A stretch of 64,000 bases of DNA from contig JAHUUI010000001.1 of NCBI GenBank assembly GCA_019218315.1, positions 541,722-605,721 of the forward strand, in the 5' to 3' direction. Shown piece after piece: positions 1 through 64,000 of the stretch. The notes below the pieces were generated by a model. It had not been told where the DNA came from, made no database searches, and saw only the letters and a program-made list of their open reading frames with translations. The first letter of the stretch is position 1, and every line of letters starts with the position of its first letter. Origin of the DNA: Cardiobacteriaceae bacterium TAE3-ERU3. Lineage in GTDB: Bacteria > Pseudomonadota > Gammaproteobacteria > Cardiobacteriales > Cardiobacteriaceae. The position numbers were made by a program, and so were the translations under genes.

Positions 1-393
1 AGTGAAAAATTAAAAATAAATGCATCTTGCATTATAGGTGATGATGCAAAGAGATATATTGATGAAGTTTTTTCTAAATTTAATCCCGAGAAAATAAGAG
101 GACATTTGAGCATTGGTAAAGATTCGATGTCTATTGATGCTGAAATTTACGATTTGAATTTTTCAAAAGTTTTGCCAAAAACCAAGGGTTATATATTTTT
201 TGAGCAAGATCTTTATAATAAAAATAGTGTTTATGTAATCGATGACTTGTCACTACTATACGACGTAATGCAAGAATGCTATGGAATGGAATACTTCGTT
301 TCTAATGAGAGTTTAGACTTTCTAATATCTGTCAATTGGTATGTCATACAATGCTTGGGTAAAGCACAGCAATATTTGCGTTTGCTCAATTAA
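1..393 (+). CDS. Hypothetical protein, 5' end outside the window
   Basis: The reading frame is open from base 1 to a TAA at 391-393 and gives 130 residues with no start that must be used, so the gene almost certainly begins left of the window. A TTG at 106 is an alternative internal start, but the codons before it read as normal protein. The product has no signal peptide or membrane segment and is rich in Asp, Ile, Tyr and Lys. I do not recognise the family. The DNA is clearly more AT-rich than the genes from 556 onward, which suggests foreign origin, as is common for toxin-immunity or defence genes. That function is speculation. Confidence 0.55.
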   Translation, partial: SEKLKINASCIIGDDAKRYIDEVFSKFNPEKIRGHLSIGKDSMSIDAEIYDLNFSKVLPKTKGYIFFEQDLYNKNSVYVIDDLSLLYDVMQECYGMEYFVSNESLDFLISVNWYVIQCLGKAQQYLRLLN

Positions 394-555
394 TTATTTG
401 TCCCTGAGCATAATAACTTCCAGGTATATGTTGCCCGCCTGGTTGGGGTATGGTGTTTTACCACCAATCTATTGATAGATTTGATAGTGGTTATAACAAT
501 ACTTAAATTGGTTTTAATACCTGCAAACTGTATAAAGTTTAGAGGTGGTTAGCTA
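394..555. other. Intergenic gap between convergent genes
   Basis: This AT-rich gap lies between the fragment ending at 393 and the 3' end of cpdA. It contains a short inverted repeat around 467-484 (AATCTA, four-base loop, TAGATT) inside a looser CCAC/GTGG pairing, but no T-run, so I do not call a terminator. No further gene is visible. Confidence 0.4.
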
Positions 556-1362
556 TCAATAAAATGGCTGTCGCTCGACGCTGAGATTCAGCGGGCGATA
601 ATGAGTTACGATTTCCGAGCCAAAGCAGGCGTGCAGCAGTACGCCCGGTGGCTCAAGGCGGTAGTGTGGCGGTGCATCAGCACTGAAATTCAAATCGACT
701 TGATGCGCGCAGCCCGGCGCGGTCATCACCAGTGTATTGGCCCACTGTGCCACGCAGTAGCGATGCACATGCCCACACAGCACGCGCTTGACGTGCGCGT
801 GACGGCTGACGATCGCCTCAAATTGCGCCAATCCGCCGCGTAGTGCAGCGCTGTCCATGTGGTCGATACCGATTTCGATAGGCGGCTGGTGTACGGCTAT
901 GACGGTTGGCTTTCCGGTGAGTTGTTGTAGCTGTTGCTCAAGCCAGTCGAGCTGGGCTGGATCAAGATAGCCCGCACCTTCGCCTTCGCGCAGTGCATCT
1001 AGCCCAATGATCGCCAATGGATAATCATTGACGCACCAATCAAGCTTGCCATCAGCGGGCAGGTAAGTATGTGAGGGCAACGCCTGACGCAGCAATTCGC
1101 GCCGGTCGTGGTTGCCAGTAATGACGTACACTGGCAAATCCAGCGCATCGAGCATCCCGCCGAGTTCGGCATAAACCGCCTCATTACCGCGCTGCACCAA
1201 ATCACCTGAAATCAGCAGTGCATCAATGCTCGGCGTGTGATTGCGCACGCTTTGCAGCGCCGCATACCACGGCGCCCGCGTATCAATGCGCCCGTACGCC
1301 AGTTTCTCAGGCACGGTTAAGTGTAAATCGCTGATTTGGGCGAGCAAGAAGTCCGGTGTCAT
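556..1362 (-). CDS. cpdA: 3',5'-cyclic AMP phosphodiesterase CpdA
   Basis: This 268-residue cytoplasmic class III metallophosphoesterase should hydrolyse cAMP to AMP and so lower Crp signalling. The metal-binding blocks appear in order: DLH near residue 14, GDL near residue 55, GNHD near residue 85, and GHVHR near residue 195, the usual D-x-H / GD / GNHD / GHxH set for two metal ions. The length matches E. coli CpdA (about 275 residues). I chose the ATG at 1362 because the TTG two codons upstream has no better ribosome site. The gene stands alone, divergent from the glycerophosphodiesterase. The family assignment is good; cAMP as the substrate is inferred from overall similarity. Confidence 0.85.
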   Translation of the reverse strand: MTPDFLLAQISDLHLTVPEKLAYGRIDTRAPWYAALQSVRNHTPSIDALLISGDLVQRGNEAVYAELGGMLDALDLPVYVITGNHDRRELLRQALPSHTYLPADGKLDWCVNDYPLAIIGLDALREGEGAGYLDPAQLDWLEQQLQQLTGKPTVIAVHQPPIEIGIDHMDSAALRGGLAQFEAIVSRHAHVKRVLCGHVHRYCVAQWANTLVMTAPGCAHQVDLNFSADAPPHYRLEPPGVLLHACFGSEIVTHYRPLNLSVERQPFY

Positions 1363-1368
1363 GATCAA

Positions 1369-1557
1369 CTCATATTAAAAAGTACTCATGATAGCTACGT
1401 AGTGTTTCCGCAATATAGCGTAAAGCGGATATATTTCTGCAACAGATCGCGATTACATTACGAATAAAAGCAGCATGCTCATAATTTGGTTACGCCATGC
1501 TTTGCCTGCTGTTGATACCTGTGATCTTGTGATTGTCCCCATAAACCGGAGCAAAAG
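1369..1557. promoter_or_regulatory. Divergent promoter region cpdA / glycerophosphodiesterase
   Basis: This 190-base divergent gap should hold promoters for both flanking genes. A CCGC...GCGG inverted repeat lies near 1410-1431. The plus-strand gene has a clear ribosome site, CCGGAG, six bases before ATG 1558. No Pho box was recognised, although the downstream enzyme belongs to phosphate and glycerol scavenging. Confidence 0.35.
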
Positions 1558-2766
1558 ATGAAAAAACATGTTGTATTAATGTTGGCGGGCTTGGCTAGTG
1601 CAGCCTATGCGGCAGATTATGCCCCAATCAAAGCCTATACTTATGGCCCGCGGCCGTTTTATCTGATTGATGATTTACAGGACGGGAAATTAAAAAATGA
1701 ATTGATGGCATGCAGCGGACAAACGCCTGAGCGCAGTATGTTCTCGATTGCCCATCGCGGCGCTCCGTTACAATTTCCCGAGCACACGCGCGAATCCTAC
1801 CTTGCCGCAGCACGTATGGGTGCGGGCATCATCGAGTGTGATGTGGCATTTACCAAGGATAAAGAGCTGGTTTGCCGTCATGCACAAAATGACCTGCACA
1901 CCACAACCAATATTCTCGCCACACCACTGGCAGAAAAGTGCAGCACACCATTCCAGCCGGCTGAATACGGCAGCGATGGTGAACTGGTCAAGGAAGCCAC
2001 AGCCGAATGCCGCACATCCGATATTACGCTGGCAGAGTTTAAAACCCTGAAAGGCAAAATGGATGCCGGTAACAAAGAGGCACGTACGGTCGAAGAATAC
2101 ATGGACGCAACGCCAAACTGGCGCACTGATCTTTACAGCCAAACCGGTACGCTAATGACGCATAAAGAGGCCATCGAACTGTTCAAAGCGCTTGGCGTGG
2201 CCATGACACCAGAACTGAAAGCACCAGTAGTGGATATGCCGTTTGACGGCTGGACGCAGCAAGATTATGCCCAAAAGCTGATTGGTGACTACAAGGAAGC
2301 CGGCGTTCCCCCTGAGCAGGTATTCCCGCAGTCATTTGATCTGGAAGATGTGCGCTACTGGATTGCCAATGAGGCGGCGTTCGGCAAGCAGGCGGTCTTT
2401 CTTGACGAAGAACTCGACACTGCGGCGCGAATTGAGCAAATGCCGGCGCTACGTGAAGAAGGCGTGAACTACCTCGCACCAGCCATGCCGCTGCTGGTCA
2501 GAAATGAGGACGGAAAAATTGTGCCTTCAGACTACGCAAAAGCCGCCAAGAATAATGACTTCAAGCTGATCTCATGGTCCATCGAGCGCTCCGGTCCATT
2601 GGCAAATGGCGGTGGCTGGTATTACACCAACATCAACGACATCACCAAAAAAGATGCCGACCTGCTCAAATTGCTCGACGTACTGGCGAAAGATGTTGGC
2701 ATTGTCGGCCTGTTCTCGGACTGGCCTGCAACCGTCACGTACTACGCCAATTGCAAGCATCTATAG
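1558..2766 (+). CDS. Secreted glycerophosphodiester phosphodiesterase (GlpQ-like)
   Basis: This 402-residue exported enzyme should cleave glycerophosphodiesters, products of phospholipid turnover, into glycerol-3-phosphate and an alcohol. An N-terminal signal peptide ([18 protein letters not shown]) ends at about residue 18. The GDPD catalytic core starts with the AHRG motif near residue 65, continues through the E-x-D pair in IIECDVAF near residue 100, and has a conserved His near residue 111. It is somewhat longer than E. coli GlpQ (358 residues), with extra sequence before the HRG motif. The start is fixed by the GGAG site and the signal peptide. It is monocistronic and ends in a strong terminator. 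Family certainty is high; the exact substrate is inferred. Confidence 0.85.
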
Positions 2767-2823
2767 TATTGTTTGGGAGCGTTATACGGGCATGACTGCT
2801 TATATAACGTTATACCTTTGATG

Positions 2824-2860
2824 ATGCCCATGATCTTTAATAGATCGTGGGCATTTTTTT
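2824..2860 (+). terminator. Rho-independent terminator after the glycerophosphodiesterase
   Basis: A perfect ATGCCCATGATCT / AGATCGTGGGCAT-type stem (one G-T pair) with a five-base loop is followed by a run of seven T. It lies 58 bases after the stop codon. Confidence 0.85.
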
Positions 2861-2941
2861 GCAAGCAACGTAAAGTTAGAACAAAAGCATAGTTATAATG
2901 ATATATTCGCTATTTCATTAACAATTATAAAGGATGACGCT

Positions 2942-4177
2942 ATGAATACAGCAAAGCGGGCCGGTACCATGATTGCCGGTACGTTTATCGTCACCGGTAC
3001 GGCTGTTGGTGCGGGCATGCTAGCGATTCCAACTTCAACTGCTGGGCTGTGGTTCTGGCGTTCGCTGCTTGTGCTTGGTGCGACGTGGTTGGTGATGATG
3101 ACGACCAGCTTGATGATTCTTGAAGCGAGCCACGGCTTTGCGCGAGATGCGCACTTCCCGACCATGGTTAAGCAGATTCTCGGCAAAGGATGGGCAGCGT
3201 TGAACAGCTTGTCGCTGGCGTTTGTGCTCTATATTTTGGTTTATGCCTACATCGCGGTTGGCGGCGACCTGACCGCGAGTAACCTCAGCGCAATAACCGC
3301 TATGGATACGCCGCTATGGATCGGGCAATTGCTGTTTTTTGCCGTGCTGGGGTTGGTGGTGTGGCTGTCGCATCGCTGGGTAGCGCGTTTTAATACGCTG
3401 ATTATCGGCGGTCTGTTGCTGACGTTTTTTATGGCGGCAGGTGGTTTGTTGCCGAGTATTCGCCATGACGTACTTTTACCCACGCAAAACAGCGGTGAAT
3501 GGCGCTACGTTTGGCTGGCGTTGCCGGTGGCGCTGACGTCGTTCGGCTACCACATTAACGTACCGACCTTGCGCATTTATTTACAAGACAACACCAAGCA
3601 AATTGCCTGGGCGCTGATCCTTGGCAGTTTTAGTGCGCTGGTGCTATACGTCATTTGGCAGACGGCAGTACTCGGCAATTTACCACGTGCGGATTTTGCG
3701 CCTGTGATTGCCACCGGCGGCCAAGCATCGGCATTGATTGATGCCGTCGCCCCGTATGCCAAATCAGCTTTGGTCACGCAATTGCTCGGCTTATTTACCT
3801 ACTTTGCGATCGCGACTTCTTTCCTCGGAGTGGCGCTGGGTTTATTCGAATTTATTAGCGACTTCTTCAGCTTTGGCAACAGTACCAGTGAGCGCCTGAA
3901 AACAGCATTGATTGCCTTGATTGCGCCACTTTTGGTCTGCTTGTGGCAACCGTATGGTTTCGTCAAGGCAATCGGCTTTGCCGGTATGGCGCTGACGATT
4001 TGGGGCGCGATTATTCCGGCCATGATGGTCTATAAGACACGCAAAAATGGCACCACCGGCTGCTTGCGCGTACCGGGTGGTAATGTGGTTATCGGATTGG
4101 TGATTGCCTTTGCCGTGCTCAATATCGTGGCGATGTTGCTTGCCCAGTTTGGCTGGGCACCAGTCTTTACAGGCTAA
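2942..4177 (+). CDS. Aromatic amino acid permease (HAAAP family, TyrP/Mtr type)
   Basis: This 411-residue inner-membrane protein belongs to the hydroxy/aromatic amino acid permease family, which imports tyrosine or tryptophan with protons. The N-terminus carries the family hallmark of a first helix ending in GTAVGAGMLAIP, near residues 20-31. About eleven hydrophobic segments follow, typical for the family (around 400-415 residues). A TATAAT element near 2893-2898 is a plausible -10, and the ribosome site AAGGATG precedes the ATG. The gene is convergent with the FNT gene, with only 20 bases between them. Whether the substrate is Tyr, Trp or both cannot be read from the sequence. Confidence 0.85.
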   Translation: MNTAKRAGTMIAGTFIVTGTAVGAGMLAIPTSTAGLWFWRSLLVLGATWLVMMTTSLMILEASHGFARDAHFPTMVKQILGKGWAALNSLSLAFVLYILVYAYIAVGGDLTASNLSAITAMDTPLWIGQLLFFAVLGLVVWLSHRWVARFNTLIIGGLLLTFFMAAGGLLPSIRHDVLLPTQNSGEWRYVWLALPVALTSFGYHINVPTLRIYLQDNTKQIAWALILGSFSALVLYVIWQTAVLGNLPRADFAPVIATGGQASALIDAVAPYAKSALVTQLLGLFTYFAIATSFLGVALGLFEFISDFFSFGNSTSERLKTALIALIAPLLVCLWQPYGFVKAIGFAGMALTIWGAIIPAMMVYKTRKNGTTGCLRVPGGNVVIGLVIAFAVLNIVAMLLAQFGWAPVFTG

Positions 4178-4197
4178 GAGTAAGGCTAGAAATAAAA

Positions 4198-5046
4198 CTA
4201 GGGATGGTGGTGGTTGTCGTTTAGATAGGCATAGAACAAGCCGATAATCAGGCCACCGCCGACGTAATTACCCCAGAACGAGAAAAAGACGTTCTTCAAC
4301 ATCGCCAGTGCATTCACAGCCTCCGGCGCGTAGAGCAGCGACGCGATAAAGTATGCTCCATTGGCGACAACGTGCTCGTAGCCCATAAAGGCGAAGATCA
4401 TGATGCCAAACATCATGATGAAAGTTTTCGCCATCGTGTCGCGCGTCTGCATCGCGATGACGACTGCATTATTAATAAAGAAATTGGCAAAGATGCCTTT
4501 GGAGAAAATCGACCACGCAGTGGAATCAACGCTTTTGGCGTTGCTGATATCGACCAACATTTGCACTTCCTCCGGCCGTACGATGTGCGCACCGGTCATG
4601 AGCAGAAATACAACCAGCATACCGAGGTAGTTCCCGGCCAGACACAGCAGCCATATTTTCATCGACTTGGCGATGGTGATTTTGCGGTAATAAATGCCGA
4701 CGGTGAAGTACATAAAGTTACTGGTCAGCAGCTCGGAGTTGGTGAACATAATCATCACCAGCGCAAAGCTAAAGCCATAAGAAGCGACCAGCATGGTGAC
4801 ACCAAGATTCACCTCAGGCAGCATTTCAGACTTGATACGCAAGGTAAACACAGTAATCACCGCAACGATAAAGCCCGCCATCATGGCGCGGCAAAGATAG
4901 CGGTAGCGGTAACTGTCCTTGAGGATATTTTTGGTCTCAATGGTATAGAGAATTTGCTGCATCAGCTCGCGTCCGTAAAAAACGCGCTCCCATTGAACGT
5001 TTTTTTGTTCAACCTTTTGCTCTGGCCCAGATGGCTTGGTATCCAT
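4198..5046 (-). CDS. Formate/nitrite transporter (FNT) family channel
   Basis: This 282-residue inner-membrane protein of the FNT family forms pentameric channels for small monovalent anions such as formate, nitrite or hydrosulfide. Family signatures are GYEHVVAN near residue 225 (FNT consensus G-x-E-H-x-x-A-N) and a late N-Y-V-G-G-G segment. It has six hydrophobic segments after a hydrophilic N-terminus of about 50 residues, longer than in FocA and more like YfdC-type members. I chose the ATG at 5046 because AAGGGA lies seven bases upstream; a start at 5091 would run into the preceding gene. It probably forms an operon with the exchanger upstream (34-base gap). The transported ion is unknown. 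Confidence 0.8.
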   Translation of the reverse strand: MDTKPSGPEQKVEQKNVQWERVFYGRELMQQILYTIETKNILKDSYRYRYLCRAMMAGFIVAVITVFTLRIKSEMLPEVNLGVTMLVASYGFSFALVMIMFTNSELLTSNFMYFTVGIYYRKITIAKSMKIWLLCLAGNYLGMLVVFLLMTGAHIVRPEEVQMLVDISNAKSVDSTAWSIFSKGIFANFFINNAVVIAMQTRDTMAKTFIMMFGIMIFAFMGYEHVVANGAYFIASLLYAPEAVNALAMLKNVFFSFWGNYVGGGLIIGLFYAYLNDNHHHP

Positions 5047-5080
5047 GCAGCTATCCCTTGTTTTATTTATAGATATAGGG

Positions 5081-6742
5081 TTATCCACCACTTGTCCACA
5101 GGATCAAAGTGATGATCTGCGGACTCATGATGCGCAAGAACATCACCAGTGGATAGACGGTTACATACGACAATACCGCCGCACCGCTTTCTTCGTGCAT
5201 GGCATTGGCAAAGGCAAGTGCAGGAGGGTCAGTTGCCGAGCCTGCAAGCAGGCCGCAGATGGTCAAGTAGTTCATGTGTGCATAACGCCACGCAACAATC
5301 CCCACAATCATCAATGGTAACAAGGTGATAAACATCGCATATACCATCCATTGCAGACCATCGCCATGCAACAGGGTATGGACAAACTCACCACCAGATT
5401 TAAGCCCGACCACGGCAAGGAACAGCACGATACCCAGCTCACGCAAAGCGAGGTTGGCAGATGGTGGCATGAACCAATACAGGCTGCCGATACTGCCAAT
5501 CCGCCCAAGTAATAGGGCAACAATCAGCGGCCCACCAGCGAGCCCAAGCTTGAGCGCAACCGGGAAGCCGGGAACGTTAAGCGGCAATGAGCCGAGCAAA
5601 ACCCCCAAGCCAATACCGATAAAAATGGGCAGCATTTGTACCTGCTGGAGCTTTTGCTGCACGTTGCCGATAATGGCAATTACGGCATTAATGGCATCTT
5701 CCTTACCGACGAGGTTAAGTACGTCACCAAATTGCAGCGTCGTCTGCGCGCCGGGTACCAACTCGACACCAGTACGGTTCAGGCGCGAAATCACCACATC
5801 GTATTTTTCCGTAATCCGCAGTTCCTGAATTTTCTTGCCAAGTACTTTTTCATTGGTCACCACCACACGCACAGAGCGAAATTCTGTGCCGCGTGTACTC
5901 AGCGACACGTTAACCTCCTCACCGACCACCAGCATCGCCTTGCGTAAGTCCTCAGGATCACCGACGACGTGTAGCAAATCACCGAGTTCAAGTACGGTGT
6001 TGTCCTTAGGTACGATAAACGTCTCACCACGGCGCAAGCGCGAACAGACGACGTTGTGGTGATCAAAGATCGGCAGTTCATCGACACGGTGACCATGCAA
6101 ATTGGGATTGGTCACCTTCATATTCATTGAGGTGAGCTTGGCATTATCACGCCGGTTACTGCGTGAAAAAAGCGCCGCTTGCTGAGAAATTGAGATTTGG
6201 AAAATTGCCCGAATGAGCCACATCGAGAGGATGATGCCAAAAATACCGAATGGATAGGCCATCGCATACGCCGCCCCCATCGTCGCTGTACTGTCCGCCA
6301 CGCCGAGTTCGCTGAGCATTTGCTGCCCAGCCCCAAGCGCTGGAGTATTGGTCACCGCACCTGCGTAAATGCCGAGAATTTCCGGTAAGGAAATATCAAA
6401 GAAATAGTGAAATCCGATGACCAGCAGTGTACTGATCAATACTATCGACGCAGCAAAAAGATTAAGCTTGAGCCCAGACTGGCGCAGCGATGAGAAAAAC
6501 CCCGGCCCGACCTGTATACCGATGGTATAGACAAACAAAATCAGCCCAAATTCCTGCAAAAACGTCAGAATTTCATGGTCAAGCTCAATATTGAATTCCT
6601 GCAAAAAATGAGCGACAAAAATACCGCCAAACAACACCCCGCCAACGCCAATACTGACGCGGCGAAACTTAATATTACCCAACCACAGCCCCAATACCGC
6701 TACCAGCGACAAAATGGCAAATGTCAGTGCGATTTTACTCAT
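5081..6742 (-). CDS. yidE: YidE-type transporter of the aspartate:alanine exchanger family
   Basis: This 553-residue inner-membrane protein has exactly the length of E. coli YidE. It contains two blocks of membrane helices (about residues 1-175 and 375-553) around a cytoplasmic region with two TrkA-C (RCK-C) domains at about residues 205-365, the layout of AspT/YidE/YbjL exchangers. The two RCK-C repeats are visible as paired segments such as [15 protein letters not shown] and [15 protein letters not shown]. The substrate of YidE proteins is not established. It is divergent from betB across a 394-base gap and is followed on the same strand by the FNT gene. Confidence 0.85.
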
Positions 6743-7136
6743 AGCAGCCTGCCTCTATATGTTCTTATTTCGCTGTCTTTATTCAGCCTACATATAATGA
6801 CAGAAAAACAGTAAAAATGGTAATTTATCAGTATATGTCTATTGGTGTTTTTTTATCTCTTTTTAAGCCATTTCAGCTGTTTTACCAGAGACTAACCATA
6901 CACACGCAGCACTGTTCAAAAATGCCAATCCTAAGCAGCCATTTATTAAGAAATATGCATATAGGATGCTGTTCTTTCTCTCGGCACTGTCGCAATATAT
7001 TTTTCTAAATCATAATCTTGATTTTAATAGTCCTGAGCGACGTATATCCTCATCGCGGCAAGCCTCTACTGCGGGAGGCAAGCCAAATATGTTAGGATAC
7101 GCGCACTTTTTATAAATAATATTCAGGAAAACAACG
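6743..7136. other. 394-base divergent intergenic region upstream of yidE and betB
   Basis: This AT-rich region should hold promoters for yidE (left) and betB (right). A possible -10 for yidE lies near 6795 on the minus strand. A hairpin-forming GCCTC/GAGGC repeat lies near 7061-7079, and betB has the ribosome site CAGGAAAA before its ATG. Short open frames inside show no family resemblance or good ribosome sites, so I call no gene. Notably, there is no betI repressor gene here. Confidence 0.4.
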
Positions 7137-8576
7137 ATGATTAGTTCATGGATTAATGGGCAATATGTGCCTACTGGTACGGCAGATGGCAAAGTAATCA
7201 ACCCCGCCGACGGTAGTGTGATTACTGAAATGACTTTTGCCACTGAAGCGCAAGTTAATGAGGCCGTTGCCTCCGCTGCGAAAGCGCAAAAAGAATGGGC
7301 GGCAAAAAGCGCCGCTGAGCGTGGCCGCATTTTGAACCGTGCAGTCGCTATTCTGCATGAGCGCAACGACGAGCTGGCGAAGCTTGAAACCGAAAACACT
7401 GGTAAAGCACTGAGTGAAACGCTGGCGGTAGACATCATCACCGGTGCGGAAGTGCTTGAATACTACGCAGGCCTTGCGCCGATGATCGAGGGCAAGCAGA
7501 TTCCTTTATCAGAAGACAGCTTCGTCTATACTCGCCGCGAACCGCTTGGCGTGGTTGGCTCAATTGGCGCGTGGAACTACCCGATCCAGATCGCATTATG
7601 GAAGTCTGCTCCAGCATTGGCTGCAGGTAACGCGGTTGTATTCAAGCCCAGCGAAGTCACACCAATCACCACATTGAAATTGGCCGAAATTTATAAGGAA
7701 GCCGGTTTACCTGATGGCGTGTTTAACGTCCTGCTCGGCGACGGCAAAGTCGGTGCAGCGATCAGTAACCACGCTGACATTGAAAAAGTATCCTTCACCG
7801 GCGGCGTGCCAACTGGCAAAAAGGTCATGGCCAGCGCGGCAGAAAGCTCGCTTAAAGACGTGACCATGGAACTCGGCGGCAAGTCACCACTGATCATCAC
7901 CGAAGATGCGGATGTCGGCATGGCGGCTGATATTGCGGTGATGGCGAACTTCTTTAGCTCCGGTCAGGTTTGCACCAACGGTACGCGCGTATTCGTACCC
8001 AAGTCGATGCAGAAAGCGTTTGAAGACGCTGTGGTTGAGCGTGTTAAGCGCATCCGCGTCGGTGACCCAATGGACGAGCAAACCAACTTCGGCCCGTTGG
8101 TCAGCCAGATGCAGCTCGACAAGACGCTCGAATACATCGAAAAAGGTAAAGCAGATGGCGCACGTTTGCTGACTGGCGGCGAGCGCGTTGGCGATAAAGG
8201 CTTTTTTGTCGCACCAACCGTATTCAGCGATTGCACAGACGACATGGCAATCGTCAAAGACGAAATCTTTGGTCCGGTGATGAGCATTCTGTCGTACGAC
8301 AGTGAAGCAGAAGTGATTGAGCGCGCCAATGACACTATTTATGGCCTTGCAGCCGGTGTGGTTTGCCCGGACATCAGCCGCGCACACAAAATCATCCATC
8401 AAATCGAAGCCGGTATCTGCTGGATCAATACGTGGGGCGACTCACCTGCGGTGATGCCGGTTGGCGGTTACAAGCAATCAGGTGTTGGCCGCGAAAACGG
8501 CACGGAAACCTTGCTTGCCTACACGCGTAATAAGTCGATTCAAGTCGCGCTCGTGCCATTCCAAGCAGCATTTTAA
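7137..8576 (+). CDS. betB: Betaine-aldehyde dehydrogenase BetB
   Basis: This 479-residue NAD(P)-dependent aldehyde dehydrogenase catalyses the second step from choline to the osmoprotectant glycine betaine. The ALDH core is complete: the WNYP block near residue 145, the general base in MELGGKSP near residue 245, the catalytic cysteine in [11 protein letters not shown] near residue 280, and the late EIFGPVMS block. Length and motifs match BetB. ATG 7137 is preceded by CAGGAAAA. It is the first gene of betB-betA-betT; in E. coli the order is betIBA with a divergent betT, so the arrangement differs. No regulator gene adjoins it. Confidence 0.93.
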
Positions 8577-8606
8577 ATTTTTAGCCGTTCTTTTCCGCCG
8601 ACGACA

Positions 8607-8643
8607 GTGCGGTATTGCTTCTCGATATGAAGCAATACCGCAC
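8607..8643 (+). repeat. Perfect 15-base inverted repeat between betB and betA
   Basis: GTGCGGTATTGCTTC (8607-8621), a seven-base loop, and GAAGCAATACCGCAC (8629-8643) form a perfect stem. No T-run follows, so it is not a standard terminator. It lies 31 bases after betB and 44 bases before betA, where an RNA stem could mark a processing or stability point or tune the betB:betA ratio. Confidence 0.75.
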
Positions 8644-8687
8644 GTTAAAGACGTCCAGGCGATAAACAATAAATAAAAGAGGAAAGC

Positions 8688-10388
8688 ATGAAGACCAGTT
8701 ACGATTACATTATTATCGGTGCCGGCTCAGCCGGTAACGTTTTGGCCTCGCGTTTGTCCGAAGACGCAGGCGTATCGGTGTTGCTGCTCGAAGCAGGCGG
8801 CCCTGATTACCGTTTTGATTTCCGCACCCAAATGCCGGCGGCACTTGCCTATCCATTGCAAGGCACGCGCTACAACTGGGCGTTCAAAACCGATCCCGAG
8901 CCGAACATGAATAACCGCCAGATGGACTGCGGCCGCGGTAAAGGCCTTGGCGGTTCATCGCTGATTAACGGCATGTGCTACATCCGTGGCAACGCGCTTG
9001 ATTTCGACAACTGGGCGAAGCGCGACGGCCTTGAAGACTGGACGTATCATGACGTCCTACCCTATTACCGTAAGTCCGAATCACGCGATATTGGCGCCAA
9101 CGATTACCACGGCGGCGATGGGCCGGTCAGCGTGACGACCTCAAAAGACGGCAACAATGAGCTGTTCCAGGCGATGATTGATGCCGGTGTTCAAGCTGGC
9201 TATCCACGCACCGAAGACCTGAATGGCTACCAGCAGGAAGGCTTCGGCCCGATGGACCGCTTTGTCACCCCGAAAGGCCGCCGCTCTTCAACTGCACGCG
9301 GCTACCTTGATCGCGTCAAGCACCGCGATCATCTGACGATCAAAACCCACGCGCTGGTTGACCGCATTTTGTTCGACGGCAAAAAAGCAATCGGCGTGGA
9401 TGTATTCGTCAAAGGCAACAAAGAGCGTATTCATGCTGACCGTGAAGTGATTTTGTGCGCCGGTGCAATCCAATCACCACAGATTTTGCAGCGCAGCGGT
9501 ATCGGCCCCGGCGAATGGTTGCGCGAGTCAGGCATCGACATCGTGCAGGATATGTGGGGCGTGGGTAACAACCTGCAAGATCACCTTGAGCTCTACATTC
9601 AATACGAATGCAAAAAGCCGGTCTCGATCGCGCCTGCATTGAAGTGGTGGAATCAGCCGAAAATCGGCGCAGAATGGCTGTTCTTCGGCAAAGGCATCGG
9701 CGCAAGTAACCAATTTGAGGCGGGCGGCTTTATCCGCTCCAGCGAGCAATTCGAGTGGCCGAATATCCAGTATCACTGTTTGCCGATTGCGGTTAGCTAC
9801 GACGGTCGTAATGCCGTCGATGCGCATGGCTTCCAGATGCACATGGGCTCGATGCGTTCTCCGAGCCGTGGGCGAGTCAAGCTCAATAGCCGCGACGCCA
9901 ATACCGCACCAAGCATCCTGTTTAACTACATGAGCCACGAGCAGGATTGGCAGGAATTCCGCGCCGGTATCCGCATTACCCGCGAAATCTTCGCGCAACC
10001 GGCATTGGCACCATATGCAGGCAAGGAAATCTCGCCAAGCGCTGGCGTCCAGAGCGATGCCGAGCTCGACGAGTTCGTGCGTAACCACGGCGAAACGGCT
10101 TACCATCCTTGCGGTACTTGCCGCATGGGCGAGGGCGACGACACGGTGGTTGATGGTCAGGGTCGTGTACACGGCATTGAATCACTGCGCGTCGTCGATG
10201 CGTCGCTGATGCCACGCATCATCACCGGCAACCTCAATGCAACCGTGATCGCGATGGCTGAGAAAATTGCCGACAAGATCCGTGGCCGTGATCCATTACC
10301 AAAATCGACTGCAGATTACTACGTCGCCGGAGACAAACCGGCACGCCGTGAACAAAGCAATACTGACGCCAACGTCAGCAACGTATAA
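8688..10388 (+). CDS. betA: Choline dehydrogenase BetA
   Basis: This 566-residue FAD-dependent oxidoreductase of the GMC family is membrane-associated in known members and oxidises choline to betaine aldehyde. The FAD-binding GAGSAGN motif is at about residues 12-18, GGSSLINGM near residue 87, and the catalytic histidine block [11 protein letters not shown] near residue 470, followed by the C-terminal GMC signature ending in DASLMP. Length equals typical BetA proteins (about 556-566 residues). AAGAGGAAAG gives a strong ribosome site. It lies downstream of betB across a 111-base gap with a stem-loop, so co-transcription is likely but may be modulated. Confidence 0.94.
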
Positions 10389-10786
10389 GTGCAGATTCTC
10401 TACGTCCGAGCCACTCTCGGGCGTAGAGCTTGATCCCTGGACATAGCACAAAAGTCCGTGATACTTATCTTCGATCATAGAGCCAGATTAGGCTTCTATG
10501 ATTTGCTGTCTTGCAGCTGAGTATTATAAATTTTTATATATTTTGATAATAAAAACAAAATTTTATTATCACGTGGCTAAATGACATTTTTGATAGCCTC
10601 GCTATAATACGCTCGCGCTGCCACACATCATTGGCATCGTGGGCGTAGTATGTTGCCCACTCATCTTGGCAGCTTCGATGCAGCAAAATGTTTGCTGCCC
10701 TCCAGAGAAACTCCTTGGCAATGGTGGCAATCCTGCCATCACTGTTAAGTGGTTTTGTTTCTAACAACACAAAGGAGACTCAACCA
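10389..10786 (+). promoter_or_regulatory. Structured 398-base leader between betA and betT
   Basis: No gene is supported here. The region holds several inverted repeats. One 12-base stem directly follows betA (10399-10410 with 10416-10427) and may end betA transcription without a T-run. Three further hairpins lie closer to betT: GTGGGC/GCCCAC at 10639-10660, CAGCAAA/TTTGCTG at 10681-10697, and TGGCA/TGCCA at 10725-10738. An AT-rich block near 10525-10565 may carry a betT promoter. A regulatory leader for betT is possible but unproven. Confidence 0.4.
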
Positions 10787-12799
10787 TTGGATAATATTCA
10801 TGTGGACGAAACTTTGAGCCGTAAAATGTCGCTCAATAAAGTCGTCTTTCTCACCGCGGCGGCATTGGCTGCCATAACGGTTCTCTTCACCATGCTCTTC
10901 CCCGAGCAAGTCGGTAACTGGCTGTGGGGATTTTCTGGCTGGATTTCCGATACACTTGGCTGGTATTACATGCTGGTGGTCGCGGCATACCTGATTTGTA
11001 TGCTGATTATCGGCCTGTCGCGCTATGGCGACATCAAGCTCGGCCCAGACCACGCCAAACCGGATTTTCCGCTGATTACATGGGCATCCATGTTGTTTGC
11101 TGCCGGTATCGGTATTGATCTGCTGTTCTTCGGCGCATCTGAGCCGCTGACGCACTTCCTCGTTTCCCCAGGCGCACGCCCTGCAGAAATCGAAGCCGCA
11201 CGCCTCGCAATCACCACCACATTCCTCGACTGGGGTATTCACGGCTGGGGCATTTATGCACTGATTGGGATGGCGCTTGCTTATTTCTCTTACCGCCAGC
11301 GTCAGCCACTCGCGCTGCGTAGCGCATTGGTGCCACTGATCGGCGTTAAGCGCGCAGCTGGCTGGATGGGACACACGGTTGATACGTTTGGTATCGTCTG
11401 TACCATCTTCGGTATCGCGACCAGCCTCGGCATTGGTGTCTTGCAAGCCAACGCGGGCATGACCCACATTTTCGGGCTGGAATCGAGCAAAATCATCCAG
11501 ACCATCATCATCGTCTGCGTGATTGCAGTAGCAAGTATCTCCGCGATGACTGGTGTTGAGCGCGGTGTGCGTCGTCTCTCTGAAATCAACATGGGTATGG
11601 CAGCATTACTGCTGGTTGCCTTGCTGTTTATGGGCCCAACTGTATTCCTGCTCAATGCCTTTGTGCAGAACGTTGGTGACTATTTCCAAACCTTGGTCGG
11701 TAAAACCTTCGACCTCTATGCCTATCAGGGTGAAGACTCCAATGGCTGGAAAGCGAGCTGGACGATCTTCTTCTGGGCATGGTGGATCGCATGGGCGCCA
11801 TTTGTCGGCATGTTTATTGCGCGTATTTCGCGTGGTCGTACATTGCGTGAATTCGTCTTTGGCGTATTGTTCATCCCGCTTGGTTTCATCTTTGCGTGGT
11901 TCTCGATCTTCGGCAACAGCGCAATTGACCTTTATACCCATGGCGCAACGCAAATCGGTGAAATCGCGGTCAATGATCCGGCGATGGGACTGTTTGCCCT
12001 GCTTGATCAGTATCCGTGGGCGACCTTCTGGTCCAGCATTGCAGTTATCGTCGGGTTAATCTTCTTCATTACCTCAGCCGACTCCGGCGCACTGGTACTC
12101 GCTAACCTCTCGACCAAAGGCCTCGAGCCGGAAGAAGACGCGCCAATCTGGTTGCGCTTATTCTGGGCAGCTGCAATCGGCCTGATTACCCTCGGCCTGC
12201 TCTTTGCCGGCGGCTTTAGCTCATTGCAAGCTGTGGTGGTTATCTCCGGTCTGCCATTCTCGTTCGTCCTGCTGCTCTATATGTGGGCACTGATGCGCAG
12301 TCTGCGCCTCGAAGGCAAGAAGCGCGATGCTGGTGGTATCGACTTCACCCACTCAATCGGTGAAGGCATCAACTGGCGTGAGCGCTTGTCTCGCATCATC
12401 AGCTACCCAACGCGCAAGCAAGTGGATAAATTCATCCATGGCCGCATTGCTGCAGCAATGGAAGCAGTTAAAGCAGAGCTGGCAAGCAATGGTGTTAAGT
12501 CGCACTTCGAGCTTAACGAAGAGCAGGGCAGCATCACACTGCGCACCGAGCATGAAGAGGCGATGGACTTTGTCTACCAGGTCGTACCGGGCAAAGCACT
12601 CAAGCCAACCTTTATCTTCGCTCAAGGTGGCACTGCTTATGAGAAAAAGCGTGGTGATGACGTCTATTGGCGTGCCGAAGTCTACCTGCGCGAAGGCGGG
12701 CAAGACTACGACATCATGGGCTACAGTCAGGGACAGATTATCAACGATATTCTCAACCAGTACGAACGCCACATGCACTTCATTCACACCGGTCACTAA
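10787..12799 (+). CDS. betT: Choline/betaine BCCT-family transporter BetT
   Basis: This inner-membrane transporter of the betaine-choline-carnitine family should import choline for BetA and BetB. I chose the TTG at 10787 because AAGGAG lies just upstream. The 670-residue product then matches E. coli BetT (677 residues), whereas the open frame back to 10688 would add a poor N-terminus. Twelve hydrophobic segments cover about residues 20-510, including the BCCT block WWIAWAPFVGMFIARISRG. A cytoplasmic C-terminal domain of about 150 residues follows, typical of BetT and used for osmotic sensing in relatives. It ends with a strong terminator. Confidence 0.9.
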   Translation: MDNIHVDETLSRKMSLNKVVFLTAAALAAITVLFTMLFPEQVGNWLWGFSGWISDTLGWYYMLVVAAYLICMLIIGLSRYGDIKLGPDHAKPDFPLITWASMLFAAGIGIDLLFFGASEPLTHFLVSPGARPAEIEAARLAITTTFLDWGIHGWGIYALIGMALAYFSYRQRQPLALRSALVPLIGVKRAAGWMGHTVDTFGIVCTIFGIATSLGIGVLQANAGMTHIFGLESSKIIQTIIIVCVIAVASISAMTGVERGVRRLSEINMGMAALLLVALLFMGPTVFLLNAFVQNVGDYFQTLVGKTFDLYAYQGEDSNGWKASWTIFFWAWWIAWAPFVGMFIARISRGRTLREFVFGVLFIPLGFIFAWFSIFGNSAIDLYTHGATQIGEIAVNDPAMGLFALLDQYPWATFWSSIAVIVGLIFFITSADSGALVLANLSTKGLEPEEDAPIWLRLFWAAAIGLITLGLLFAGGFSSLQAVVVISGLPFSFVLLLYMWALMRSLRLEGKKRDAGGIDFTHSIGEGINWRERLSRIISYPTRKQVDKFIHGRIAAAMEAVKAELASNGVKSHFELNEEQGSITLRTEHEEAMDFVYQVVPGKALKPTFIFAQGGTAYEKKRGDDVYWRAEVYLREGGQDYDIMGYSQGQIINDILNQYERHMHFIHTGH

Positions 12800-12813
12800 A
12801 CCGACCACAAACC

Positions 12814-12841
12814 AAAAACCGGGGCTTGCCCCGGTTTTTTT
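12814..12841 (+). terminator. Rho-independent terminator after betT
   Basis: An AAAAACCGGGG / CCCCGGTTTTT stem with a four-base loop is followed by T residues, 14 bases after the betT stop codon. Confidence 0.9.
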
Positions 12842-12870
12842 GTGCTTATCTTTTGGATCTGAATGGCGAA

Positions 12871-13293
12871 CTAACGAGCAAGTTTGTTCAGTAACTCAAT
12901 CGTCTGTTGATGAGATTTCCCCTCAAAAAATGCGTCCAGCACTTGCTGGCAAATCGTCTCTTCTCCCGCCAATTGAAACAGTGTCATACAGGCATGCAGC
13001 TTTTGCGCGTCAATGCTGCCAAAAATTACCGTTGCAGATTCATCGCGATGTTGTAAAACAGCAGCGCTGATTTCGCGTAGCCGAGTAACCAATGTCTCAT
13101 CATCAAGATACGCGCGTGCTTCATCCAAATCACGGATTGCATACTCGCGACTGGTCGCAGATTGCCCCAATCCGGCAATCTGCGGAAAGATAAACCACAT
13201 CCAATGCGATTGCTTACGCCCGGCACGGATTTCAGCCAGTGCGGTTGGGTAGTGGCGCTGCTGTGCAGTGTGAAAACGGCTTAAATCACTCAT
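12871..13293 (-). CDS. DUF1810 family protein
   Basis: This 140-residue protein fits the DUF1810 family from its N-terminal DLSRFHTAQ segment through the strongly conserved GRKQSHWMWFIFPQ block near residues 25-38 and the following SREYAI. DUF1810 proteins are small, soluble and of unknown biochemical role; no signal peptide or membrane helix is present. It is convergent with betT and stands apart from the next minus-strand gene by about 90 bases, so it is probably monocistronic. Family assignment is confident; no function can be stated. Confidence 0.85.
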   Translation of the reverse strand: MSDLSRFHTAQQRHYPTALAEIRAGRKQSHWMWFIFPQIAGLGQSATSREYAIRDLDEARAYLDDETLVTRLREISAAVLQHRDESATVIFGSIDAQKLHACMTLFQLAGEETICQQVLDAFFEGKSHQQTIELLNKLAR

Positions 13294-13382
13294 AGAACAC
13301 CTGCAATATTTTTAGTGGCAATAAAGATAATCTTGTAAAGCACAGTGTTTGAATACGACAAAAAATATTGCCGAGACTGTAT

Positions 13383-13829
13383 CTAGCGTACCTTGCGTAG
13401 TTCAATCGGAATGGGCTTGCCTGTAACCAGCGCAAACATCAGATAGATTTTGTCGTCTCCATTTTTGCCGTCCAAACGGCAGATTGCCTGCGCAATATTC
13501 TGGATACAGGTAATGTCGTATTCTTTGCACATATCGTCCGGTGCTTTAGCAAATAATGTCGCAATATCAGCGCTGCTTGAATCACGCAAGCGACAGTTGC
13601 CCTCCGCACGGCAAACCGGCTGCCAACCCTCGTCACCTCTTTTGCCATCAAGCATCCATTGCTCACCTTCGAGAAACAGGCGCATAAATGTTGTCGTGGG
13701 TTTCTGGGTCTTGCTGTGTAATAGTACATAATCACCGGTATCATCTGGCGACAAACCTTGTGCCAACACACTACTACACAGCAAACTCAATAATGCCGCC
13801 AAAATAGCGTGTCGTTTATTTTTTGCCAT
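13383..13829 (-). CDS. Small exported hypothetical protein
   Basis: This 148-residue protein has a clear signal peptide: basic N-terminus, hydrophobic stretch, cleavage after SVLA near residue 24. The mature part has five cysteines (PVCRAEGNC, DDMCKEYDITC, QAICRLDG), probably forming disulfides in the periplasm, and a C-terminal DDKIYLMFALVTGK segment. I chose ATG 13829, with AAAGGA upstream; an upstream ATG at 13859 would put ten residues before the signal peptide and lacks a ribosome site. I do not recognise the family. It lies just after the broken HNH endonuclease gene on the same strand. Confidence 0.65.
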   Translation of the reverse strand: MAKNKRHAILAALLSLLCSSVLAQGLSPDDTGDYVLLHSKTQKPTTTFMRLFLEGEQWMLDGKRGDEGWQPVCRAEGNCRLRDSSSADIATLFAKAPDDMCKEYDITCIQNIAQAICRLDGKNGDDKIYLMFALVTGKPIPIELRKVR

Positions 13830-13862
13830 CGTGATTATTCCTTTGGGCATATTCCGCATTTG

Positions 13863-14981
13863 TCACTTTTTATAGACAAATTCCCGGTGATGGATCAAGA
13901 ATTTAATATGGGATGCCTCTATACGGGTCAGCCCCATACCATGATGCAAACCCAATGCATGCTTATCAGCTTCACTCAGCGCTGTTGAAATCAACATACG
14001 ACCTTCGTCGTCAAAGCTGATGTAGCCCCGGTCAAAACAAATATCCAAATTTGGGGATAACAGTAGCCCGTTATAAGTGTCCAGTCACTCTGTATTATCA
14101 GACGCGCACCACGGTTTTATATGCGAAGCACGCAGTAAATCCACTGCCTGGCAGCCAGTAACAGCGCAGGCATTAGACCAATACTTCTTGAGTTCATCAC
14201 GAAACTTTCCTTGCCCTTTACGTGCCTTGATGAGAGATTCTCTTTCTGTTTCGCCATATACCTCGACATCGGTTGTTTGTGCTGGCTCTACTGTCACCTG
14301 AGTGTTGAGCATCCATGCGAAGCTGTGTGCATCCAATAATGTAACCGAACAAGATAATTTATCGGACAGCAGTAGCCTCAACTCATCCATAACCTCAAGG
14401 TAACGGCTGTAGTTTTCCCATGAACATCGACCGCTTAACTTCAAATCTACACCAAGCGAAGAAAAAGCTTGTTCAAAAAAAGTAGGCTTGACCGGCAAAT
14501 ACAAAGAGCAATCTTTAAGAAAGAACAGATAGGCAAGAAATGGGTATTTTTGACCAAATATACTGATAGCGTGGTCAAATGATGCGCCTTCATTCGTGCC
14601 GTAATAGATATTGAATAAGCAACGTTCTATTTCCGCTACATCTTCCTGTGTTTCTTGGGCAAGATAGAGCTTGTGATGCAAGCGACTTTCCGGTCCATAT
14701 TTACCATGCAAATCAAAGAAATTATTATTTTTGAGTTCTATGGCAGCGATAGTACAAGCAACTATTTTGCCACTACCGATATCTTGCTCATGCCATTTTT
14801 CTAATGCCAGCTTTTCCCGCGCAGTTTGATAAATCTCGTATTTATAGCCTTCGTGATGGTTAATAAAAGGATTTGAGATGAAAGACGTGAAGCGCATGCG
14901 TGATTCGTACTCAACAAATACCTTGAAAGCGCTGAACTGTTCGTCAAACAAATAAGGGTCAATAGCAAGAGATTCTGTCAT
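13863..14981 (-). pseudogene. HNH endonuclease gene interrupted by an in-frame TGA
   Basis: The frame starts at ATG 14981 and codes for a 298-residue product ending at a TGA at 14087-14085, inside the HNH nuclease domain (CAVTG, then SHIKPW, then SDNTE). Reading on in the same frame gives LDTYNGLLLSPNLDICFDRG and on to a stop at 13863, the expected second half of an HNH_2-type ββα-metal domain. The full gene would be 372 residues, and a CGA-to-TGA transition explains the break. The N-terminal 270 residues are of an unknown type that may read a specific DNA target. Truncation removes the catalytic Asn and metal-site residues, so the short product should be inactive unless the stop is read through. 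Confidence 0.8.
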
Positions 14982-15028
14982 GATGATTTATGCATTTAAA
15001 AACATCATCATAACATGAAATAAATAAG

Positions 15029-15056
15029 AAAAAGCCCGCCGAAGCGGGCTTTTTGG
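15029..15056 (-). terminator. Rho-independent terminator after clpB
   Basis: On the minus strand an AAAAAGCCCGC / GCGGGCTTTTT stem with a short TTCG-type loop is followed by T residues, about 12 bases after the clpB stop codon. Confidence 0.88.
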
Positions 15057-15067
15057 GGTTGGTTTGA

Positions 15068-17638
15068 TTAGCTAAAGGTGAAGCCTTTTTCGTCATCGTA
15101 GCCGATGTGGACGGTGCTGCCGGGGATGAATTTTCCAGCGAGGATGTCCTGCGCAAGCGGGTTTTCCAGATATTGCTGGATGGCGCGCTTGAGCGGGCGG
15201 GCACCGAACAGCGGATCGTAGCCGACTTCGACGAGGTGCGCGAGTGCGGCTTCGCTGATGTCGAGTTGCAGATCGCGGTCAGCGAGGCGTTTTTCCAGTC
15301 GTCCAAGCTGGATTTTCGCAATACCGGCCATGTGTTCTTTACCCAAGCCGTGGAAGACCACTGCTTCATCAATACGGTTGATGAATTCAGGGCGGAAGTT
15401 GGTCGCAACTACTTCCATGACCGCCTCTTTCATCGCGTCGTAGCCTTGATCGCTCATCGCCTGAATCAGATCCGAACCAAGGTTCGAGGTCATGATGATG
15501 ACGGTGTTGCGGAAGTCCACGGTGCGGCCTTGTCCATCGGTCAGGCGGCCGTCATCGAGTACTTGCAGCAGAATGTTGAATACATCACCGTGTGCTTTTT
15601 CGATTTCGTCAAACAGAATGACGGAATATGGCTTGCGACGCACCGCTTCGGTGAGGTAGCCGCCTTGATCGTAGCCAACGTAGCCGGGAGGCGCACCAAT
15701 CAGGCGGGCAACGCTGTGCTTTTCCATGAACTCACTCATGTCAATACGCACCATCGCGTCTTCGCTATCGAACAGGAATTGCGCAAGGGTACGCGACAAT
15801 TCTGTTTTACCGACACCGGTTGGGCCGAGGAACAGGAACGATCCAATCGGACGGTTCGGGTCAGACAATCCGGCACGGCTACGGCGGATGGCGTTGGCAA
15901 CCGCTTCAACCGCAGTTTGCTGCCCGATGACGCGCTCATTCAATACGCTTTCGAGTTGCAGCAGTTTGTCGCGTTCGCTTTCCATCATTTTGCTGACAGG
16001 GATGCCTGTCCAACGTGACACGATGTGGGCGATTTCTTCGTCGGTCACTTTACTGCGCACAAGGTGGTTTTCCGGTGCGTTTTCGGTCTGTTCACTTTCT
16101 GCCAATTGCTTTTCCAGCGCGGGCAATTTGCCGTACTGGATTTCACTCATGCGCTCGAAGTTACCTTGACGCTTGGCGGCTTCCAGTTCGGTACGCAGTT
16201 TGTCGATTTCCTCTTTGATACTGGCGCTGCCCTGAATGGTGGCTTTTTCTGCCTGCCAGACTTCTTCGAGGTCGGCGTATTCCTGTTCCAGCGTGTCGAT
16301 GTCCGCTTCGATGTCAGCGAGGCGCTTTTTCGACGCATCGTCTTTTTCTTTTTCCAGCGCGAGGCGCTCCATTTTCAGCTGGATTAAACGGCGGTCGATA
16401 CGGTCCATGCTTTCCGGCTTGGAATCGAGTTCCATGCGGATTTGTGCGGCCGCTTCGTCGATGAGGTCAATCGCTTTGTCCGGCAGTTTGCGGTCAGTGA
16501 TGTAGCGGTGTGACAGCACAGCAGCAGCGACCAGCGCAGGGTCGGTAATCTTGATACCGTGATGCACTTCGTAGCGCTCTTGCAGACCGCGCAGGATGGC
16601 AATAGTGTCTTCCACGCTTGGCTCATCAACCACGACTTTCTGGAAACGGCGTTCCAGTGCCGCGTCTTTTTCCATGTGCTGGCGGTATTCATTGAGCGTG
16701 GTCGCGCCGATGCAGTGCAGCTCACCACGCGCCAGGGCTGGCTTGAGCATATTGCCCGCGTCCATCGAGCCTTCAGTTTTGCCCGCACCGACCATCATGT
16801 GGATTTCATCGATAAACAGGATGATTTGGCCGTCGGCTTTTTCAATGTCGGTCAGTACCGCTTTGAGGCGCTCCTCGAATTCACCACGGTATTTGGTACC
16901 GGCGAGCAGGGCGGCAAGGTCGAGCGAGAGCAGGCGCTTGCCCTTGAGGCTTTCCGGCACTTCGTTATTGACGATACGCTGTGCCAAGCCTTCGACAATC
17001 GCGGTTTTACCGACACCCGGCTCACCAATCAATACGGGGTTATTCTTGCTGCGGCGTTGCAGGATTTGCATTGCACGGCGAATTTCCTCGTCACGACCGA
17101 TAACAGGGTCAATCTTGCCGTCTTCGGCGCGTGCGGTCACGTCGATGGTATATTTTTTCAGTGCTTCGCGCTTGTCCTCGGCGTTCTCGTCGGTGACGGG
17201 TTCGCCGCCGCGCAGATCGTCAATCACTTTTTCCAGCTTGTTTTTATTTGCGCCGTTGTCTTTCAGTGCCTTTCCGAGGTCACCTTTCGCGTCCAGCGCG
17301 GCGAGCAGGAAGGTTTCTGATGAAATGTAGCTGTCGCCGTGCTGCTGCGCAAATTTGTCGCACAGGTTGAGCAGGCGCACAGTTTCCGGCGACACTTGAA
17401 CTTGCCCGTTGGCTTGGCTGACAACCGGTAAATTCTCGATGATGTCGTCTACCTTGTGGCGCAGCGCATTTACATTCACACCTGCTTGACGCAGGATCGA
17501 CGCACTCGCGCCGCCTTCCTGATTGAGCAGGGCGTGCAGAATATGCACCGGTTCGATGTAGTTGTGATCTTTGCCGACCGCGAGCGATTGCGCTGCGGCA
17601 ATGGCTTCTTGGAAGCGTGCAGTCATTTTTTGTTGCAT
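15068..17638 (-). CDS. clpB: ATP-dependent disaggregase ClpB
   Basis: This 856-residue Hsp100 chaperone works as a cytoplasmic hexamer with DnaK to extract proteins from aggregates. The domains in order are: the N-domain (about residues 1-145); AAA+ module 1 with Walker A GEPGVGKT near residue 205; the coiled-coil M domain (about 390-525), which is rich in Glu, Lys and Leu; and AAA+ module 2 with Walker A GPTGVGKT near residue 605. The length equals E. coli ClpB (857). ATG 17638 with AAGGA seven bases upstream is preferred over the longer frame to 17725. A heat-shock-type promoter lies just upstream, and the gene ends in a strong terminator. Confidence 0.96.
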
Positions 17639-17670
17639 GACAATATCCTTAAAGTTTTTGATTAAAACTG

Positions 17671-17698
17671 ATATTGGGTTGCATGAGACAATTACAAG
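17671..17698 (-). promoter_or_regulatory. Candidate sigma-32 heat-shock promoter of clpB
   Basis: On the minus strand CTTGTAA, 13 bases, then CCCAATAT resembles the sigma-32 pattern CTTGAA / CCCCAT-T. It ends 33 bases before the clpB start codon. The match is partial. Confidence 0.5.
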
Positions 17699-17841
17699 AT
17701 ATATTACATTATCTTTTATTAACAATCGGTTTTTTCAATCAAAGGAGACCGTGCGACACCCTCTATCATCCTGCCGGCAAATAAAATACCCAAACACTGA
17801 TTTGCGTTATAGTATTTCTTCATTTGCTCAAGGATGATTAT

Positions 17842-19905
17842 ATGACTTTTATCAGGAAATTGCCGCTTGCGATGGCGTGTGCATTGGGTTTGGCGGCTGC
17901 GCCCGTGTGTGCCGAGACAACTTTGTATGGAACACTTGATGGCTCAGAGAATCTCGAGCGACTCAATCAAGCAGAACAGCAGAAATGGCTAATGGATCAT
18001 TTACCCGACAGCACCGATGCGTATGTGCGCATTCCAGCGTTGCCATCGCTACTACTAACCGATCCAAAGGATCAACCCGAAGCGCTGGATAAGGCGTGGG
18101 CGCAGGTGTATCCGGCGTTAATTGACTGGTGGCTGCAAGGGATGCCGGAAGAAGCACGGCCGTTGTTGCGGGTGATGGCAGAACAAGCCGCATCACCGCT
18201 GGAAGTGGCGCTGATTGACGTAATGTCGGGGCAGCCGCAGATACGTGCTTCTGTGCTGCTGAACGGGCAAAATGCGGCAGATGTCGATGCGATGCTTGCC
18301 GCCGTATTCAAGGGTAGCCCGTTTGAAGTGCGTAGTGATCAAGCCGGTACGGGTACACTGTTTGAACGTGGCAAGCAGGTGGCTGCTTACCGCTTTGACG
18401 CAGAGAGTGGTCGCTTGCTGTTTATGCTGGATAAAAAGAACGCACCGGATTGGCAATGGACGCAGCAGACAACCAATGCACAACTTCAGGCGCAACTCTA
18501 CGCGCTGCAAGGCGATACGGGAAATCTATTTGTGTGGGTGAAAAACCAGCCGCAGGCGGCCATGATAGCGGCGGTAGAGCAGCCTATGCTCGCGGCATTG
18601 CTGTTGAAGGATTTGCAAAGCCTGTCGCTGGCAAGTAGCAGTGATAGTGATGGTTACGCGGCATGGCTGGCGCTGGATATGCCGCAAAGGACAGGGCTAC
18701 GTTTGCTGTTGCCGAGCCATGATGGCAGCGATTTATCGCTAATGACGCACGGTCAGCCGCAGTGGGCGATGCTGTGGTCGCCGCCGCCAGCAGAGGACAT
18801 GACGCAGTTTATGCAGACCATTGGCAAAGGCAACGATTATCAGTCGTTCAAGCAGGTGCTCGCGGACAAACACAATATTGATGTGGACGTGCTGCTCAAT
18901 GCAGCGGCGACGCAATGGCTGATGTTTGCTGATGATAACGGACAAGTCACAGCCATCGACGCGGCAACTGAACCGATGCTCAATGACGCGATCGAGATGC
19001 TGAAAAAAGCCGGTTGGATTACTGCAGATGAAGACGTTGGGCACGGTATCCGCCATTTGACGGTCAGCAACAAACTGTTTGCTGACATGGAAGAAGAAAG
19101 CAAACCTGTGCCGCGTTTGCTACAGGCATTGCTCAGCGCACCCAATGATTTTTATCTCAAAAACGAGGGCGACTATTTGCTGGTTTCAAGCTTGCCGCAG
19201 CCGTTGATGGCGCGCGAACAAAGCACTGCGGATACGTCGATGCAGGATTGGCTGAGCGAGGCCGGTGTCGATGTGCAAAAAAGCAGCTTTGCCTATGTGA
19301 TGCCGGTGCAGGATTTATCCCAGCAGCATTACTATGGCACTTTGCATTATTTGCAGCAGATGGGGCACGTGGCTGGTAAGCCGGTCAATCTCACTGAGAT
19401 GCCAACAGCGCAGGAATTGGCATTGCCGTCGTCCGGTCTACTCACTTTTGATGTGGTCAACGAGGATAATGCGCTGGCGTTTACCCTGCACTCACCACAC
19501 GACCTCACTGATTGGCTCTACACCGGTAGCGGCAATATGACCACAGTTGCCACCGCCGGCATTCTGGCGGCGATTGCGATTCCGGCGTATCAGGATTACG
19601 TGATGCGCAGCGAGGCGATGAGTGCTTATGTCGCGGCATATAACGCATTGCAAACGGCTGGAACGGACAAGCCTGTTTCACAACTATCAGCAGCAGAAAA
19701 GCAGCAGATTGTGCAGGTGATACAACATGTCCGCATCGTCAAGGATGTAGTCTTTGAAGATGATGACATTGCGTTGCTCCTCGGCGGGTCATTTAACGAT
19801 ACGTGGATGACGGTGACACGCCGCAAGCAAGGTGGCGATAAACAATACCGTTGTTCATTCGACACTGTGCAATACGAGCGCTTTTTGCCGTCTGCTTGCG
19901 ATTAA
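17842..19905 (+). CDS. Exported 687-residue protein with a C-terminal pilin-like segment
   Basis: ATG 17842 has AAGGA seven bases upstream and starts a signal peptide cleaved after about residue 25 (VCA). Residues 30-560 are hydrophilic and soluble-looking, with an early DAYVRIPALPSLL block somewhat like DUF3352-type proteins. At about residues 570-590 the sequence AGILAAIAIPAYQDYV appears, nearly identical to the N-terminal helix core of type IV pilins, followed by about 100 residues ending in a Cys pair (YRCSFD...SACD) like a pilin disulfide loop. The prepilin cleavage site (G-F-T-L-I-E) is missing. This suggests a pilin fused behind an exported domain. The function is unknown; membrane anchoring by that helix is inference. 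Confidence 0.7.
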   Translation: MTFIRKLPLAMACALGLAAAPVCAETTLYGTLDGSENLERLNQAEQQKWLMDHLPDSTDAYVRIPALPSLLLTDPKDQPEALDKAWAQVYPALIDWWLQGMPEEARPLLRVMAEQAASPLEVALIDVMSGQPQIRASVLLNGQNAADVDAMLAAVFKGSPFEVRSDQAGTGTLFERGKQVAAYRFDAESGRLLFMLDKKNAPDWQWTQQTTNAQLQAQLYALQGDTGNLFVWVKNQPQAAMIAAVEQPMLAALLLKDLQSLSLASSSDSDGYAAWLALDMPQRTGLRLLLPSHDGSDLSLMTHGQPQWAMLWSPPPAEDMTQFMQTIGKGNDYQSFKQVLADKHNIDVDVLLNAAATQWLMFADDNGQVTAIDAATEPMLNDAIEMLKKAGWITADEDVGHGIRHLTVSNKLFADMEEESKPVPRLLQALLSAPNDFYLKNEGDYLLVSSLPQPLMAREQSTADTSMQDWLSEAGVDVQKSSFAYVMPVQDLSQQHYYGTLHYLQQMGHVAGKPVNLTEMPTAQELALPSSGLLTFDVVNEDNALAFTLHSPHDLTDWLYTGSGNMTTVATAGILAAIAIPAYQDYVMRSEAMSAYVAAYNALQTAGTDKPVSQLSAAEKQQIVQVIQHVRIVKDVVFEDDDIALLLGGSFNDTWMTVTRRKQGGDKQYRCSFDTVQYERFLPSACD

Positions 19906-19918
19906 TGAGAAAAAATCC

Positions 19919-19955
19919 ATAAAGCCGCACAACCACTTGCATTATGCGGCTTTAT
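19919..19955 (+). terminator. Stem-loop after the pilin-like protein gene
   Basis: An 11-base perfect stem, ATAAAGCCGCA / TGCGGCTTTAT, encloses a 15-base loop 14 bases after the stop codon. A second GCGCC-TTCG-GGCGC hairpin at 19969-19982 is followed by a T-rich stretch and may be the actual stop point. Confidence 0.65.
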
Positions 19956-20276
19956 GGTTAAAAATAATGCGCCTTCGGGCGCGCTTTCTGCTTTTATAAT
20001 TACTCCAATTATTTTCAATCATCCGTGTTTTAGCTGATCGGTTTAACCGTGCAGTCACGTTTTAACGTCATTGCCAATCAATCATCCAAAGAACACCACA
20101 AAATCGCGCCTGCAACCACAGCCGACTTTCCTCCCGTTTTATAACGATGGACACTTTGCTAGCGCAAAGCATAAATCAGGTCGGGCTTTATTTTCAGACA
20201 CTCTGGACGCTGAATACTGGCAATGCTCTGCATTCGCCGGCCACACTGCGCGAGAGACCAACAGCAAGGAACGGAT
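19956..20276. promoter_or_regulatory. Region upstream of mgtE
   Basis: The region holds the TTCG-loop hairpin at 19969-19982 and a CTTTGC/GCAAAG hairpin near 20154-20169. A promoter for mgtE should lie here. I looked for a magnesium (M-box) riboswitch fold and could not support one. No gene is visible. Confidence 0.35.
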
Positions 20277-21650
20277 ATGACCGAACTCGAACACAATCAT
20301 CATGACGACGATCAGGAAGAAGCGTTAAGCCCATTGGCGCAGGTGCGTGAAGCACTTTCTGAAGACAATATCGCCGAGGTCGAGCAGGTCATTAACGAGA
20401 TGGCGCCTGCCGAAATCGCGCGTATCCTCGAATCTCTGCCGCCTGCTGAACGTGAACAAGTCTGGGATGCGGTTGACGAAGAATACAATGGTGACGTCCT
20501 CGCGCACCTCGGTGAAAGTGCGCTGGAAGACATCGTCGAGGATATGTCGCCGGAAGAACTACGCCAGACCGCCGAAAGCATGGACGACGATGACCTCGTT
20601 GACTTCCTGCAAGACATCCCTGAAGACACCGCCCTGCAACTACTCAGCTCATTCGACATCGCACAGCGCGAACGCCTCGCCGAGATGCTCGAATACGACG
20701 ACGAAAGTGCCGGCGGTATGATGAATACCGACGCGATCAGCGTACGCAGCGACGTACGTATCGAAACCGTAGTGCGCTACCTGCGCCGCATGGACGACCT
20801 GCCGGATGTGACCAGCAAAGTATTTGTCGTCGATCGCGATGGACATCTTCAAGGTGAGCTGATCCTCACCCGCCTGCTCACCGCCAATAACGACGCGTTG
20901 ATTGCCGAAGTCATGAACAGCGACTTCGTCTCGTTCAACGTCCATGACGACGCGCACACCGTCGCGCAGCAATTCCGTGAGCACGACCTCATTTCCGCAG
21001 CGGTTCTCAATGATGCCGAACAGCTGGTCGGCCGTATCACCGTTGATGACGTCATCGACTACATGCAGGAAGAAGCAGAGCGTATCCTCATGCAAACCGC
21101 GGGTATGGACGAAGAGGTCGATACCTTCGCACCAATTCGCAAAGCAGCGGTCAGCCGTGGCATCTGGCTCGGTATCAACCTCGTTACCGCGCTGCTCGCC
21201 GCCTCGGTCATCAACGCATTTGGCGCGACGATTGAAAAAGTCGTCGCGCTTGCCGCGCTCAGCCCATTGGTCGCAAGTATGGGTGGCATCGCCGGTTCGC
21301 AATCACTGACCATCATCATCCGCGGTATTGCCCTCGGGCAAATCGAAGGCTCGAACGCCTGGTCACTGCTGTGGCGCGAGCTGATTATCGGCCTGATTAA
21401 TGGCGCCGTGTGGGGGCTGGTCACCGCGACCATTGCGCTGGTGTGGTTCGGGCAAGCCAACCTCGCCGTGATAGTTGTCTGCGCCATCTTTATCAACCTG
21501 ATTTGCGCGGCACTATCGGGTGTTGGCATCCCGCTGCTGCTGAAAAAACTCAACATCGACCCGGCGCTTGCTGGCTCGGTCATCCTCACCACGGTAACGG
21601 ATGTGGTCGGCTTCCTCGTCCTGCTCGGACTGGCAACCATGTTCTTATAA
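20277..21650 (+). CDS. mgtE: Magnesium transporter MgtE
   Basis: This 457-residue inner-membrane Mg2+ channel has an acidic MgtE N-domain (about residues 1-125, with the superhelical ILESLPPAE repeats), two CBS domains (about 130-255) that sense cytoplasmic Mg2+, and a five-helix pore domain (about 285-457). The PLVASMGG block at the pore entrance and the DVVGF segment in the last helix are visible; the latter includes the Asp known to bind Mg2+ in the pore. ATG 20277 with AAGGA six bases upstream was chosen over an upstream ATG at 20223. The gene is monocistronic with its own terminator. Confidence 0.93.
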   Translation: MTELEHNHHDDDQEEALSPLAQVREALSEDNIAEVEQVINEMAPAEIARILESLPPAEREQVWDAVDEEYNGDVLAHLGESALEDIVEDMSPEELRQTAESMDDDDLVDFLQDIPEDTALQLLSSFDIAQRERLAEMLEYDDESAGGMMNTDAISVRSDVRIETVVRYLRRMDDLPDVTSKVFVVDRDGHLQGELILTRLLTANNDALIAEVMNSDFVSFNVHDDAHTVAQQFREHDLISAAVLNDAEQLVGRITVDDVIDYMQEEAERILMQTAGMDEEVDTFAPIRKAAVSRGIWLGINLVTALLAASVINAFGATIEKVVALAALSPLVASMGGIAGSQSLTIIIRGIALGQIEGSNAWSLLWRELIIGLINGAVWGLVTATIALVWFGQANLAVIVVCAIFINLICAALSGVGIPLLLKKLNIDPALAGSVILTTVTDVVGFLVLLGLATMFL

Positions 21651-21667
21651 TGAATGACCATAAACAC

Positions 21668-21697
21668 AAAAAAGCCGCCCATCAAGGCGGCTTTTTT
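21668..21697 (+). terminator. Terminator after mgtE
   Basis: An AAAAAAGCCGCC / GGCGGCTTTTTT stem lies 17 bases after mgtE. The symmetrical A and T flanks let it act on both strands. Confidence 0.88.
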
Positions 21698-21805
21698 GTG
21701 ACTATCGCTCAGTAATTATTAGATATTGTATGAGGTGCATTCGCGCAAGTAGTTCAACCAGGATGGTAAGACAACGCTTTATAAAGTGGCTATAGCGTTT
21801 AAAGA

Positions 21806-21838
21806 TAAAAAAGCCGGTAAATCCCTTTACCGGCTTGC
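21806..21838 (-). terminator. Terminator after the Spy/CpxP-like gene
   Basis: On the minus strand an AAGCCGGTAAA / TTTACCGGCTT stem with a short loop is followed by a run of T, 13 bases after the stop codon of the gene at 21852. Confidence 0.85.
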
Positions 21839-21851
21839 TGTTTGCCTCTGA

Positions 21852-22370
21852 TTACTCGCCTGAGTTCCAGCCGCCACCAAAGCGACCAAACCCGCCGAAT
21901 CCACCAAAGCCTTTACCGCCTCTGCCCCACATGCCGCCTTTTTCGCGCATTTCCTGCAATTTGCTGCGCTGCTCTGCGGTCAGTACCTGATTAATGTCAT
22001 GGCGGATGGTCACGAACTGGGTAAAGCCTTGCTGTGCGCGCTCACCGACGCTTTGTGCAAGTTGGTCAAGTGCTTGTGTATCCAGCGTATCGGCTTCGAC
22101 CAGCTTTTCCACTTCGGCCTGCGTGGCGGCAAAGTCGTCTTTTTTCTGCTCAAAGTCGATGTTCTCACGAGCGTTATCCATGATGGCTTGAATTTCGGCT
22201 TGTTGCGCATCACTGAGGTCGAGCTTTTTAGCAAAAAACTGCATCATTCTATTGTTGCCGTCTGCACCAAAAGGACCACCCATGCCTTGTGCGTAGCCGA
22301 AGCCACTGAACAATACCGAAGCCGAAATAGCTGAAACCACAAGACCTGAACCCAATAAAAACTTTTTCAT
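21852..22370 (-). CDS. Periplasmic Spy/CpxP family stress protein
   Basis: This 172-residue exported protein has a signal peptide ending near residue 28 and a helical domain with two LTxxQ-type motifs: LSDAQQ near residue 52 and LTAEQR near residue 132, the hallmark of Spy/CpxP. The tail is an unusual low-complexity stretch rich in Gly, Phe, Arg and Trp. In enteric bacteria CpxP damps the sensor CpxA and Spy acts as a chaperone. Here the gene is divergent from a CpxR/CpxA-like pair, exactly as cpxP is, and a CpxR box lies between them. I therefore favour a CpxP-like role. The ribosome site AAGGAT supports ATG 22370. Confidence 0.82.
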   Translation of the reverse strand: MKKFLLGSGLVVSAISASVLFSGFGYAQGMGGPFGADGNNRMMQFFAKKLDLSDAQQAEIQAIMDNARENIDFEQKKDDFAATQAEVEKLVEADTLDTQALDQLAQSVGERAQQGFTQFVTIRHDINQVLTAEQRSKLQEMREKGGMWGRGGKGFGGFGGFGRFGGGWNSGE

Positions 22371-22474
22371 TTTTCTATCCTTTTAATTAACTGTAAAACA
22401 GCGAGATCAGCACCGTTTGCTCATCTCACAGGAGCTATCTTAGGTAAAACGCCGGTTACAAACATTCAGGAAAA

Positions 22475-22489
22475 GTAAAGAAAAGTAAC
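22475..22489. promoter_or_regulatory. CpxR binding site
   Basis: GTAAAGAAAAGTAAC matches the CpxR consensus GTAAA-N5-GTAAA in nine of ten fixed positions. It sits in the 193-base gap between the Spy/CpxP-like gene and the response-regulator gene. A further GTAAA at 22444 and GTTAC at 22455 lie close by. Confidence 0.7.
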
Positions 22490-22563
22490 GGCTATGATTG
22501 GCGCTTGTCGCGTATGGATGCGTGGTTGATAATGCCCGTACACGATAACAGATTAGGACAATG

Positions 22564-23235
22564 ATGCTGCATATCTTACTGGGTGACGACGACGAAGAAC
22601 TGACCGCGCTGCTGTGCGAATACCTGCGCGGCCACGGGGTCAACTGCGACGCCGTACACGACGGCGAAGCGGTTTTGGCGCAGCTCAAGCAGCACGCTTA
22701 CGACCTGCTGGTACTCGACATCATGATGCCGAAGCTCGACGGCCTCGGCGTCCTCAGACAACTGGCGCAATCCGGCGAGATACCCGTGATTATGCTCACC
22801 GCCAAAGGTGACGAAATCGACCGCATCGTCGGTCTCGAACTCGGTGCAGACGACTACATCGCCAAGCCCTGCAACCCGCGCGAACTACTGGCGCGGATTC
22901 ACGCTGTCATCAAGCGCAGCCAGCGCAGCAATGACAGCGGCGATACTTTGCCCGAAAGCCGCCTAACCATGAACCCGCAACAACGCAGTTGCCTGATTGA
23001 CGGCGAAGCACTCGCCCTGACCGGCACCGAATTTGACCTGCTGCTGGCATTGCTCAAGCACAAAGGCGAAATTGTGAGCAAAGACTGGCTCAGCGAAACC
23101 GTGCTGCAACGCGAATTACAACCTTTTGACCGCAGCATCGACGTACACATTTCGCGCCTGCGCAAAAAATTACAACCCTATGATGACGAGCCAATCAAAG
23201 CCGTTCGTGCCAAAGGCTACCAACTGGTGATCTAA
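22564..23235 (+). CDS. cpxR: CpxR-like response regulator (OmpR/PhoB family)
   Basis: This 223-residue regulator has a receiver domain (about residues 1-115) with the acidic pair near residues 8-9, the phosphoacceptor Asp near 52 in VLDIMMPKLDG, the Thr of IMLTAKG, and the Lys of IAKPCNPRE. A winged-helix DNA-binding domain (about 125-223) ends in the typical RAKGYQLVI. The second of two adjacent ATG codons (22564) has the better spacing from the AGGA site, so I used it. Context identifies it as CpxR: divergent Spy/CpxP gene, CpxR box upstream, histidine kinase directly downstream. Confidence 0.85.
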   Translation: MLHILLGDDDEELTALLCEYLRGHGVNCDAVHDGEAVLAQLKQHAYDLLVLDIMMPKLDGLGVLRQLAQSGEIPVIMLTAKGDEIDRIVGLELGADDYIAKPCNPRELLARIHAVIKRSQRSNDSGDTLPESRLTMNPQQRSCLIDGEALALTGTEFDLLLALLKHKGEIVSKDWLSETVLQRELQPFDRSIDVHISRLRKKLQPYDDEPIKAVRAKGYQLVI

Positions 23236-24647
23236 TGAAACTGACTCTGTTCTGGCAATTTTTTATCACCACGCTGGCCACCGTCGTGTTTACCGTCATC
23301 ATCTCGCTGTTTGCCGAGCGTTGGCTGACGGAACGTGCTGTCACCACCCACATGGAAGCGCGCATCGAACAACTTACGCGCATACAAAACAGCATCATGG
23401 CCGACCTGCAAGATGGCAACCCTCAGGCCATTGAACGCCTCTACCAGCAACAACCCGACCTCGTAGGGCAAATCAGCATCATCGACGCACAAGGGCAAAT
23501 CCGCTACCCCGACCAAGCCCAATTGCGCACGCAACGCAAGAACGAACTGACCGCTTTTCCGGTCGGTGATGACGACCCGCGCCGCCACTGGCTGGACATG
23601 ATTGGCAGCTGGCAGGACAGTTTTGCACCGCCAGCTACCGCCATCACCACCGCCGACGGCGACAAACTGTTTGTCCAAATCACGCCGCGCCTATCCATAC
23701 AAGAACTGTTGCAAGCGCGCCGTGGCACATTTGGCGTCCGGTTTGTATTGTTGCTGCTGCTCAGTGCCGCCATTTGTTATGCCCCCAGCCGCTCACTGAG
23801 CAACCGTATTCGTCGCTTGCAACGTAACGTCCATCAAATTGGCAGCGGACAATACCAAGCAGCAACTACAACCCCGCAGCGCAAACACGACGAACTCGCC
23901 GCTCTCGACCACGACATTGCCGCCCTCGGACAACGCTTGCAGGACAGCGAAAACGCACGCAACCAGATGCTGAGCGACATCTCGCACGAACTGCGCTCGC
24001 CACTAGCACGCATGCAGGTCGCGACCGAACTCACTCGTGATCAGGCACCGCAAGCAACCGCTTACCTTGACCGTATCCAGCACGACATCCAGCGCATGAA
24101 CACCTTGATTGCCGACATCATCACCATCCAGTCCCTGCAACACAACAGCAGCACCATCCTCGACAGCGAAAACTGCGACATTGACGCCCTGATTGACAGC
24201 ATCGGCGTAGATGTTTGCTTTGAATTCCAGCACAAGCACATCAATTGGACGCACCAGCGCGCCGGACAAGCCACGCTCATTGGCGACAAACCGCGCCTGC
24301 ACAGCGCACTGGAAAACATCATCCGCAATGCCTTTATGCACACCGCAGCAGGCGGCGCGGTCAGCGCCGTCGTCACCAACCACGGCGATAATCTGCATAT
24401 CGACATCAGCGACAGCGGCAACGGCATCACCAGTGCCGCCGATTGCGAGCGCATCTTTCAACCCTTTGTGCGCCTCGATAACACGCGCCAGCGCAAAACC
24501 GGCGGTCACGGCCTCGGACTCGCCATCGCCAAAGCCATCATCGAAGCCCATCAAGGCAGCATCAGCGCGCAAAACCGCAGCGACGGCATGCGCGGCCTGC
24601 ACATCGCCATCGTATTACCATTGCAACCCGTTTCTTCCTTTGAATAG
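23235..24647 (+). CDS. cpxA: CpxA-like sensor histidine kinase
   Basis: This 470-residue inner-membrane kinase has a first helix at about residues 8-28, a periplasmic sensor loop (about 30-165) and a second helix (about 167-185). These are followed by a HAMP linker, a dimerisation domain with the phosphorylated histidine in DISHELRSPL near residue 251, and an ATPase domain with N, G1 (DSGNGI) and G2 (GHGLGLAI) boxes. The start codon overlaps the regulator's stop codon in TAATG, so the two are translationally coupled. By context it should sense envelope stress and phosphorylate the adjacent CpxR. CpxA as the exact ortholog is inferred from gene order. Confidence 0.85.
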   Translation: MKLTLFWQFFITTLATVVFTVIISLFAERWLTERAVTTHMEARIEQLTRIQNSIMADLQDGNPQAIERLYQQQPDLVGQISIIDAQGQIRYPDQAQLRTQRKNELTAFPVGDDDPRRHWLDMIGSWQDSFAPPATAITTADGDKLFVQITPRLSIQELLQARRGTFGVRFVLLLLLSAAICYAPSRSLSNRIRRLQRNVHQIGSGQYQAATTTPQRKHDELAALDHDIAALGQRLQDSENARNQMLSDISHELRSPLARMQVATELTRDQAPQATAYLDRIQHDIQRMNTLIADIITIQSLQHNSSTILDSENCDIDALIDSIGVDVCFEFQHKHINWTHQRAGQATLIGDKPRLHSALENIIRNAFMHTAAGGAVSAVVTNHGDNLHIDISDSGNGITSAADCERIFQPFVRLDNTRQRKTGGHGLGLAIAKAIIEAHQGSISAQNRSDGMRGLHIAIVLPLQPVSSFE

Positions 24648-24762
24648 AAACGGTGAATACAGGCGCGTAAACGATACCTTGATTTCTCGTCTGTTTTGAA
24701 AGATTTTGCTGGTTAATGTGCAGTCTAATTCCAGAAAATAGCCACAGATTAACCAAAAAAAT

Positions 24763-24798
24763 AAAAACCCCGTGCCATAAATATGGTGCGGGGTTTTT
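24763..24798 (-). terminator. Terminator of the iron-uptake operon
   Basis: An AAAAACCCCG / CGGGGTTTTT stem with an inner TGCCAT/ATGGTG pairing lies 20 bases after the last minus-strand gene. T-runs on both sides allow it to serve cpxA as well. Confidence 0.85.
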
Positions 24799-24817
24799 AG
24801 CGATCAAGTTCAATCAC

Positions 24818-25798
24818 TTAGTCGGCTTGATTCAGACTCGGTGCAGAAAAAATGGTTTGCAGCATGGTGGTCATTTGCGCCAGGGCGTTGTAGGAAATGG
24901 CGTAGGCTTCATCGCGCGGGATGCGGTAGTAGCGTCCGTTTTTGCACGCTTCAAGTACGTCGCAATAATTTTCCAATACTTCGCGCATACGCTGATCGGC
25001 ATCCTGCGGGGTTTCGTTGCGGTCGCCGCGGAAAGTGTCAAAAATCACGTCCGCATCAAGCTGCGGCAGGTATTCGGCGCTGACTTTCTGTGCGCTGCCC
25101 GGTGCAAGATTGTTGACCATTTCCGGCAGGACAAATCCGGCATCACGCAACACGCGCCCCAAACTACCATAAGTGTGCTGAATGGAAATTTCACCATCCG
25201 AGCCTTCGATGATTGATACGCGAATGTCACTACTGTTAACCAGCCGCTTGAGTTGCGCGAGCTGCGCTGCGTAGCGGTTTTCGAGTTGGTCAAGGCGTGC
25301 CTGCGTACCAGTCAAATCAGCAAGTGCCTGATAAATGGCAAAGCGGTCGGTATTGTCTTCATCAAAGACGACCACAGGTGCGATTTCTTCCAGTTTGGCC
25401 ACGGGGACGTTACGGCTCACCAATGTGATGATTAAATCAGGGTTGGCTTGAGCAATGGCTTCGAGGTCGATCGGATCGTTGCCGAGAAATGCCAGTCCGC
25501 TGTTGGCAAAGGTCGCACCAGTCAGGTTTTCAGCGGCGCGGATGTACTGGCTGCCATCGACTTTACTGATACGCCCGTGAGAAGCAATCAGTGGTGCGTT
25601 GAGTTCGATCAACGGCAGGCTGAGGCGTAGGTCATCAAGTGCAGCAATACGCTGCGGATGCTCGGGTATGCAAGTTTCACCAGCAGCGTGCTGATAGGCG
25701 CGCATCCCTTCGCTGCAATCTAACGCTTGTGCCGGTGTCATCGCGGCAAGCAGTGTTGCCGCGATGGTGACATGCCATGATGTCATCAGGTGTTTCAT
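24818..25798 (-). CDS. Iron-siderophore ABC transporter binding protein, third copy (FecB-like)
   Basis: This 326-residue periplasmic binding protein of the FecB/BtuF type delivers a ferric complex to the permease encoded upstream. A signal peptide is cleaved near residue 26 (AQA). The mature N-terminus starts with LDCSEGMRAY and ETCIPEHPQRI, sharing the Cys pair with the neighbour at 25808. Its body, from SHGR onward, instead resembles the copy at 26982, including HTYGSLGRVLRDAGF and the CDVLEACKNG block. ATG 25798 has TAAGG seven bases upstream. It is the last gene of the operon. The ligand is unknown; siderophore, haem-like or citrate complexes are possible. Confidence 0.82.
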   Translation of the reverse strand: MKHLMTSWHVTIAATLLAAMTPAQALDCSEGMRAYQHAAGETCIPEHPQRIAALDDLRLSLPLIELNAPLIASHGRISKVDGSQYIRAAENLTGATFANSGLAFLGNDPIDLEAIAQANPDLIITLVSRNVPVAKLEEIAPVVVFDEDNTDRFAIYQALADLTGTQARLDQLENRYAAQLAQLKRLVNSSDIRVSIIEGSDGEISIQHTYGSLGRVLRDAGFVLPEMVNNLAPGSAQKVSAEYLPQLDADVIFDTFRGDRNETPQDADQRMREVLENYCDVLEACKNGRYYRIPRDEAYAISYNALAQMTTMLQTIFSAPSLNQAD

Positions 25799-25807
25799 CA
25801 ATATACC

Positions 25808-26824
25808 TTACTGGTTTTGTGATTGTTCTTTGGGAGTGTAACCACGGCCTGCAATATTCGAGAGCAGGATAGCCATGGTGTCTTCAACAGCACGGAACGA
25901 CAGGGCGCGCATCGGCTCACGATCAATAAAGATGTACTGATTACTGCGTGTCGGGTGCAATTGCTGCTGCCAGCCGGGGATAAGGCTTTCCCAGTCTGCT
26001 TCGATGGTTGATGGCTTTTGATTCAAGGCAAGGCTGTATGTACCAACCATAAAATCTGCATCAATTTCCGGCAGTTTTTCCGGGCTGACCGGCAAATAGC
26101 CTTCTTCGATATTGGCAATCAATTCAGGCGTAGAGAAGCCAAGGTCCTCAACTGCTTTCGACAATGCTGCATAGATACGGTACACATGGATTTTGTCCTT
26201 GCGTGCCTGCGCCAATGAAACACTGACTTTAGACGGATCTTCAAAGCGATCAGCAACGACCACTTTTGCGCGTTCGAGCTTGTGGTCATAACGGCGCTTG
26301 AGTTTGTTGAACTCATCTTTCTTACCTGCAGCATCAGCGATGATTTCATAGCGATCTAACATTGGGTTGCCCCAAATATCGACAATCACAGTTGGGGCTA
26401 TTTGTGAAAGCTGTTCGTAGAGGTCGCTTTGCCAGTCGGGAGCAAAAATGAGGTCAGGATGAAGGCTGGCGATTTTCTCCAGATCGGGCTGGTTAGGGTG
26501 GCCAATGTATTCAATGTCACTGTCTTCAAAAGTGAGATCGAAGAGGTCGTATGCTCCGCGTGGATAGGGTTTGCCGTCATTGATGTTGTCGTTTTGCAGA
26601 CCGCTGGAGCCAATAATTGGTGCGCCAAGCTCGTATAGTGGTGCAGTAAACTGCTCACCACGCATCGACACAATGCGTTGCGGGTGTTCGGGGATGCAAG
26701 TTTCACCGGCAAAGTGGGTGAACGGACGCATGCCTTCTTCACAGTCAAGTGCGGCTGCAGTTAGGCTGGTGGTTATCGTCAACGCGGCGCATGCAGTAGC
26801 GGTTAAGGTTTTTTTTAAGTTCAT
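25808..26824 (-). CDS. Iron-siderophore ABC transporter binding protein, second copy (FecB-like)
   Basis: This 338-residue periplasmic binding protein has a signal peptide cleaved near residue 25. The N-terminus LDCEEGMRPF and ETCIPEHPQRI is nearly the same as in the third copy, but its body is different: it lacks the TYGSLG and CKNG blocks and has its own LIPGWQQQLHPTRSNQY segment. Two adjacent ATGs are possible; the one at 26824 is six bases from AAGGA and the one at 26827 three bases, so I used 26824. It sits between the two related copies, nine bases before the third. Different cargo from its neighbours is likely. Confidence 0.82.
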   Translation of the reverse strand: MNLKKTLTATACAALTITTSLTAAALDCEEGMRPFTHFAGETCIPEHPQRIVSMRGEQFTAPLYELGAPIIGSSGLQNDNINDGKPYPRGAYDLFDLTFEDSDIEYIGHPNQPDLEKIASLHPDLIFAPDWQSDLYEQLSQIAPTVIVDIWGNPMLDRYEIIADAAGKKDEFNKLKRRYDHKLERAKVVVADRFEDPSKVSVSLAQARKDKIHVYRIYAALSKAVEDLGFSTPELIANIEEGYLPVSPEKLPEIDADFMVGTYSLALNQKPSTIEADWESLIPGWQQQLHPTRSNQYIFIDREPMRALSFRAVEDTMAILLSNIAGRGYTPKEQSQNQ

Positions 26825-26918
26825 CATTTATCCTTATTTTGGTGTGGCAGTAAAAAATGGTGTGCAGGTTGCCACATTCCTGCAAACCACTGAAAAATTT
26901 ATATTTATAAAAGTAATG

Positions 26919-26948
26919 ATCTGCCCCTCATGAAAGCGAGGGGCAGAT
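26919..26948 (-). repeat. Stem-loop between the first and second binding-protein genes
   Basis: ATCTGCCCCTC (26919-26929) and GAGGGGCAGAT (26938-26948) form a perfect 11-base stem with an eight-base loop, 33 bases downstream of the binding-protein gene at 26982. No full T-run follows, so it may protect the upstream message or cut transcription partly. Confidence 0.65.
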
Positions 26949-26981
26949 ACCAATTCAGCAATGTGATTACTGTAGACCACC

Positions 26982-27941
26982 TTATTGGCTTTGAGGTGCG
27001 CTACGGCCTGCAGTTTGCCCAATGATGGTGTACGCCATCATGCCCAGTGAGTCGTAGGTTGCAGCGGTGGTTTCAGAACGTGGCAGGTAAACGATATTGC
27101 CGTTTTTGCACGCAGTAAGGGCGTCGCACCACGATGGCAGAATCTTTGCCATTTCGTCGGCAGCACTTTGTGGGGTTTCACCACGCTGCGGGCGATAGGT
27201 GATGAAGATAATGTCGGCATCAAATTGCGGCAGGTATTCGCCACTGAATGACTGGCGCTCGCCGCCGCTGATGTTGTTCACAATTTCAGGAAATTCAAAG
27301 CCGGCATCACGCAAGACTTTTCCCAGCGAACCATAGGTGTTCCACACCAGTAATTCACCTTTGTAGCCCTGAATAATCGCAACTTTAGTGTTCTCGACAT
27401 CAACGGTATCGCGGATTTGCTGTAATTGGCTTTGATAGCGTGCATCGAGATATTTCAGTACATCTTCTTTACCAATCAATTCAGCAATTTTGGCATAGAT
27501 TTCAAAGTCATCACTTTTGCCAAGATCAAATACATAGGTCGGCGCGATAGCCGCGAGCTGATCAACATCAGCATTCTGCCATGTCGTGGTTAGAATTAAA
27601 TCGGGTTTAACAGCAGCAACTTTTTCAATATCTGCCGGTGAATTACCGAGAAAAGCGATATCTGAATTGTCAAAATCCATACCCGACATCAGCTTGCCGG
27701 AACGGATATGTGCATCGCCCTCATTTGTGGTACGGCCATGGCTGCCGACTGGAATCACCCCCAGTTCAAGTAAGGCCACAGTGATAGATGTATCGTGCAG
27801 GCTGGCAACACGTTCAGGGTGAAGCGGTACGTCAACAGTACGACCAAGATCATCAGTAACTTGGCGAGTTTCTTGTGCACACAGTGGTTGCAGAGCAGCC
27901 ACAAGCAGCATCGCTGCGCTAGTCATGAGTTTTTTCAACAT
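26982..27941 (-). CDS. Iron-siderophore ABC transporter binding protein, first copy (FecB-like)
   Basis: This 319-residue periplasmic binding protein has a signal peptide cleaved near residue 22 (LCAQE). The mature start TRQVTDDLGRTVDVPLHPERV is the classical FecB/FepB type without the Cys pair of the other two copies. It carries NTYGSLGKVLRDAGF and CDALTACKNG, shared with the copy at 24818. ATG 27941 has AAAGGAG six bases upstream, the strongest ribosome site of the three. It is the binding protein closest to the permease genes (24-base gap) and probably the original partner. Confidence 0.85.
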   Translation of the reverse strand: MLKKLMTSAAMLLVAALQPLCAQETRQVTDDLGRTVDVPLHPERVASLHDTSITVALLELGVIPVGSHGRTTNEGDAHIRSGKLMSGMDFDNSDIAFLGNSPADIEKVAAVKPDLILTTTWQNADVDQLAAIAPTYVFDLGKSDDFEIYAKIAELIGKEDVLKYLDARYQSQLQQIRDTVDVENTKVAIIQGYKGELLVWNTYGSLGKVLRDAGFEFPEIVNNISGGERQSFSGEYLPQFDADIIFITYRPQRGETPQSAADEMAKILPSWCDALTACKNGNIVYLPRSETTAATYDSLGMMAYTIIGQTAGRSAPQSQ

Positions 27942-27965
27942 CAAAAGCTCCTTTAGTGGTTAAAA

Positions 27966-29030
27966 TTACAATTCACTCTTGGCTTGACCGCGCAAAATCA
28001 GCGCGATAAAGATGGGAACGCCGATCATGGCAGTAACCAGACCGGCGGGAATTTGTACTGGTGCAAAGGCAATACGACCGATTAAATCCGCACCACTGAC
28101 CAGTAATGCGCCAACCGCAGCGCTCAAAGCAAGATGCAAACCGACGCCTGCATGAGCAATCCGGCGTGCGACGTGTGGCGCAACCAATCCGACAAAGCCC
28201 AGTGGCCCAACAGCGGCGACTGCCACTGCAGCGAGTGCCACGGAAAGGGTGATTAAGACCACGCGGATTAAGCGCACACGGACACCAAAGCTGACCGCCA
28301 ATTCATCGCCCATACGCAGTGCCATCATCGGGCGGCTCGCCCAAAATAGAACGGGCAACAGTAACATCGTGCATATACTGAGGTAGGCAACTTCGTCCCA
28401 GCCAGCAGAATGGACGCTGCCCGCCAGCCATGCCAATGCAGAAAGGGCCCGATCAAGATCACCATAGGTAAGCATTGCAGAAGTTAGCGCCGAGATGAAA
28501 GCAGCCACGCCAATGCCGGTGAGAATAAAGCGCATGGTATCCCCACCGCGCTTGTGTATGCTCATCCATTGAATCAGTGCTGCGACGACCAATGCGCCAC
28601 CAAATGCAGCCAGTGGCCGATAATACGAGCTGATATCAGGGAAGATGACGATCATGCTTACAACTGCCAAACCAGCTCCCTGACTGACCCCGACCAGCGA
28701 CGGGTCAGCAAGCGGATTACGGGTGACATTTTGCAGCGTAGCACCCGACAGTGCGAGCAGCATGCCAACCAGTATTGCGACCAGCGCACGCGGAAAGCGG
28801 AACGACCATACTACGGTTTCCGCACTACCTGACACCGGCTCGCCAAACAAGGTTTGCAATACTTCACGCACTGCCAGCGGATAGCTACCACTCATCAGGC
28901 TGGTAACCAGCACAGCGACAATAGCGGCAATCAGCAGCACCAGAATCCACAAAGCCAGAACCGGCACACTGAATGCAATGCGCCCGTCAAAGGCAGAAAA
29001 AATATGCTGTTTGGTTGCGGTTGTATTCAT
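27966..29030 (-). CDS. FecCD-family permease, second subunit
   Basis: This 354-residue inner-membrane permease of the FecCD/BtuC type has about ten hydrophobic helices. Family blocks include NPLADPSLVGVSQGAGL near residue 105 and GPLGFVGLVAPHVARR near residue 275, the latter contacting the ATPase. The ATG at 29030 overlaps the stop codon of the preceding permease gene in ATGA, so the two subunits are translationally coupled, as expected for a heterodimer. It is followed by the three binding-protein genes. Confidence 0.9.
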   Translation of the reverse strand: MNTTATKQHIFSAFDGRIAFSVPVLALWILVLLIAAIVAVLVTSLMSGSYPLAVREVLQTLFGEPVSGSAETVVWSFRFPRALVAILVGMLLALSGATLQNVTRNPLADPSLVGVSQGAGLAVVSMIVIFPDISSYYRPLAAFGGALVVAALIQWMSIHKRGGDTMRFILTGIGVAAFISALTSAMLTYGDLDRALSALAWLAGSVHSAGWDEVAYLSICTMLLLPVLFWASRPMMALRMGDELAVSFGVRVRLIRVVLITLSVALAAVAVAAVGPLGFVGLVAPHVARRIAHAGVGLHLALSAAVGALLVSGADLIGRIAFAPVQIPAGLVTAMIGVPIFIALILRGQAKSEL

Positions 29031-30049
29031 AGCTTCACCCTCACCAACCACACAAACAACGGTGCACCGACAATTGAAGTAACAATGCCGGTAGAAATCT
29101 CAACTGGGCTGAGCGCCACACGCGCGACAATATCAACCAATAGCAAATATATGCCACCAACAATCATCGAATACGGCACAATGCGGCGATAATCATGGCC
29201 GACAAACAAGCGCACGACATGCGGGATAACCAACCCAACAAAGCCCATCGGCCCAACCAGCGCAACGCTCGATGCTGTCAGGGCGATCACTGCAAACAGC
29301 ACCATCACCTTGAGGCGGCCAACTTTGACGCCGAGGCCAGTTGCAGTTTCTTCGCCCATGGCAAAAGTTGTCACTTGTCGTGCAACCAGCAGTGCAACTG
29401 CCATACCGGCAATCAACCACGGACTACACCACCACAGTACATTCAAATCACGACCCGCCAATGAGCCGGTCAGCCACACGCGCAGGTTTTCAAAAGTATC
29501 TTGGTCAATCAGCTTGATGACTGCGATAAACGAGGCCAAAAATGACGTCACCGCCGCACCGGAAAGAATCAGAGTCAAGGGCGTTGCACCACCAGGCGCC
29601 GATACTGCAATCCCCCATACCAGCAGCGCCGCACCAAGTGCACCAATCGCCGCAAACAGTGGTAACCAGCCTGCGTCTTGCACACCAAAAAAGCTCACCA
29701 GTACCACGACCGAAAACGATGCACCGTGTAGCAGCCCAAGAATGCTCGGTTCGGCGAGCGGGTTACGCGTCACACCCTGCATCAGCGCCCCGGCAACTGA
29801 AAGGCTCGCACCGACCACTAGCGCAATCACCGCACGCGGCAGGCGCAACTGCCAGATCACAATATGGTCAAATTTCTTCTCGTCAAAATCGAGCAAGGCA
29901 TTAAATACCTCACCAAGTGGGATCGATTTCGCACCGACGGCAATATGCAGGGCAAAAGCCAACAACAATGCGAATATACACCACAACCACGGCAGCGGAA
30001 TCAGCTTACGCCCAACTGCTGGCGACATCACATCCGCCTCACCACTCAT
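29027..30049 (-). CDS. FecCD-family permease, first subunit
   Basis: This 340-residue inner-membrane permease is a paralogue of its neighbour. It has the blocks NPLAEPSILGLLHGASF near residue 95 and GPMGFVGLVIPHVVRL near residue 270. The ATG at 30049 overlaps the stop codon of the ATPase gene in ATGA, which decides the start against a longer frame to 30085 lying inside the ATPase coding sequence. It should pair with the second subunit to form the translocation channel. Confidence 0.9.
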   Translation of the reverse strand: MSGEADVMSPAVGRKLIPLPWLWCIFALLLAFALHIAVGAKSIPLGEVFNALLDFDEKKFDHIVIWQLRLPRAVIALVVGASLSVAGALMQGVTRNPLAEPSILGLLHGASFSVVVLVSFFGVQDAGWLPLFAAIGALGAALLVWGIAVSAPGGATPLTLILSGAAVTSFLASFIAVIKLIDQDTFENLRVWLTGSLAGRDLNVLWWCSPWLIAGMAVALLVARQVTTFAMGEETATGLGVKVGRLKVMVLFAVIALTASSVALVGPMGFVGLVIPHVVRLFVGHDYRRIVPYSMIVGGIYLLLVDIVARVALSPVEISTGIVTSIVGAPLFVWLVRVKL

Positions 30050-30867
30050 GATGCATTCCCGGCTGCGTATAGGCGCGGCAGGCACACTGGATGCCCATGG
30101 GTCGGATCAGTCATGACCGCCGCATCGAGATCAAATACCTTGGCAAGATTTTCTTCAGTAAACACCTCACGCGGTGCACCGCTGGTGATGATTTGCCCAT
30201 CACGCATCATCACCATGTGGTCAGCAAATGCCGCCGCCATGTTCAGCTCATGCAGCACTATGACCAACGTACGCCCGACATCGCGGGTCGCCCTCGCAAG
30301 TAGCGACAGTACATCAATCTGCACCTTCATATCGAGGAATGTGGTCGGCTCATCAAGCAGTAAAAAATCGGTCTGTTGTGCAAGGATCATTGCAATCCAT
30401 ACCCGTTGGCGCTGACCACCCGACATCGCACTGACCGGGCGATCGGCAAACTGGGTAATATCAGCATCCAGCATCGCCTGCTCAATCGCCTCATGATCAG
30501 CTTTTGACCACTGGCGCACCAGGGATTGATGCGGAAAGCGCCCCTGCGCAACCAACTCTCGCACGGTCAAGCCTTCTGGCGCAATAGGCCCTTGTGGCAA
30601 CAGCGCCATTTTTTTTGCGATCAGCTTGCTATTGGCCTTGTGTACATCTTCGCCATCAAGCATCACTGTGCCAGCTGTAGGCTTAAGTACCCGTGCCATT
30701 GCCTTGACCAAAGTTGATTTACCACAGCCATTTGGCCCAACCAGTGCCGTAATGCCACCGTTGGCAACGGTAAGATTAACGCCGTCAATAATCACTTTAT
30801 CGCCATAACCGACGACCAGATCGTGCACCGCCAGACGTGGCTGTTCCTGCGCAGCAGAGTCACTCAT
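30046..30867 (-). CDS. ABC transporter ATPase for iron-siderophore uptake (FecE-like)
   Basis: This 273-residue cytoplasmic ATPase powers the FecCD-type permeases encoded next to it. Walker A GPNGCGKST is near residues 43-51, the Q-loop LLPQGP near 93, the signature SGGQRQR near 150, Walker B FLLLDEPT near 170, and the switch His in VLHELN near 205. It is the first gene of the operon ATPase-permease-permease-binding protein x3. The region upstream (30868-31154) should carry the promoter, but I could not point to a convincing Fur box. Confidence 0.92.
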   Translation of the reverse strand: MSDSAAQEQPRLAVHDLVVGYGDKVIIDGVNLTVANGGITALVGPNGCGKSTLVKAMARVLKPTAGTVMLDGEDVHKANSKLIAKKMALLPQGPIAPEGLTVRELVAQGRFPHQSLVRQWSKADHEAIEQAMLDADITQFADRPVSAMSGGQRQRVWIAMILAQQTDFLLLDEPTTFLDMKVQIDVLSLLARATRDVGRTLVIVLHELNMAAAFADHMVMMRDGQIITSGAPREVFTEENLAKVFDLDAAVMTDPTHGHPVCLPRLYAAGNAS

Positions 30868-31154
30868 TCGATGTACCCGTGATTTACAAAAAATTATTCG
30901 AAGCTTTGCTGAACTGGCTTTTGCATACTGGCAATAACATGCTGATTATGCGCTGATGTGATGATCTGGTTTCCAAGCAATAACTATAGTTTGCTCATAG
31001 CCAAATGCCTCTCACAAAACATGCGGAAAGCGATAACCAGCGATATGCAACAAATACGCTTGCGCTCTCTACAGACAAAGTAAGCGCAGAACTATACTGA
31101 TTTTTGATACCACCTTCAATAGCAATCTAAATGATATTATTTATTATTACTTGA
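30868..31154. promoter_or_regulatory. Region upstream of the iron-uptake operon
   Basis: This 287-base gap lies between the isochorismatase-type gene and the ATPase gene, both on the minus strand. It contains a perfect AACTATAGTT palindrome near 30983, whose TATAGT could be a minus-strand -10, and a very AT-rich patch at 31129-31160. The iron-responsive operator is uncertain. No gene is visible. Confidence 0.35.
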
Positions 31155-31700
31155 TTATTTAACTAACGCACTGATGGTTTTAAATTGCGCATGGGTACTG
31201 CTGCGCAATAGCTCAAACAAAATTGACTCAACCGTTGCCATGCGTACACCTGCAGCAACCATCCGTGCTATAGCAATTTCATGGTCATGGGGGTTACGTG
31301 ATGAGCAAGCATCGGTAATCAATACAGGCTGGTAGCCTTTATCAAGCAAATCTAAAGCCGTTTGCATCACGCAAACGTGGCTTTCTACGCCAAAGAGTAA
31401 ACAAATTTTGCGCTTCTGCGCGGTGATATGCGCCATTGCGGCTTCGTTGTCACACACGCTGAAGCTGCGCTTTTCAAATATCGGCACATCATCGAGTAGT
31501 GGTAGCAAATCCGCTGCAGTCTCCCCGAGTCCTTTTTTGTACTGCTGATTGTGCATCAAAGGAACTCCCAGCGCTTGTAGACCTTGCAAAAGTATCTTTG
31601 TTCGTTCAATAACCCGCTGCGGCTCATGAATGTGTGGCAGCAGCTTTTCCTGCATGTCTATCAGTAGCGCTGTACTATCTTCTATCGTGATTCTGTGCAT
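31155..31700 (-). CDS. Isochorismatase-family cysteine hydrolase
   Basis: This 181-residue soluble hydrolase of the isochorismatase superfamily shows the expected triad. The Asp is in LLIDMQEKLLP near residue 15, the Lys in FEKRSFS near residue 77, and the nucleophilic Cys in GVESHVCVMQT near residue 110. Members similar to this one (YcaC-like) have unclear substrates; isochorismate is not implied. ATG 31700 follows a GGAGGA site, while the longer frame to 31727 would start upstream of that site. It is divergent from the glycosyltransferase gene and 287 bases upstream of the iron operon, which may or may not be a functional link. Confidence 0.8.
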   Translation of the reverse strand: MHRITIEDSTALLIDMQEKLLPHIHEPQRVIERTKILLQGLQALGVPLMHNQQYKKGLGETAADLLPLLDDVPIFEKRSFSVCDNEAAMAHITAQKRKICLLFGVESHVCVMQTALDLLDKGYQPVLITDACSSRNPHDHEIAIARMVAAGVRMATVESILFELLRSSTHAQFKTISALVK

Positions 31701-31797
31701 TCTTCCTCCGTCAATATCGCCACGCACCTATTCATGCCATCGGGCATATAAGAGTATCTATGTATATAATGACGCGATTTTCAATCAACGCCTGCTT

Positions 31798-32526
31798 ATG
31801 TCACCACACTACATTATCTGCATGAAATGGGGCAACAAATACCCCGCTGAATACGTCAATCGCTTGTATCACATGGTACAACGTAATCTGACCATACCTT
31901 TTGAAATGGTCTGCCTGACAGATGACAGCTCAGGTATTGATGAAGCTGTGCGTTGTCTGCCAATCCCTTCATTGGACTTACCCAGTGGCTTACCCGAACG
32001 TGGCTGGCTCAAGCTGACAACGTTCAGTAGCAATTTGCACGGGCTAAGCGGTACTGCATTATTCCTCGATCTCGACGTGGTGATTTTCCGTAATATTGAT
32101 CATTTTTTCACCCACCAAGCAGAGCAAGATGGCGTCTTTATCATCAAAGACTGGAAACGCCCTTGGCGCATTACCGGTAACAGCTCGGTATATCGCTTCA
32201 AGATTGGTGCGTATCCCGACATGCTTGACGATTTCCGCAAGCGCTTCGTAGAGATTCGTCAACAATTCCGCAATGAGCAAGCTTATCTGTCGTGGTACGT
32301 CGATCAGCGCAATGAGCTGCACTACTGGCCAAAATCGTGGTGCAAAAGCTACAAATACCACGCTTTACACACATTCCCACTGTCATTCATCTTGCCTCCC
32401 AAACAGCCTGACTGCGATATTCTGATTTTCCACGGTGAGGTCAACCCGCATGACGCAATTAAAGGTGGCGGCGGTAAATGGTATCGCCATATCCTACCCG
32501 CACCATGGCTCAAAAATTACTGGTGA
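31798..32526 (+). CDS. Glycosyltransferase-like protein (DxD type)
   Basis: This 242-residue protein has the look of a GT-A-fold sugar transferase: an early IICMKWGNKY segment, FEMVCLTDD near residue 40, and a D-x-D metal motif in FLDLDVVIF near residue 90. No membrane segment is present. ATG 31798 excludes the 56 extra codons upstream that lie inside the divergent gene. It starts a close-packed run of LPS-assembly genes (four bases to the next gene), so addition of a sugar to LPS or another surface glycan is likely. Donor and acceptor are unknown. Confidence 0.7.
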   Translation: MSPHYIICMKWGNKYPAEYVNRLYHMVQRNLTIPFEMVCLTDDSSGIDEAVRCLPIPSLDLPSGLPERGWLKLTTFSSNLHGLSGTALFLDLDVVIFRNIDHFFTHQAEQDGVFIIKDWKRPWRITGNSSVYRFKIGAYPDMLDDFRKRFVEIRQQFRNEQAYLSWYVDQRNELHYWPKSWCKSYKYHALHTFPLSFILPPKQPDCDILIFHGEVNPHDAIKGGGGKWYRHILPAPWLKNYW

Positions 32527-32530
32527 ATGC

Positions 32531-34126
32531 ATGAAACTCAGCGTTGTAATGATCGTCAAAAATGAAGCTGACAACCTCAAGCTCAGCCTACCTGCACTCA
32601 AAGGACTCGCAGATGAAATCATCATTCTCGACTCCGGCAGTAGTGACGACAGCAAACAAATCGCAGTAGCCCATGGCGCGCAGTGGCATGAAAATAGCGA
32701 TTGGCAAGGTTTTGGTGTGCAACGCCAGCGCGCACAAGCATTTGCCCAAGGTAAGTGGATTCTCGCGCTCGATGCCGATGAAGTAGTCACAGCTGAACTT
32801 GCTGACAGTATTCGCACCATCCTCGCCCAGCCACCCGCTAAGACTGTTTACGGCATCAAACGTCTTGACTACGTCTTTGGCAAACGCATCGACCACCCAA
32901 AATGGCGGATCAAAGCACATTGGCGACTGTATCCGGCGAATTTCCACTACAACGACAATCCAGTTCATGAATCCGTCAACCTCGACGGCGCACAAACCGC
33001 CGTTCTCGATGGGTATCTAGAGCACCACACCGCACCAGATCCGGCATTTTGGCTACACAAGCGACTTGAATACGCACTGACTTGGGCAAAAGACCGCCAC
33101 CAACGTGGCAAACACGTATCGCCACCAGGTGTGTGGTTGCGCTCTGTATGGGCATTTTTCAAGCAATATCTCGCTGATGGACGCTTCCTGCAAGGAAAAT
33201 ATGGCTTTATTTACGCGACACTATTTGCGGAATATACCTTCAACAAATACGCGCTGCTCTACGACCTTAACCACCGCGCACAAAGCTACGAAAATGACTT
33301 CCAGCCACACAACATCACCGTAGAAAATATGCCCTCACCACAAAAAGCAGCTGATACACGTAAAGCAACGTTAAGTGTGGTGATGATCGTTAAAAATGAA
33401 CAAAAGCATCTACCTGCATGCCTTGCAAGCCTGGCCGATCTTGCTGACGAAATAATCTTGCTTGATTCCGGCAGTAGCGATGCAACCAAACGCATAGCTG
33501 AACATTACGGTGCAAAATGGCACATCAATACTGACTGGCCAGGCTTTGGCCGCCAGCGACAAATAGCGCAACAATACGCCAGTAGCGATTACGTCCTCGC
33601 CCTTGATGCCGATGAGCAACCCAACGAAGCGTTAATTGCCGCAATTAAGGATCTACTCGCCAAACCAGTCGTAACCGATAAAGTTTTTGCCCTGCGTCGG
33701 CAAAATATCTTCTGCGGCACTGCTGTACACGGTAATGCCTGGTATTACGACCAAATTGTGCGTCTTTACGCTCGTGAGCACTTCAGCTATCACCCATTTG
33801 ACGTCCACGAATCAGTTGATGAGCAGGGTGCAGAAGTGATCACGCTTAATGGCTACTTGCGCCATTACACTAACGACAACCTCTATCATTTTCTGCTTAA
33901 AAATATTCGCTACAGCCAAATCTGGGCGCAAGAAAAATACAGTGCCGGAAAGAAATCGCCCAATCTCGCAAGCGTTCCTTTCCGTACGTGCTTTTCCTTT
34001 ATTCGTGAATACATCTTACGCGGCGCATTCCTTGGAGGGGCATACGGACTGTTCCTCTCAGCCGCAGCGAGCTTTTACAATCTCAATAAATACATCATCC
34101 TCTATCATCTAAAGCAGAGTGACTAA
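32531..34126 (+). CDS. Tandem two-domain GT2 glycosyltransferase (WaaE/KdtX-like)
   Basis: This 531-residue protein consists of two related family-2 glycosyltransferase halves. Half one (about residues 1-265) begins KLSVVMIVKNEADN and has ILDSGSSD and ALDADE. Half two (about 280-531) begins TLSVVMIVKNEQKH and has LLDSGSSD and ALDADE. Each half also repeats DWxGFGxQRQ and HESV blocks, so both nucleotide-sugar sites look intact. Single-domain relatives (WaaE/KdtX) add glucose or heptose to the LPS inner core. ATG 32531 is four bases after the preceding gene. The fusion could add two sugars in sequence. Confidence 0.82.
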   Translation: MKLSVVMIVKNEADNLKLSLPALKGLADEIIILDSGSSDDSKQIAVAHGAQWHENSDWQGFGVQRQRAQAFAQGKWILALDADEVVTAELADSIRTILAQPPAKTVYGIKRLDYVFGKRIDHPKWRIKAHWRLYPANFHYNDNPVHESVNLDGAQTAVLDGYLEHHTAPDPAFWLHKRLEYALTWAKDRHQRGKHVSPPGVWLRSVWAFFKQYLADGRFLQGKYGFIYATLFAEYTFNKYALLYDLNHRAQSYENDFQPHNITVENMPSPQKAADTRKATLSVVMIVKNEQKHLPACLASLADLADEIILLDSGSSDATKRIAEHYGAKWHINTDWPGFGRQRQIAQQYASSDYVLALDADEQPNEALIAAIKDLLAKPVVTDKVFALRRQNIFCGTAVHGNAWYYDQIVRLYAREHFSYHPFDVHESVDEQGAEVITLNGYLRHYTNDNLYHFLLKNIRYSQIWAQEKYSAGKKSPNLASVPFRTCFSFIREYILRGAFLGGAYGLFLSAAASFYNLNKYIILYHLKQSD

Positions 34127-34132
34127 AGCACC

Positions 34133-35425
34133 ATGCACATAAAAACCGCTCATGAACGCCTGTTCCAGCAAGCCAGTAACCTTTGCGTTTTCCTTTTTTT
34201 TGCTCTTTCTCTAATCATCAAAAGTGGTTATAGCTATGGCAGCGGACTATTACTGCTTGTGGCCTTATTTGGCTTACCATGGTGGAAAAAACATATCCAA
34301 CTCAATCGTATACATTACTGGCTTTTGGCATTATTGGCACTTAATGCCATTGTAGGTATTTTGTATGCTTGGAGAATGTCCGCAGACGCTGGCGACTATA
34401 ATCGTCCTATCCGCTATCTTGCCTGTATGCTGCTTTTGGTTTACCTCAGCGTTTACCCACCACGAAGAAATTGGCTATGGTGGGGTATTGCTGTTGGTGC
34501 AATAGGTGCAGGTCTTAGTGCGCTGTATTATACCTACGGTGGTAATCCAGCATTAACATTCCCCCGTGCATCGCGTTATCTTAATGCAATTCAATTTGGT
34601 AATGCATCAGCACTACTGGGCGTATTGTGTTTGTGCGGCATAAGCTACGCTCGCCATCAACGCCAATCCTGGTTACTTATTGCATTACCGATTGGTTTTT
34701 TCCTCGGTCTGACCGCTTCATTACTCTCACAAAGCCGGGGGGGATGGGTAGCTTTACTTATTGCCGCAATTATTTTTGTCATGCAAAATCGCCAGCATCT
34801 TCGTAGGCAACAATGGTATTGGCTAATACTCAGTAGCATATTGGGTATAGCAATACTTGGTATACTCGGTAAAAATACAATCCAATCACGTTTAATTAAA
34901 GCAAATAATGAAATTACTGCTTATATTGAACACGGCACAGAAAATACATCTGTAGGTGCTCGCTTATCTATGTGGCGCTTTGCTATCCATGAAGGCATGA
35001 ACTATCCCTTGTTTGGACCAAGTAAAGATGAGATGGAAGCTGACAAAAAGGCATGGGTAGCCGATGGACGAGGTCATGCCATTGAATATTATGGTCATTT
35101 TCATAATGAATATTTAGATCTTTTTGCAAAGCAAGGTTTACTTGGTCTAGGTGCTTTTCTTGCCCTGCTGCTTATGCCACTGACCCTTTTTCATCGCTAT
35201 TTAAATGGAAAAGTTTCCTTGGCAGATAGGGCTGATGATGCTATTGCAAAAGCAGGTTACTATCTCATTATTCTGCACATGGGCTTTGGTTTAACCCAAG
35301 TTTCTATTCATGCACATAATAGTGGTTTTATGCTTTTTGTTATTCCTCTGTGCATTTTCTTATCTTGCCTAATGCCAGTAAATAGCGCTAACAACAAATA
35401 TCTTTCATATAAAAATCACCCTTAA
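34133..35425 (+). CDS. O-antigen ligase/polymerase family membrane protein (WaaL/Wzy type)
   Basis: This 430-residue inner-membrane protein has about eleven hydrophobic helices. The large periplasmic loop near residues 230-330 contains the Wzy_C-type features SVGARLSMW and HFHNEYLDLFAKQGLLG, with the essential His of ligases in the latter. It lies directly after the glycosyltransferases and before msbA, which favours a WaaL-like O-antigen or oligosaccharide ligase over a polymerase. No O-antigen polymerisation genes are in view. Gaps of six bases before and four after indicate one transcript. Confidence 0.8.
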   Translation: MHIKTAHERLFQQASNLCVFLFFALSLIIKSGYSYGSGLLLLVALFGLPWWKKHIQLNRIHYWLLALLALNAIVGILYAWRMSADAGDYNRPIRYLACMLLLVYLSVYPPRRNWLWWGIAVGAIGAGLSALYYTYGGNPALTFPRASRYLNAIQFGNASALLGVLCLCGISYARHQRQSWLLIALPIGFFLGLTASLLSQSRGGWVALLIAAIIFVMQNRQHLRRQQWYWLILSSILGIAILGILGKNTIQSRLIKANNEITAYIEHGTENTSVGARLSMWRFAIHEGMNYPLFGPSKDEMEADKKAWVADGRGHAIEYYGHFHNEYLDLFAKQGLLGLGAFLALLLMPLTLFHRYLNGKVSLADRADDAIAKAGYYLIILHMGFGLTQVSIHAHNSGFMLFVIPLCIFLSCLMPVNSANNKYLSYKNHP

Positions 35426-35429
35426 ATTT

Positions 35430-37163
35430 ATGTTAAATACAGAAGACCGCGTACGTTATATAAGGCTTCTCCGCTACGTCAAGCCACACTGGAAAATAGC
35501 AGTTCTTACTGTTTTGGCTACCATTGTTTATGGATTGACAGAACCGCTTGTGCCATTTGTATTGAAGCCACTGATTGATGGTGGCTTTGCCGAGCGCGAT
35601 ATGACGACCGTCTATGCCATGGTTGCGCTACTGATTGGAGGGTTTTTAATCCGTGGTGTTGCCAACTTTACCAGTGCCTATGCATCAACTTGGCTTGCTC
35701 AGCGCGTCGTCTATACTTTGCGCAAACAGATGTTTGCACACCTACTGCGCTTGCCTATGGCTTATCATAATCGTCATAGCAATGGCGAAATCGTTTCACG
35801 TTTTACATATGACGTTTTACAGCTGATGAGCGCATCGACAGATGCAGTGATGATTTTGGTGCGCGAAATCATCACTATCATTGCCTTGCTCAGCTATCTT
35901 TTCTACCTCAATTGGAAAATGACGCTGATGATATTGAGTATTTCGCCTTTACTCGCCTTTATCATTACCTTCATTTCACGCCGCCTGCGCAATCTCGCGC
36001 GGGCCATGCAGGAAGACATGAGCGGCATGAATCACGTTGTTGATGAAAGTCTGCGCGGTCGGGAGATTGTGCGTATTTATCACGGTGAAAAATTTGAAAA
36101 ATCTCGCTTCGACAAGCAAGCTTACTCCGTCCTTAAGCATGCCTTGCTGTCAAAGAAAAACCTTGAAATTGCCTCTCCGATCATTGAAATGATCATCATT
36201 GGCTCTCTTGCTGTTGTGATCATCATCGCAGCCAATCTTGCACAAACTCAGCCTGAACAAATGACCGCTGGGACATTTGTCGCCTTCCTCGGTACCATGG
36301 CACTGCTATTTCCACCAATTAAGCGTCTTGGCAAAGTCGTTGAACCCATCCAAAAAGGCATGGCAGCCACGCAAAGCATTTTTGATTTTCTCGATACCCC
36401 AACAGAACCACAGAAAGCTTTACCACACAAGCAAATCAAGCACGGTAGCCTGACGTTTGAAAACGTCTCATTCAGCTACGGCGAACATCAGGTGCTAAAT
36501 GATTTCTCACTACATATAGACGCTGGCGAAACCGTCGCACTGGTCGGCGAATCCGGCAGTGGTAAATCAACTATTGCCGCATTGATTGCCGGTTTTTATC
36601 AGCCAGACAATGGCCGCATTCTATTTGATGGTATAGATACTGCAGAAATGACCATGCAAGATCGCCGCCGCGCCTTGGCCTTGGTCACTCAGCAAACAGT
36701 GGTTTTTTCATCCGGTATTATCGATAACATTGCCTATGGCGATCCTGAGCCTGACCGTGAGCGCGTCATTGCCGCAGCAAAAAGAGCTAATGCTGATGGT
36801 TTCATTCAGCGCCTGCCGGAAAAATACGATAGTCATCTCGGCGAGCAGGGCGGTCGTCTGTCCGGTGGACAAAAACAGCGCATAGCGATCGCACGTGCAT
36901 TGTATAAAAATGCACCAATACTGATACTCGACGAAGCCACTTCCGCACTCGATAATGAATCCGAACACAAAGTTCAGACTGCCATCGACGAGCTACGCCA
37001 TGGCCGCACTGCAATCGTCATTGCCCACCGCCTCTCAACTGTACGCCATGCAGACCGCATCATTGTGCTCAATCAAGGGCGTATTGTAGAGTCTGGGTCA
37101 CACGATGAATTGCTGGGTGAAAACGGTGTTTATGCTAAACTGCTCGCCCAAAATATTCACTAA
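35430..37163 (+). CDS. msbA: Lipid A export ABC transporter MsbA
   Basis: This 577-residue half-transporter flips lipid A-core from the inner to the outer leaflet of the inner membrane. Six transmembrane helices occupy about residues 20-310. The nucleotide-binding domain has Walker A GESGSGKST near residue 375, the signature LSGGQKQR near 475, Walker B LILDEATS near 498 and the switch IAHRLST near 530. Length fits MsbA (about 580 residues). The start is four bases after the ligase-like gene. Context in an LPS cluster supports MsbA over other exporters. Confidence 0.88.
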   Translation: MLNTEDRVRYIRLLRYVKPHWKIAVLTVLATIVYGLTEPLVPFVLKPLIDGGFAERDMTTVYAMVALLIGGFLIRGVANFTSAYASTWLAQRVVYTLRKQMFAHLLRLPMAYHNRHSNGEIVSRFTYDVLQLMSASTDAVMILVREIITIIALLSYLFYLNWKMTLMILSISPLLAFIITFISRRLRNLARAMQEDMSGMNHVVDESLRGREIVRIYHGEKFEKSRFDKQAYSVLKHALLSKKNLEIASPIIEMIIIGSLAVVIIIAANLAQTQPEQMTAGTFVAFLGTMALLFPPIKRLGKVVEPIQKGMAATQSIFDFLDTPTEPQKALPHKQIKHGSLTFENVSFSYGEHQVLNDFSLHIDAGETVALVGESGSGKSTIAALIAGFYQPDNGRILFDGIDTAEMTMQDRRRALALVTQQTVVFSSGIIDNIAYGDPEPDRERVIAAAKRANADGFIQRLPEKYDSHLGEQGGRLSGGQKQRIAIARALYKNAPILILDEATSALDNESEHKVQTAIDELRHGRTAIVIAHRLSTVRHADRIIVLNQGRIVESGSHDELLGENGVYAKLLAQNIH

Positions 37164-37180
37164 TTCCTGAGTTTCACAAT

Positions 37181-39028
37181 ATGACAGAACACCTTGGCTT
37201 GATGATATCAAGCCTGCTTGCATTGGGTATTGGTGCCCAGTGGCTCGGCTGGTTCAGCAAAAAACCGGCTATTATTTACCTGCTTGCAATCGGCATTCTG
37301 CTGGGTCCAACCTTACATTGGTTCAATCCCGACGAAGTGCTCGGCGATTTGCTGTTTCCGTTTGTCTCGCTCGGCGTTGCTATCATCCTGTTTGAAGGTG
37401 CATTGACCCTGAAATTTCAGGAAATCAAAAGCCACGGACGGGTAGTCACCAACCTCGTCACCATCGGCGTTCTTATTACCATCGCTGTAGCAATGACCGC
37501 TGCATGGTTGTTTATGGATATGAGTATTGAGCTGGCGCTACTGTTTGGTGCGCTGGTTTCAGTTACCGGCCCCACCGTTATTGTGCCGCTGTTGCGTAGT
37601 GTGCGCCCGAATAAAACCATCAGCAATATTCTGCGCTGGGAAGGCGTAGTCATTGACCCAATCGGCGCATTGCTTGTCGTACTCGTCTATGAATATATCA
37701 TTGCCGGGCATTCTCCGCTGATTTTTGCCAAAACCATCATTGAAGGTTTTTCTTTAGGCACTATTTCCGCATTGTTCCTCGCGACGCTACTCAAGCGCCA
37801 CTGGATACCGGAATACCTGCACAATGTCTTTACCCTTGCGCTGGTGCTGATCGTCTTTTCTGTATCCAACTACTTTATCGAAGAATCTGGTCTGCTGTCT
37901 GTCACGGTAATGGGTATGGTACTCGCCAATATTCGCAACCTACAGACCGATGACATCCTTGATTTCAAAGAAAGTTTGTCACTGATCATCATTTCGATGC
38001 TATTTATCGTACTTTCAGCACGCATCAGTTTCGATGGCTTTGCCCGCATGGGTTTCCAAGGCATTCTCGTCCTACTCGCCATCATGTTTATTGCACGCCC
38101 ATTATCGGTATGGGTTTCAGCACTCGGCTCCAAGCTCACTCGCAACGAAAAGCTGCTGATCAGCTGGATTGCTCCACGCGGTATCGTCGCAGCTGCAGTC
38201 TCTTCATTATTTGTACTTAAGCTTGAAGATTCGGCTGGCAGTGATGTACTTGTACCACTGGTCTTTACCATAATCATTGGCACAGTCATCATCCAAAGCC
38301 TAACCGCCAAACCTCTTGCCAATTTCCTCGGCGTCGCTGATCCTAATCCGAATGGCGTATTGATCTCCGGTATTAATCCATTCACGATCAAACTCGGCAA
38401 AGCCATCAAAGAAAACGGCTTTGACGTCATCCTTGCAAGCACCAGCTATGACCGCACTGCTAAAGCACGAATGGAAGGGCTCAACGTCTATTACGGCAAC
38501 CTCGTATCCGAACATGCAGACCGCCATCTGAGCCTGGTCGGTATCGGCCATTTGATCGCATTGCACCCGCGCAACGAGCAAAATATGCTTACCATTTTGC
38601 GCTACAAATCAGAATTTGGTAGCCGCAATGTGTATCGCATTAAAACCAATGACCGTGTCAACAGTAGCGAACGCGAAAAAGACTACTCAGAATGGCACAG
38701 TGGTTGGCTGTTTGATGACGGTATGACCTACAACAAACTGATGGCCAGCGACAGCGATAAAGCGCAAATTCGCACCACCAACATCAGCGATAACTACACC
38801 TTTGAACAGTACCAACAGGACAATCCGGACAGCATTCCTCTATTTGCCTTAAACAGCGCAAATAAATTGTTCATGTTTTCTTCCAAAGCAAACTTTACAC
38901 CTGTAAAAGGCTGGAAAATCGTCGCCTTACAGCCGTATTCTGAAGAAAAACATGCTGAAAAAATGACTAAGCGCCAACAAGAGCGCAATAATGAGAAAAC
39001 CGATGAAAACAGCGGAGAATTACCATGA
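37181..39028 (+). CDS. CPA1-family Na+/H+ antiporter with a C-terminal TrkA-type domain
   Basis: This 615-residue inner-membrane protein has about twelve helices in residues 5-395, with the CPA1 blocks LFEGALTL near residue 70, TGPTVIVPLL near 128 and EGVVIDPIGALL near 157; the last carries the transport Asp (the D in the IDP segment). A cytoplasmic Rossmann-like TrkA-N region follows (about 400-530), then a charged C-terminal tail. It should exchange Na+ or K+ for protons. The stop overlaps the phosphatase start in ATGA. Its place between msbA and dnaA is unusual. Confidence 0.85.
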   Translation: MTEHLGLMISSLLALGIGAQWLGWFSKKPAIIYLLAIGILLGPTLHWFNPDEVLGDLLFPFVSLGVAIILFEGALTLKFQEIKSHGRVVTNLVTIGVLITIAVAMTAAWLFMDMSIELALLFGALVSVTGPTVIVPLLRSVRPNKTISNILRWEGVVIDPIGALLVVLVYEYIIAGHSPLIFAKTIIEGFSLGTISALFLATLLKRHWIPEYLHNVFTLALVLIVFSVSNYFIEESGLLSVTVMGMVLANIRNLQTDDILDFKESLSLIIISMLFIVLSARISFDGFARMGFQGILVLLAIMFIARPLSVWVSALGSKLTRNEKLLISWIAPRGIVAAAVSSLFVLKLEDSAGSDVLVPLVFTIIIGTVIIQSLTAKPLANFLGVADPNPNGVLISGINPFTIKLGKAIKENGFDVILASTSYDRTAKARMEGLNVYYGNLVSEHADRHLSLVGIGHLIALHPRNEQNMLTILRYKSEFGSRNVYRIKTNDRVNSSEREKDYSEWHSGWLFDDGMTYNKLMASDSDKAQIRTTNISDNYTFEQYQQDNPDSIPLFALNSANKLFMFSSKANFTPVKGWKIVALQPYSEEKHAEKMTKRQQERNNEKTDENSGELP

Positions 39029-39477
39029 ATATCCTGATGGTATGTATGGGCAATATCTGCCGTTCGCCGATGGCGGAAGGCATTGCTCGCCATATTGCAG
39101 CCCAAAGCGGGCGTGATGATCTAAATTTTGATTCAGCCGGGACACACGCCTATCATATCGGTGAAGCACCCGACGAACGTGCCCAAGCCGAAATGAAGCG
39201 TCACGGGCTTGATATCAGTGATCTACGCGCACGGGCTTTTCGTCAGGAAGATTTCCATGAATTTGATGTCATCATGGTTGCAGACGAGCACAATGCTGAA
39301 AATGTCCGCGCTATGGCTGGCGACAACGAACAACGTAGTAAAATCATCAAAATGCTCGATAGTGGCTGCGGTAGTGACGAAAACGTCGCAGATCCATATT
39401 ACGGCGGGGAAGAAGGCTTTGCCCGCGTCTATCAGCAACTCCATTCAGCCCTGACAACCTACCTTGATCGCTCATGA
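39025..39477 (+). CDS. Low-molecular-weight protein tyrosine phosphatase
   Basis: This 150-residue phosphatase has the active-site P-loop VCMGNICRSP (C-x4-N-x-C-R-S type) at residues 6-15 and the general acid in the VADPYYGG block near residue 122. Such enzymes act on tyrosine kinases of capsule synthesis (Wzb-like) or on small phosphocompounds. Here no BY-kinase gene is nearby, so the partner is unknown. Both ends overlap neighbours by four bases in ATGA: the antiporter upstream and dnaA downstream. That makes three translationally linked genes. Confidence 0.88.
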   Translation: MNILMVCMGNICRSPMAEGIARHIAAQSGRDDLNFDSAGTHAYHIGEAPDERAQAEMKRHGLDISDLRARAFRQEDFHEFDVIMVADEHNAENVRAMAGDNEQRSKIIKMLDSGCGSDENVADPYYGGEEGFARVYQQLHSALTTYLDRS

Positions 39478-40778
39478 ACCAAAACGGCCAATCCATCTGG
39501 GAAAATGTCATCGACAACCTTTCCTCCATCCTCGATCAGGAAGCGTTGACCATGCTCGGCGCGCTCGAATTGCAAGAACAGAACGGACGCTGGTTCCTGA
39601 TTGCAGCCAATAAATTTATCCTTGAACCCGTTGAACGCGACTATCTCGGGCCAATCAAGCTCGCACTGAAAAAGCATGGCATCAACGACGTCAAGCTGAA
39701 AATAGAAGAGCCAGACTTATTCACTCACCGAAAAAAGAAAAGCCAGAAAAAGCCTTTTGAAAGTAATCTCAATGCAGACTACCAATTCCATAATTTCGTT
39801 CCTGGCCCCTCTAACGATCAGGCTTATGCCGCAGCACAACACGTCGGCGAAGGCTTTCTCGACTATAACCCGCTGCTGATCTACGGTGGCACCGGCCTCG
39901 GCAAATCACACCTAATGCACGCTGCAGGTAATGCCCTGCGCGCGCGCGGCAATACTCGGGTGATGTATCTCACCGCTGAAACCTTTGTCAACGACTACAT
40001 CCGCACCATTAACGATAAAAATAAAACCATGCGCGATTTTGCCGAGCAATACCGCAGTGTTGATGCGCTATTGATCGACGACATCCAGTTCCTCGGCGGT
40101 AAAGACCGTTCACAAGCAGAATTTTTCCATACCTTTAACAGCTTATTTGATAACAAGCGGCAAATTATCCTCACTTGCGACCGCTATCCAAAAGAAATTG
40201 AAGGGCTCGAAGATCGCCTCAAATCGCGCTTTGGCTCCGGATTAAACGTCTCAGTGATTCCACCAGAGCTTGAAACTCGCGTCGCTATCTTGCAATCAAA
40301 AGCCAGCCGACTTGATTTTAAGCTACCTGACGACGTCGCCTTTTTCATCGCCAATAAAGTCATATCAAACGTTCGTGAACTCGAAGGTGCATTGCGTAAA
40401 GTCTATGCATTTTGCCAGTTCAAGCAATTACCGGCATCCGTCGAGCTTGCGCAAAATGCCCTCAGCGACCTGATCAACGCACAAAACAAACAAGTCACGC
40501 TTGATAACATACAAAAAGTTGTCGCTCAGTTCTATCACGTCAGCGTTGCTGATCTGCACTCAAAAAGCCGTAAAGCATCGATCACCCGCCCACGACAAAT
40601 TGCCATGTCTTTGGCTAAAGAACTCACTCGCCATTCTTACCCGGAAATTGGCCATGCCTTTGGCGGGCGCGACCATACAACAGTGATTCACGCGTGTCGT
40701 AAGATTGAATCACTGCGTAAGGAAGATCGTGATTTTCTTGAAGAATACAAAGGGTTACGGATGGCTCTAACTGGATAA
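39474..40778 (+). CDS. dnaA: Chromosomal replication initiator DnaA
   Basis: This 434-residue initiator binds DnaA boxes and melts the origin. Domain I covers about residues 1-80, followed by a short domain II linker. The AAA+ domain III has Walker A GGTGLGKSH near residue 139 and Walker B ALLIDDIQF near 200. The C-terminal helix-turn-helix domain has the signature GGRDHTTVIHACRKIE near residues 398-413. It is a little shorter than E. coli DnaA (467), mostly in domain II. The start overlaps the phosphatase stop in ATGA, so there is no own 5' intergenic region; this is atypical, since dnaA normally follows rpmH divergently or has its own promoter region. Confidence 0.96.
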   Translation: MNQNGQSIWENVIDNLSSILDQEALTMLGALELQEQNGRWFLIAANKFILEPVERDYLGPIKLALKKHGINDVKLKIEEPDLFTHRKKKSQKKPFESNLNADYQFHNFVPGPSNDQAYAAAQHVGEGFLDYNPLLIYGGTGLGKSHLMHAAGNALRARGNTRVMYLTAETFVNDYIRTINDKNKTMRDFAEQYRSVDALLIDDIQFLGGKDRSQAEFFHTFNSLFDNKRQIILTCDRYPKEIEGLEDRLKSRFGSGLNVSVIPPELETRVAILQSKASRLDFKLPDDVAFFIANKVISNVRELEGALRKVYAFCQFKQLPASVELAQNALSDLINAQNKQVTLDNIQKVVAQFYHVSVADLHSKSRKASITRPRQIAMSLAKELTRHSYPEIGHAFGGRDHTTVIHACRKIESLRKEDRDFLEEYKGLRMALTG

Positions 40779-41003
40779 TCAGCTGAGCGTTGCATGCATG
40801 TATAAGCGGTTGAAACCTCCTGTATATCCTGTGAATAACCCATGAATAACTTAAAGCCATTATTTATCCACATTAACCCCACAGCTTTTGAACAGACCTA
40901 TCAAAGTTTGTTTTAACCATTTCAGTTGACCTATCATGTGCTTGCAGAGTTTTACACTTAGTCACAGCCCTGATGACGACGAAGTATAGATAAAGAGGTA
41001 TAT
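40779..41003. other. dnaA-dnaN intergenic region with DnaA boxes
   Basis: This 225-base gap holds a perfect DnaA box TTATCCACA at 40864-40872, a perfect one on the other strand (TGTGAATAA, 40830-40838), and a weaker one at 40841-40849. An AT-rich stretch surrounds them. The site could be part of a replication origin or an autoregulatory dnaN/dnaA control site. Three boxes are few for a full oriC. Confidence 0.5.
40926..40955 (+). promoter_or_regulatory. Candidate dnaN promoter
   Basis: TTGACC (40926-40931) is followed after about 18 bases by TTTTAC (40950-40955), some 48 bases before the dnaN start codon. The -35 is good and the -10 poor. Confidence 0.35.
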
Positions 41004-42113
41004 ATGAAATTCAGTCTTGTGAAAGAATCACTACTAGACACCCTGACCGACATCAACGCTATCGTTGATCGAAAAACAACATCGCCAATCATCAGCCATG
41101 CTCATATTACGGCTAAAAACGGACAACTATTACTCAGAGGCACTGATACTGAAGTAACCCTTGCCGCCAGTGTTCCAGCAAGTATCGAAGAAGAAGGTGA
41201 AATTACCGTACCAGCTGGTAAATTTCTCGATGTCGTCAAGCACATGCCAAGCGGCATGTTCGTTAATTGCCATCTCGATGGTGAGCAATTCTGCATTCAA
41301 TCCGGCAATAGCCGCTTCAAGTTGACCACTTTGCCTGCAGAAGATTTCCCAGTGCTCGAAGAAATTGACGCCAACGATGCAATTCAGATCAACAGCGTCC
41401 GTTTGAATCAAACCATGCAAAAGGTCAAATTCTCGATGGCTGTGCAAGATGTACGCTATTTCCTCAATGGCATGTACTTGCGTACCCTTGGTGAAGGCAA
41501 TGGCCTGCACGCTGTCTCTACAGATGGCCACAGGCTCTCTTGTGCGCTTACTCAGATGGATAACGTCAGCGAGGAAAGCCGAGGTATCATTCTGCCGAAA
41601 AAAGCCGTTAACGAGCTAATCAAGCTTACTGGGCGCTTTGATCAATCACTCACGCTGCACTTGAGTGACCGCCACCTCAATTTGCAACTCGCTAACTACA
41701 ATTTCACCACCAACCTCATTGATGGCCAATTTCCTAACTACGAGCAAGTCATTCCTGATTATCAGCAACATCCTGTCATCATTGCTCGCCAAGCATTTCT
41801 TGAGGCACTACAACGTGCAAAAGTATTGCTTATTGACCGCCACGACGGTATCCGCCTGACATTTGACAGCCACCAGCTTTCACTTGCAGCACGTAATCAG
41901 GACAATGAAACCGCTAACGAAACACTTGAAATCATCAATAGCCGTGATGATGTGATTGAAGCAGGATTTAACATCAATTACCTGATTGATGCCGTCAGTA
42001 ATCTTGAAGGTGAAAATATCCAAATGCACTTTGAAGATGGCGAAAGCCCTTGCTTGGTGACCAGCAAGGAAGACAACAACATCCGCTACGTCATCATGCC
42101 AATGCGCTTGTAA
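41004..42113 (+). CDS. dnaN: DNA polymerase III beta sliding clamp DnaN
   Basis: This 369-residue ring-forming clamp tethers DNA polymerases to the template. The three clamp domains are seen at about residues 1-120, 130-245 and 250-369, starting from MKFSLVKESLL. The middle has VSTDGHRLS and the C-terminus ends in the typical YVIMPMRL, which forms the peptide-binding groove. Length matches E. coli DnaN (366). AAAGAGG provides the ribosome site. The next gene is not recF. Confidence 0.95.
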   Translation: MKFSLVKESLLDTLTDINAIVDRKTTSPIISHAHITAKNGQLLLRGTDTEVTLAASVPASIEEEGEITVPAGKFLDVVKHMPSGMFVNCHLDGEQFCIQSGNSRFKLTTLPAEDFPVLEEIDANDAIQINSVRLNQTMQKVKFSMAVQDVRYFLNGMYLRTLGEGNGLHAVSTDGHRLSCALTQMDNVSEESRGIILPKKAVNELIKLTGRFDQSLTLHLSDRHLNLQLANYNFTTNLIDGQFPNYEQVIPDYQQHPVIIARQAFLEALQRAKVLLIDRHDGIRLTFDSHQLSLAARNQDNETANETLEIINSRDDVIEAGFNINYLIDAVSNLEGENIQMHFEDGESPCLVTSKEDNNIRYVIMPMRL

Positions 42114-42160
42114 ACAAACCATTGCTTCACAAGTAAGTAAACTACCAGCAGGAATTTACC

Positions 42161-44047
42161 ATGTTGTTATTTAAACGCCGTTTTTTACCGTTTTTCATTA
42201 CTCAATTTCTCGGCGCATTTAACGACAACTTATTCAAAAATGCCTTGCTGGTTTACCTTACTTTTACACTTGCTGATAGCCAAACCCTCAGTCTTTATAC
42301 CAATTTATCAGCAGCCTTGTTCATTGCACCGATGTTCCTGTTTTCTGCATGGTCAGGGCTGCTTGCTGATCGCTTTGAAAAGCACGGTCTGATCGTCAAA
42401 ATCAAGTTGTTTGAAGTCATTATTATGGTGCTCGGTGTGGCGTCATTCATGACGGGGCAAGTATGGCTGATGTTGATCGTACTGTGCTTACTTGGCTTGC
42501 AATCAACTTTTTTTGGCCCAGTGAAATACGGCATCTTGCCAGAGCGGTTACACGAAAATGAATTGATGCTTGGTAACGGGCTTGTTGAAGCGGGTACATT
42601 TCTGGCCATACTGATTGGCACATTGCTTGGCGCTTACTTAGTTGGCTTGCAAACCATGCAATGGATTTTGCTTGGAACCATGATGGCTGCTGCAGTGATT
42701 GGCTTGATCAGCGCCTGGTTTATTCCCCGTGATGAGCATCAAAGCAGTCATACAACGCTGCCGCCGTTTAAGCCGTGGCAACAAACCGTCGATTTGCTTC
42801 GCTATACCGCAAAAAATAAAATTATTTTCCAATGTATTTTATCTATTTCGTGGTTTTGGCTACTTGGTGGCGCATTATTGACCCAAATTCCACAGTTCAG
42901 CCGTGATGTACTCGGTGGTGATAGTACTGTAGTTACTTATTTGCTGGTTCTGTTTTCGGCCGGAGTTGGGCTGGGCTCACTTGCTGCGCATTGGTTGTCG
43001 CGTGGGCGTATCGAACCTGGGCTCGTTCCTTTTGGTGGTTTTTTGCTCGCTATTGGCCTGATTGGAATCATCACTGTTGACCAGCAGCCTCATAGTGATT
43101 TGATCAACTTTGCAGCATTTTTTGATCAAGGCCCATTCTGGCACACTACCTTTGCCTTCTTTGGTCTTGCCTTTGCTGGCGGTATTTACGTTGTACCGCT
43201 TTATGCGCTGATTCAGTCTCGTGCAGAAAAAGGGCATAAATCGCAAGTTATTGCTGCAAACAACATTATCAATTCACTGTTTCTCGTCATTGTCAGTTTA
43301 CTCGCTTTGACTTTGCTCAGTTTCTTCGGCTGGACATTCAAAATGTTCTTTATTTTGCTGTTGATTCTGCACGTCATCATCAGCTTTTACATCTTTATCA
43401 CGGTTCCGGAATTTGTGTTCCGAGTCATCATTATTGCGATTACCGGCCTCAATTACCGTATGCGCGTTACTGGTCGTGAGCATATTCCCGAACAAGGCGC
43501 GGCATTTATCATTTGCAACCACGTCAGCTATATGGATCCACTAATGATCACAGCTATCTGTCGTCGCCCGATTCGCTTCGTGATGTATCACAAAATCTAC
43601 AATGTTAAAGCGCTGAACTGGTTTTTCCGCATGGCTGGCGCTATTCCTATTGCACCACGCCACGAATGTAATGAGACCTATGAGCGCGCCATGCAAGCGG
43701 TCAATGAAGCGCTGAAAAATGGTGAGCTGGTTGGAATTTTCCCCGAAGGAAAAATTACCTTGGATGGCACTTTGCAGACTTTCCGCGAAGGCATTGTGCG
43801 GATGCTTGAACAAAATCCTGTCCCAATTGTGCCAATGGCACTCGGTAACATGTGGGGCAGCTTTTTCAGCCATAAAAATGGTATTTGCAAAGGTAAGCCT
43901 GGGCGCTGGTTATCGATTATTCCACTGACGATTGGCAAGCCACTACCGGCTGAAACCAGTGCCGCACAGATGCAAGAAACCATTGCAGGTATGCTCAAGG
44001 AACAATTGGAAGAATATCCGAGTCTGAAAAAACCAGTAAAAGAATGA
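42161..44047 (+). CDS. Lysophospholipid transporter LplT fused to a PlsC-type acyltransferase
   Basis: This 628-residue protein has an N-terminal LplT-like MFS domain (about residues 1-405; LGAFNDNLFKNALLV, then about twelve helices). The C-terminal acyltransferase domain (about 425-628) has the H-x4-D motif NHVSYMDP near residue 453 and the FPEGKIT motif near 525. E. coli splits or joins these as LplT and Aas; here the AMP-binding acyl-ACP synthetase part of Aas is absent. The expected role is import of lysophospholipids and their re-acylation at the inner membrane. It lies 47 bases after dnaN. Confidence 0.87.
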   Translation: MLLFKRRFLPFFITQFLGAFNDNLFKNALLVYLTFTLADSQTLSLYTNLSAALFIAPMFLFSAWSGLLADRFEKHGLIVKIKLFEVIIMVLGVASFMTGQVWLMLIVLCLLGLQSTFFGPVKYGILPERLHENELMLGNGLVEAGTFLAILIGTLLGAYLVGLQTMQWILLGTMMAAAVIGLISAWFIPRDEHQSSHTTLPPFKPWQQTVDLLRYTAKNKIIFQCILSISWFWLLGGALLTQIPQFSRDVLGGDSTVVTYLLVLFSAGVGLGSLAAHWLSRGRIEPGLVPFGGFLLAIGLIGIITVDQQPHSDLINFAAFFDQGPFWHTTFAFFGLAFAGGIYVVPLYALIQSRAEKGHKSQVIAANNIINSLFLVIVSLLALTLLSFFGWTFKMFFILLLILHVIISFYIFITVPEFVFRVIIIAITGLNYRMRVTGREHIPEQGAAFIICNHVSYMDPLMITAICRRPIRFVMYHKIYNVKALNWFFRMAGAIPIAPRHECNETYERAMQAVNEALKNGELVGIFPEGKITLDGTLQTFREGIVRMLEQNPVPIVPMALGNMWGSFFSHKNGICKGKPGRWLSIIPLTIGKPLPAETSAAQMQETIAGMLKEQLEEYPSLKKPVKE

Positions 44048-44135
44048 TTTCTTGTTGATATGACAGAAAATTATCCTTACTCGTAGAGGTGTTTGTTTTA
44101 GAATAGCGCGCTTTTTTAATGGACCGGAGTATCAT

Positions 44136-46145
44136 GTGATTCCCCAATTCAGCTCTGCCGAACGCAAAGCCATCGCCAATTATAATGCTGATGAATTACT
44201 GCTTGCTCTGGTTAAGGCAGAGGATTTTGTGCATGGGCTGGCGATGCTGGTACAGTGGTTTCGCGCCGGGGAAGGGGGATCAGCCTCGCAGCATATGAGC
44301 GATTTGATTGAGGCTTTGGAGTGTCGTCCTAATGTCAGCACCGTTTTTGCCGGTTATTTTCATCAATGGCTCAATGACCAGCATTTATTTTACAGCTTTG
44401 CGCACGTCGGCATGTTTGCTCGCGATGGCTTTATCAATCAAAGTGCACGCTTGCTTTATGACCGTCTTAATCCACCGCCGCGTTCGAGTAAATACTTGCA
44501 TGATGTGCTCGCTGGCGTGTTTGATTTGCGCAAGGATAAATCATGGTTGCGTGCTGTACGTCCAACCCAGTGGCTTAAACTCTACAGCTTATTGACTCCA
44601 GACCCTGACAAGCGTCAGCAAAGTTTGGTGATTATTGATGAAGAAATCCGCTACAGCGTGGAAATGCTTGCTATTTGGCTTGCCAGTGAGGATGTTGACC
44701 CTGATTTGGTTCGCCTCGACAGTCGCCTGCTTGATATTGATTCACCTTTTGTTGGTTTGCAGCGCGCCATTCAGCACTATTTGACCCATAGTGAAGACGA
44801 TGGCGATATTGATGTCATGATCAGTCAGTGCGATGCGCAGATAAAGCGATTGCGTCGCCGTGCCTTGAGTAGTGGCAGCTCATTGGCAACCACCCATTTA
44901 CTCGTACGCCTTGAAAAAATTCTCCTGCGTATCAGTGCATTATTGGCCTTATTGCGCAGCCGCGACAGTGAGCAATACGGGCGAAATATGCTCGCTTTGC
45001 TCAACCAAATGATCGAGCAAGGCGCTTTGCAAAGCAGCCTTAGTGGGGTGTTTAAGCGCAGCGTCAATACCTTGAGCCAAAGCATTGCTCAGCACAAAAG
45101 TGAGCACGGTGAGCACTACGTCACAACCGGCGTAGGTGATTATTTTAAAATGTATTTCGCAGCCGCAGGTGCAGGTATCTTTATTGCCATCATGGCGTTG
45201 ATTAAAATCAAATTGGCCGGCCTTGATCTGTCATCATTCGGTTATGCTGTACTCTCAAGCCTTAACTACGGCATCGGATTTGTAATCGTACATATGTTCG
45301 GATGTACGATTGCCACCAAACAGTCTGCGATGACCGCTGCTTATATGGCACAAACCATTCAAACTCATGGTCAAGGGCGTGGCATAGCTCGGCGTATTGC
45401 ACGTCTGTTGCTCGATGTGAACCGCTCTCAAACCATTGCCGTGATCGGTAACGTCAGTATCGCAATGGGCTTGGCATGGCTGATTTCATATGGCTTTAGC
45501 TATTGGCAAGGTGGATTTTTGATTGAACCATCTAAGGCAAGTTATGAACTCAATAACATCCATCCGATCAGTGGTCTTTCCTTGTGGTATGCCGCTATTG
45601 CTGCACTGTGGCTGTTCTGCTCTGGCCTGATTGCCGGGTATTACGACAACCGCGCGGAATATCTGCGCCTGCGTGATCGCCTTTATCAGCACCCATGGCT
45701 GCGGCGCAGGCTCTCTGACCGCAAGCGTAGAGCCTTTGCTGATTACGTACACGACCACTATGGCGCATTGCACGGGAATTTCTATTTTGGGGTTCTACTT
45801 GGCATGACGCCGTTTGTCGGTGAGCTGCTGCATTTACCGCTCGATATTCGCCACGTTGCATTTTCTGCAGCAAATCTTGGTTATGCTGCAAGCAGTATCT
45901 CAATGACGTGGCCGGTATTTTGGCAATACCTGCTGTTTGTCCTGATGATTGGAATGGTGAATTTATGGGTGAGCTTTACCCTGGCCATTCGCGTTGCACT
46001 CAGAGCGCACGATGCCAAATTCCCCAAACCTATGCGCTTTTTGCAAGCCTTATGGCGTGAGTTTGCCAGTAATCCGTTGCGCTTTTTGTTGCCAATTGGC
46101 CTAAAAAAAAGTGAACGCATTCACCACAAAGAGCAAGATCAATAA
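44136..46145 (+). CDS. Gcr-family putative site-specific recombinase (membrane protein)
   Basis: This 669-residue protein resembles the family annotated as site-specific recombinase after gonococcal Gcr (Pfam SpecificRecomb). The first 330 residues are soluble and helical; hydrophobic helices follow at about residues 345-400, 430-510 and 550-625. It lacks motifs of tyrosine or serine recombinases, so a DNA-cutting role is doubtful and a membrane function is as likely. The GTG at 44136 is preceded by CCGGAG with a spacing of about six bases. The gene appears monocistronic. Confidence 0.75.
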   Translation: MIPQFSSAERKAIANYNADELLLALVKAEDFVHGLAMLVQWFRAGEGGSASQHMSDLIEALECRPNVSTVFAGYFHQWLNDQHLFYSFAHVGMFARDGFINQSARLLYDRLNPPPRSSKYLHDVLAGVFDLRKDKSWLRAVRPTQWLKLYSLLTPDPDKRQQSLVIIDEEIRYSVEMLAIWLASEDVDPDLVRLDSRLLDIDSPFVGLQRAIQHYLTHSEDDGDIDVMISQCDAQIKRLRRRALSSGSSLATTHLLVRLEKILLRISALLALLRSRDSEQYGRNMLALLNQMIEQGALQSSLSGVFKRSVNTLSQSIAQHKSEHGEHYVTTGVGDYFKMYFAAAGAGIFIAIMALIKIKLAGLDLSSFGYAVLSSLNYGIGFVIVHMFGCTIATKQSAMTAAYMAQTIQTHGQGRGIARRIARLLLDVNRSQTIAVIGNVSIAMGLAWLISYGFSYWQGGFLIEPSKASYELNNIHPISGLSLWYAAIAALWLFCSGLIAGYYDNRAEYLRLRDRLYQHPWLRRRLSDRKRRAFADYVHDHYGALHGNFYFGVLLGMTPFVGELLHLPLDIRHVAFSAANLGYAASSISMTWPVFWQYLLFVLMIGMVNLWVSFTLAIRVALRAHDAKFPKPMRFLQALWREFASNPLRFLLPIGLKKSERIHHKEQDQ

Positions 46146-46236
46146 TAGAACGCTGAACACACAATGGGTTTACATAACAATATGATATTTATTGATTTTA
46201 TATTATAGTTGTTACGCTACCTGTTGTGTAGAAATA

Positions 46237-46959
46237 TCAGAAATACTTAAAGCCGTATTGTTCTAACCATTTTTTACTGACAGTTATTGCTTCGTCACAG
46301 CGCGCTTCATTGCCCTCAAAACCCAGCTCTAACTCATGGTGCATTTGCGGTAAACACGATACCGACACGTCAGGAAAATCGCCTTCGAGCTTTTCCAGTA
46401 ATGCAATTGCCTGGCTTTCAGCAAGAAATGCCTGAATACTGCGGTATATCAATGGTTGTTTCATCGTTGCGCCGTACTCATCAAGTACCCATTCAATCAT
46501 TGGCTTAGCCATTTGCGGGAAACCGGGTACGCAGTAAATTTGTCCGATAGAAAAGCCCGGTACGTTATTAACTGGATTGGGAATCAGCGTTGCACCTTCA
46601 GGAAACAGCACCAAATTACGGCGCATATCGTTAAAATCTTTGCCGAATTTTTCCTCGAGCAAGAGTGTCCCTTGCGGATGATAAGCAAGCGGTACGCCCA
46701 TTGCTTCAGCAACAGTTGCACGGGTTTTATCGTCCGGCGTTGCGCCGATACCGCCAAAGCTGAGTACCGTTTGGTTGGTAGCAATGGCTTGCTGGAATGC
46801 TGTAAGCAGCGTATCTGCGTCGTCACGCAAAAAATGCACGCCATTAATGCGAATACTGCGTGCCTGACATGCGGCCAACGTATTGGCAAAATGCACGTCT
46901 TGTCGTCGTCCAGCCAAAATCTCATTGCCAATAATGAATAATGTGACGCCCTGAGTCAT
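46237..46959 (-). CDS. CinA/MoaB-like molybdopterin-binding domain protein
   Basis: This 240-residue soluble protein has the MoCF-binding (MogA/CinA N-terminal) fold. It begins VTLFIIGNEILAGRRQDV and has the FGGIGATPDDKTR block near residues 68-80 (the usual G-G-x-G-x-T-x-D-D-x-T) and a late NPVNNVPGF segment. The C-terminal CinA nicotinamide-amidase domain is absent, so it is a short YfaY-like member. Its true ligand is unknown. It is divergent from rmuC. Confidence 0.85.
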   Translation of the reverse strand: MTQGVTLFIIGNEILAGRRQDVHFANTLAACQARSIRINGVHFLRDDADTLLTAFQQAIATNQTVLSFGGIGATPDDKTRATVAEAMGVPLAYHPQGTLLLEEKFGKDFNDMRRNLVLFPEGATLIPNPVNNVPGFSIGQIYCVPGFPQMAKPMIEWVLDEYGATMKQPLIYRSIQAFLAESQAIALLEKLEGDFPDVSVSCLPQMHHELELGFEGNEARCDEAITVSKKWLEQYGFKYF

Positions 46960-47029
46960 TGGTTTTCCTTGTAAGAATACTGCTGGAAACTATAGCAAAC
47001 TCTGATCCTGAATTTATGCCTTAGTTCTG

Positions 47030-47035
47030 TACAAT
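47030..47035 (+). promoter_or_regulatory. Possible rmuC -10 element
   Basis: TACAAT lies 22 bases before ATG 47057, with only a weak CCTGAA-like -35 about 17 bases upstream. If used, transcription would begin very near the start codon and excludes a TTG start at 47039. Confidence 0.3.
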
Positions 47036-47056
47036 AGCTTGATCATTGCCAACATC

Positions 47057-48472
47057 ATGGAATTCATGAACGCATTATTCGAATGGATTACTTTACCGTG
47101 GCCACCATTACTGAAGTGGGCGGCGTTGTTCGCTTTTCCGTTAGCACTGCTGGGTATCTTTGAGCTATTTGCCAATATCGGGCTGCGTCGGCGCCTGAAT
47201 GAAGCTGAAACCCTGCATAAACAGCACAATAAGGAATTCGAACAAGCGCGGCTGATGGTTGCACGAGTAGAAGAGCGTGATAAAGGTTGGCAACGCCTGT
47301 ACAATCGCCAACAGGAAGAGTACCGCCAGTTACTTGAAGAACACCACAACTTACAAGCCACGCACCAGCATGTGCAAACCCTGCTAGCCACAACGCGTGA
47401 AGCCGCTGAGCTGAACCGTCAGCATCTTGAAGAAAAGCTGCTGCTGTTGGAAGAAAATAAGCGTCAATTGCTCGAGGAATTCAGCCAGCTGTCTGAACGT
47501 ATCTTTACCAGCAAAGCTGAGCAGAATCGCCGTGGTCTGGGTGAAGTGCTTTCACCATTTAAAGAGCAATTGCACCATTTGCAGCATAAAGTAGAGCAGC
47601 TGCACATTGCTGACAGCAAGGACAGAGCAGGGCTGAAAGCGCAGATCGGTGAACTGCACAAGCTCAATCGTGAAATGACCAACGAAGCGCATGCGTTGGC
47701 CACCGCTTTGCGTGGTGAGCACAAGACGCAAGGTAATTGGGGTGAGCTGATCCTTGAGCGCGTACTTGAGCGCAGCGGATTGCGCGCCGGTGAAGAATAT
47801 CAGCGCGAAGCCGTGTACAGTGATGGCAATCAGCGCTTGCGGCCTGATGTGGTCGTTAACTTGCCCGAAGGCCGCCACTTGATTATCGACAGCAAAGTCT
47901 CGCTTAATGCCTACAGTGATTATGTCAATGCCAATAATGACGCCGCGCGCGAGCGCGCACTCAAAGCACACATCGCTGCGCTTCGCCAGCATATAACAAC
48001 CCTTGGCAACAAAGCTTACCAGCAGCTTGATGGCCTACATTCACCTGATTTTGTACTGATGTTCGTGCCTGTTGAACCTGCTTTTATGGCGGCCTTTGCT
48101 GCGGATGAACGCTTGTTTGACGATGCCTTTGCCAAAAAAATTGCCGTCGTCACCCCGACCACATTACTCGCCACTTTACGCACCGTTGCCAGCATTTGGG
48201 CACTGGAACGGCGTAATAAGAGCACTGAACAGTTAGCCGATGAAGCGGGCAAAGTCTATGACAAACTCGCTTTGCTGATCGAGCGTATGGAAAAACTCGG
48301 CAAGCAGCTCGACAGCGCCAAGAATACCTATGAAGAAACATGGCACGGCCTGACCAGCGGTAACGGCAATCTCGTCAGTACAGTCGAGCGTTTTCGCGAC
48401 GTTGGTATCCGCAGTAAAAAAGTCATTCCCAAAGCGATCAGCGATCAGGCACGCTCATCGGATTTCGAATAA
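47057..48472 (+). CDS. rmuC: DNA recombination protein RmuC
   Basis: This 471-residue RmuC protein limits DNA inversions and rearrangements in known hosts. An N-terminal membrane segment at about residues 15-38 is followed by a long coiled coil (about 40-160) rich in Glu, Gln and Leu. A nuclease-like domain (about 215-400) then has GNWGELILERVLE and the RPDVVV...IIDSKVSL pair that resembles a PD-(D/E)xK active site. I used ATG 47057; ATG 47066 is also possible. It is followed after 75 bases by the aminotransferase gene. Confidence 0.88.
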   Translation: MEFMNALFEWITLPWPPLLKWAALFAFPLALLGIFELFANIGLRRRLNEAETLHKQHNKEFEQARLMVARVEERDKGWQRLYNRQQEEYRQLLEEHHNLQATHQHVQTLLATTREAAELNRQHLEEKLLLLEENKRQLLEEFSQLSERIFTSKAEQNRRGLGEVLSPFKEQLHHLQHKVEQLHIADSKDRAGLKAQIGELHKLNREMTNEAHALATALRGEHKTQGNWGELILERVLERSGLRAGEEYQREAVYSDGNQRLRPDVVVNLPEGRHLIIDSKVSLNAYSDYVNANNDAARERALKAHIAALRQHITTLGNKAYQQLDGLHSPDFVLMFVPVEPAFMAAFAADERLFDDAFAKKIAVVTPTTLLATLRTVASIWALERRNKSTEQLADEAGKVYDKLALLIERMEKLGKQLDSAKNTYEETWHGLTSGNGNLVSTVERFRDVGIRSKKVIPKAISDQARSSDFE

Positions 48473-48547
48473 ATATCAGAGTGGCAATTGCAATCCTTTA
48501 GCAGTAGCAATAATCTATCCTGCTTAATTCATTGATGCAGGCAAACC

Positions 48548-49732
48548 ATGGACAACCTCTTCTCAGATCGAATCAAAAAAACCAAACCGTCTTTTATCCG
48601 TGAAATTCTTAAAGTCACTGCCAACCCTGATTTCATCAGCTTTGCCGGTGGCTTACCACAGCCTGCATTATTTCCTTATGATGACATTGCACGTGCCGCT
48701 GAAGCCTTGTTTGCCGAGCAAGACCGCAGCATCCTGCAATACAGCACCACTGAAGGCAGCCCCGTACTGCGGCAATACATAGCGAACCGCTATAAAAAGC
48801 AATTCAATATCGACGTTGATCCAAGCAACATCATCATCACGACCGGTTCACAGCAGGCGCTCGACCTGCTTGGTAAAGTGTTTATCAATACCGGCGATAA
48901 AATCGTCATGGAAGACCCGGGCTATCTCGGCGCGATTCAGGCTTTTTCCATGTACGAACCGGAAATTAGAGGCGTGCCATTCAAGGATAACCGGCTGGAT
49001 TTGGCGGTATTGGAAAACGTCTGCAAAGGCGCCAAATTCTTCTATTCCGTACCGACCTATCAAAACCCGACCGGCTTCGTCATTGATGACGCACAAAAGC
49101 AGGATATTGCTGCGATCATCAAAAACAGCGGCACGTATATCGTTGAAGACGACCCTTACGGCAACCTGACTTTTGAAGGTACGCACGACAGCAACTACTA
49201 CGCTCTGATACCGGACAACACCATCCTACTCGGCTCATTCTCGAAAATTGTCGCACCAAGCTTGCGTATCGGCTGGATTGCTGCACCAACACCTGTCATT
49301 CAAGCAATAGCCGTTGCTAAACAAGCTGCTGACCTGCACAGCAGTTATTTGAGCCAGGCATTATTGGTCAAATACTTGCAAAACAACGACCTTGATGCGC
49401 ATATCCGCACCATCTCGCAGCACTATAAAAACCAGCGTGACATCCTCATGGCTGCATTGCAGAGCAGCGAAACACTCAAAGCGATCAAATTCAATACACC
49501 AGCAGGCGGCATGTTCCTATGGGCAGAAATGCCGCACGGCCAATCAAGCAAGGATTTCCTCGAATATGCATTTGCGGAGAACGTTATCTTTGTACCGGGT
49601 GAAGTCTTTGCCATTGAAGCGGATGCGAGTAACACCCTGCGTATCAATTTCTCGTATCTCAATGAAGCACAGATTAGAGAAGGTGTTGCACGGTTGGAAA
49701 GAGCTTATAAAAATTTACTTAAAGTAACTTGA
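48548..49732 (+). CDS. PLP-dependent aminotransferase, class I (LysN/2-aminoadipate type)
   Basis: This 394-residue fold-type I aminotransferase has the N-terminal FISFAGGLPQPALFP segment typical of the 2-aminoadipate/multisubstrate subgroup. It also has PTYQNPTG near residue 170, the cofactor Asp in VEDDPYG near 200 and the PLP-binding Lys in GSFSKIVAPSLRIGW near 233. No regulatory winged-helix domain is attached, unlike the MocR protein at the right edge. The substrate cannot be deduced. It is convergent with the AT-rich membrane-protein gene (22-base gap). Confidence 0.83.
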   Translation: MDNLFSDRIKKTKPSFIREILKVTANPDFISFAGGLPQPALFPYDDIARAAEALFAEQDRSILQYSTTEGSPVLRQYIANRYKKQFNIDVDPSNIIITTGSQQALDLLGKVFINTGDKIVMEDPGYLGAIQAFSMYEPEIRGVPFKDNRLDLAVLENVCKGAKFFYSVPTYQNPTGFVIDDAQKQDIAAIIKNSGTYIVEDDPYGNLTFEGTHDSNYYALIPDNTILLGSFSKIVAPSLRIGWIAAPTPVIQAIAVAKQAADLHSSYLSQALLVKYLQNNDLDAHIRTISQHYKNQRDILMAALQSSETLKAIKFNTPAGGMFLWAEMPHGQSSKDFLEYAFAENVIFVPGEVFAIEADASNTLRINFSYLNEAQIREGVARLERAYKNLLKVT

Positions 49733-49754
49733 ATTAATTAGATCTGATAATAGA

Positions 49755-51137
49755 TTATTTTTTTAATTTTCTTTCGATGTGTATATATATACTTTTTCCT
49801 GTTCTATTTTTTTCTCCAATATGCTTGATAAGAATATTATCAATACGTTCAATATCATATTGGTCGCTAAATTCATAAGAGTAGATTAAATATTCTAAAA
49901 TTGCAGTATATTTATTTAATATGGAAGAAATTCTATTCAATCTGCTTTCGTACATATAATCATTGTTAATATAAACTTCTCTGTCAGTAATAATGCTTTT
50001 AAGAGCATTGTTTAGATTGCCCGGTATTTCTATTATTATTTCAATAGGAATAACGTGTATTTTTTTAAACAGATTTTTAACTTTATTTCCTAATTCAATT
50101 TTATTTATTTTGTTTTCAAGTTCTTTAATAATTTTTTCCTTTTTGTTATCTTCTGCAAATATTAGTGTTTCATATGTTGTCCGGATAGTATTTATTAGTT
50201 CGTTAAATTCTTCTGTATTTGACAAATGATTTCTGTAATTTCTAGCTATATTATATTTTTCTAGAGCTTCATCGTAAAAATACAAAAAATCTTTCGAGGA
50301 TATTTTTTCTCTATTTTTATTTGAAAAATAGATAAAATTATCTTCCTCGTTAAAGATAATATTTTTGTCATTACTGCCAATAATAGAAAAAAAACTAGTA
50401 ATTTCATTAGTGCAGCTATCAATATATTCTATTTGGTTATTGTGCTCAAAGATTAATTCTTTAATATGTAAAATATTATTTTCTATTTCTTGCGAAATTA
50501 ATTCAATTATATTATAATCAATGGAGAAATCCCCTAATTTAGATTGAGGGAATATCTCAATGTGTAGTTTTGTTATGTTTACTTCATGTTTATAGTCGGA
50601 TTTTTCAATATATTTTTCAAATTCTTCTAGATGTTTAAAATAATTTGTAAAATTGTTTTGTGAATTTGCAACTTCTATCTGTTTTTTTGTTTGTTCTGAG
50701 CGGTGATTTGCAGCAAGTAAAGCTACAAGAGGTATTAATAGCGCCAATATTCCTAAAGAGAATCTATATATTTCTATAAAACTATTGAATCCATTGTAAC
50801 TAAAATCAATGTATATTTTTTTACTATTTATAGTAATAATAAATGATGATATTAAAGATATAAGTATTATTGTTAGTCCAGTATTTATAACGATAGGCAG
50901 TTCGAAAAAACTTTTTTCAGGATTAAAAAAAATATTCTTATCTTTAAAACAAATATCGCTTTTTAAACTAGATATTATTTTTAATAATAAATAAGGTATA
51001 AATAGGTAAAAAATTCCTGTTAATATTATTTCTAAATTATTTAGATTGCTATTTTTTATAGTCATATATGCATAAATGCAAAATAATATACCGCAAACAA
51101 TAAATATAAAAATTAAATATGATATTTTCTTTAACAT
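49755..51137 (-). CDS. AT-rich predicted membrane protein, possible phage-defence effector
   Basis: This 460-residue protein is made mostly of Ile, Lys, Asn, Glu and Phe, and the DNA is far more AT-rich than all neighbours, a strong sign of acquisition. Four hydrophobic segments lie at about residues 5-25, 37-58, 80-103 and 122-146. Directly after the last comes NHRSEQTKKQIEVANSQNNF and NYFKHLEEF, a linker seen in membrane proteins of AbiC-like and other abortive-infection families. The rest (about 190-460) is soluble, helical and charged. I do not recognise a catalytic motif. A defence role is inference from composition and layout only. Confidence 0.6.
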   Translation of the reverse strand: MLKKISYLIFIFIVCGILFCIYAYMTIKNSNLNNLEIILTGIFYLFIPYLLLKIISSLKSDICFKDKNIFFNPEKSFFELPIVINTGLTIILISLISSFIITINSKKIYIDFSYNGFNSFIEIYRFSLGILALLIPLVALLAANHRSEQTKKQIEVANSQNNFTNYFKHLEEFEKYIEKSDYKHEVNITKLHIEIFPQSKLGDFSIDYNIIELISQEIENNILHIKELIFEHNNQIEYIDSCTNEITSFFSIIGSNDKNIIFNEEDNFIYFSNKNREKISSKDFLYFYDEALEKYNIARNYRNHLSNTEEFNELINTIRTTYETLIFAEDNKKEKIIKELENKINKIELGNKVKNLFKKIHVIPIEIIIEIPGNLNNALKSIITDREVYINNDYMYESRLNRISSILNKYTAILEYLIYSYEFSDQYDIERIDNILIKHIGEKNRTGKSIYIHIERKLKK

Positions 51138-51166
51138 AAATTTTCTCTAGCTAGGTATATTGAATA

Positions 51167-52612
51167 TTACGTACCACAAAAGGTATTTTTGATTTGCTCA
51201 TGTGGCTGTGGTGGTGCGCTATAGGGTTGTTTGTCGGGGCTGTCCTGATATGGGGTTGCGAGTGCGTGGTGTAGGTCGTGGAAGGGTTGCAGATCGCCGT
51301 TTTCCGCTGCTTCCAACGCGCGTGCGACTTGGTGATTGCGCGGGATGATGACGGGGTTGGCGTGGCGCATTGCCGCAAGGCTTGCTTGTTGGTCGGGTTC
51401 ATCGTTCAAGCGTGTGCGCCAGCACTGTTGCCAGTGTCTCAGGGCATCATTATCACCGGTTATTTCGTGGTCGCTGTTGGCGATTCTGGTCAGGTCGGCA
51501 AAGGTGTTGGTGTAGTCGGCGTGCTGGTTATTCATTAATGCCAGCAAATCGTTAATCAGAATTTCGTCGTCTTTTTGTGCGTTAAGCAGACCGAGTTTGC
51601 GGCGCATCATGTTCAGCCATGTGTCTTGGTAGTAGTCGCCCATGTCGTGAATGGCTTGTTCGGCGTGGCTGATGGCACGTTTGCTGTCGCTGTTGATGAG
51701 CGGTAGCAGGGTTTCGGCGAGGCGGGCAATGTTCCACTGCGCTATGTGTGGCTGGTTGGCGTAGGCGTAGCGGCCGTGGCGGTCGATGTAGCTGAATACG
51801 GTGGCGGGGTCGTAGTTGTCCATAAATGCGCATGGTCCATAATCAAGGGTGTCGCCACTGATCGCACAGTTATCGGTATTCATCACGCCGTGAATAAAGC
51901 CGACGCGCATCCATTCACTGACCAGTTCGGCCTGTGCGTTGCCAACGCAGTGCAGAAAGGCGAGTGTGGGGTTATCGGCTTGTACGCAGTCGGGATAGTG
52001 GCGGGCAATGGCGTAGTCAAGCAGGGTTTGCACCAGTTCGCTGCCGCCTTTGGCCGCGGCGTATTCAAAGGTACCAACGCGCAGATGCGAGCGCGCGACG
52101 CGAGTGAGAATTGCCCCTTTTTCTGCCTGTTCGCGGTATACGGCTTCACCAGTACTGACGGCGGCAAGGGCGCGGCTGGTCGGGATGTTCAGTGCGTGCA
52201 TGGCTTCACTGACGAGGTATTCACGCAGCACGGGCGCCAGTGCTGCGCGACCATCTCCGTGGCGTGAGTACGGGGTGCGGCCAGCACCTTTGAGGACGAT
52301 GTCGTGGTGGTTGCCGTTGTTGACGTGTTCGCCGAGCAGGATAGCGCGGCCATCACCGAGAATGGTGAAGTTGCCAAACTGGTGTCCGGCGTACGCTTGG
52401 GCGATGGGCTGTGCATCGTCGGGCAAGGTGTTACCGGCAAAGAGATTGGCGAGGGTAGTTGTATCAGGTGTATTGCCGAGATTGAGTGTTTGCGCAAGCT
52501 CGTCGTTCCACATCAGGAGTTGCGGATTATTGACCGGCGTCGGTTTCTGCTCACTGTAAAGTGCGCTTGGCAGGTTACGGTAGCTGTTATCGAAGTGGAA
52601 TATTTGGATCAT
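51167..52612 (-). CDS. selO: Protein adenylyltransferase SelO (YdiU)
   Basis: This 481-residue pseudokinase-fold enzyme transfers AMP from ATP to Ser, Thr or Tyr of target proteins in known members. Conserved blocks are GAGRTPYSRHGDGRA near residue 110, TRVARSHLRVG near 170 and GVMNTDNCAISGDTLDYGP near 240. The C-terminus ends in FCGT with an ordinary Cys in place of the selenocysteine of eukaryotic SelO. The ATG overlaps the stop of the SUKH gene in TAATG. It is the last gene of DUF2237-SUKH-selO. Confidence 0.93.
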   Translation of the reverse strand: MIQIFHFDNSYRNLPSALYSEQKPTPVNNPQLLMWNDELAQTLNLGNTPDTTTLANLFAGNTLPDDAQPIAQAYAGHQFGNFTILGDGRAILLGEHVNNGNHHDIVLKGAGRTPYSRHGDGRAALAPVLREYLVSEAMHALNIPTSRALAAVSTGEAVYREQAEKGAILTRVARSHLRVGTFEYAAAKGGSELVQTLLDYAIARHYPDCVQADNPTLAFLHCVGNAQAELVSEWMRVGFIHGVMNTDNCAISGDTLDYGPCAFMDNYDPATVFSYIDRHGRYAYANQPHIAQWNIARLAETLLPLINSDSKRAISHAEQAIHDMGDYYQDTWLNMMRRKLGLLNAQKDDEILINDLLALMNNQHADYTNTFADLTRIANSDHEITGDNDALRHWQQCWRTRLNDEPDQQASLAAMRHANPVIIPRNHQVARALEAAENGDLQPFHDLHHALATPYQDSPDKQPYSAPPQPHEQIKNTFCGT

Positions 52613-53178
52613 TAGAGAAGCCAGTCTGTTTCGAGTACGCCGTCTTCAAGCGTGTATTGCCGTTCGCGCAGGGTGTTGAGGATGCGTTGGCTGAATCCAG
52701 CAAAAGAAGTAGCAATAATGGTGTCGTCGTTTGCGAGGTCTGTAGCGGGTGAAAGCCGGAAGATTTGCCCGTGTGTGCCGTTTTTGCCGGGGTCAAGGTC
52801 AAGAATCAGGCGGGTACTGGCTTCGTAGTCGGAAAAGGGTATCCAGCGCGGACTCCAGTACAGCGGTTTTATTTTGTTTTCGATTAGGTGGTCGATGGGT
52901 TCTTCATTGGCAAAAAGCTCGTTCATCATTTGCCAGTTTGCAATGATGTCGTCTATCGGAAGCAGTGCGTTGTAGCCGATGGCGAGGTGTTCGTAGTGGT
53001 TGTGTTGCTGGCCGTTGCAGGTAGCAAGATAGGCTTTGAAGTCGTCGGGTAAGGATACATCAAGGGTATTTTCGAGGTAGGCGATCTCAGCTGTACTGGC
53101 AGCGGGATTGATACTTTGGTGAATAGCAGGCGCGATATGTTGCAGTTCGTCGAGGATGCGTTGCCAGATACTCTTCAT
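52612..53178 (-). CDS. SMI1/KNR4 (SUKH) family protein
   Basis: This 188-residue soluble protein has the SUKH-1 pattern: an N-terminal helix, then ASTAEIAYLENTLDVSLPDDFKAYLATCNG (residues about 27-56, shown here only as a whole block), and WIPFSDYEASTRLILDLDP near residue 115. SUKH proteins are often immunity partners of polymorphic toxins, but stand-alone housekeeping members exist. Both ends overlap neighbours by one base in TAATG, so it is translationally coupled to DUF2237 upstream and SelO downstream. No toxin gene is next to it, which argues against an immunity role here. Confidence 0.83.
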   Translation of the reverse strand: MKSIWQRILDELQHIAPAIHQSINPAASTAEIAYLENTLDVSLPDDFKAYLATCNGQQHNHYEHLAIGYNALLPIDDIIANWQMMNELFANEEPIDHLIENKIKPLYWSPRWIPFSDYEASTRLILDLDPGKNGTHGQIFRLSPATDLANDDTIIATSFAGFSQRILNTLRERQYTLEDGVLETDWLL

Positions 53179-53552
53179 TAGCGTTCTTCCTCGGGAATGC
53201 CGTAAGCAATCAAGGCGGCCAGAGGAATAACCTCTAGTGCACGTTCGTCGCAGGCATCGAGTAATACTGGCGGTGCAACGCCGACTTGGTAAGCTTCGTA
53301 CCAGCGTTCAGCGCATAAGCACCAGCGATCGCCAGGTTGCAGGCCGGGGAAGCCCCACTCCGGGCGTGGCGTCATGAGGTCGTTGCCTTGGCGCTTACTG
53401 AAGCGTAAAAATTCGGCAGTCATTTGCGCGCAGACGCTGTGGTTGCCGGGGTCGCTACCTGCGGTGTGGCAATAGCCATCGCGGTAGAATCCGGTGACAG
53501 GCGCGAAGCAGCAGGGGATAAGTGTTTTTCCAAAGATGTTTCTTGCGGTCAT
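53178..53552 (-). CDS. DUF2237 family protein
   Basis: This 124-residue protein is a clear DUF2237 member: NIFGKTLIPCC at the start, TGFYRDGYC, HSVCAQMT, GNDLMTPRPEWGFPGL and GDRWCLCAERWYEA follow in order. Seven or so Cys and several His suggest a metal site, but the biochemical role is unknown. It is the first gene of the coupled minus-strand trio and is divergent from the FhuF-like gene. Confidence 0.88.
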   Translation of the reverse strand: MTARNIFGKTLIPCCFAPVTGFYRDGYCHTAGSDPGNHSVCAQMTAEFLRFSKRQGNDLMTPRPEWGFPGLQPGDRWCLCAERWYEAYQVGVAPPVLLDACDERALEVIPLAALIAYGIPEEER

Positions 53553-53657
53553 GGTCGAGGCGGGATTTGCATATAAGCGTACTGTACACGGTTTGCGTTT
53601 AAAATTGGACTTTCATTATTTATATCGGCGCAAGGTTATAATGCGCGTTCGTTTTTA

Positions 53658-54389
53658 ATGTGTAGCGCGATGTTTTTTGATTTGGTCGATCATTATTTCT
53701 CTGCTGAACGCGATGAAATTATCGCGCAGTTGCGCAAGCTTGCGTACAGGGATGATAGTGCATCAGTAGTAGCGCTGAATGATGTGATGACGGTACCGCG
53801 CTACAGCAGCGAATGGCTGATGGCAGAAATGCGCACATTGGGCACAAATCGGCGCATGATTGCCGCGTCGTTGATGCACAAAAAGCTGATGAAAGCGACC
53901 CTGACTACATGGCTGGCGGCGTATTTGCTCGGTGAGCAGCCCGCAAGTAATGGATTGGCGCTTGAGGTCGCTGCACCGCACCGGCTGCACTGGTCGAAAG
54001 ACACCAATCAAAACGTTGATCCTTATGATTTTCTCTCGGAACTGGCAACACAGTTTGTACGCCATATGTACGATATTCATCGCTTGTCGCCGGATATTGC
54101 TTTTGGTAATGCAGCGATGACGCTGGCGGTGCCGTGGTCAAAACTGGCAGGTTTTCGCCATGACGGTGAGGCAGTGATGGCTTCGGCAGAGCAATTTTTT
54201 GCGCGTTTATGCCCGGAGCTTGGAGCGATGCTTGAATGGCATGTATTGCATCAAAATGGGCAAAATGCAGCGTATGCACGGCGGCGCAGTTGTTGCCTGA
54301 AATATCGCGTTGAAGGCAAGACGTACTGCACGACGTGCAATAAAGTTGTGATTGAAGAACAACACGCCGCTTTACTCGCAAAATGGTGA
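53658..54389 (+). CDS. FhuF-like siderophore-iron reductase
   Basis: This 243-residue protein ends in the 2Fe-2S signature of FhuF, C-C-x10-C-x2-C, at about residues 213-228 (SCCLKY...YCTTC). FhuF-type reductases release iron from hydroxamate siderophores in the cytoplasm. The first 200 residues have the helical FhuF-like domain (VPRYSSEWLMAEM). ATG 53658 and ATG 53670 are both possible, with no decisive ribosome site; TATAAT at 53637-53642 may be its -10. It is followed after four bases by a DCC-family gene. It may serve the iron-uptake operon at 24.8-30.9 kb. Confidence 0.78.
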   Translation: MCSAMFFDLVDHYFSAERDEIIAQLRKLAYRDDSASVVALNDVMTVPRYSSEWLMAEMRTLGTNRRMIAASLMHKKLMKATLTTWLAAYLLGEQPASNGLALEVAAPHRLHWSKDTNQNVDPYDFLSELATQFVRHMYDIHRLSPDIAFGNAAMTLAVPWSKLAGFRHDGEAVMASAEQFFARLCPELGAMLEWHVLHQNGQNAAYARRRSCCLKYRVEGKTYCTTCNKVVIEEQHAALLAKW

Positions 54390-54393
54390 GGCC

Positions 54394-54807
54394 ATGAATT
54401 ATCGTATTTTTTACGATGCTGAATGCCCTATTTGCCGCTGCGGGATGGCGCATATCCGCGCGTGTAATATCAAAGGCAATTTGCATTCGTTAGCACTACA
54501 GGATCACCCTGATTTATTGGCTGAATACGGTATTGATACGGATGAAGCAATGATGATTTTGCATCTCGTCGATGACGACGGCAAAATTTATGCGGGCATA
54601 GCGGCTTTCCGTATTATTTACCGTGAAAATGGCTGGCGATGGTTGGCAACATTTTTGGGTTTACCAATCGTGCACCAAGTTAGTGGGTAGTTGTATCTGC
54701 TTATTGCTCGTCACCGTTACAAAATACCAGCGTGGCTGTTGCCCAAGGTCAAAGCAAGAGGGAATTGTCAGCAGGGCAAGTATTCGCATGAGTCGGTTAT
54801 AAAATAA
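54394..54807 (+). pseudogene. DCC-family (DUF393) thioredoxin-like gene with an in-frame TAG
   Basis: ATG 54394 (GAGG just upstream) starts a protein with the family signature YDAECPICRCGM (D-x-x-C-P-x-C) at residues 6-17. A TAG at 54688-54690 ends it at 98 residues. In the same frame, reading continues as LYLLIARHRYKIPAWLLP and stops with TAA at 54805-54807, and that C-terminal block is the usual ending of the family. A single G-to-A change of a TGG codon would explain it. The shortened protein keeps the Cys pair and may have partial function. It is probably co-transcribed with the FhuF-like gene. Read-through of the stop or a sequencing error are alternatives. Confidence 0.75.
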
Positions 54808-54938
54808 CACCATGATTTTTTTGTGTAAAAATCCATTTTTGGTATGTATTTGCATATAAATCATTAATATTATGCCTTGCATAGCATTTGACTTTGTGAA
54901 TAATAACTACCCCCTATTGTCAATAATGGATGGTTATT

Positions 54939-55901
54939 ATGAAATTACTCGCTCTTGCTGTTGCACTCGCTACAGGTAGCGCTGCTGCCGCCACTTCATG
55001 GAACATGGCGACCCCTTATGCGGACGGGGAATTCCATACCCAAAACATCAAGCAGTTTATTGATGATGTGAACAAGGCGACCGATGGTGAAATCGACATC
55101 ACCCTGCATTCTGGTGCGTCTTTATACAAAGCGCCGGAAATTTTCAAAGCAGTACGCTCGAATCAGGTGCAGCTCGGTGAATTGCTGGTATCCAGCCTCG
55201 GCAATGATGATCCGGTTTTTCAGGTTGATACCCTGCCGTTCCTCGCCACCAATTACGACGATGCGAAAAAGCTGTGGGCTGCATCAAAGCCTTATATTAC
55301 GGAAGCACTGAAAGAAAAAGGCGCGATTTTGCTCTACACCACGCCGTGGCCGGGGCAGAACTTCTACACTAAAGAGCCACTCAATAGCGCCGACGACCTA
55401 AAAGGCAAGAAGATGCGCGCTTATAACGCGATGACTTCCGGCATTGCTGCGCAGCTCGACGCTGCACCGACCACGATCGAAGTTTCAGATATTCCACAGG
55501 CATTCTCGACCGGACAAATCGACGCGATGATTACCTCAAGCGCGACTGGCGCATCTTCACAGGCGTGGGATTTCGTCAATAACTACACCCGCGTCAATGC
55601 GTGGTTGCCGAAAAACATGATTTTTATCAACGAGCGCACCTGGCGTCGCCTTGATGAAGCGACACAGCAGGCAATTCTTGACGCCGCGGCTGCTGCCGAA
55701 GCGCGTGGCTGGGAAATGTCTGCCGAGAAAAACGCCGCCAGCGAGCAGATTTTGGCTGAAAATGGGATGAACGTTGCTGATGCCAATGAAGCGCTGACCG
55801 AAGCCTTGACCGAAGTTGGCCACAATATGGCTGATGAATGGACGCAGGCTGCGGGTGAAGATGGCGCAGCGATTCTCGAAGCCTACCGCAGCAGTAAATA
55901 A
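54939..55901 (+). CDS. TRAP transporter substrate-binding protein (DctP-type)
   Basis: This 320-residue periplasmic protein has a signal peptide cleaved near residue 19 (AAA-ATS). The DctP fold shows the GELLVSSLGNDDPVFQVDTLPF segment in outline, the KMRAYNAM block with the conserved substrate-binding Arg near residue 160, and PQAFSTGQIDAM near 190. ATG 54939 is used; 54930 would add three residues. It is the first gene of a six-gene operon with TRAP membrane subunits and 5-oxoprolinase genes, so the cargo is probably 5-oxoproline (pyroglutamate). Confidence 0.88.
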   Translation: MKLLALAVALATGSAAAATSWNMATPYADGEFHTQNIKQFIDDVNKATDGEIDITLHSGASLYKAPEIFKAVRSNQVQLGELLVSSLGNDDPVFQVDTLPFLATNYDDAKKLWAASKPYITEALKEKGAILLYTTPWPGQNFYTKEPLNSADDLKGKKMRAYNAMTSGIAAQLDAAPTTIEVSDIPQAFSTGQIDAMITSSATGASSQAWDFVNNYTRVNAWLPKNMIFINERTWRRLDEATQQAILDAAAAAEARGWEMSAEKNAASEQILAENGMNVADANEALTEALTEVGHNMADEWTQAAGEDGAAILEAYRSSK

Positions 55902-56407
55902 TGCGCCTGTGTATGCTGAAACGTGCGCTACACGGCGTATATTCGGCAGCGGGCATTGCAGCAGCATTAAGCATGCTGCTGATTCTCGGCCTGATTGTCG
56001 CGCAAATCGTTGCGCGACAATTTGATACCCACATTCCCTCGTCTGGCGATGTGATGGGTTATGCCGTGGTATGGGCAACTTTCCTCGGCCTGCCTTACAC
56101 CATGCAGGCGCGCGGACATATTCGCGTTGAGCTGGTTACCAGCCGCCTGCCGCGCCAGTACCGTCGCCCATTGGCATTGCTCATCGGCCTGTTTGCGACG
56201 GTGATGCTTGCGGTGCTGTCGTACTTCGTCATTATGCTGATTTACGAGTCGTGGGAGTATCAGGATGTCACCGACGGCGAAATCCCGCTGCCACTGTGGC
56301 TGGTGCAATTGCCGATGGCAATTGGCTGCGTATTGTTCACCCTGTCGATGCTGACAACCACGGTAGAAGACTGGCTGGCAAAGCCGCACCCCGTGGATAT
56401 TTCATAA
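55901..56407 (+). CDS. TRAP transporter small membrane subunit (DctQ-type)
   Basis: This 168-residue inner-membrane protein has four hydrophobic helices at about residues 15-37, 52-70, 90-113 and 130-152. The YAVVWATFLGLPYTMQARGHIRVEL region is the typical DctQ block. The start codon overlaps the stop of the binding protein in TAATG. It pairs with the large subunit encoded directly after it. Confidence 0.87.
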   Translation: MRLCMLKRALHGVYSAAGIAAALSMLLILGLIVAQIVARQFDTHIPSSGDVMGYAVVWATFLGLPYTMQARGHIRVELVTSRLPRQYRRPLALLIGLFATVMLAVLSYFVIMLIYESWEYQDVTDGEIPLPLWLVQLPMAIGCVLFTLSMLTTTVEDWLAKPHPVDIS

Positions 56408-56417
56408 TGGATTGCTA

Positions 56418-57725
56418 ATGGATCAACTCACCATCGCTCTGATTTTACTCGCTGTGTTGTTTGGCTCTCTGGCGCTGGGTTTGTGGGTTTCGTTGTCTTT
56501 GCTGATGGTCGCAGTAAGCGGCTATTGGCTGATAGACAACAGCCAGTGGGGCAATATCACCGCAACCATTGCCTGGGGTTCGATTGCTGACTGGAAGCTT
56601 GCGCCGCTGCCGATGTTCATCTGGATGGGGGAAATACTGTTCCGCTCGGGCCTGTCGAAAAACCTGTTTGATGGCCTGTCGGTATGGCTGAACCGTCTGC
56701 CCGGCAAATTGTTTCACGTCAATACTTTGAGCTGCGGCATTTTTGCTGCGGTGTCAGGTTCGTCGGCGGCGACGGTCGCTACAGTCGGCAACATCACTTT
56801 GCCGCAACTCAAGCGCCTCGGGTACCGCGAATCGTACGCCATCGGCGGATTGGGCGGCTCGGGTACGCTTGGCTTGCTGATTCCGCCGTCGATCATGATG
56901 ATTATTTACGGCGTGGCAGCCGAAGTCTCGGTATCGCGCCTGTTTATGGCGGGGGTATTGCCGGGCATTTTGCTGATAGTGCTGTTCATGGGCTACACCA
57001 TGATTTATTGCTGGTTGAACCCCGATGCCGTGCCGGATAACCCGCCCGAAGCTGCGCAGAACAACAAATTGCGCGCCACATTCAAATTACTGCCGGTTGT
57101 TTTGCTGATTGTCGCGGTACTTGGCTCGATTTACGCCGGTATTGCGTCGCCGATCGAGGCATCCGGTCTGGGTGTGGTCGGCGCACTGATACTGACCCTG
57201 CTCGAAGGCAGCCTGACGTGGCGGACGTTTTGCGATGGCCTGATGGCGGCAGTGAAGACCACGGCAATGTTGCTGTTTATCATCGTCGCGGCGACCGTAC
57301 TCACCAATGCAATGGGCTTCATCGGCCTGCCGCGCGAGCTGGCACAAGCCGTAGCGGCAATGGATTTATCGGTCGGATTGCTGATTGTCATGCTGACTCT
57401 GCTGTTCATTCTGCTCGGCTGCTTCCTCGACGGTATTTCGGTCATCCTGCTCACCACGGCGACCATCCTGCCAATGGTACAGGCCGCGGGCATCGATCCG
57501 CTGTGGTTCGGCATTTATCTGGTGATCGTCGTGGAAATGTCGCAAATCACACCGCCGGTCGGCTTTAACCTGTTCGTCCTGCAAAGCCTCACCGGTAAAG
57601 ACCTGATGCTGATTGCGCGCTACACCATGCCGTTTTTCTTCCTGATGATGCTGGCAATCGTCCTCATCTGGCTATTCCCTGAAATCGTAACGTGGCTACC
57701 GACGACCATGACGGAGGCAAGATAA
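56418..57725 (+). CDS. TRAP transporter large membrane subunit (DctM-type)
   Basis: This 435-residue inner-membrane protein has about twelve helices and the DctM signatures AAVSGSSAATVATVG near residue 110 and LGLLIPPSIMMIIYG near residue 150, with MSQITPPVGFNLFV near the end. It carries the Na+-coupled substrate path. ATG 56418 is chosen over the TTG at 56412. Its stop overlaps the start of pxpA in TAATG, so transporter and enzyme genes are translationally coupled. Confidence 0.9.
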   Translation: MDQLTIALILLAVLFGSLALGLWVSLSLLMVAVSGYWLIDNSQWGNITATIAWGSIADWKLAPLPMFIWMGEILFRSGLSKNLFDGLSVWLNRLPGKLFHVNTLSCGIFAAVSGSSAATVATVGNITLPQLKRLGYRESYAIGGLGGSGTLGLLIPPSIMMIIYGVAAEVSVSRLFMAGVLPGILLIVLFMGYTMIYCWLNPDAVPDNPPEAAQNNKLRATFKLLPVVLLIVAVLGSIYAGIASPIEASGLGVVGALILTLLEGSLTWRTFCDGLMAAVKTTAMLLFIIVAATVLTNAMGFIGLPRELAQAVAAMDLSVGLLIVMLTLLFILLGCFLDGISVILLTTATILPMVQAAGIDPLWFGIYLVIVVEMSQITPPVGFNLFVLQSLTGKDLMLIARYTMPFFFLMMLAIVLIWLFPEIVTWLPTTMTEAR

Positions 57726-58456
57726 TGAAAAAGTGGTTACTCAATGCAGACGTTGGCGAAGGCTGCGACGACAGCCTCGTCATGCCGTTTATCGACTGCG
57801 CCAATATCGCTTGCGGCGCACACGCTGGCGACAGCGATACCATGCTTCGCACCCTGGAACTGGCGAAGCAGCATCAAGTCACGCCCGGTGCGCATCCGGG
57901 CTATCCTGATCCGGCCAATTTCGGACGCTTGTCACTCGATATGGACGCAGACAGCGTTGAAGCGACGGTCAGTGCACAAATTGCCGCATTGAGCGAGATG
58001 GCGCTGTCGCTTGCTTATCCGCTTTACTACGTGAAGCCACACGGCGCACTCAACCACGACATGTTGCAAAAAGACGATGTTTTTCGCGCCATTTGTCGTG
58101 CCGTGGTTGCGGACAGCCCCGACCTCGCGCTGATGGTACCGACCAATGCTCGCCACGACGTACAGCAAGCCATTGCCGACGAGTACGGCTTGAGCATTTG
58201 GTGGGAAGTCTTTGCCGACCGCGGCTACGAGCCAAGCGGGTTGCTGCGCAGCCGCAAGTACGACGATGCGCTGCATGGCAGTGCGGAACGCATCATCGCA
58301 CAACTCGATGAAATCACCCGCCACGCACGTATTACCGCCATCGATGGCGCTGCACTCGACGTCAGCAATGCCCGCACCATCTGTATCCACGGCGATCACG
58401 CTGCCTCGGTTGCCGCGATACGCCAGTGGAAAACCGCAGCAGAGCGTGAATCGTAG
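57725..58456 (+). CDS. pxpA: 5-oxoprolinase subunit PxpA
   Basis: This 243-residue LamB/YcsF family protein opens the ring of 5-oxoproline with PxpB and PxpC and ATP, giving glutamate. Typical blocks are LNADVGEGCDD at residues 5-15, NIACGAHAGD near 30, GAHPGYPD near 60, VKPHGALNHDM near 100 and CIHGDHA near the C-terminus. GGAGG lies upstream of the ATG, which overlaps the DctM stop by one base. The stop overlaps the pxpB start. Confidence 0.94.
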   Translation: MKKWLLNADVGEGCDDSLVMPFIDCANIACGAHAGDSDTMLRTLELAKQHQVTPGAHPGYPDPANFGRLSLDMDADSVEATVSAQIAALSEMALSLAYPLYYVKPHGALNHDMLQKDDVFRAICRAVVADSPDLALMVPTNARHDVQQAIADEYGLSIWWEVFADRGYEPSGLLRSRKYDDALHGSAERIIAQLDEITRHARITAIDGAALDVSNARTICIHGDHAASVAAIRQWKTAAERES

Positions 58457-59151
58457 TGAGTAGCGCAAAGACCACATTAAGCTGGACGGCCGCAGGCGAG
58501 CGCGCCGTGATGCTGTATCTGCCCGAACCGCCGCAGGACGACTACCCGTTGCTTTTGCGCGCGTTGATGGGGCATTATCGTGCGCAGTTTGCGACCATCA
58601 TTGATATGGTACCCGCTTACCGTAGCCTGCTGCTGGTCTTTGCCGATAGTGACATCCCCGCGCAAGCCATTTGCGACAGCGGCAACGATTTCCTCACCGC
58701 CTACAATCCCGTGCAGGCACAGCAAGGCGTCACGACCCACACCATTCCCGTGTGCTACGCCGCTGAATACGCACCTGACCTCGCCGACCTCGCTGCCAGC
58801 CACGGCCTGAGCGTGGATGAGGTCATCGCGCAGCACACCGCCGACAGTTATAGCGTCTGCTGCCTCGGCTTCATCCCCGGCTTTGCGTTTCTCGGCTATG
58901 TGGATGAACGCATTGCCACGCCGCGCCATCACAACCCGCGCAGTAAAGTCGCCAAAGGCAGCGTTGGCATTGCCGGCCGCCAGACCGGTATTTACCCTGC
59001 TGACTCACCCGGCGGCTGGCAGATTATCGGCCGTACACCGGTAACGCTATACGCACCTGAACGTGGCCTGTATTCACGCTTTAATATTGGCGACAAAGTC
59101 CGCTTTAGTGCCATTAGCGCCGACGAATTTGCCAACTGGACAGACGAATGA
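58456..59151 (+). CDS. pxpB: 5-oxoprolinase subunit PxpB (KipI-like)
   Basis: This 231-residue protein has the KipI/allophanate-hydrolase subunit 1 fold. CCLGFIPGFAFLGYVDE is near residue 135, followed by PRSKVAKGSVGIAG and the YPADSPGGWQIIGRTP block. It forms a complex with PxpC that phosphorylates and hydrolyses 5-oxoproline. The start is a GTG at 58456 overlapping the pxpA stop by one base; the overlap decides this start. The 3' end overlaps pxpC in ATGA. Confidence 0.93.
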   Translation: MSSAKTTLSWTAAGERAVMLYLPEPPQDDYPLLLRALMGHYRAQFATIIDMVPAYRSLLLVFADSDIPAQAICDSGNDFLTAYNPVQAQQGVTTHTIPVCYAAEYAPDLADLAASHGLSVDEVIAQHTADSYSVCCLGFIPGFAFLGYVDERIATPRHHNPRSKVAKGSVGIAGRQTGIYPADSPGGWQIIGRTPVTLYAPERGLYSRFNIGDKVRFSAISADEFANWTDE

Positions 59152-60005
59152 GCAAAGCACTATTCCGCGTGATTCGCACCGCACCACTGACCCAACTGCA
59201 AGATGCCGGACGATTCGGCCATCTGCACCTTGGCTTTAGCCACAGCGGGCCGATGGATGAAAGCGCTTTTGCCATCAACCAGCAATTACTCGGTGACGAC
59301 GGCAGCAGCGCGCAACTCGAATTTGCCCCCGGTGGCCTGATGCTCGAAGTGCTTGCCGACGTCACCATTGCGCTCAGTGGTGCATACATGCAGCCGATGT
59401 TGAACGGCAAACCGCTGGTTAACTTCTGCGCACACCAGCTCAAGCAGGGCGACCGCCTTGATTTCGGCTTTGCCAAGCGTGGCATTTATGCCTATCTTGC
59501 GGTCAAAGGCGGCTTTGCTGCTGCGCCAATCCTCGGCAGCCGCAGCAGCACCGCACGCCTCAATTTACACGCACAACAAGTGCAGTCCGGCACTGTTTTG
59601 CGCGGCAGTGGTGAAGTGCTGGCCGAAGCGCAAGGCTGGCCGCGAAAAGACATCCCCGATTACCAATGCGATACGCTTGAGGTGATTCCCGCTTGCCAAT
59701 ATGAGCAATTTAGCGCGGAAATGCGTGAGCTGTTCAGCACACAAACCTATCGCGTCAGCACTGGCGACCGCATGGGCACACGCCTGCAAGGCGACAGCGC
59801 GATTAGCTATGACCACGGTGAATTACTCTCCGAAGGGTTGGTACCTGGCGCAATCCAGATTACCCGCGAAGGCCAGCCTATTGTGCTGCAAAAAGATGCC
59901 CAATCCATTGGCGGCTACCCGAAAATCGGCGTACTCACCGAAGCGAGCCGTAGCCTGCTCGCACAGATGAACAATGGCAGGGAATTGCAGTTCCGCTTTG
60001 TGTAA
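59148..60005 (+). CDS. pxpC: 5-oxoprolinase subunit PxpC (KipA-like)
   Basis: This 285-residue protein has the KipA/allophanate-hydrolase subunit 2 fold. It begins RTAPLTQLQDAGRFGHLHLG, has the GPMDESAFAINQ block near residue 35, and later SEGLVPGAIQ, plus GYPKIGVLTEASR near the end. It completes the PxpABC enzyme. The start overlaps pxpB in ATGA. It is the last gene of the operon; no clear terminator follows in 60006-60120. Confidence 0.93.
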   Translation: MSKALFRVIRTAPLTQLQDAGRFGHLHLGFSHSGPMDESAFAINQQLLGDDGSSAQLEFAPGGLMLEVLADVTIALSGAYMQPMLNGKPLVNFCAHQLKQGDRLDFGFAKRGIYAYLAVKGGFAAAPILGSRSSTARLNLHAQQVQSGTVLRGSGEVLAEAQGWPRKDIPDYQCDTLEVIPACQYEQFSAEMRELFSTQTYRVSTGDRMGTRLQGDSAISYDHGELLSEGLVPGAIQITREGQPIVLQKDAQSIGGYPKIGVLTEASRSLLAQMNNGRELQFRFV

Positions 60006-60118
60006 GTGTGATTTGAGGTGTATTTTCGCGAGCTTGTGATGATGAGTAATAAGATGAGTTAGAGTGTGTTGATGTAGCCTTGCAGGCAGGCAACTTCTAA
60101 TAGAAGTAGAGAATGTAT

Positions 60119-60141
60119 TTTATGTTATGGTATAACGTTTC
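60119..60141 (+). promoter_or_regulatory. Zur-like operator upstream of the TonB-dependent receptor
   Basis: ATGTTATGGTATAACGTTTC (60122-60141) matches the gammaproteobacterial Zur pattern, ATGTTATANTATAACATTTC, in about 17 of 19 fixed positions. Its core GTTAT-GGT-ATAAC is an inverted repeat. It ends 32 bases before the receptor start codon, at a place suited to block transcription. Confidence 0.6.
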
Positions 60142-60173
60142 GAAAATAATATAAAATATGGGAAACTTACTGA

Positions 60174-62702
60174 ATGAAACTCAATAAACTGTCTGTTTTT
60201 ATTGTACTTTACTGCTCAACACCATGTGGCTACGCACAAGACATCCAACTTGATACGATTGATGTTTTTGGTACGAGATCAGATGATAATGAAAAAATAA
60301 CCACGCAAGATATTGAATCTAGTGTTGGTGCTGATCGTAATATTACTGATTTGTTGAAAGAAAATAATGCTATACGCTATTCAAGTAATGGTAAAAATAG
60401 CCAGATGCTGGGGGAAATTGCACCTGCTAATGTGTCCTTTTATGGTGAGCGATATTACAACAACAATTTGATGCTTAATGGCGTAAGTATTAATAACAAC
60501 ATCAATCCCGTTGGTATGGGTGAGAATGGCAGGCTGCCTTTCGATCATACAGCGACAATTTTACCCTCTGAGTTACCGCGTGGGCATGCCCAATCCTTTT
60601 GGGTGAGTCCTTCTCTGTTGGAAGAGGTAGATGTGCATGCGAGTAATGTGTCGAGTGAATTTGGTGGGTTTACAGGTGGTGCTGTTAATGCCAAATTGAA
60701 AAAACCGACTGCTGACAAAGCTTACGGCTCACTTTCCTACCGTACCACGCGTGCTGCCTGGACGAAGTTCCATTTAGACGGAGATTATCAAGAAGCTTTC
60801 GAACAGGCGTATTTACCGCTTGCCCAGCCCGAATTTATCAAGCACGAATATAATCTGACCTTAAACCAGCCGATTAATGACCATTCTGCGTTGCTATTTT
60901 CCTATGACCGGCAGCAATCCGATATTCCATTGCAACAACGCTATTTAGATAGATGGGTAACGCAAGAGAGGAAATCGAAAAATATTTTATTGAGCTATGA
61001 AAATGTAATAAATGACGCCAATATTGTTTCCGCCAACCTTCTCTATGCACCGCATGCTGGCTCGTATTTTTTGGATAATGCCAAAGATGGACGCTTTGTC
61101 GAAAGTGGCGGTGGTTTGCTGGGTGAATTGACGTGGGAGTCTTTTACGCCATGGGGCGACAGTACGACAACTTTGCACTATCGCAATGATAAAAACCAGA
61201 CCAAATATGATGCAGATACTCTTTATCGCTATACCAAAACACCAAGTATTGACTGGGTTTCAGACCCCGGTACAGATGAAGCAACCAAAGGTGGAATCGG
61301 TAAACGTACCACGGAGCAGAAAAGCATTGGTATTCGGCAAAATATCGAGTTTGAACCCCGCACTTTTGCTAGCTCAGCGCATACCTTTAAAGTTGGATGG
61401 TCTTTTGAGCGTAATACCTCGAAAGTAAAGCAGGGAAAGCTTGCTCAGCAATACTCAGGGGCGAAAACTGGTTCTTATTATGAAGACCCTTCTAGCCCAT
61501 ATGGTTATTCCTTTAAACCATTTGATTTGAGAGATTGTGAAGACTGCATACCCGGAGAGCAGTTTTTTACTTCAAAGTCCCTTTATTATCCTGTTAATGC
61601 CCAAGTTTCGCACAATCGTACAGCGTTGTACCTTGAGGATAATATTAAATGGCATGGTTTTACTTTCCGCCCGGGTGTACGTCTTGATTATGCGCAGTTC
61701 ACCAAAGAAGTGAATATCGCACCAAGATTTTATATGGATTACGATTTGCAAGCTAAAGACCGTACCCATTTTAGCTTGGGATTAAACCGCTATTATGCAA
61801 GTGGTCTCATTGATTATAAATTGCGCTCTGCCTACACATTTCATGATAATTTTTCTCGCTGGGAATATGCAGATGGCTGGAGTTTAGGTACCCCAACACA
61901 ATATGTTGCTTACAAAAATAAAGGCCTAACCACGCCTTATAGCGATGAAATTGCACTCGGGCTATCACATGAAATGGCAAATACCCTGTGGCGTTTTGAA
62001 TGGATAAACAGGCATAGCAAAAAACAGCTGATGAGTAAAATAGACTATCAGGCGAACCCACAAGAACGCTGGTTGGTGAATGAAGGTGAGCATCGCTCTA
62101 ATAATTTTAGTTTGAAGCTCAATAATATTGAGCCAATAAAGATGAAATGGGTGGATTTAAATTGGTCTATTGGTGCAAGCTATCAGAAAACCACTACTAA
62201 TCAGACCGGCAGTGATTATACCCAGCGCACTTGGGGCGATTACGACGTTCAAAAAGTCATCGTCAAGGATGAACTGAAACCGATTGAAGAAACGCCGGCA
62301 ACCCGATTCAATCAACCGTGGTTGGCTTATGCACGTTTGGATACGCATTTCCCAAGCATCGGATTAAATTGGTCACAGCGACTGAATTACCAATCCGGTT
62401 ATCGCGAGACCTCTCTCTCGGGTATACGTTGCTCGGCAAAAATTGCGGCATGCGGCGGATATAACGGCATAGTTGCCAAATATGAGGAAGTGAAATACCC
62501 CAACCACTTTACCGTTGATTGGCTGTTTGAATGGAAGAAAAAGTTTACCAACGAACATGAGTTATCCGTGAACTTGACTGCACTGAATGTATTTAACACA
62601 GTCATCAAAGTACAAAAAGAAAGCTACGACTATGGCAATACCTATTACCAAACCTATTTGCCCGGGCGGCAATTCTGGTTAGGCGCCAAATATCGTTGGT
62701 AG
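60174..62702 (+). CDS. TonB-dependent outer-membrane receptor
   Basis: This 842-residue receptor has a signal peptide cleaved after about residue 21 (YAQ), a TonB-box-like LDTIDVFG at residues 26-33, and a plug domain (about 45-170, with VSFYGERYYNNNLMLNGVSI in outline). A 22-strand-type barrel ends in the aromatic FWLGAKYRW. Cys pairs at CEDC near residue 460 and near 755 lie in predicted loops. A Zur-like operator precedes it, so zinc or a zinc-binding metallophore is a candidate cargo, although iron complexes cannot be excluded. It is monocistronic, with a strong terminator shared with the next gene. Confidence 0.85.
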   Translation: MKLNKLSVFIVLYCSTPCGYAQDIQLDTIDVFGTRSDDNEKITTQDIESSVGADRNITDLLKENNAIRYSSNGKNSQMLGEIAPANVSFYGERYYNNNLMLNGVSINNNINPVGMGENGRLPFDHTATILPSELPRGHAQSFWVSPSLLEEVDVHASNVSSEFGGFTGGAVNAKLKKPTADKAYGSLSYRTTRAAWTKFHLDGDYQEAFEQAYLPLAQPEFIKHEYNLTLNQPINDHSALLFSYDRQQSDIPLQQRYLDRWVTQERKSKNILLSYENVINDANIVSANLLYAPHAGSYFLDNAKDGRFVESGGGLLGELTWESFTPWGDSTTTLHYRNDKNQTKYDADTLYRYTKTPSIDWVSDPGTDEATKGGIGKRTTEQKSIGIRQNIEFEPRTFASSAHTFKVGWSFERNTSKVKQGKLAQQYSGAKTGSYYEDPSSPYGYSFKPFDLRDCEDCIPGEQFFTSKSLYYPVNAQVSHNRTALYLEDNIKWHGFTFRPGVRLDYAQFTKEVNIAPRFYMDYDLQAKDRTHFSLGLNRYYASGLIDYKLRSAYTFHDNFSRWEYADGWSLGTPTQYVAYKNKGLTTPYSDEIALGLSHEMANTLWRFEWINRHSKKQLMSKIDYQANPQERWLVNEGEHRSNNFSLKLNNIEPIKMKWVDLNWSIGASYQKTTTNQTGSDYTQRTWGDYDVQKVIVKDELKPIEETPATRFNQPWLAYARLDTHFPSIGLNWSQRLNYQSGYRETSLSGIRCSAKIAACGGYNGIVAKYEEVKYPNHFTVDWLFEWKKKFTNEHELSVNLTALNVFNTVIKVQKESYDYGNTYYQTYLPGRQFWLGAKYRW

Positions 62703-62722
62703 CTTTATGACATACTTTGGGG

Positions 62723-62758
62723 AATACAGCGCCATTTTTATGGCGCTGTATTTTTTTG
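62723..62758. terminator. Bidirectional terminator between the receptor and MocR genes
   Basis: An AATACAGCGCCAT / ATGGCGCTGTATT stem with a T-rich loop is followed by seven T on the plus strand and flanked by A on the other. It overlaps the last codons and stop of the minus-strand MocR gene. Confidence 0.85.
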
Positions 62759-64000
62759 ATAGTTCCACGCCTGCATTAATAGTAGCACGGCATCGTGTAA
62801 TTCCTCGCTGGTGAGATGACCGAAGCCGAGCGAGAACAGCGGCAGGCCGCGGTGGTTTTTGACCGGATAGAGCTTGATTGATGCTTGAGCGGCAAGGGCT
62901 TCGAGTTCGTGGGTGCTGCGTGATTCGTTGCGCAGTTCGATGAGCAGGTAAAAGCCCGAGGCTTCGCCGTGGTAGCGCAGGTGCTCGCTGTATGGCTGCA
63001 AAAGCAGGCACAGTTGTTCCATTTTTTTGCGGTAGGCGGCGCGCATACGGTAGATGTGTTTTTCAAATTCGCCGCTGTGCATGAAGTCGGCGATGAGATG
63101 CTGGTCGATGCGCGAGACGTTGCAGTTAAACACGCTGCACACACGTTGGTAGGTGGGCAACAACGCGGGTGGCAAGACCATAAAGGTGATGCGCAGCGAC
63201 GGCATCAGCAGTTTGGAAAACGAGCCGAGGTAGATTACGTGGCCGTGCTGGTCGAGATGTTGCAGGGATGGTACCGGCTTGCCCTGATAGCGGAATTCAC
63301 TGTCGTAGTCGTCCTCGATAATGTAACGTCCGGCTTTGGCGTGCGCCCAGTCGAGCAATTGGTGACGCTCTTTGATTGGCAGCACGGTGGCGTAAGGGTA
63401 TTGGTGCGACGGGGTAACGTAAAGGATGTCAGCGTTGCTTTGCCCGAGCAGAGAAAAGTCGATTTTCTGGTGCGCGTCGAGCAGCGGCAGTTTGACCACG
63501 CTTTTGCCCGAGGCGCTAAGCAAGTGTTCGACGACGGGGTAGCCGTGTTCTTCCATCGCGTAAGTGAGTTGCGCATGTGGATGATGGTGGGCAAAGAGTA
63601 GGATGAGCTGGCTCATGCCGCTTTCGACACCGGCAGTGATGATGATTTGTTCGGCGCTGCAATGAACACCGCGCGAGGTGTGCAGGTATTGGCGGATTTG
63701 CTCGCGCAATACCGCTTCGCCTTGTTTGTCGCCAAGGCAGAGCAGGTCGCGGTGGCGTTGGTTGAGCAGGTTTTTCAGTCCTTTTTTCCATGCACTGAAC
63801 GGAAACAGGCTGGTGTCGATCAGGTTGGGATTGAGGTCGTAGCGGTATGCGGGTTTTGTGTTGGCCGCTGGCTGTGGTGCGGGTATGGGTTGGCTTTGCG
63901 CGAAGACTTGTTCGCCGTCAAAGCAGACGAAAAAGCCGCTGCGCGGTTTGGCTTCAATGTAGCCTTCGGCGAGTAGCTGAGCGTAGGCGGATTCGACCGT
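62738..64000 (-). CDS. MocR/GntR-type regulator with aminotransferase domain, 5' end outside the window
   Basis: The frame is open from the right edge (64000) to the TAA at 62740-62738 and gives 420 residues. The first residues, TVESAYAQLLAEGYIEAKPRS in part, are the end of a GntR winged helix. The rest is a fold-type I aminotransferase domain with PSHQYPYATVLP, IEDDYDSEFRY and the PLP-binding Lys in GSFSKLLMPSLR. This is the MocR/PdxR layout, where PLP or an aminotransferase ligand controls DNA binding. The target is unknown; the gene is convergent with the receptor and its start and target operators lie outside. Confidence 0.88.
   Translation of the reverse strand, partial: TVESAYAQLLAEGYIEAKPRSGFFVCFDGEQVFAQSQPIPAPQPAANTKPAYRYDLNPNLIDTSLFPFSAWKKGLKNLLNQRHRDLLCLGDKQGEAVLREQIRQYLHTSRGVHCSAEQIIITAGVESGMSQLILLFAHHHPHAQLTYAMEEHGYPVVEHLLSASGKSVVKLPLLDAHQKIDFSLLGQSNADILYVTPSHQYPYATVLPIKERHQLLDWAHAKAGRYIIEDDYDSEFRYQGKPVPSLQHLDQHGHVIYLGSFSKLLMPSLRITFMVLPPALLPTYQRVCSVFNCNVSRIDQHLIADFMHSGEFEKHIYRMRAAYRKKMEQLCLLLQPYSEHLRYHGEASGFYLLIELRNESRSTHELEALAAQASIKLYPVKNHRGLPLFSLGFGHLTSEELHDAVLLLMQAWNYQKNTAP

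What the first reader, a model, noticed from the sequence alone, without database searches (positions are those of the whole stretch)
19539..19905. Type IV pilin helix and disulfide loop embedded at the C-terminus of an exported 687-residue protein
AGILAAIAIPAYQDYV near residues 572-587 is almost the pilin N-terminal helix core, followed by about 100 residues with a terminal Cys pair, but no prepilin cleavage site is present. A signal peptide and 540 soluble residues precede it. This looks like a gene fusion that captured a pilin and turned it into a membrane-tethered or receptor-like protein.
Basis: partly seen in the sequence, partly recalled or inferred. Interest (0 to 1): 0.65.

Follow-up and report, generated by a model that had tools for sequence, protein, structure and literature searches.

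The report
Exported protein with stemless pilin tail
A conserved but unnamed family of exported bacterial proteins carries, at its end, a type IV pilin (the building block of bacterial grappling-hook fibres) that has lost the front third of its stem, so it probably cannot join a fibre and is more likely to bind fibre parts or a membrane from inside the cell envelope.

Summary
The fusion is real. window:17842-19905 (687 aa) has a type-I signal peptide, a ~510-residue domain with no Pfam or NCBIfam match, and a C-terminal pilin domain (566-687). A family profile matches solved PilE at E 6e-27, and PF00114 matches 10 of 13 members. Two AlphaFold models show one long helix, four strands and the terminal Cys pair, as in pilins. 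Their N-part most resembles TP0453, a Treponema outer-membrane-associated, lipid-carrier-like lipoprotein.

It is not a local accident. 14 of 369 evenly drawn Gammaproteobacteria carry it, and a search with the N-domain alone finds the same 14 proteins. Many members are lipoproteins. The "anchor helix" reading is weak: pilin positions 1-13 are eroded (Glu5 0/25; conservation 0.98/0.92 in true pilins against 0.30/0.38 here), while 14-27 (GILAAIAIPAYQDY) is the most conserved stretch of the protein. Hydrophobicity is low, and the invariant Cys pair implies that the head lies in the periplasm beside the N-domain. I read it as a periplasmic, non-polymerisable pilin module on a lipid-carrier-like domain. 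Its partner (pilus machinery, membrane leaflet or its own N-domain) is unknown.

The parts
17842..19905 (+). whole gene, 687 aa
   Evidence: full-length homologues
17842..17913 (+). type-I signal peptide, residues 1-24 (by eye, ends APVCA)
   Evidence: sequence; the homologous N-termini are SPI signals or lipobox signals such as LLAGC, LTGC, LGAC, LLAC
17974..19494 (+). N-terminal exported domain, residues 45-551; no Pfam/NCBIfam family; its first part (plus the last strands) matches the TP0453 fold in the model
   Evidence: second model
19495..19536 (+). G/S/N-rich linker, residues 552-565, in place of pilin leader and residues 1-6
19537..19656 (+). pilin alpha-1 helix, residues 566-605 (pilin positions 7-46), one continuous helix in the model (N-terminal third of low confidence)
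19558..19599 (+). GILAAIAIPAYQDY, residues 573-586 (pilin positions 14-27): most conserved 14 residues of the whole family
19657..19902 (+). pilin globular head, residues 606-687, four beta strands
   Evidence: PilE 5vxx Z 7.4, rmsd 3.3, 105 residues
19852..19854 (+). Cys671, first Cys of the pilin C-terminal disulfide loop
   Evidence: a Cys pair in all 28 members with a head
19897..19899 (+). Cys686, second Cys of the loop

Best explanation
The gene encodes a periplasmic (in many relatives lipid-anchored) two-part protein: an exported domain whose predicted fold resembles the membrane-associated lipid-carrier-like lipoprotein TP0453, followed by a pilin domain whose processing site, Glu5 and membrane-spanning part (pilin positions 1-13) are eroded, while the membrane-surface part of the stem (14-30), the head and the disulfide are kept. 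Shown by computation: fusion, homology, fold, the pattern of retention, spread. Inferred: both domains lie in the periplasm, so the helix is not a membrane anchor, and the protein cannot be cleaved by PilD or polymerised. Most likely mechanism (inferred): the protein uses the retained helix surface, which in pili contacts neighbouring subunits, to dock from the periplasmic side onto pilins, minor pilins or another pilin-binding part of the type IV pilus apparatus, as a tethered pilin mimic that assists, holds or limits pilus assembly, with the TP0453-like domain placing it at a membrane.
For: Homology and fold. Selective retention: pilin positions 1-6 conserved 0.98 in 45 true pilins against 0.30 in 25 fusions, 7-13 0.92 against 0.38, 14-27 0.88 against 0.80; Glu5 in 0 of 25. 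573-586 is the best-conserved 14-mer of the whole protein (0.81; best elsewhere 0.59). A Cys pair in all 28 heads, while 23 of 29 mature N-domains have no Cys at all. Low hydrophobicity of the segment. Purifying selection on both parts in most close pairs (dN/dS about 0.09-0.3). N-domain not found without the pilin part in 369 genomes (14 of 14). Carriers have type IV pili: PilQ in 32/32 genomes of the order and 13/14 carriers in the class sample.
Against: Type IV pili are common in the class (PilQ 309/369), so co-occurrence proves nothing. No pilus genes lie beside any copy examined with 6 kb flanks. One lineage (same order, genus g8) has kept PilQ, PilT and pilins but lost the pilin head of this protein, and Saccharospirillum keeps only the helix, so the head is dispensable there. 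The helix and its junction have pLDDT < 50, so packing of the helix on its own N-domain is not excluded. The TP0453 match is by fold only, with high rmsd (5.2-7.0).
Confidence: 0.4

Rival explanations
1. Self-contained envelope protein: the retained pilin helix packs into the hydrophobic cavity of the protein's own TP0453-like domain, or dips into the periplasmic leaflet of a membrane as an amphipathic anchor, as TP0453 helices do; the head is a structural cap. No pilus partner.
For: N-part fold match to TP0453, which is membrane-associated, has amphipathic helices and is a proposed lipid carrier (PMC5421087). The helix is kept where the head is lost (Saccharospirillum L046). No pilus-gene neighbours.
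Against: Retention of pilin-specific residues (P22, A23, Y24, D26, Y27, R30 at 0.92-1.00) is more than a generic amphipathic or cavity-filling helix needs, and the head with its disulfide is retained in nearly all lineages.
Confidence: 0.33
2. Minor pilin of a new kind: the protein is incorporated in the pilus (for instance at the tip) with a large domain at the N-terminal end of its stem.
For: Pilin fold and conserved subunit-contact segment. Tip subunits of known filaments may lack Glu5 (PMC10191384), and large grafted tip domains are known (CpaL PMC12607857, ComZ PMC6561018).
Against: Those proteins keep the class III signal and put the extra domain in or after the head. Here the class III signal is replaced by a Sec or lipoprotein signal, positions 1-13 are eroded, and a 510-residue domain would sit at the end of the helix that must enter the filament core.
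Confidence: 0.1
3. One reading: single-pass membrane receptor anchored by the pilin helix, N-domain outside and pilin head in the cytoplasm.
For: About 16 weakly hydrophobic residues; 20 of 29 members exceed a Kyte-Doolittle mean of 1.6.
Against: Low hydrophobicity relative to pilins; invariant Cys pair, expected only in an oxidising compartment; conservation lies in the membrane-surface part, not in the spanning part; many members already have a lipid anchor.
Confidence: 0.1
4. Relic: an ancient read-through fusion whose pilin tail now has little function.
For: The head is lost in genus g8 and in Saccharospirillum.
Against: The tail segment is the most conserved part of the protein over many families and both parts are mostly under purifying selection.
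Confidence: 0.05

Closest known systems
Type IVa major pilins (PilE/PilA, Pfam PF00114)
   Same: sequence homology over alpha-1 positions 7-30 and the head, four-stranded sheet, C-terminal disulfide loop
   Different: no class III signal, no Glu5, eroded positions 1-13, exported N-terminal 510-residue domain in front
Modular pilins (S. sanguinis PilB/PilC, PMC10191384; CpaL, PMC12607857; ComZ, PMC6561018)
   Same: pilin module plus a large unrelated domain
   Different: in those the extra domain follows or interrupts the head and the prepilin signal is kept; here the order is reversed and the prepilin signal replaced by a Sec or lipoprotein signal
DUF805-pilin fusions seen here in the same order (L151, L152)
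   Same: uncleaved pilin domain at the C-terminus of another protein
   Different: a full hydrophobic helix precedes PAYQDY and the partner is a multi-pass membrane domain, so normal pilin topology is possible
TP0453 of Treponema pallidum (PDB 3k8g-3k8j)
   Same: best fold match of the N-part in both models (Foldseek E 2.9e-6 and 1.8e-3; Z 10.5 and 7.0); envelope lipoprotein as in many relatives
   Different: no sequence-level match in the PDB search, twice the size, no pilin part in TP0453

Membership tests
Type IV pilins (functional subunits) | class III signal with prepilin peptidase site before F1 | tested here: not met
   no such site; linker LTDWLYTGSGN precedes the helix; F1 equivalent in 3/25 members
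Type IV pilins (functional subunits) | Glu5 | tested here: not met
   0 of 25 members
Type IV pilins (functional subunits) | strongly hydrophobic alpha-1N, positions 1-24 | tested here: not met
   flat-scale best 19-mer +3.3 against -2.4 in 146 pilins
Type IV pilins (functional subunits) | pilin domain homology (PF00114) | tested here: met
   10 of 13 family members, best 2.4e-14; L043, L044, L045 above cut-off; the window member itself only through PDB pilins and the family profile
Type IV pilins (functional subunits) | long alpha-1 plus four-stranded sheet with C-terminal disulfide loop | tested here: met
   models; PilE Z 7.4, PA pilin Z 6.9 rmsd 2.6; Cys pair in 28/28 heads
Type IV pilins (functional subunits) | incorporation into a filament | not testable with these tools
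   needs mass spectrometry of pili
TP0453-like lipoproteins | alpha/beta/alpha fold | tested here: met
   fold match of two independent models, moderate quality
TP0453-like lipoproteins | lipobox | tested here: not met
   window member has a type-I signal peptide; about half of the relatives have a lipobox
TP0453-like lipoproteins | membrane insertion and lipid carriage | not testable with these tools
   biochemistry needed
DUF3352 | match to the Pfam model | tested here: not met
   no hit at E<=10 for P0001 and none at E<=0.01 in 13 members

The most novel reading that the evidence does not exclude
A class of periplasmic, non-polymerisable pilin mimics: an envelope protein that presents the subunit-contact surface of a pilin in order to hold, cap or sense pilins, linking the state of the envelope (through a lipid-carrier-like domain) to type IV pilus assembly.
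Probability: 0.3. Interest if true: 0.8.

Novelty: new variant of a known kind. Interest (0 to 1): 0.6.

Why it matters
Known modular pilins keep the prepilin front end and add domains behind it. This family does the reverse in many Gammaproteobacteria: it discards the part of the stem needed for processing and membrane residence and keeps, under stronger constraint than any other part of the protein, the segment that lies at the membrane surface and meets neighbouring subunits in a pilus. If that segment binds pilins, it is a natural non-assembling pilin that could show what recognises pilins before they enter the fibre, which can be tested with one deletion and one pull-down. The N-terminal domain has no entry in Pfam or NCBIfam.

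Tried and rejected
(1) Chance resemblance: rejected. (2) Two genes or internal translation start at Met566: the Met is present in only about 0.3 of members, and there is no prepilin signal. (3) DUF3352: no hit. (4) Conserved neighbourhood: none with 6 kb flanks; the window copy lies between clpB and mgtE. (5) T4P co-occurrence as a test: uninformative, since PilQ is in 309/369 genomes of the class. (6) Several fusion events: trees show the pilin parts mostly apart from true pilins; the group-f2 members sit beside DUF805-pilin fusions of their own family (SH-aLRT 94), but a single origin is not rejected (p-AU 0.107; 128 columns, weak). (7) Plasmid copies: none. (8) Origin of the fusion from a silent pilin cassette that starts at position 14: not favoured, as residual homology reaches M7/A11. 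(9) Two DNA references were given in the wrong frame at first. (10) The PAYQDY pattern scan selects for that motif, so the conservation statistics leave out its loci; the means include four of them. (11) The Luthra 2011 paper on TP0453 is not held; TP0453 facts come from the review PMC5421087.

Full report
What is there. window:17842-19905 encodes 687 residues. Residues 1-24 look like a type-I signal peptide. Residues 566-687 are a pilin: phmmer finds PDB pilins at E 2.3e-5 over 566-607. A profile of 13 homologues finds gonococcal PilE at 6.2e-27 and free-standing pilins in other genomes down to 4.9e-38. Pfam Pilin PF00114 matches 10 of 13 relatives and the Kangiella, Dyella and MAG homologues above its cut-off, though not the window member itself. 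No Pfam or NCBIfam model matches the N-terminal ~540 residues.

The family. Relatives with the same layout occur in several genera of the window's family and in a second family of the order, in named Kangiella, Dyella, Saccharospirillum and Cardiobacterium genomes, and in 14 of 369 genomes drawn evenly from the class. A search with the N-domain alone found the same 14 proteins and no copy without the pilin part; among 398 genomes of the phylum only two already known carriers matched. Exceptions lie in one genus of the order (g8, L012-L014 and L018), where the protein stops after a degenerate helix, and in Saccharospirillum, where an intact helix is followed by a stop. About half of the members are lipoproteins by their lipobox. 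No conserved neighbours were seen.

Structure. AlphaFold of the window protein with six homologues (pLDDT 63.9, pTM 0.58) shows one helix 566-605 and strands at 633-673. A second model from Kangiella (pLDDT 66.8, pTM 0.62) agrees. Pilins match the C-part (PilE Z 7.4, rmsd 3.3, 105 residues; P. aeruginosa pilin Z 6.9, rmsd 2.6, 110 residues). TP0453 is the best Foldseek match of the N-part in both (E 2.9e-6 and 1.8e-3; Z 10.5 and 7.0). TP0453 is described as attached to the inner face of the Treponema outer membrane, with membrane-inserting amphipathic helices, and as a proposed lipid carrier (PMC5421087). Model confidence is moderate and shallow alignments were used; the fold match does not prove the function.

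Which part of the pilin is kept. In 45 true pilins positions 1-6, 7-13 and 14-27 have mean conservation 0.98, 0.92 and 0.88. In 25 fusions they have 0.30, 0.38 and 0.80, with Glu5 in none. In the whole fusion family the 14 residues 573-586 are the most conserved window (0.81; next best region 0.59). The segment is far less hydrophobic than in pilins. So the processing site and the membrane-spanning part have been given up and the membrane-surface part kept. The terminal Cys pair is present in all 28 heads, whereas 23 of 29 mature N-domains have no Cys; a disulfide needs the periplasm, and the N-domain is exported, so both domains should be on the same side and the helix should not cross the membrane. 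This is an inference; it has not been measured. Close pairs show purifying selection on both parts in four of five cases.

How it may work. A pilin without positions 1-13 and with a large domain at that end cannot be a PilD substrate and is unlikely to enter a filament (established knowledge of type IV pili, PMC10191384). The retained surface is the one that meets other subunits. The best reading is a periplasmic pilin mimic on a membrane-associated carrier-like domain that touches the pilus apparatus; the closest rival is that the helix serves the protein's own N-domain or a membrane leaflet. Nothing here shows the partner.

Relation to known things. Modular pilins (PMC10191384), CpaL (PMC12607857) and ComZ (PMC6561018) keep the prepilin signal and carry extra domains in or behind the head. 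Here the order is reversed. DUF805-pilin proteins in the same order are another uncleaved pilin fusion, but with a full membrane helix. I found no paper on this family in the held library, which is not exhaustive.

Phylogeny. Most fusion pilin domains fall outside the free pilins; those of family f2 group with DUF805-pilin fusions of the same family, which may mean exchange of the module. One origin is not rejected (p-AU 0.107).

Noticed in passing
L157 (own genome G000:C1:154000-161000), 2036-4863; L158 (G006:C25), 1-5400: Pilin loci of two genera hold N-terminally truncated, presumably silent pilin cassettes that start at one point (AACAGTATCCTCGC, codons S-I-L-A) matching the expressed gene at GGTATCCTCGC (G14-I-L-A), in inverted orientation around an IS110/Piv-like recombinase gene (L157 3069-4037; inverted arms 2931-3008 and 4356-4433). 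It resembles Piv pilin inversion of Moraxella; IS110 enzymes are guided by bridge RNAs (PMC11208160), which makes it worth a look of its own.
   Followed up: partly
L151:473-1606:+, L152:349-1395:+ (same order, family f2): DUF805 membrane domain fused to an uncleaved pilin domain (PF00114 and PF05656 both above cut-off); a second kind of pilin fusion.
   Followed up: partly
L080 (Stenotrophomonas nematodicola, 289 aa frame), L096 (Thiospirillum jenense, 430 aa frame): Further long frames with a pilin domain behind other sequence and a full hydrophobic helix.
   Followed up: no
L153-L156: Weak pilin-head matches at the C-terminus of 266-430 aa frames in the same order, with divergent helices (SQPLYEKY, GKPFYDDY, GLPAYQLY); possibly still more diverged pilin fusions.
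   Followed up: no
L012, L013, L014, L018 (genus g8): Members that end soon after the hydrophobic segment and have lost the pilin head; their genomes have shortened PilQ frames (about 470-510 aa) and diverged PilT, but still one pilin each in most.
   Followed up: partly
window:19917-19957: Strong hairpin just behind the stop codon that could end transcription; no consensus sigma-70 promoter found upstream.
   Followed up: no

Follow-up and report, generated by a model that had tools for sequence, protein, structure and literature searches.

The question raised by this locus is whether a DCC-family gene that stops at an amber codon short of the C-terminus of its relatives ends there naturally or has been broken. 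The gene lies in a window of 64,000 nucleotides, the whole stretch of DNA that was analysed, which corresponds to C1:541722-605721 of the source genome (G000; 2,412,223 bases in 11 contigs, completeness 100, contamination 0.19, GC content 48.3% in the sampled part). We infer that this genome belongs to the Cardiobacteriaceae, the family of Cardiobacterium hominis. Translation from the ATG at 54394, which the stop codon of an fhuF-like gene precedes by 4 bases, gives 98 codons, the TAG, a further 38 codons in the same frame and a TAA (Table 1). The first-pass annotation had claimed this TAG as a second in-frame stop, ahead of the DCC C-terminus, and translation bears it out, as the peptide that it quoted, LYLLIARHRYKIPAWLLP, directly follows the amber codon. 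Promoter and terminator scans near the DCC gene gave site numbers no higher than those of shuffled sequences.

Table 1. Features of the DCC locus and of the other two broken genes. Positions are those of the window, except for the rhodanese gene, which is placed on contig C1 of the source genome (G000).
Feature	Position	Strand	Basis
FhuF-like gene, C-terminal 2Fe-2S domain (PF11575), no internal stop	53658..54389	+	Pfam match
DCC1-like gene (PF04134), open part: 98 codons + TAG, FYDAxCPxC active-site motif kept	54394..54690	+	translation, Pfam match
In-frame amber codon TAG; 5 of 6 close relatives have Trp here	54688..54690	+	translation, alignments
Homologous post-stop remainder: second half of last helix and tail, TAA at 54805-54807	54691..54807	+	translation, Pfam, model
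DctP-type solute-binding protein gene (PF03480), downstream neighbour of DCC gene	54930..55901	+	Pfam match
HNH_2-type gene (PF13391), one in-frame TGA at 14085-14087	13872..14981	-	translation, alignments
SseA-type rhodanese gene (PF00581) broken by amber codon	G000:C1:507138-508001	-	alignment

To assess the sequence on either side of the stop, the frame was compared with the PF04134 profile, for which the curated cut-off is 27.8 bits. Both forms exceeded this value: the open part alone scored 67.0 bits over positions 1-95 of the 113 in the profile, and the frame read through with an X at the stop scored 84.5 bits over positions 1-111, a gain of 17.5 bits. In an alignment of eight sequences, D8, C11 and C14 of the D-x2-C-x2-C motif near the N-terminus, which we take to be the source of the name DCC, were invariant, as were Y101, A105 and R108, all of which lie past the stop. 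Because of the gain in profile score and these conserved C-terminal Tyr, Ala and Arg residues, we regard the post-stop stretch as homologous to the family rather than as a chance likeness. The translated 98-residue product thus lacks a complete C-terminal helix with these residues. The 38 post-stop codons have codon-usage scores of -4.1 and -3.6, which are not coding-like but carry little weight over so short a stretch. The locus has the two marks of a nonsense pseudogene, in that its in-frame stop occupies an alignment column filled by a sense codon in intact relatives and homologous sequence follows it.

We then examined the stop column in an alignment of 58 rows drawn from whole-genome and named-contig searches, in which two or more genomes occur twice and to which one search contributed at most 30 loci from its 51 matching genomes. 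Loci L007-L015 and L079 were left out of this set; some of L007-L015 are genomes of later loci, L011 is a short protein from another genome of the family (G006), L015 is a frame inside an apparent tRNA synthetase, and L079 has a stop inside the match. Across the 58 rows the column is occupied by Leu in 14, Trp in 9 (7 distinct genomes) and Ala in 8, with the others mixed. None of the 58 rows ends at this column, the shortest tail past it being 18 residues, and a natural family end at this position, which the first-pass annotation had proposed to look for among homologues, was thus rejected. The open length is 98 residues here and 117-139 in seven aligned relatives. The G006 gene (L072:1871-2152, - strand) encodes 93 amino acids and ends ahead of the last helix, with no recognisable remainder seen by eye in three frames. 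Four further matches with an internal stop (G220, G113, G185 and G295) all reach the tail of the profile, and their stops may be natural gene ends.

The nearest relatives form a subfamily with an ARHRY- or ARNRY-type ending, represented by six sequences, two of them from Cardiobacteriaceae (isolate S30M_Sa_23 and C. hominis) and four from Neisseriaceae (Neisseria sp. S18M_Sa_17, Conchiformibius sp., Alysiella crassa and Neisseria elongata). The stop column is Trp in five of these six and Leu in N. elongata, so that the Trp expected in relatives by the first-pass annotation is found in the close subfamily but not across the whole family, where it occupies 9 of the 58 rows. Likewise, the ending described there as typical of the family (ARHRY..P.WLLP) is typical of the Cardiobacteriaceae/Neisseriaceae subfamily but, judging from the 58-row alignment, not of DCC proteins as a whole. 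Identity of the window gene to the six relatives is 0.32-0.40 before the stop and 0.39-0.67 in the post-stop core, and among the six relatives themselves the corresponding values are 0.39-0.58 and 0.44-0.83. Disproportionate decay past the stop is thus not seen in the identities to these relatives; the two parts have diverged in step, with no sign of long decay, and the loss looks recent. A C-x4-C motif in the tail is present in all six close relatives and incomplete in the window gene, and given this the tail may already have been relaxed in sequence before the stop arose. The closest relatives outside the Cardiobacteriaceae are from Neisseriaceae (L102, L104-L106), with identities similar to those within the family, a likeness that may reflect gene transfer.

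To place the stop in the context of the protein, structural models of the read-through and truncated forms were compared. The read-through model (mean pLDDT 85.5) places the CxxC at the start of a helix spanning residues 12-24 and the last helix at residues 91-106, with the stop, at residue 99, falling inside this helix and all predicted strands preceding it. The mean pLDDT of the last block is 93 in the read-through model (residues 91-100) versus 70 in the truncated model (residues 91-98), and that of residues 81-90 is 92 versus 77. The pTM is unaltered by truncation (0.75 for the read-through form, 0.76 for the truncated one). Fold comparison gave no match at E <=0.001, and the best rows, all weak, were a Xanthomonas campestris structural-genomics target and thioredoxin, glutaredoxin and glutathione S-transferase chains; a sequence search of solved structures returned one chance-level match (E 0.065).

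The distribution and surroundings of the gene were examined next. The gene is patchily distributed in the family: among 11 other genomes, the 98-residue query matched three (G004, G006 and G010). The same-genus genome G001 (1,989,117 bases) returned no DCC match at any of the thresholds applied, E 1e-8 among them. G001 carries an fhuF relative with 41% identity, and a decayed DCC remnant behind this gene was considered and rejected, as the best local scores over six frames, 31-41 without a shuffled control, were taken as no signal. The only other DCC match in the source genome is an intact second gene on contig C2 (115 bits), which was judged by eye to fall in another subgroup than the broken gene. 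The nearest intact relatives within the family, from C. hominis NCTC10426 (NZ_LR134365.1; L107/L070) and isolate S30M_Sa_23 (L103/L071), share 35-40% identity with the window gene and the same ARHRY ending, but have MarR-type, DUF2269 and epimerase genes as neighbours, whereas the window gene instead stands behind fhuF. Contig C2 of the source genome has an epimerase/DUF2269 cluster, in which no DCC gene was seen over the 3.4 kb covered (L187). The context of the broken gene thus differs from that in C. hominis and S30M_Sa_23, and the gene is probably dispensable; this reading is accompanied by the intact second DCC gene of the source genome and the absence of a DCC match from G001. A scan for the FhuF C-terminal pattern found it in L016 and L017 only, and not in L070, L071, L018 or L102-L116; the pattern misses some cases, since L018 is itself an FhuF match. 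A search of the plasmid collection gave no match, and the genome collection yielded nothing confirmed with the 98-residue query and 28 loci with alignment A2 as query. A literature search found nothing on this DCC gene.

We also examined whether other genes of the source genome carry similar lesions. The break in an HNH gene, which the first-pass annotation had set beside that in the DCC gene, is real: the gene has a single stop, a TGA, at a column that in pairwise alignments to seven loci is Arg in five and Ser in two. In 464 kb of the source genome, a screen based on codon usage found 39 adjacent in-frame pairs. Twelve of these lack an early start codon; judged by eye, two of the twelve look like nonsense breaks, one in the HNH gene and one in an SseA-type rhodanese gene at C1:507138-507941 on the - strand. 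A stricter screen gave 37 pairs, and inspection of all of them picked the same two genes. The amber column of the rhodanese is Trp in 13 of the 14 loci examined; these were taken from 27 match rows in genomes other than the source, and some come from the same genera and are not independent. The screen is rough and missed the DCC gene itself. When 400 kb of G001 were screened in the same way, 36 pairs were found, and none of the five inspected was judged a nonsense break. With the numbers small and the window picked for its breaks, no rate of decay was drawn. The 'recent gene decay' of the first-pass annotation fits the Trp in five of six close relatives, the absence of relatives ending at the stop and the breaks in the HNH and rhodanese genes. 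At least two other genes thus carry a comparable single in-frame stop, but these are too few for a genome-wide pattern. Together, the DCC gene and the two other broken genes hint at some gene decay in the lineage, and such decay is common in host-associated bacteria.

We consider it probable that the DCC gene is dispensable and that a nonsense mutation recently inactivated it. The main rival, which we regard as unlikely, is a sequencing or assembly error, an artefact being the alternative that the first-pass annotation had also named; the gene would then be intact in the living cell, with a sense codon at this site. In its favour, the lesion is a lone substitution in an otherwise open frame, and conservation past the stop keeps pace with that ahead of it. 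It is opposed by the presence of such stops in at least three genes (DCC, HNH and rhodanese) and by the completeness and contamination grades of the genome, and in finished assemblies substitutions are a less frequent kind of error than indels. It seems improbable to us that the protein has newly come to end naturally at this stop and still works at 98 residues. The active-site CxxC and all strands precede the stop in the predicted structure, and the G006 gene ends even earlier, which suggests that a DCC protein lacking the last helix might be tolerated and so also speaks against a pseudogene. Yet in all 58 aligned rows, a set that does not include the G006 protein, 18 or more residues follow the column; the invariance of the post-stop Tyr, Ala and Arg in eight sequences and the position of the stop within a predicted helix likewise argue against a shorter functional form, and the post-stop sequence is still recognisable, so that any shortening would be new.

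Translation past the amber codon was also considered. A suppressor tRNA or a recoded UAG was rejected: the gene for release factor 1, prfA, is intact (520.4 bits, no stops), no CUA anticodon was found among the 42 tRNA matches in the genome, and TAG ends 51 of 397 long ORFs in the 464 kb sampled. ARAGORN, applied to less than the whole genome, assigned anticodons to 41 of the 42 tRNA matches, and the last, a truncated tRNA-Val(GAC)-like fragment, was read by eye. This fragment lies at G000:C7:65165-65238 (+ strand) and may be what is left of an integration site. tRNA-Ile and tRNA-Ala(UGC) were not seen among the 42, and the tRNA set looks incomplete, perhaps due to collapsed rRNA operons. Readthrough, in which some ribosomes would insert an amino acid at the UAG and the stop would tune expression of the full protein, finds some support in Belinky et al. 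2021 (PMC7918605), who argue that an in-frame stop in a bacterial gene is in many cases no mark of a pseudogene, and two amber codons of this genome fall at columns where most close relatives have Trp. The release factor, tRNA and stop-codon results above oppose it, as does the absence of this stop from all 58 aligned rows, and we judge it very unlikely. Still more doubtful is a broader version, in which amber codons at mostly-Trp columns in at least two redox/sulfur genes, the DCC and SseA-type rhodanese genes, would be partly read through to yield low or conditional amounts of full protein.

Recent inactivation of a dispensable gene thus remains the reading that we favour. A complete gene for a DCC-family thiol-disulfide oxidoreductase behind fhuF would have acquired a single stop in the codons of its last helix, and translation most likely ends at this TAG, giving a 98-residue product that would retain the CxxC and lose half of the C-terminal helix together with the tail. 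Such a product is probably unstable or inactive. Several observations weigh on the other side: the lesion is single, with no frameshift or deletion; the weakly negative post-stop codon usage and the incomplete C-x4-C, through which the tail was perhaps relaxed before the stop, argue against a pseudogene, as does the unchanged pTM of the truncated model. The loss of activity, the recency of the stop and the dispensability of the gene would be likely properties of the locus. Annotators should flag this gene as broken or check the stop against the reads; it should not be entered as a natural 98-residue protein.

Compared with the DCC1-like family (PF04134), the window gene shares a match over the cut-off, the CxxC, the post-stop Tyr, Ala and Arg and weak matches to thioredoxin-like folds, but differs in that a stop within the last helix interrupts its frame. 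With bacterial nonsense pseudogenes it shares a single in-frame stop, a homologous continuation and intact relatives, and no feature distinguishes it from them. The DCC locus is most likely an ordinary nonsense-broken gene.
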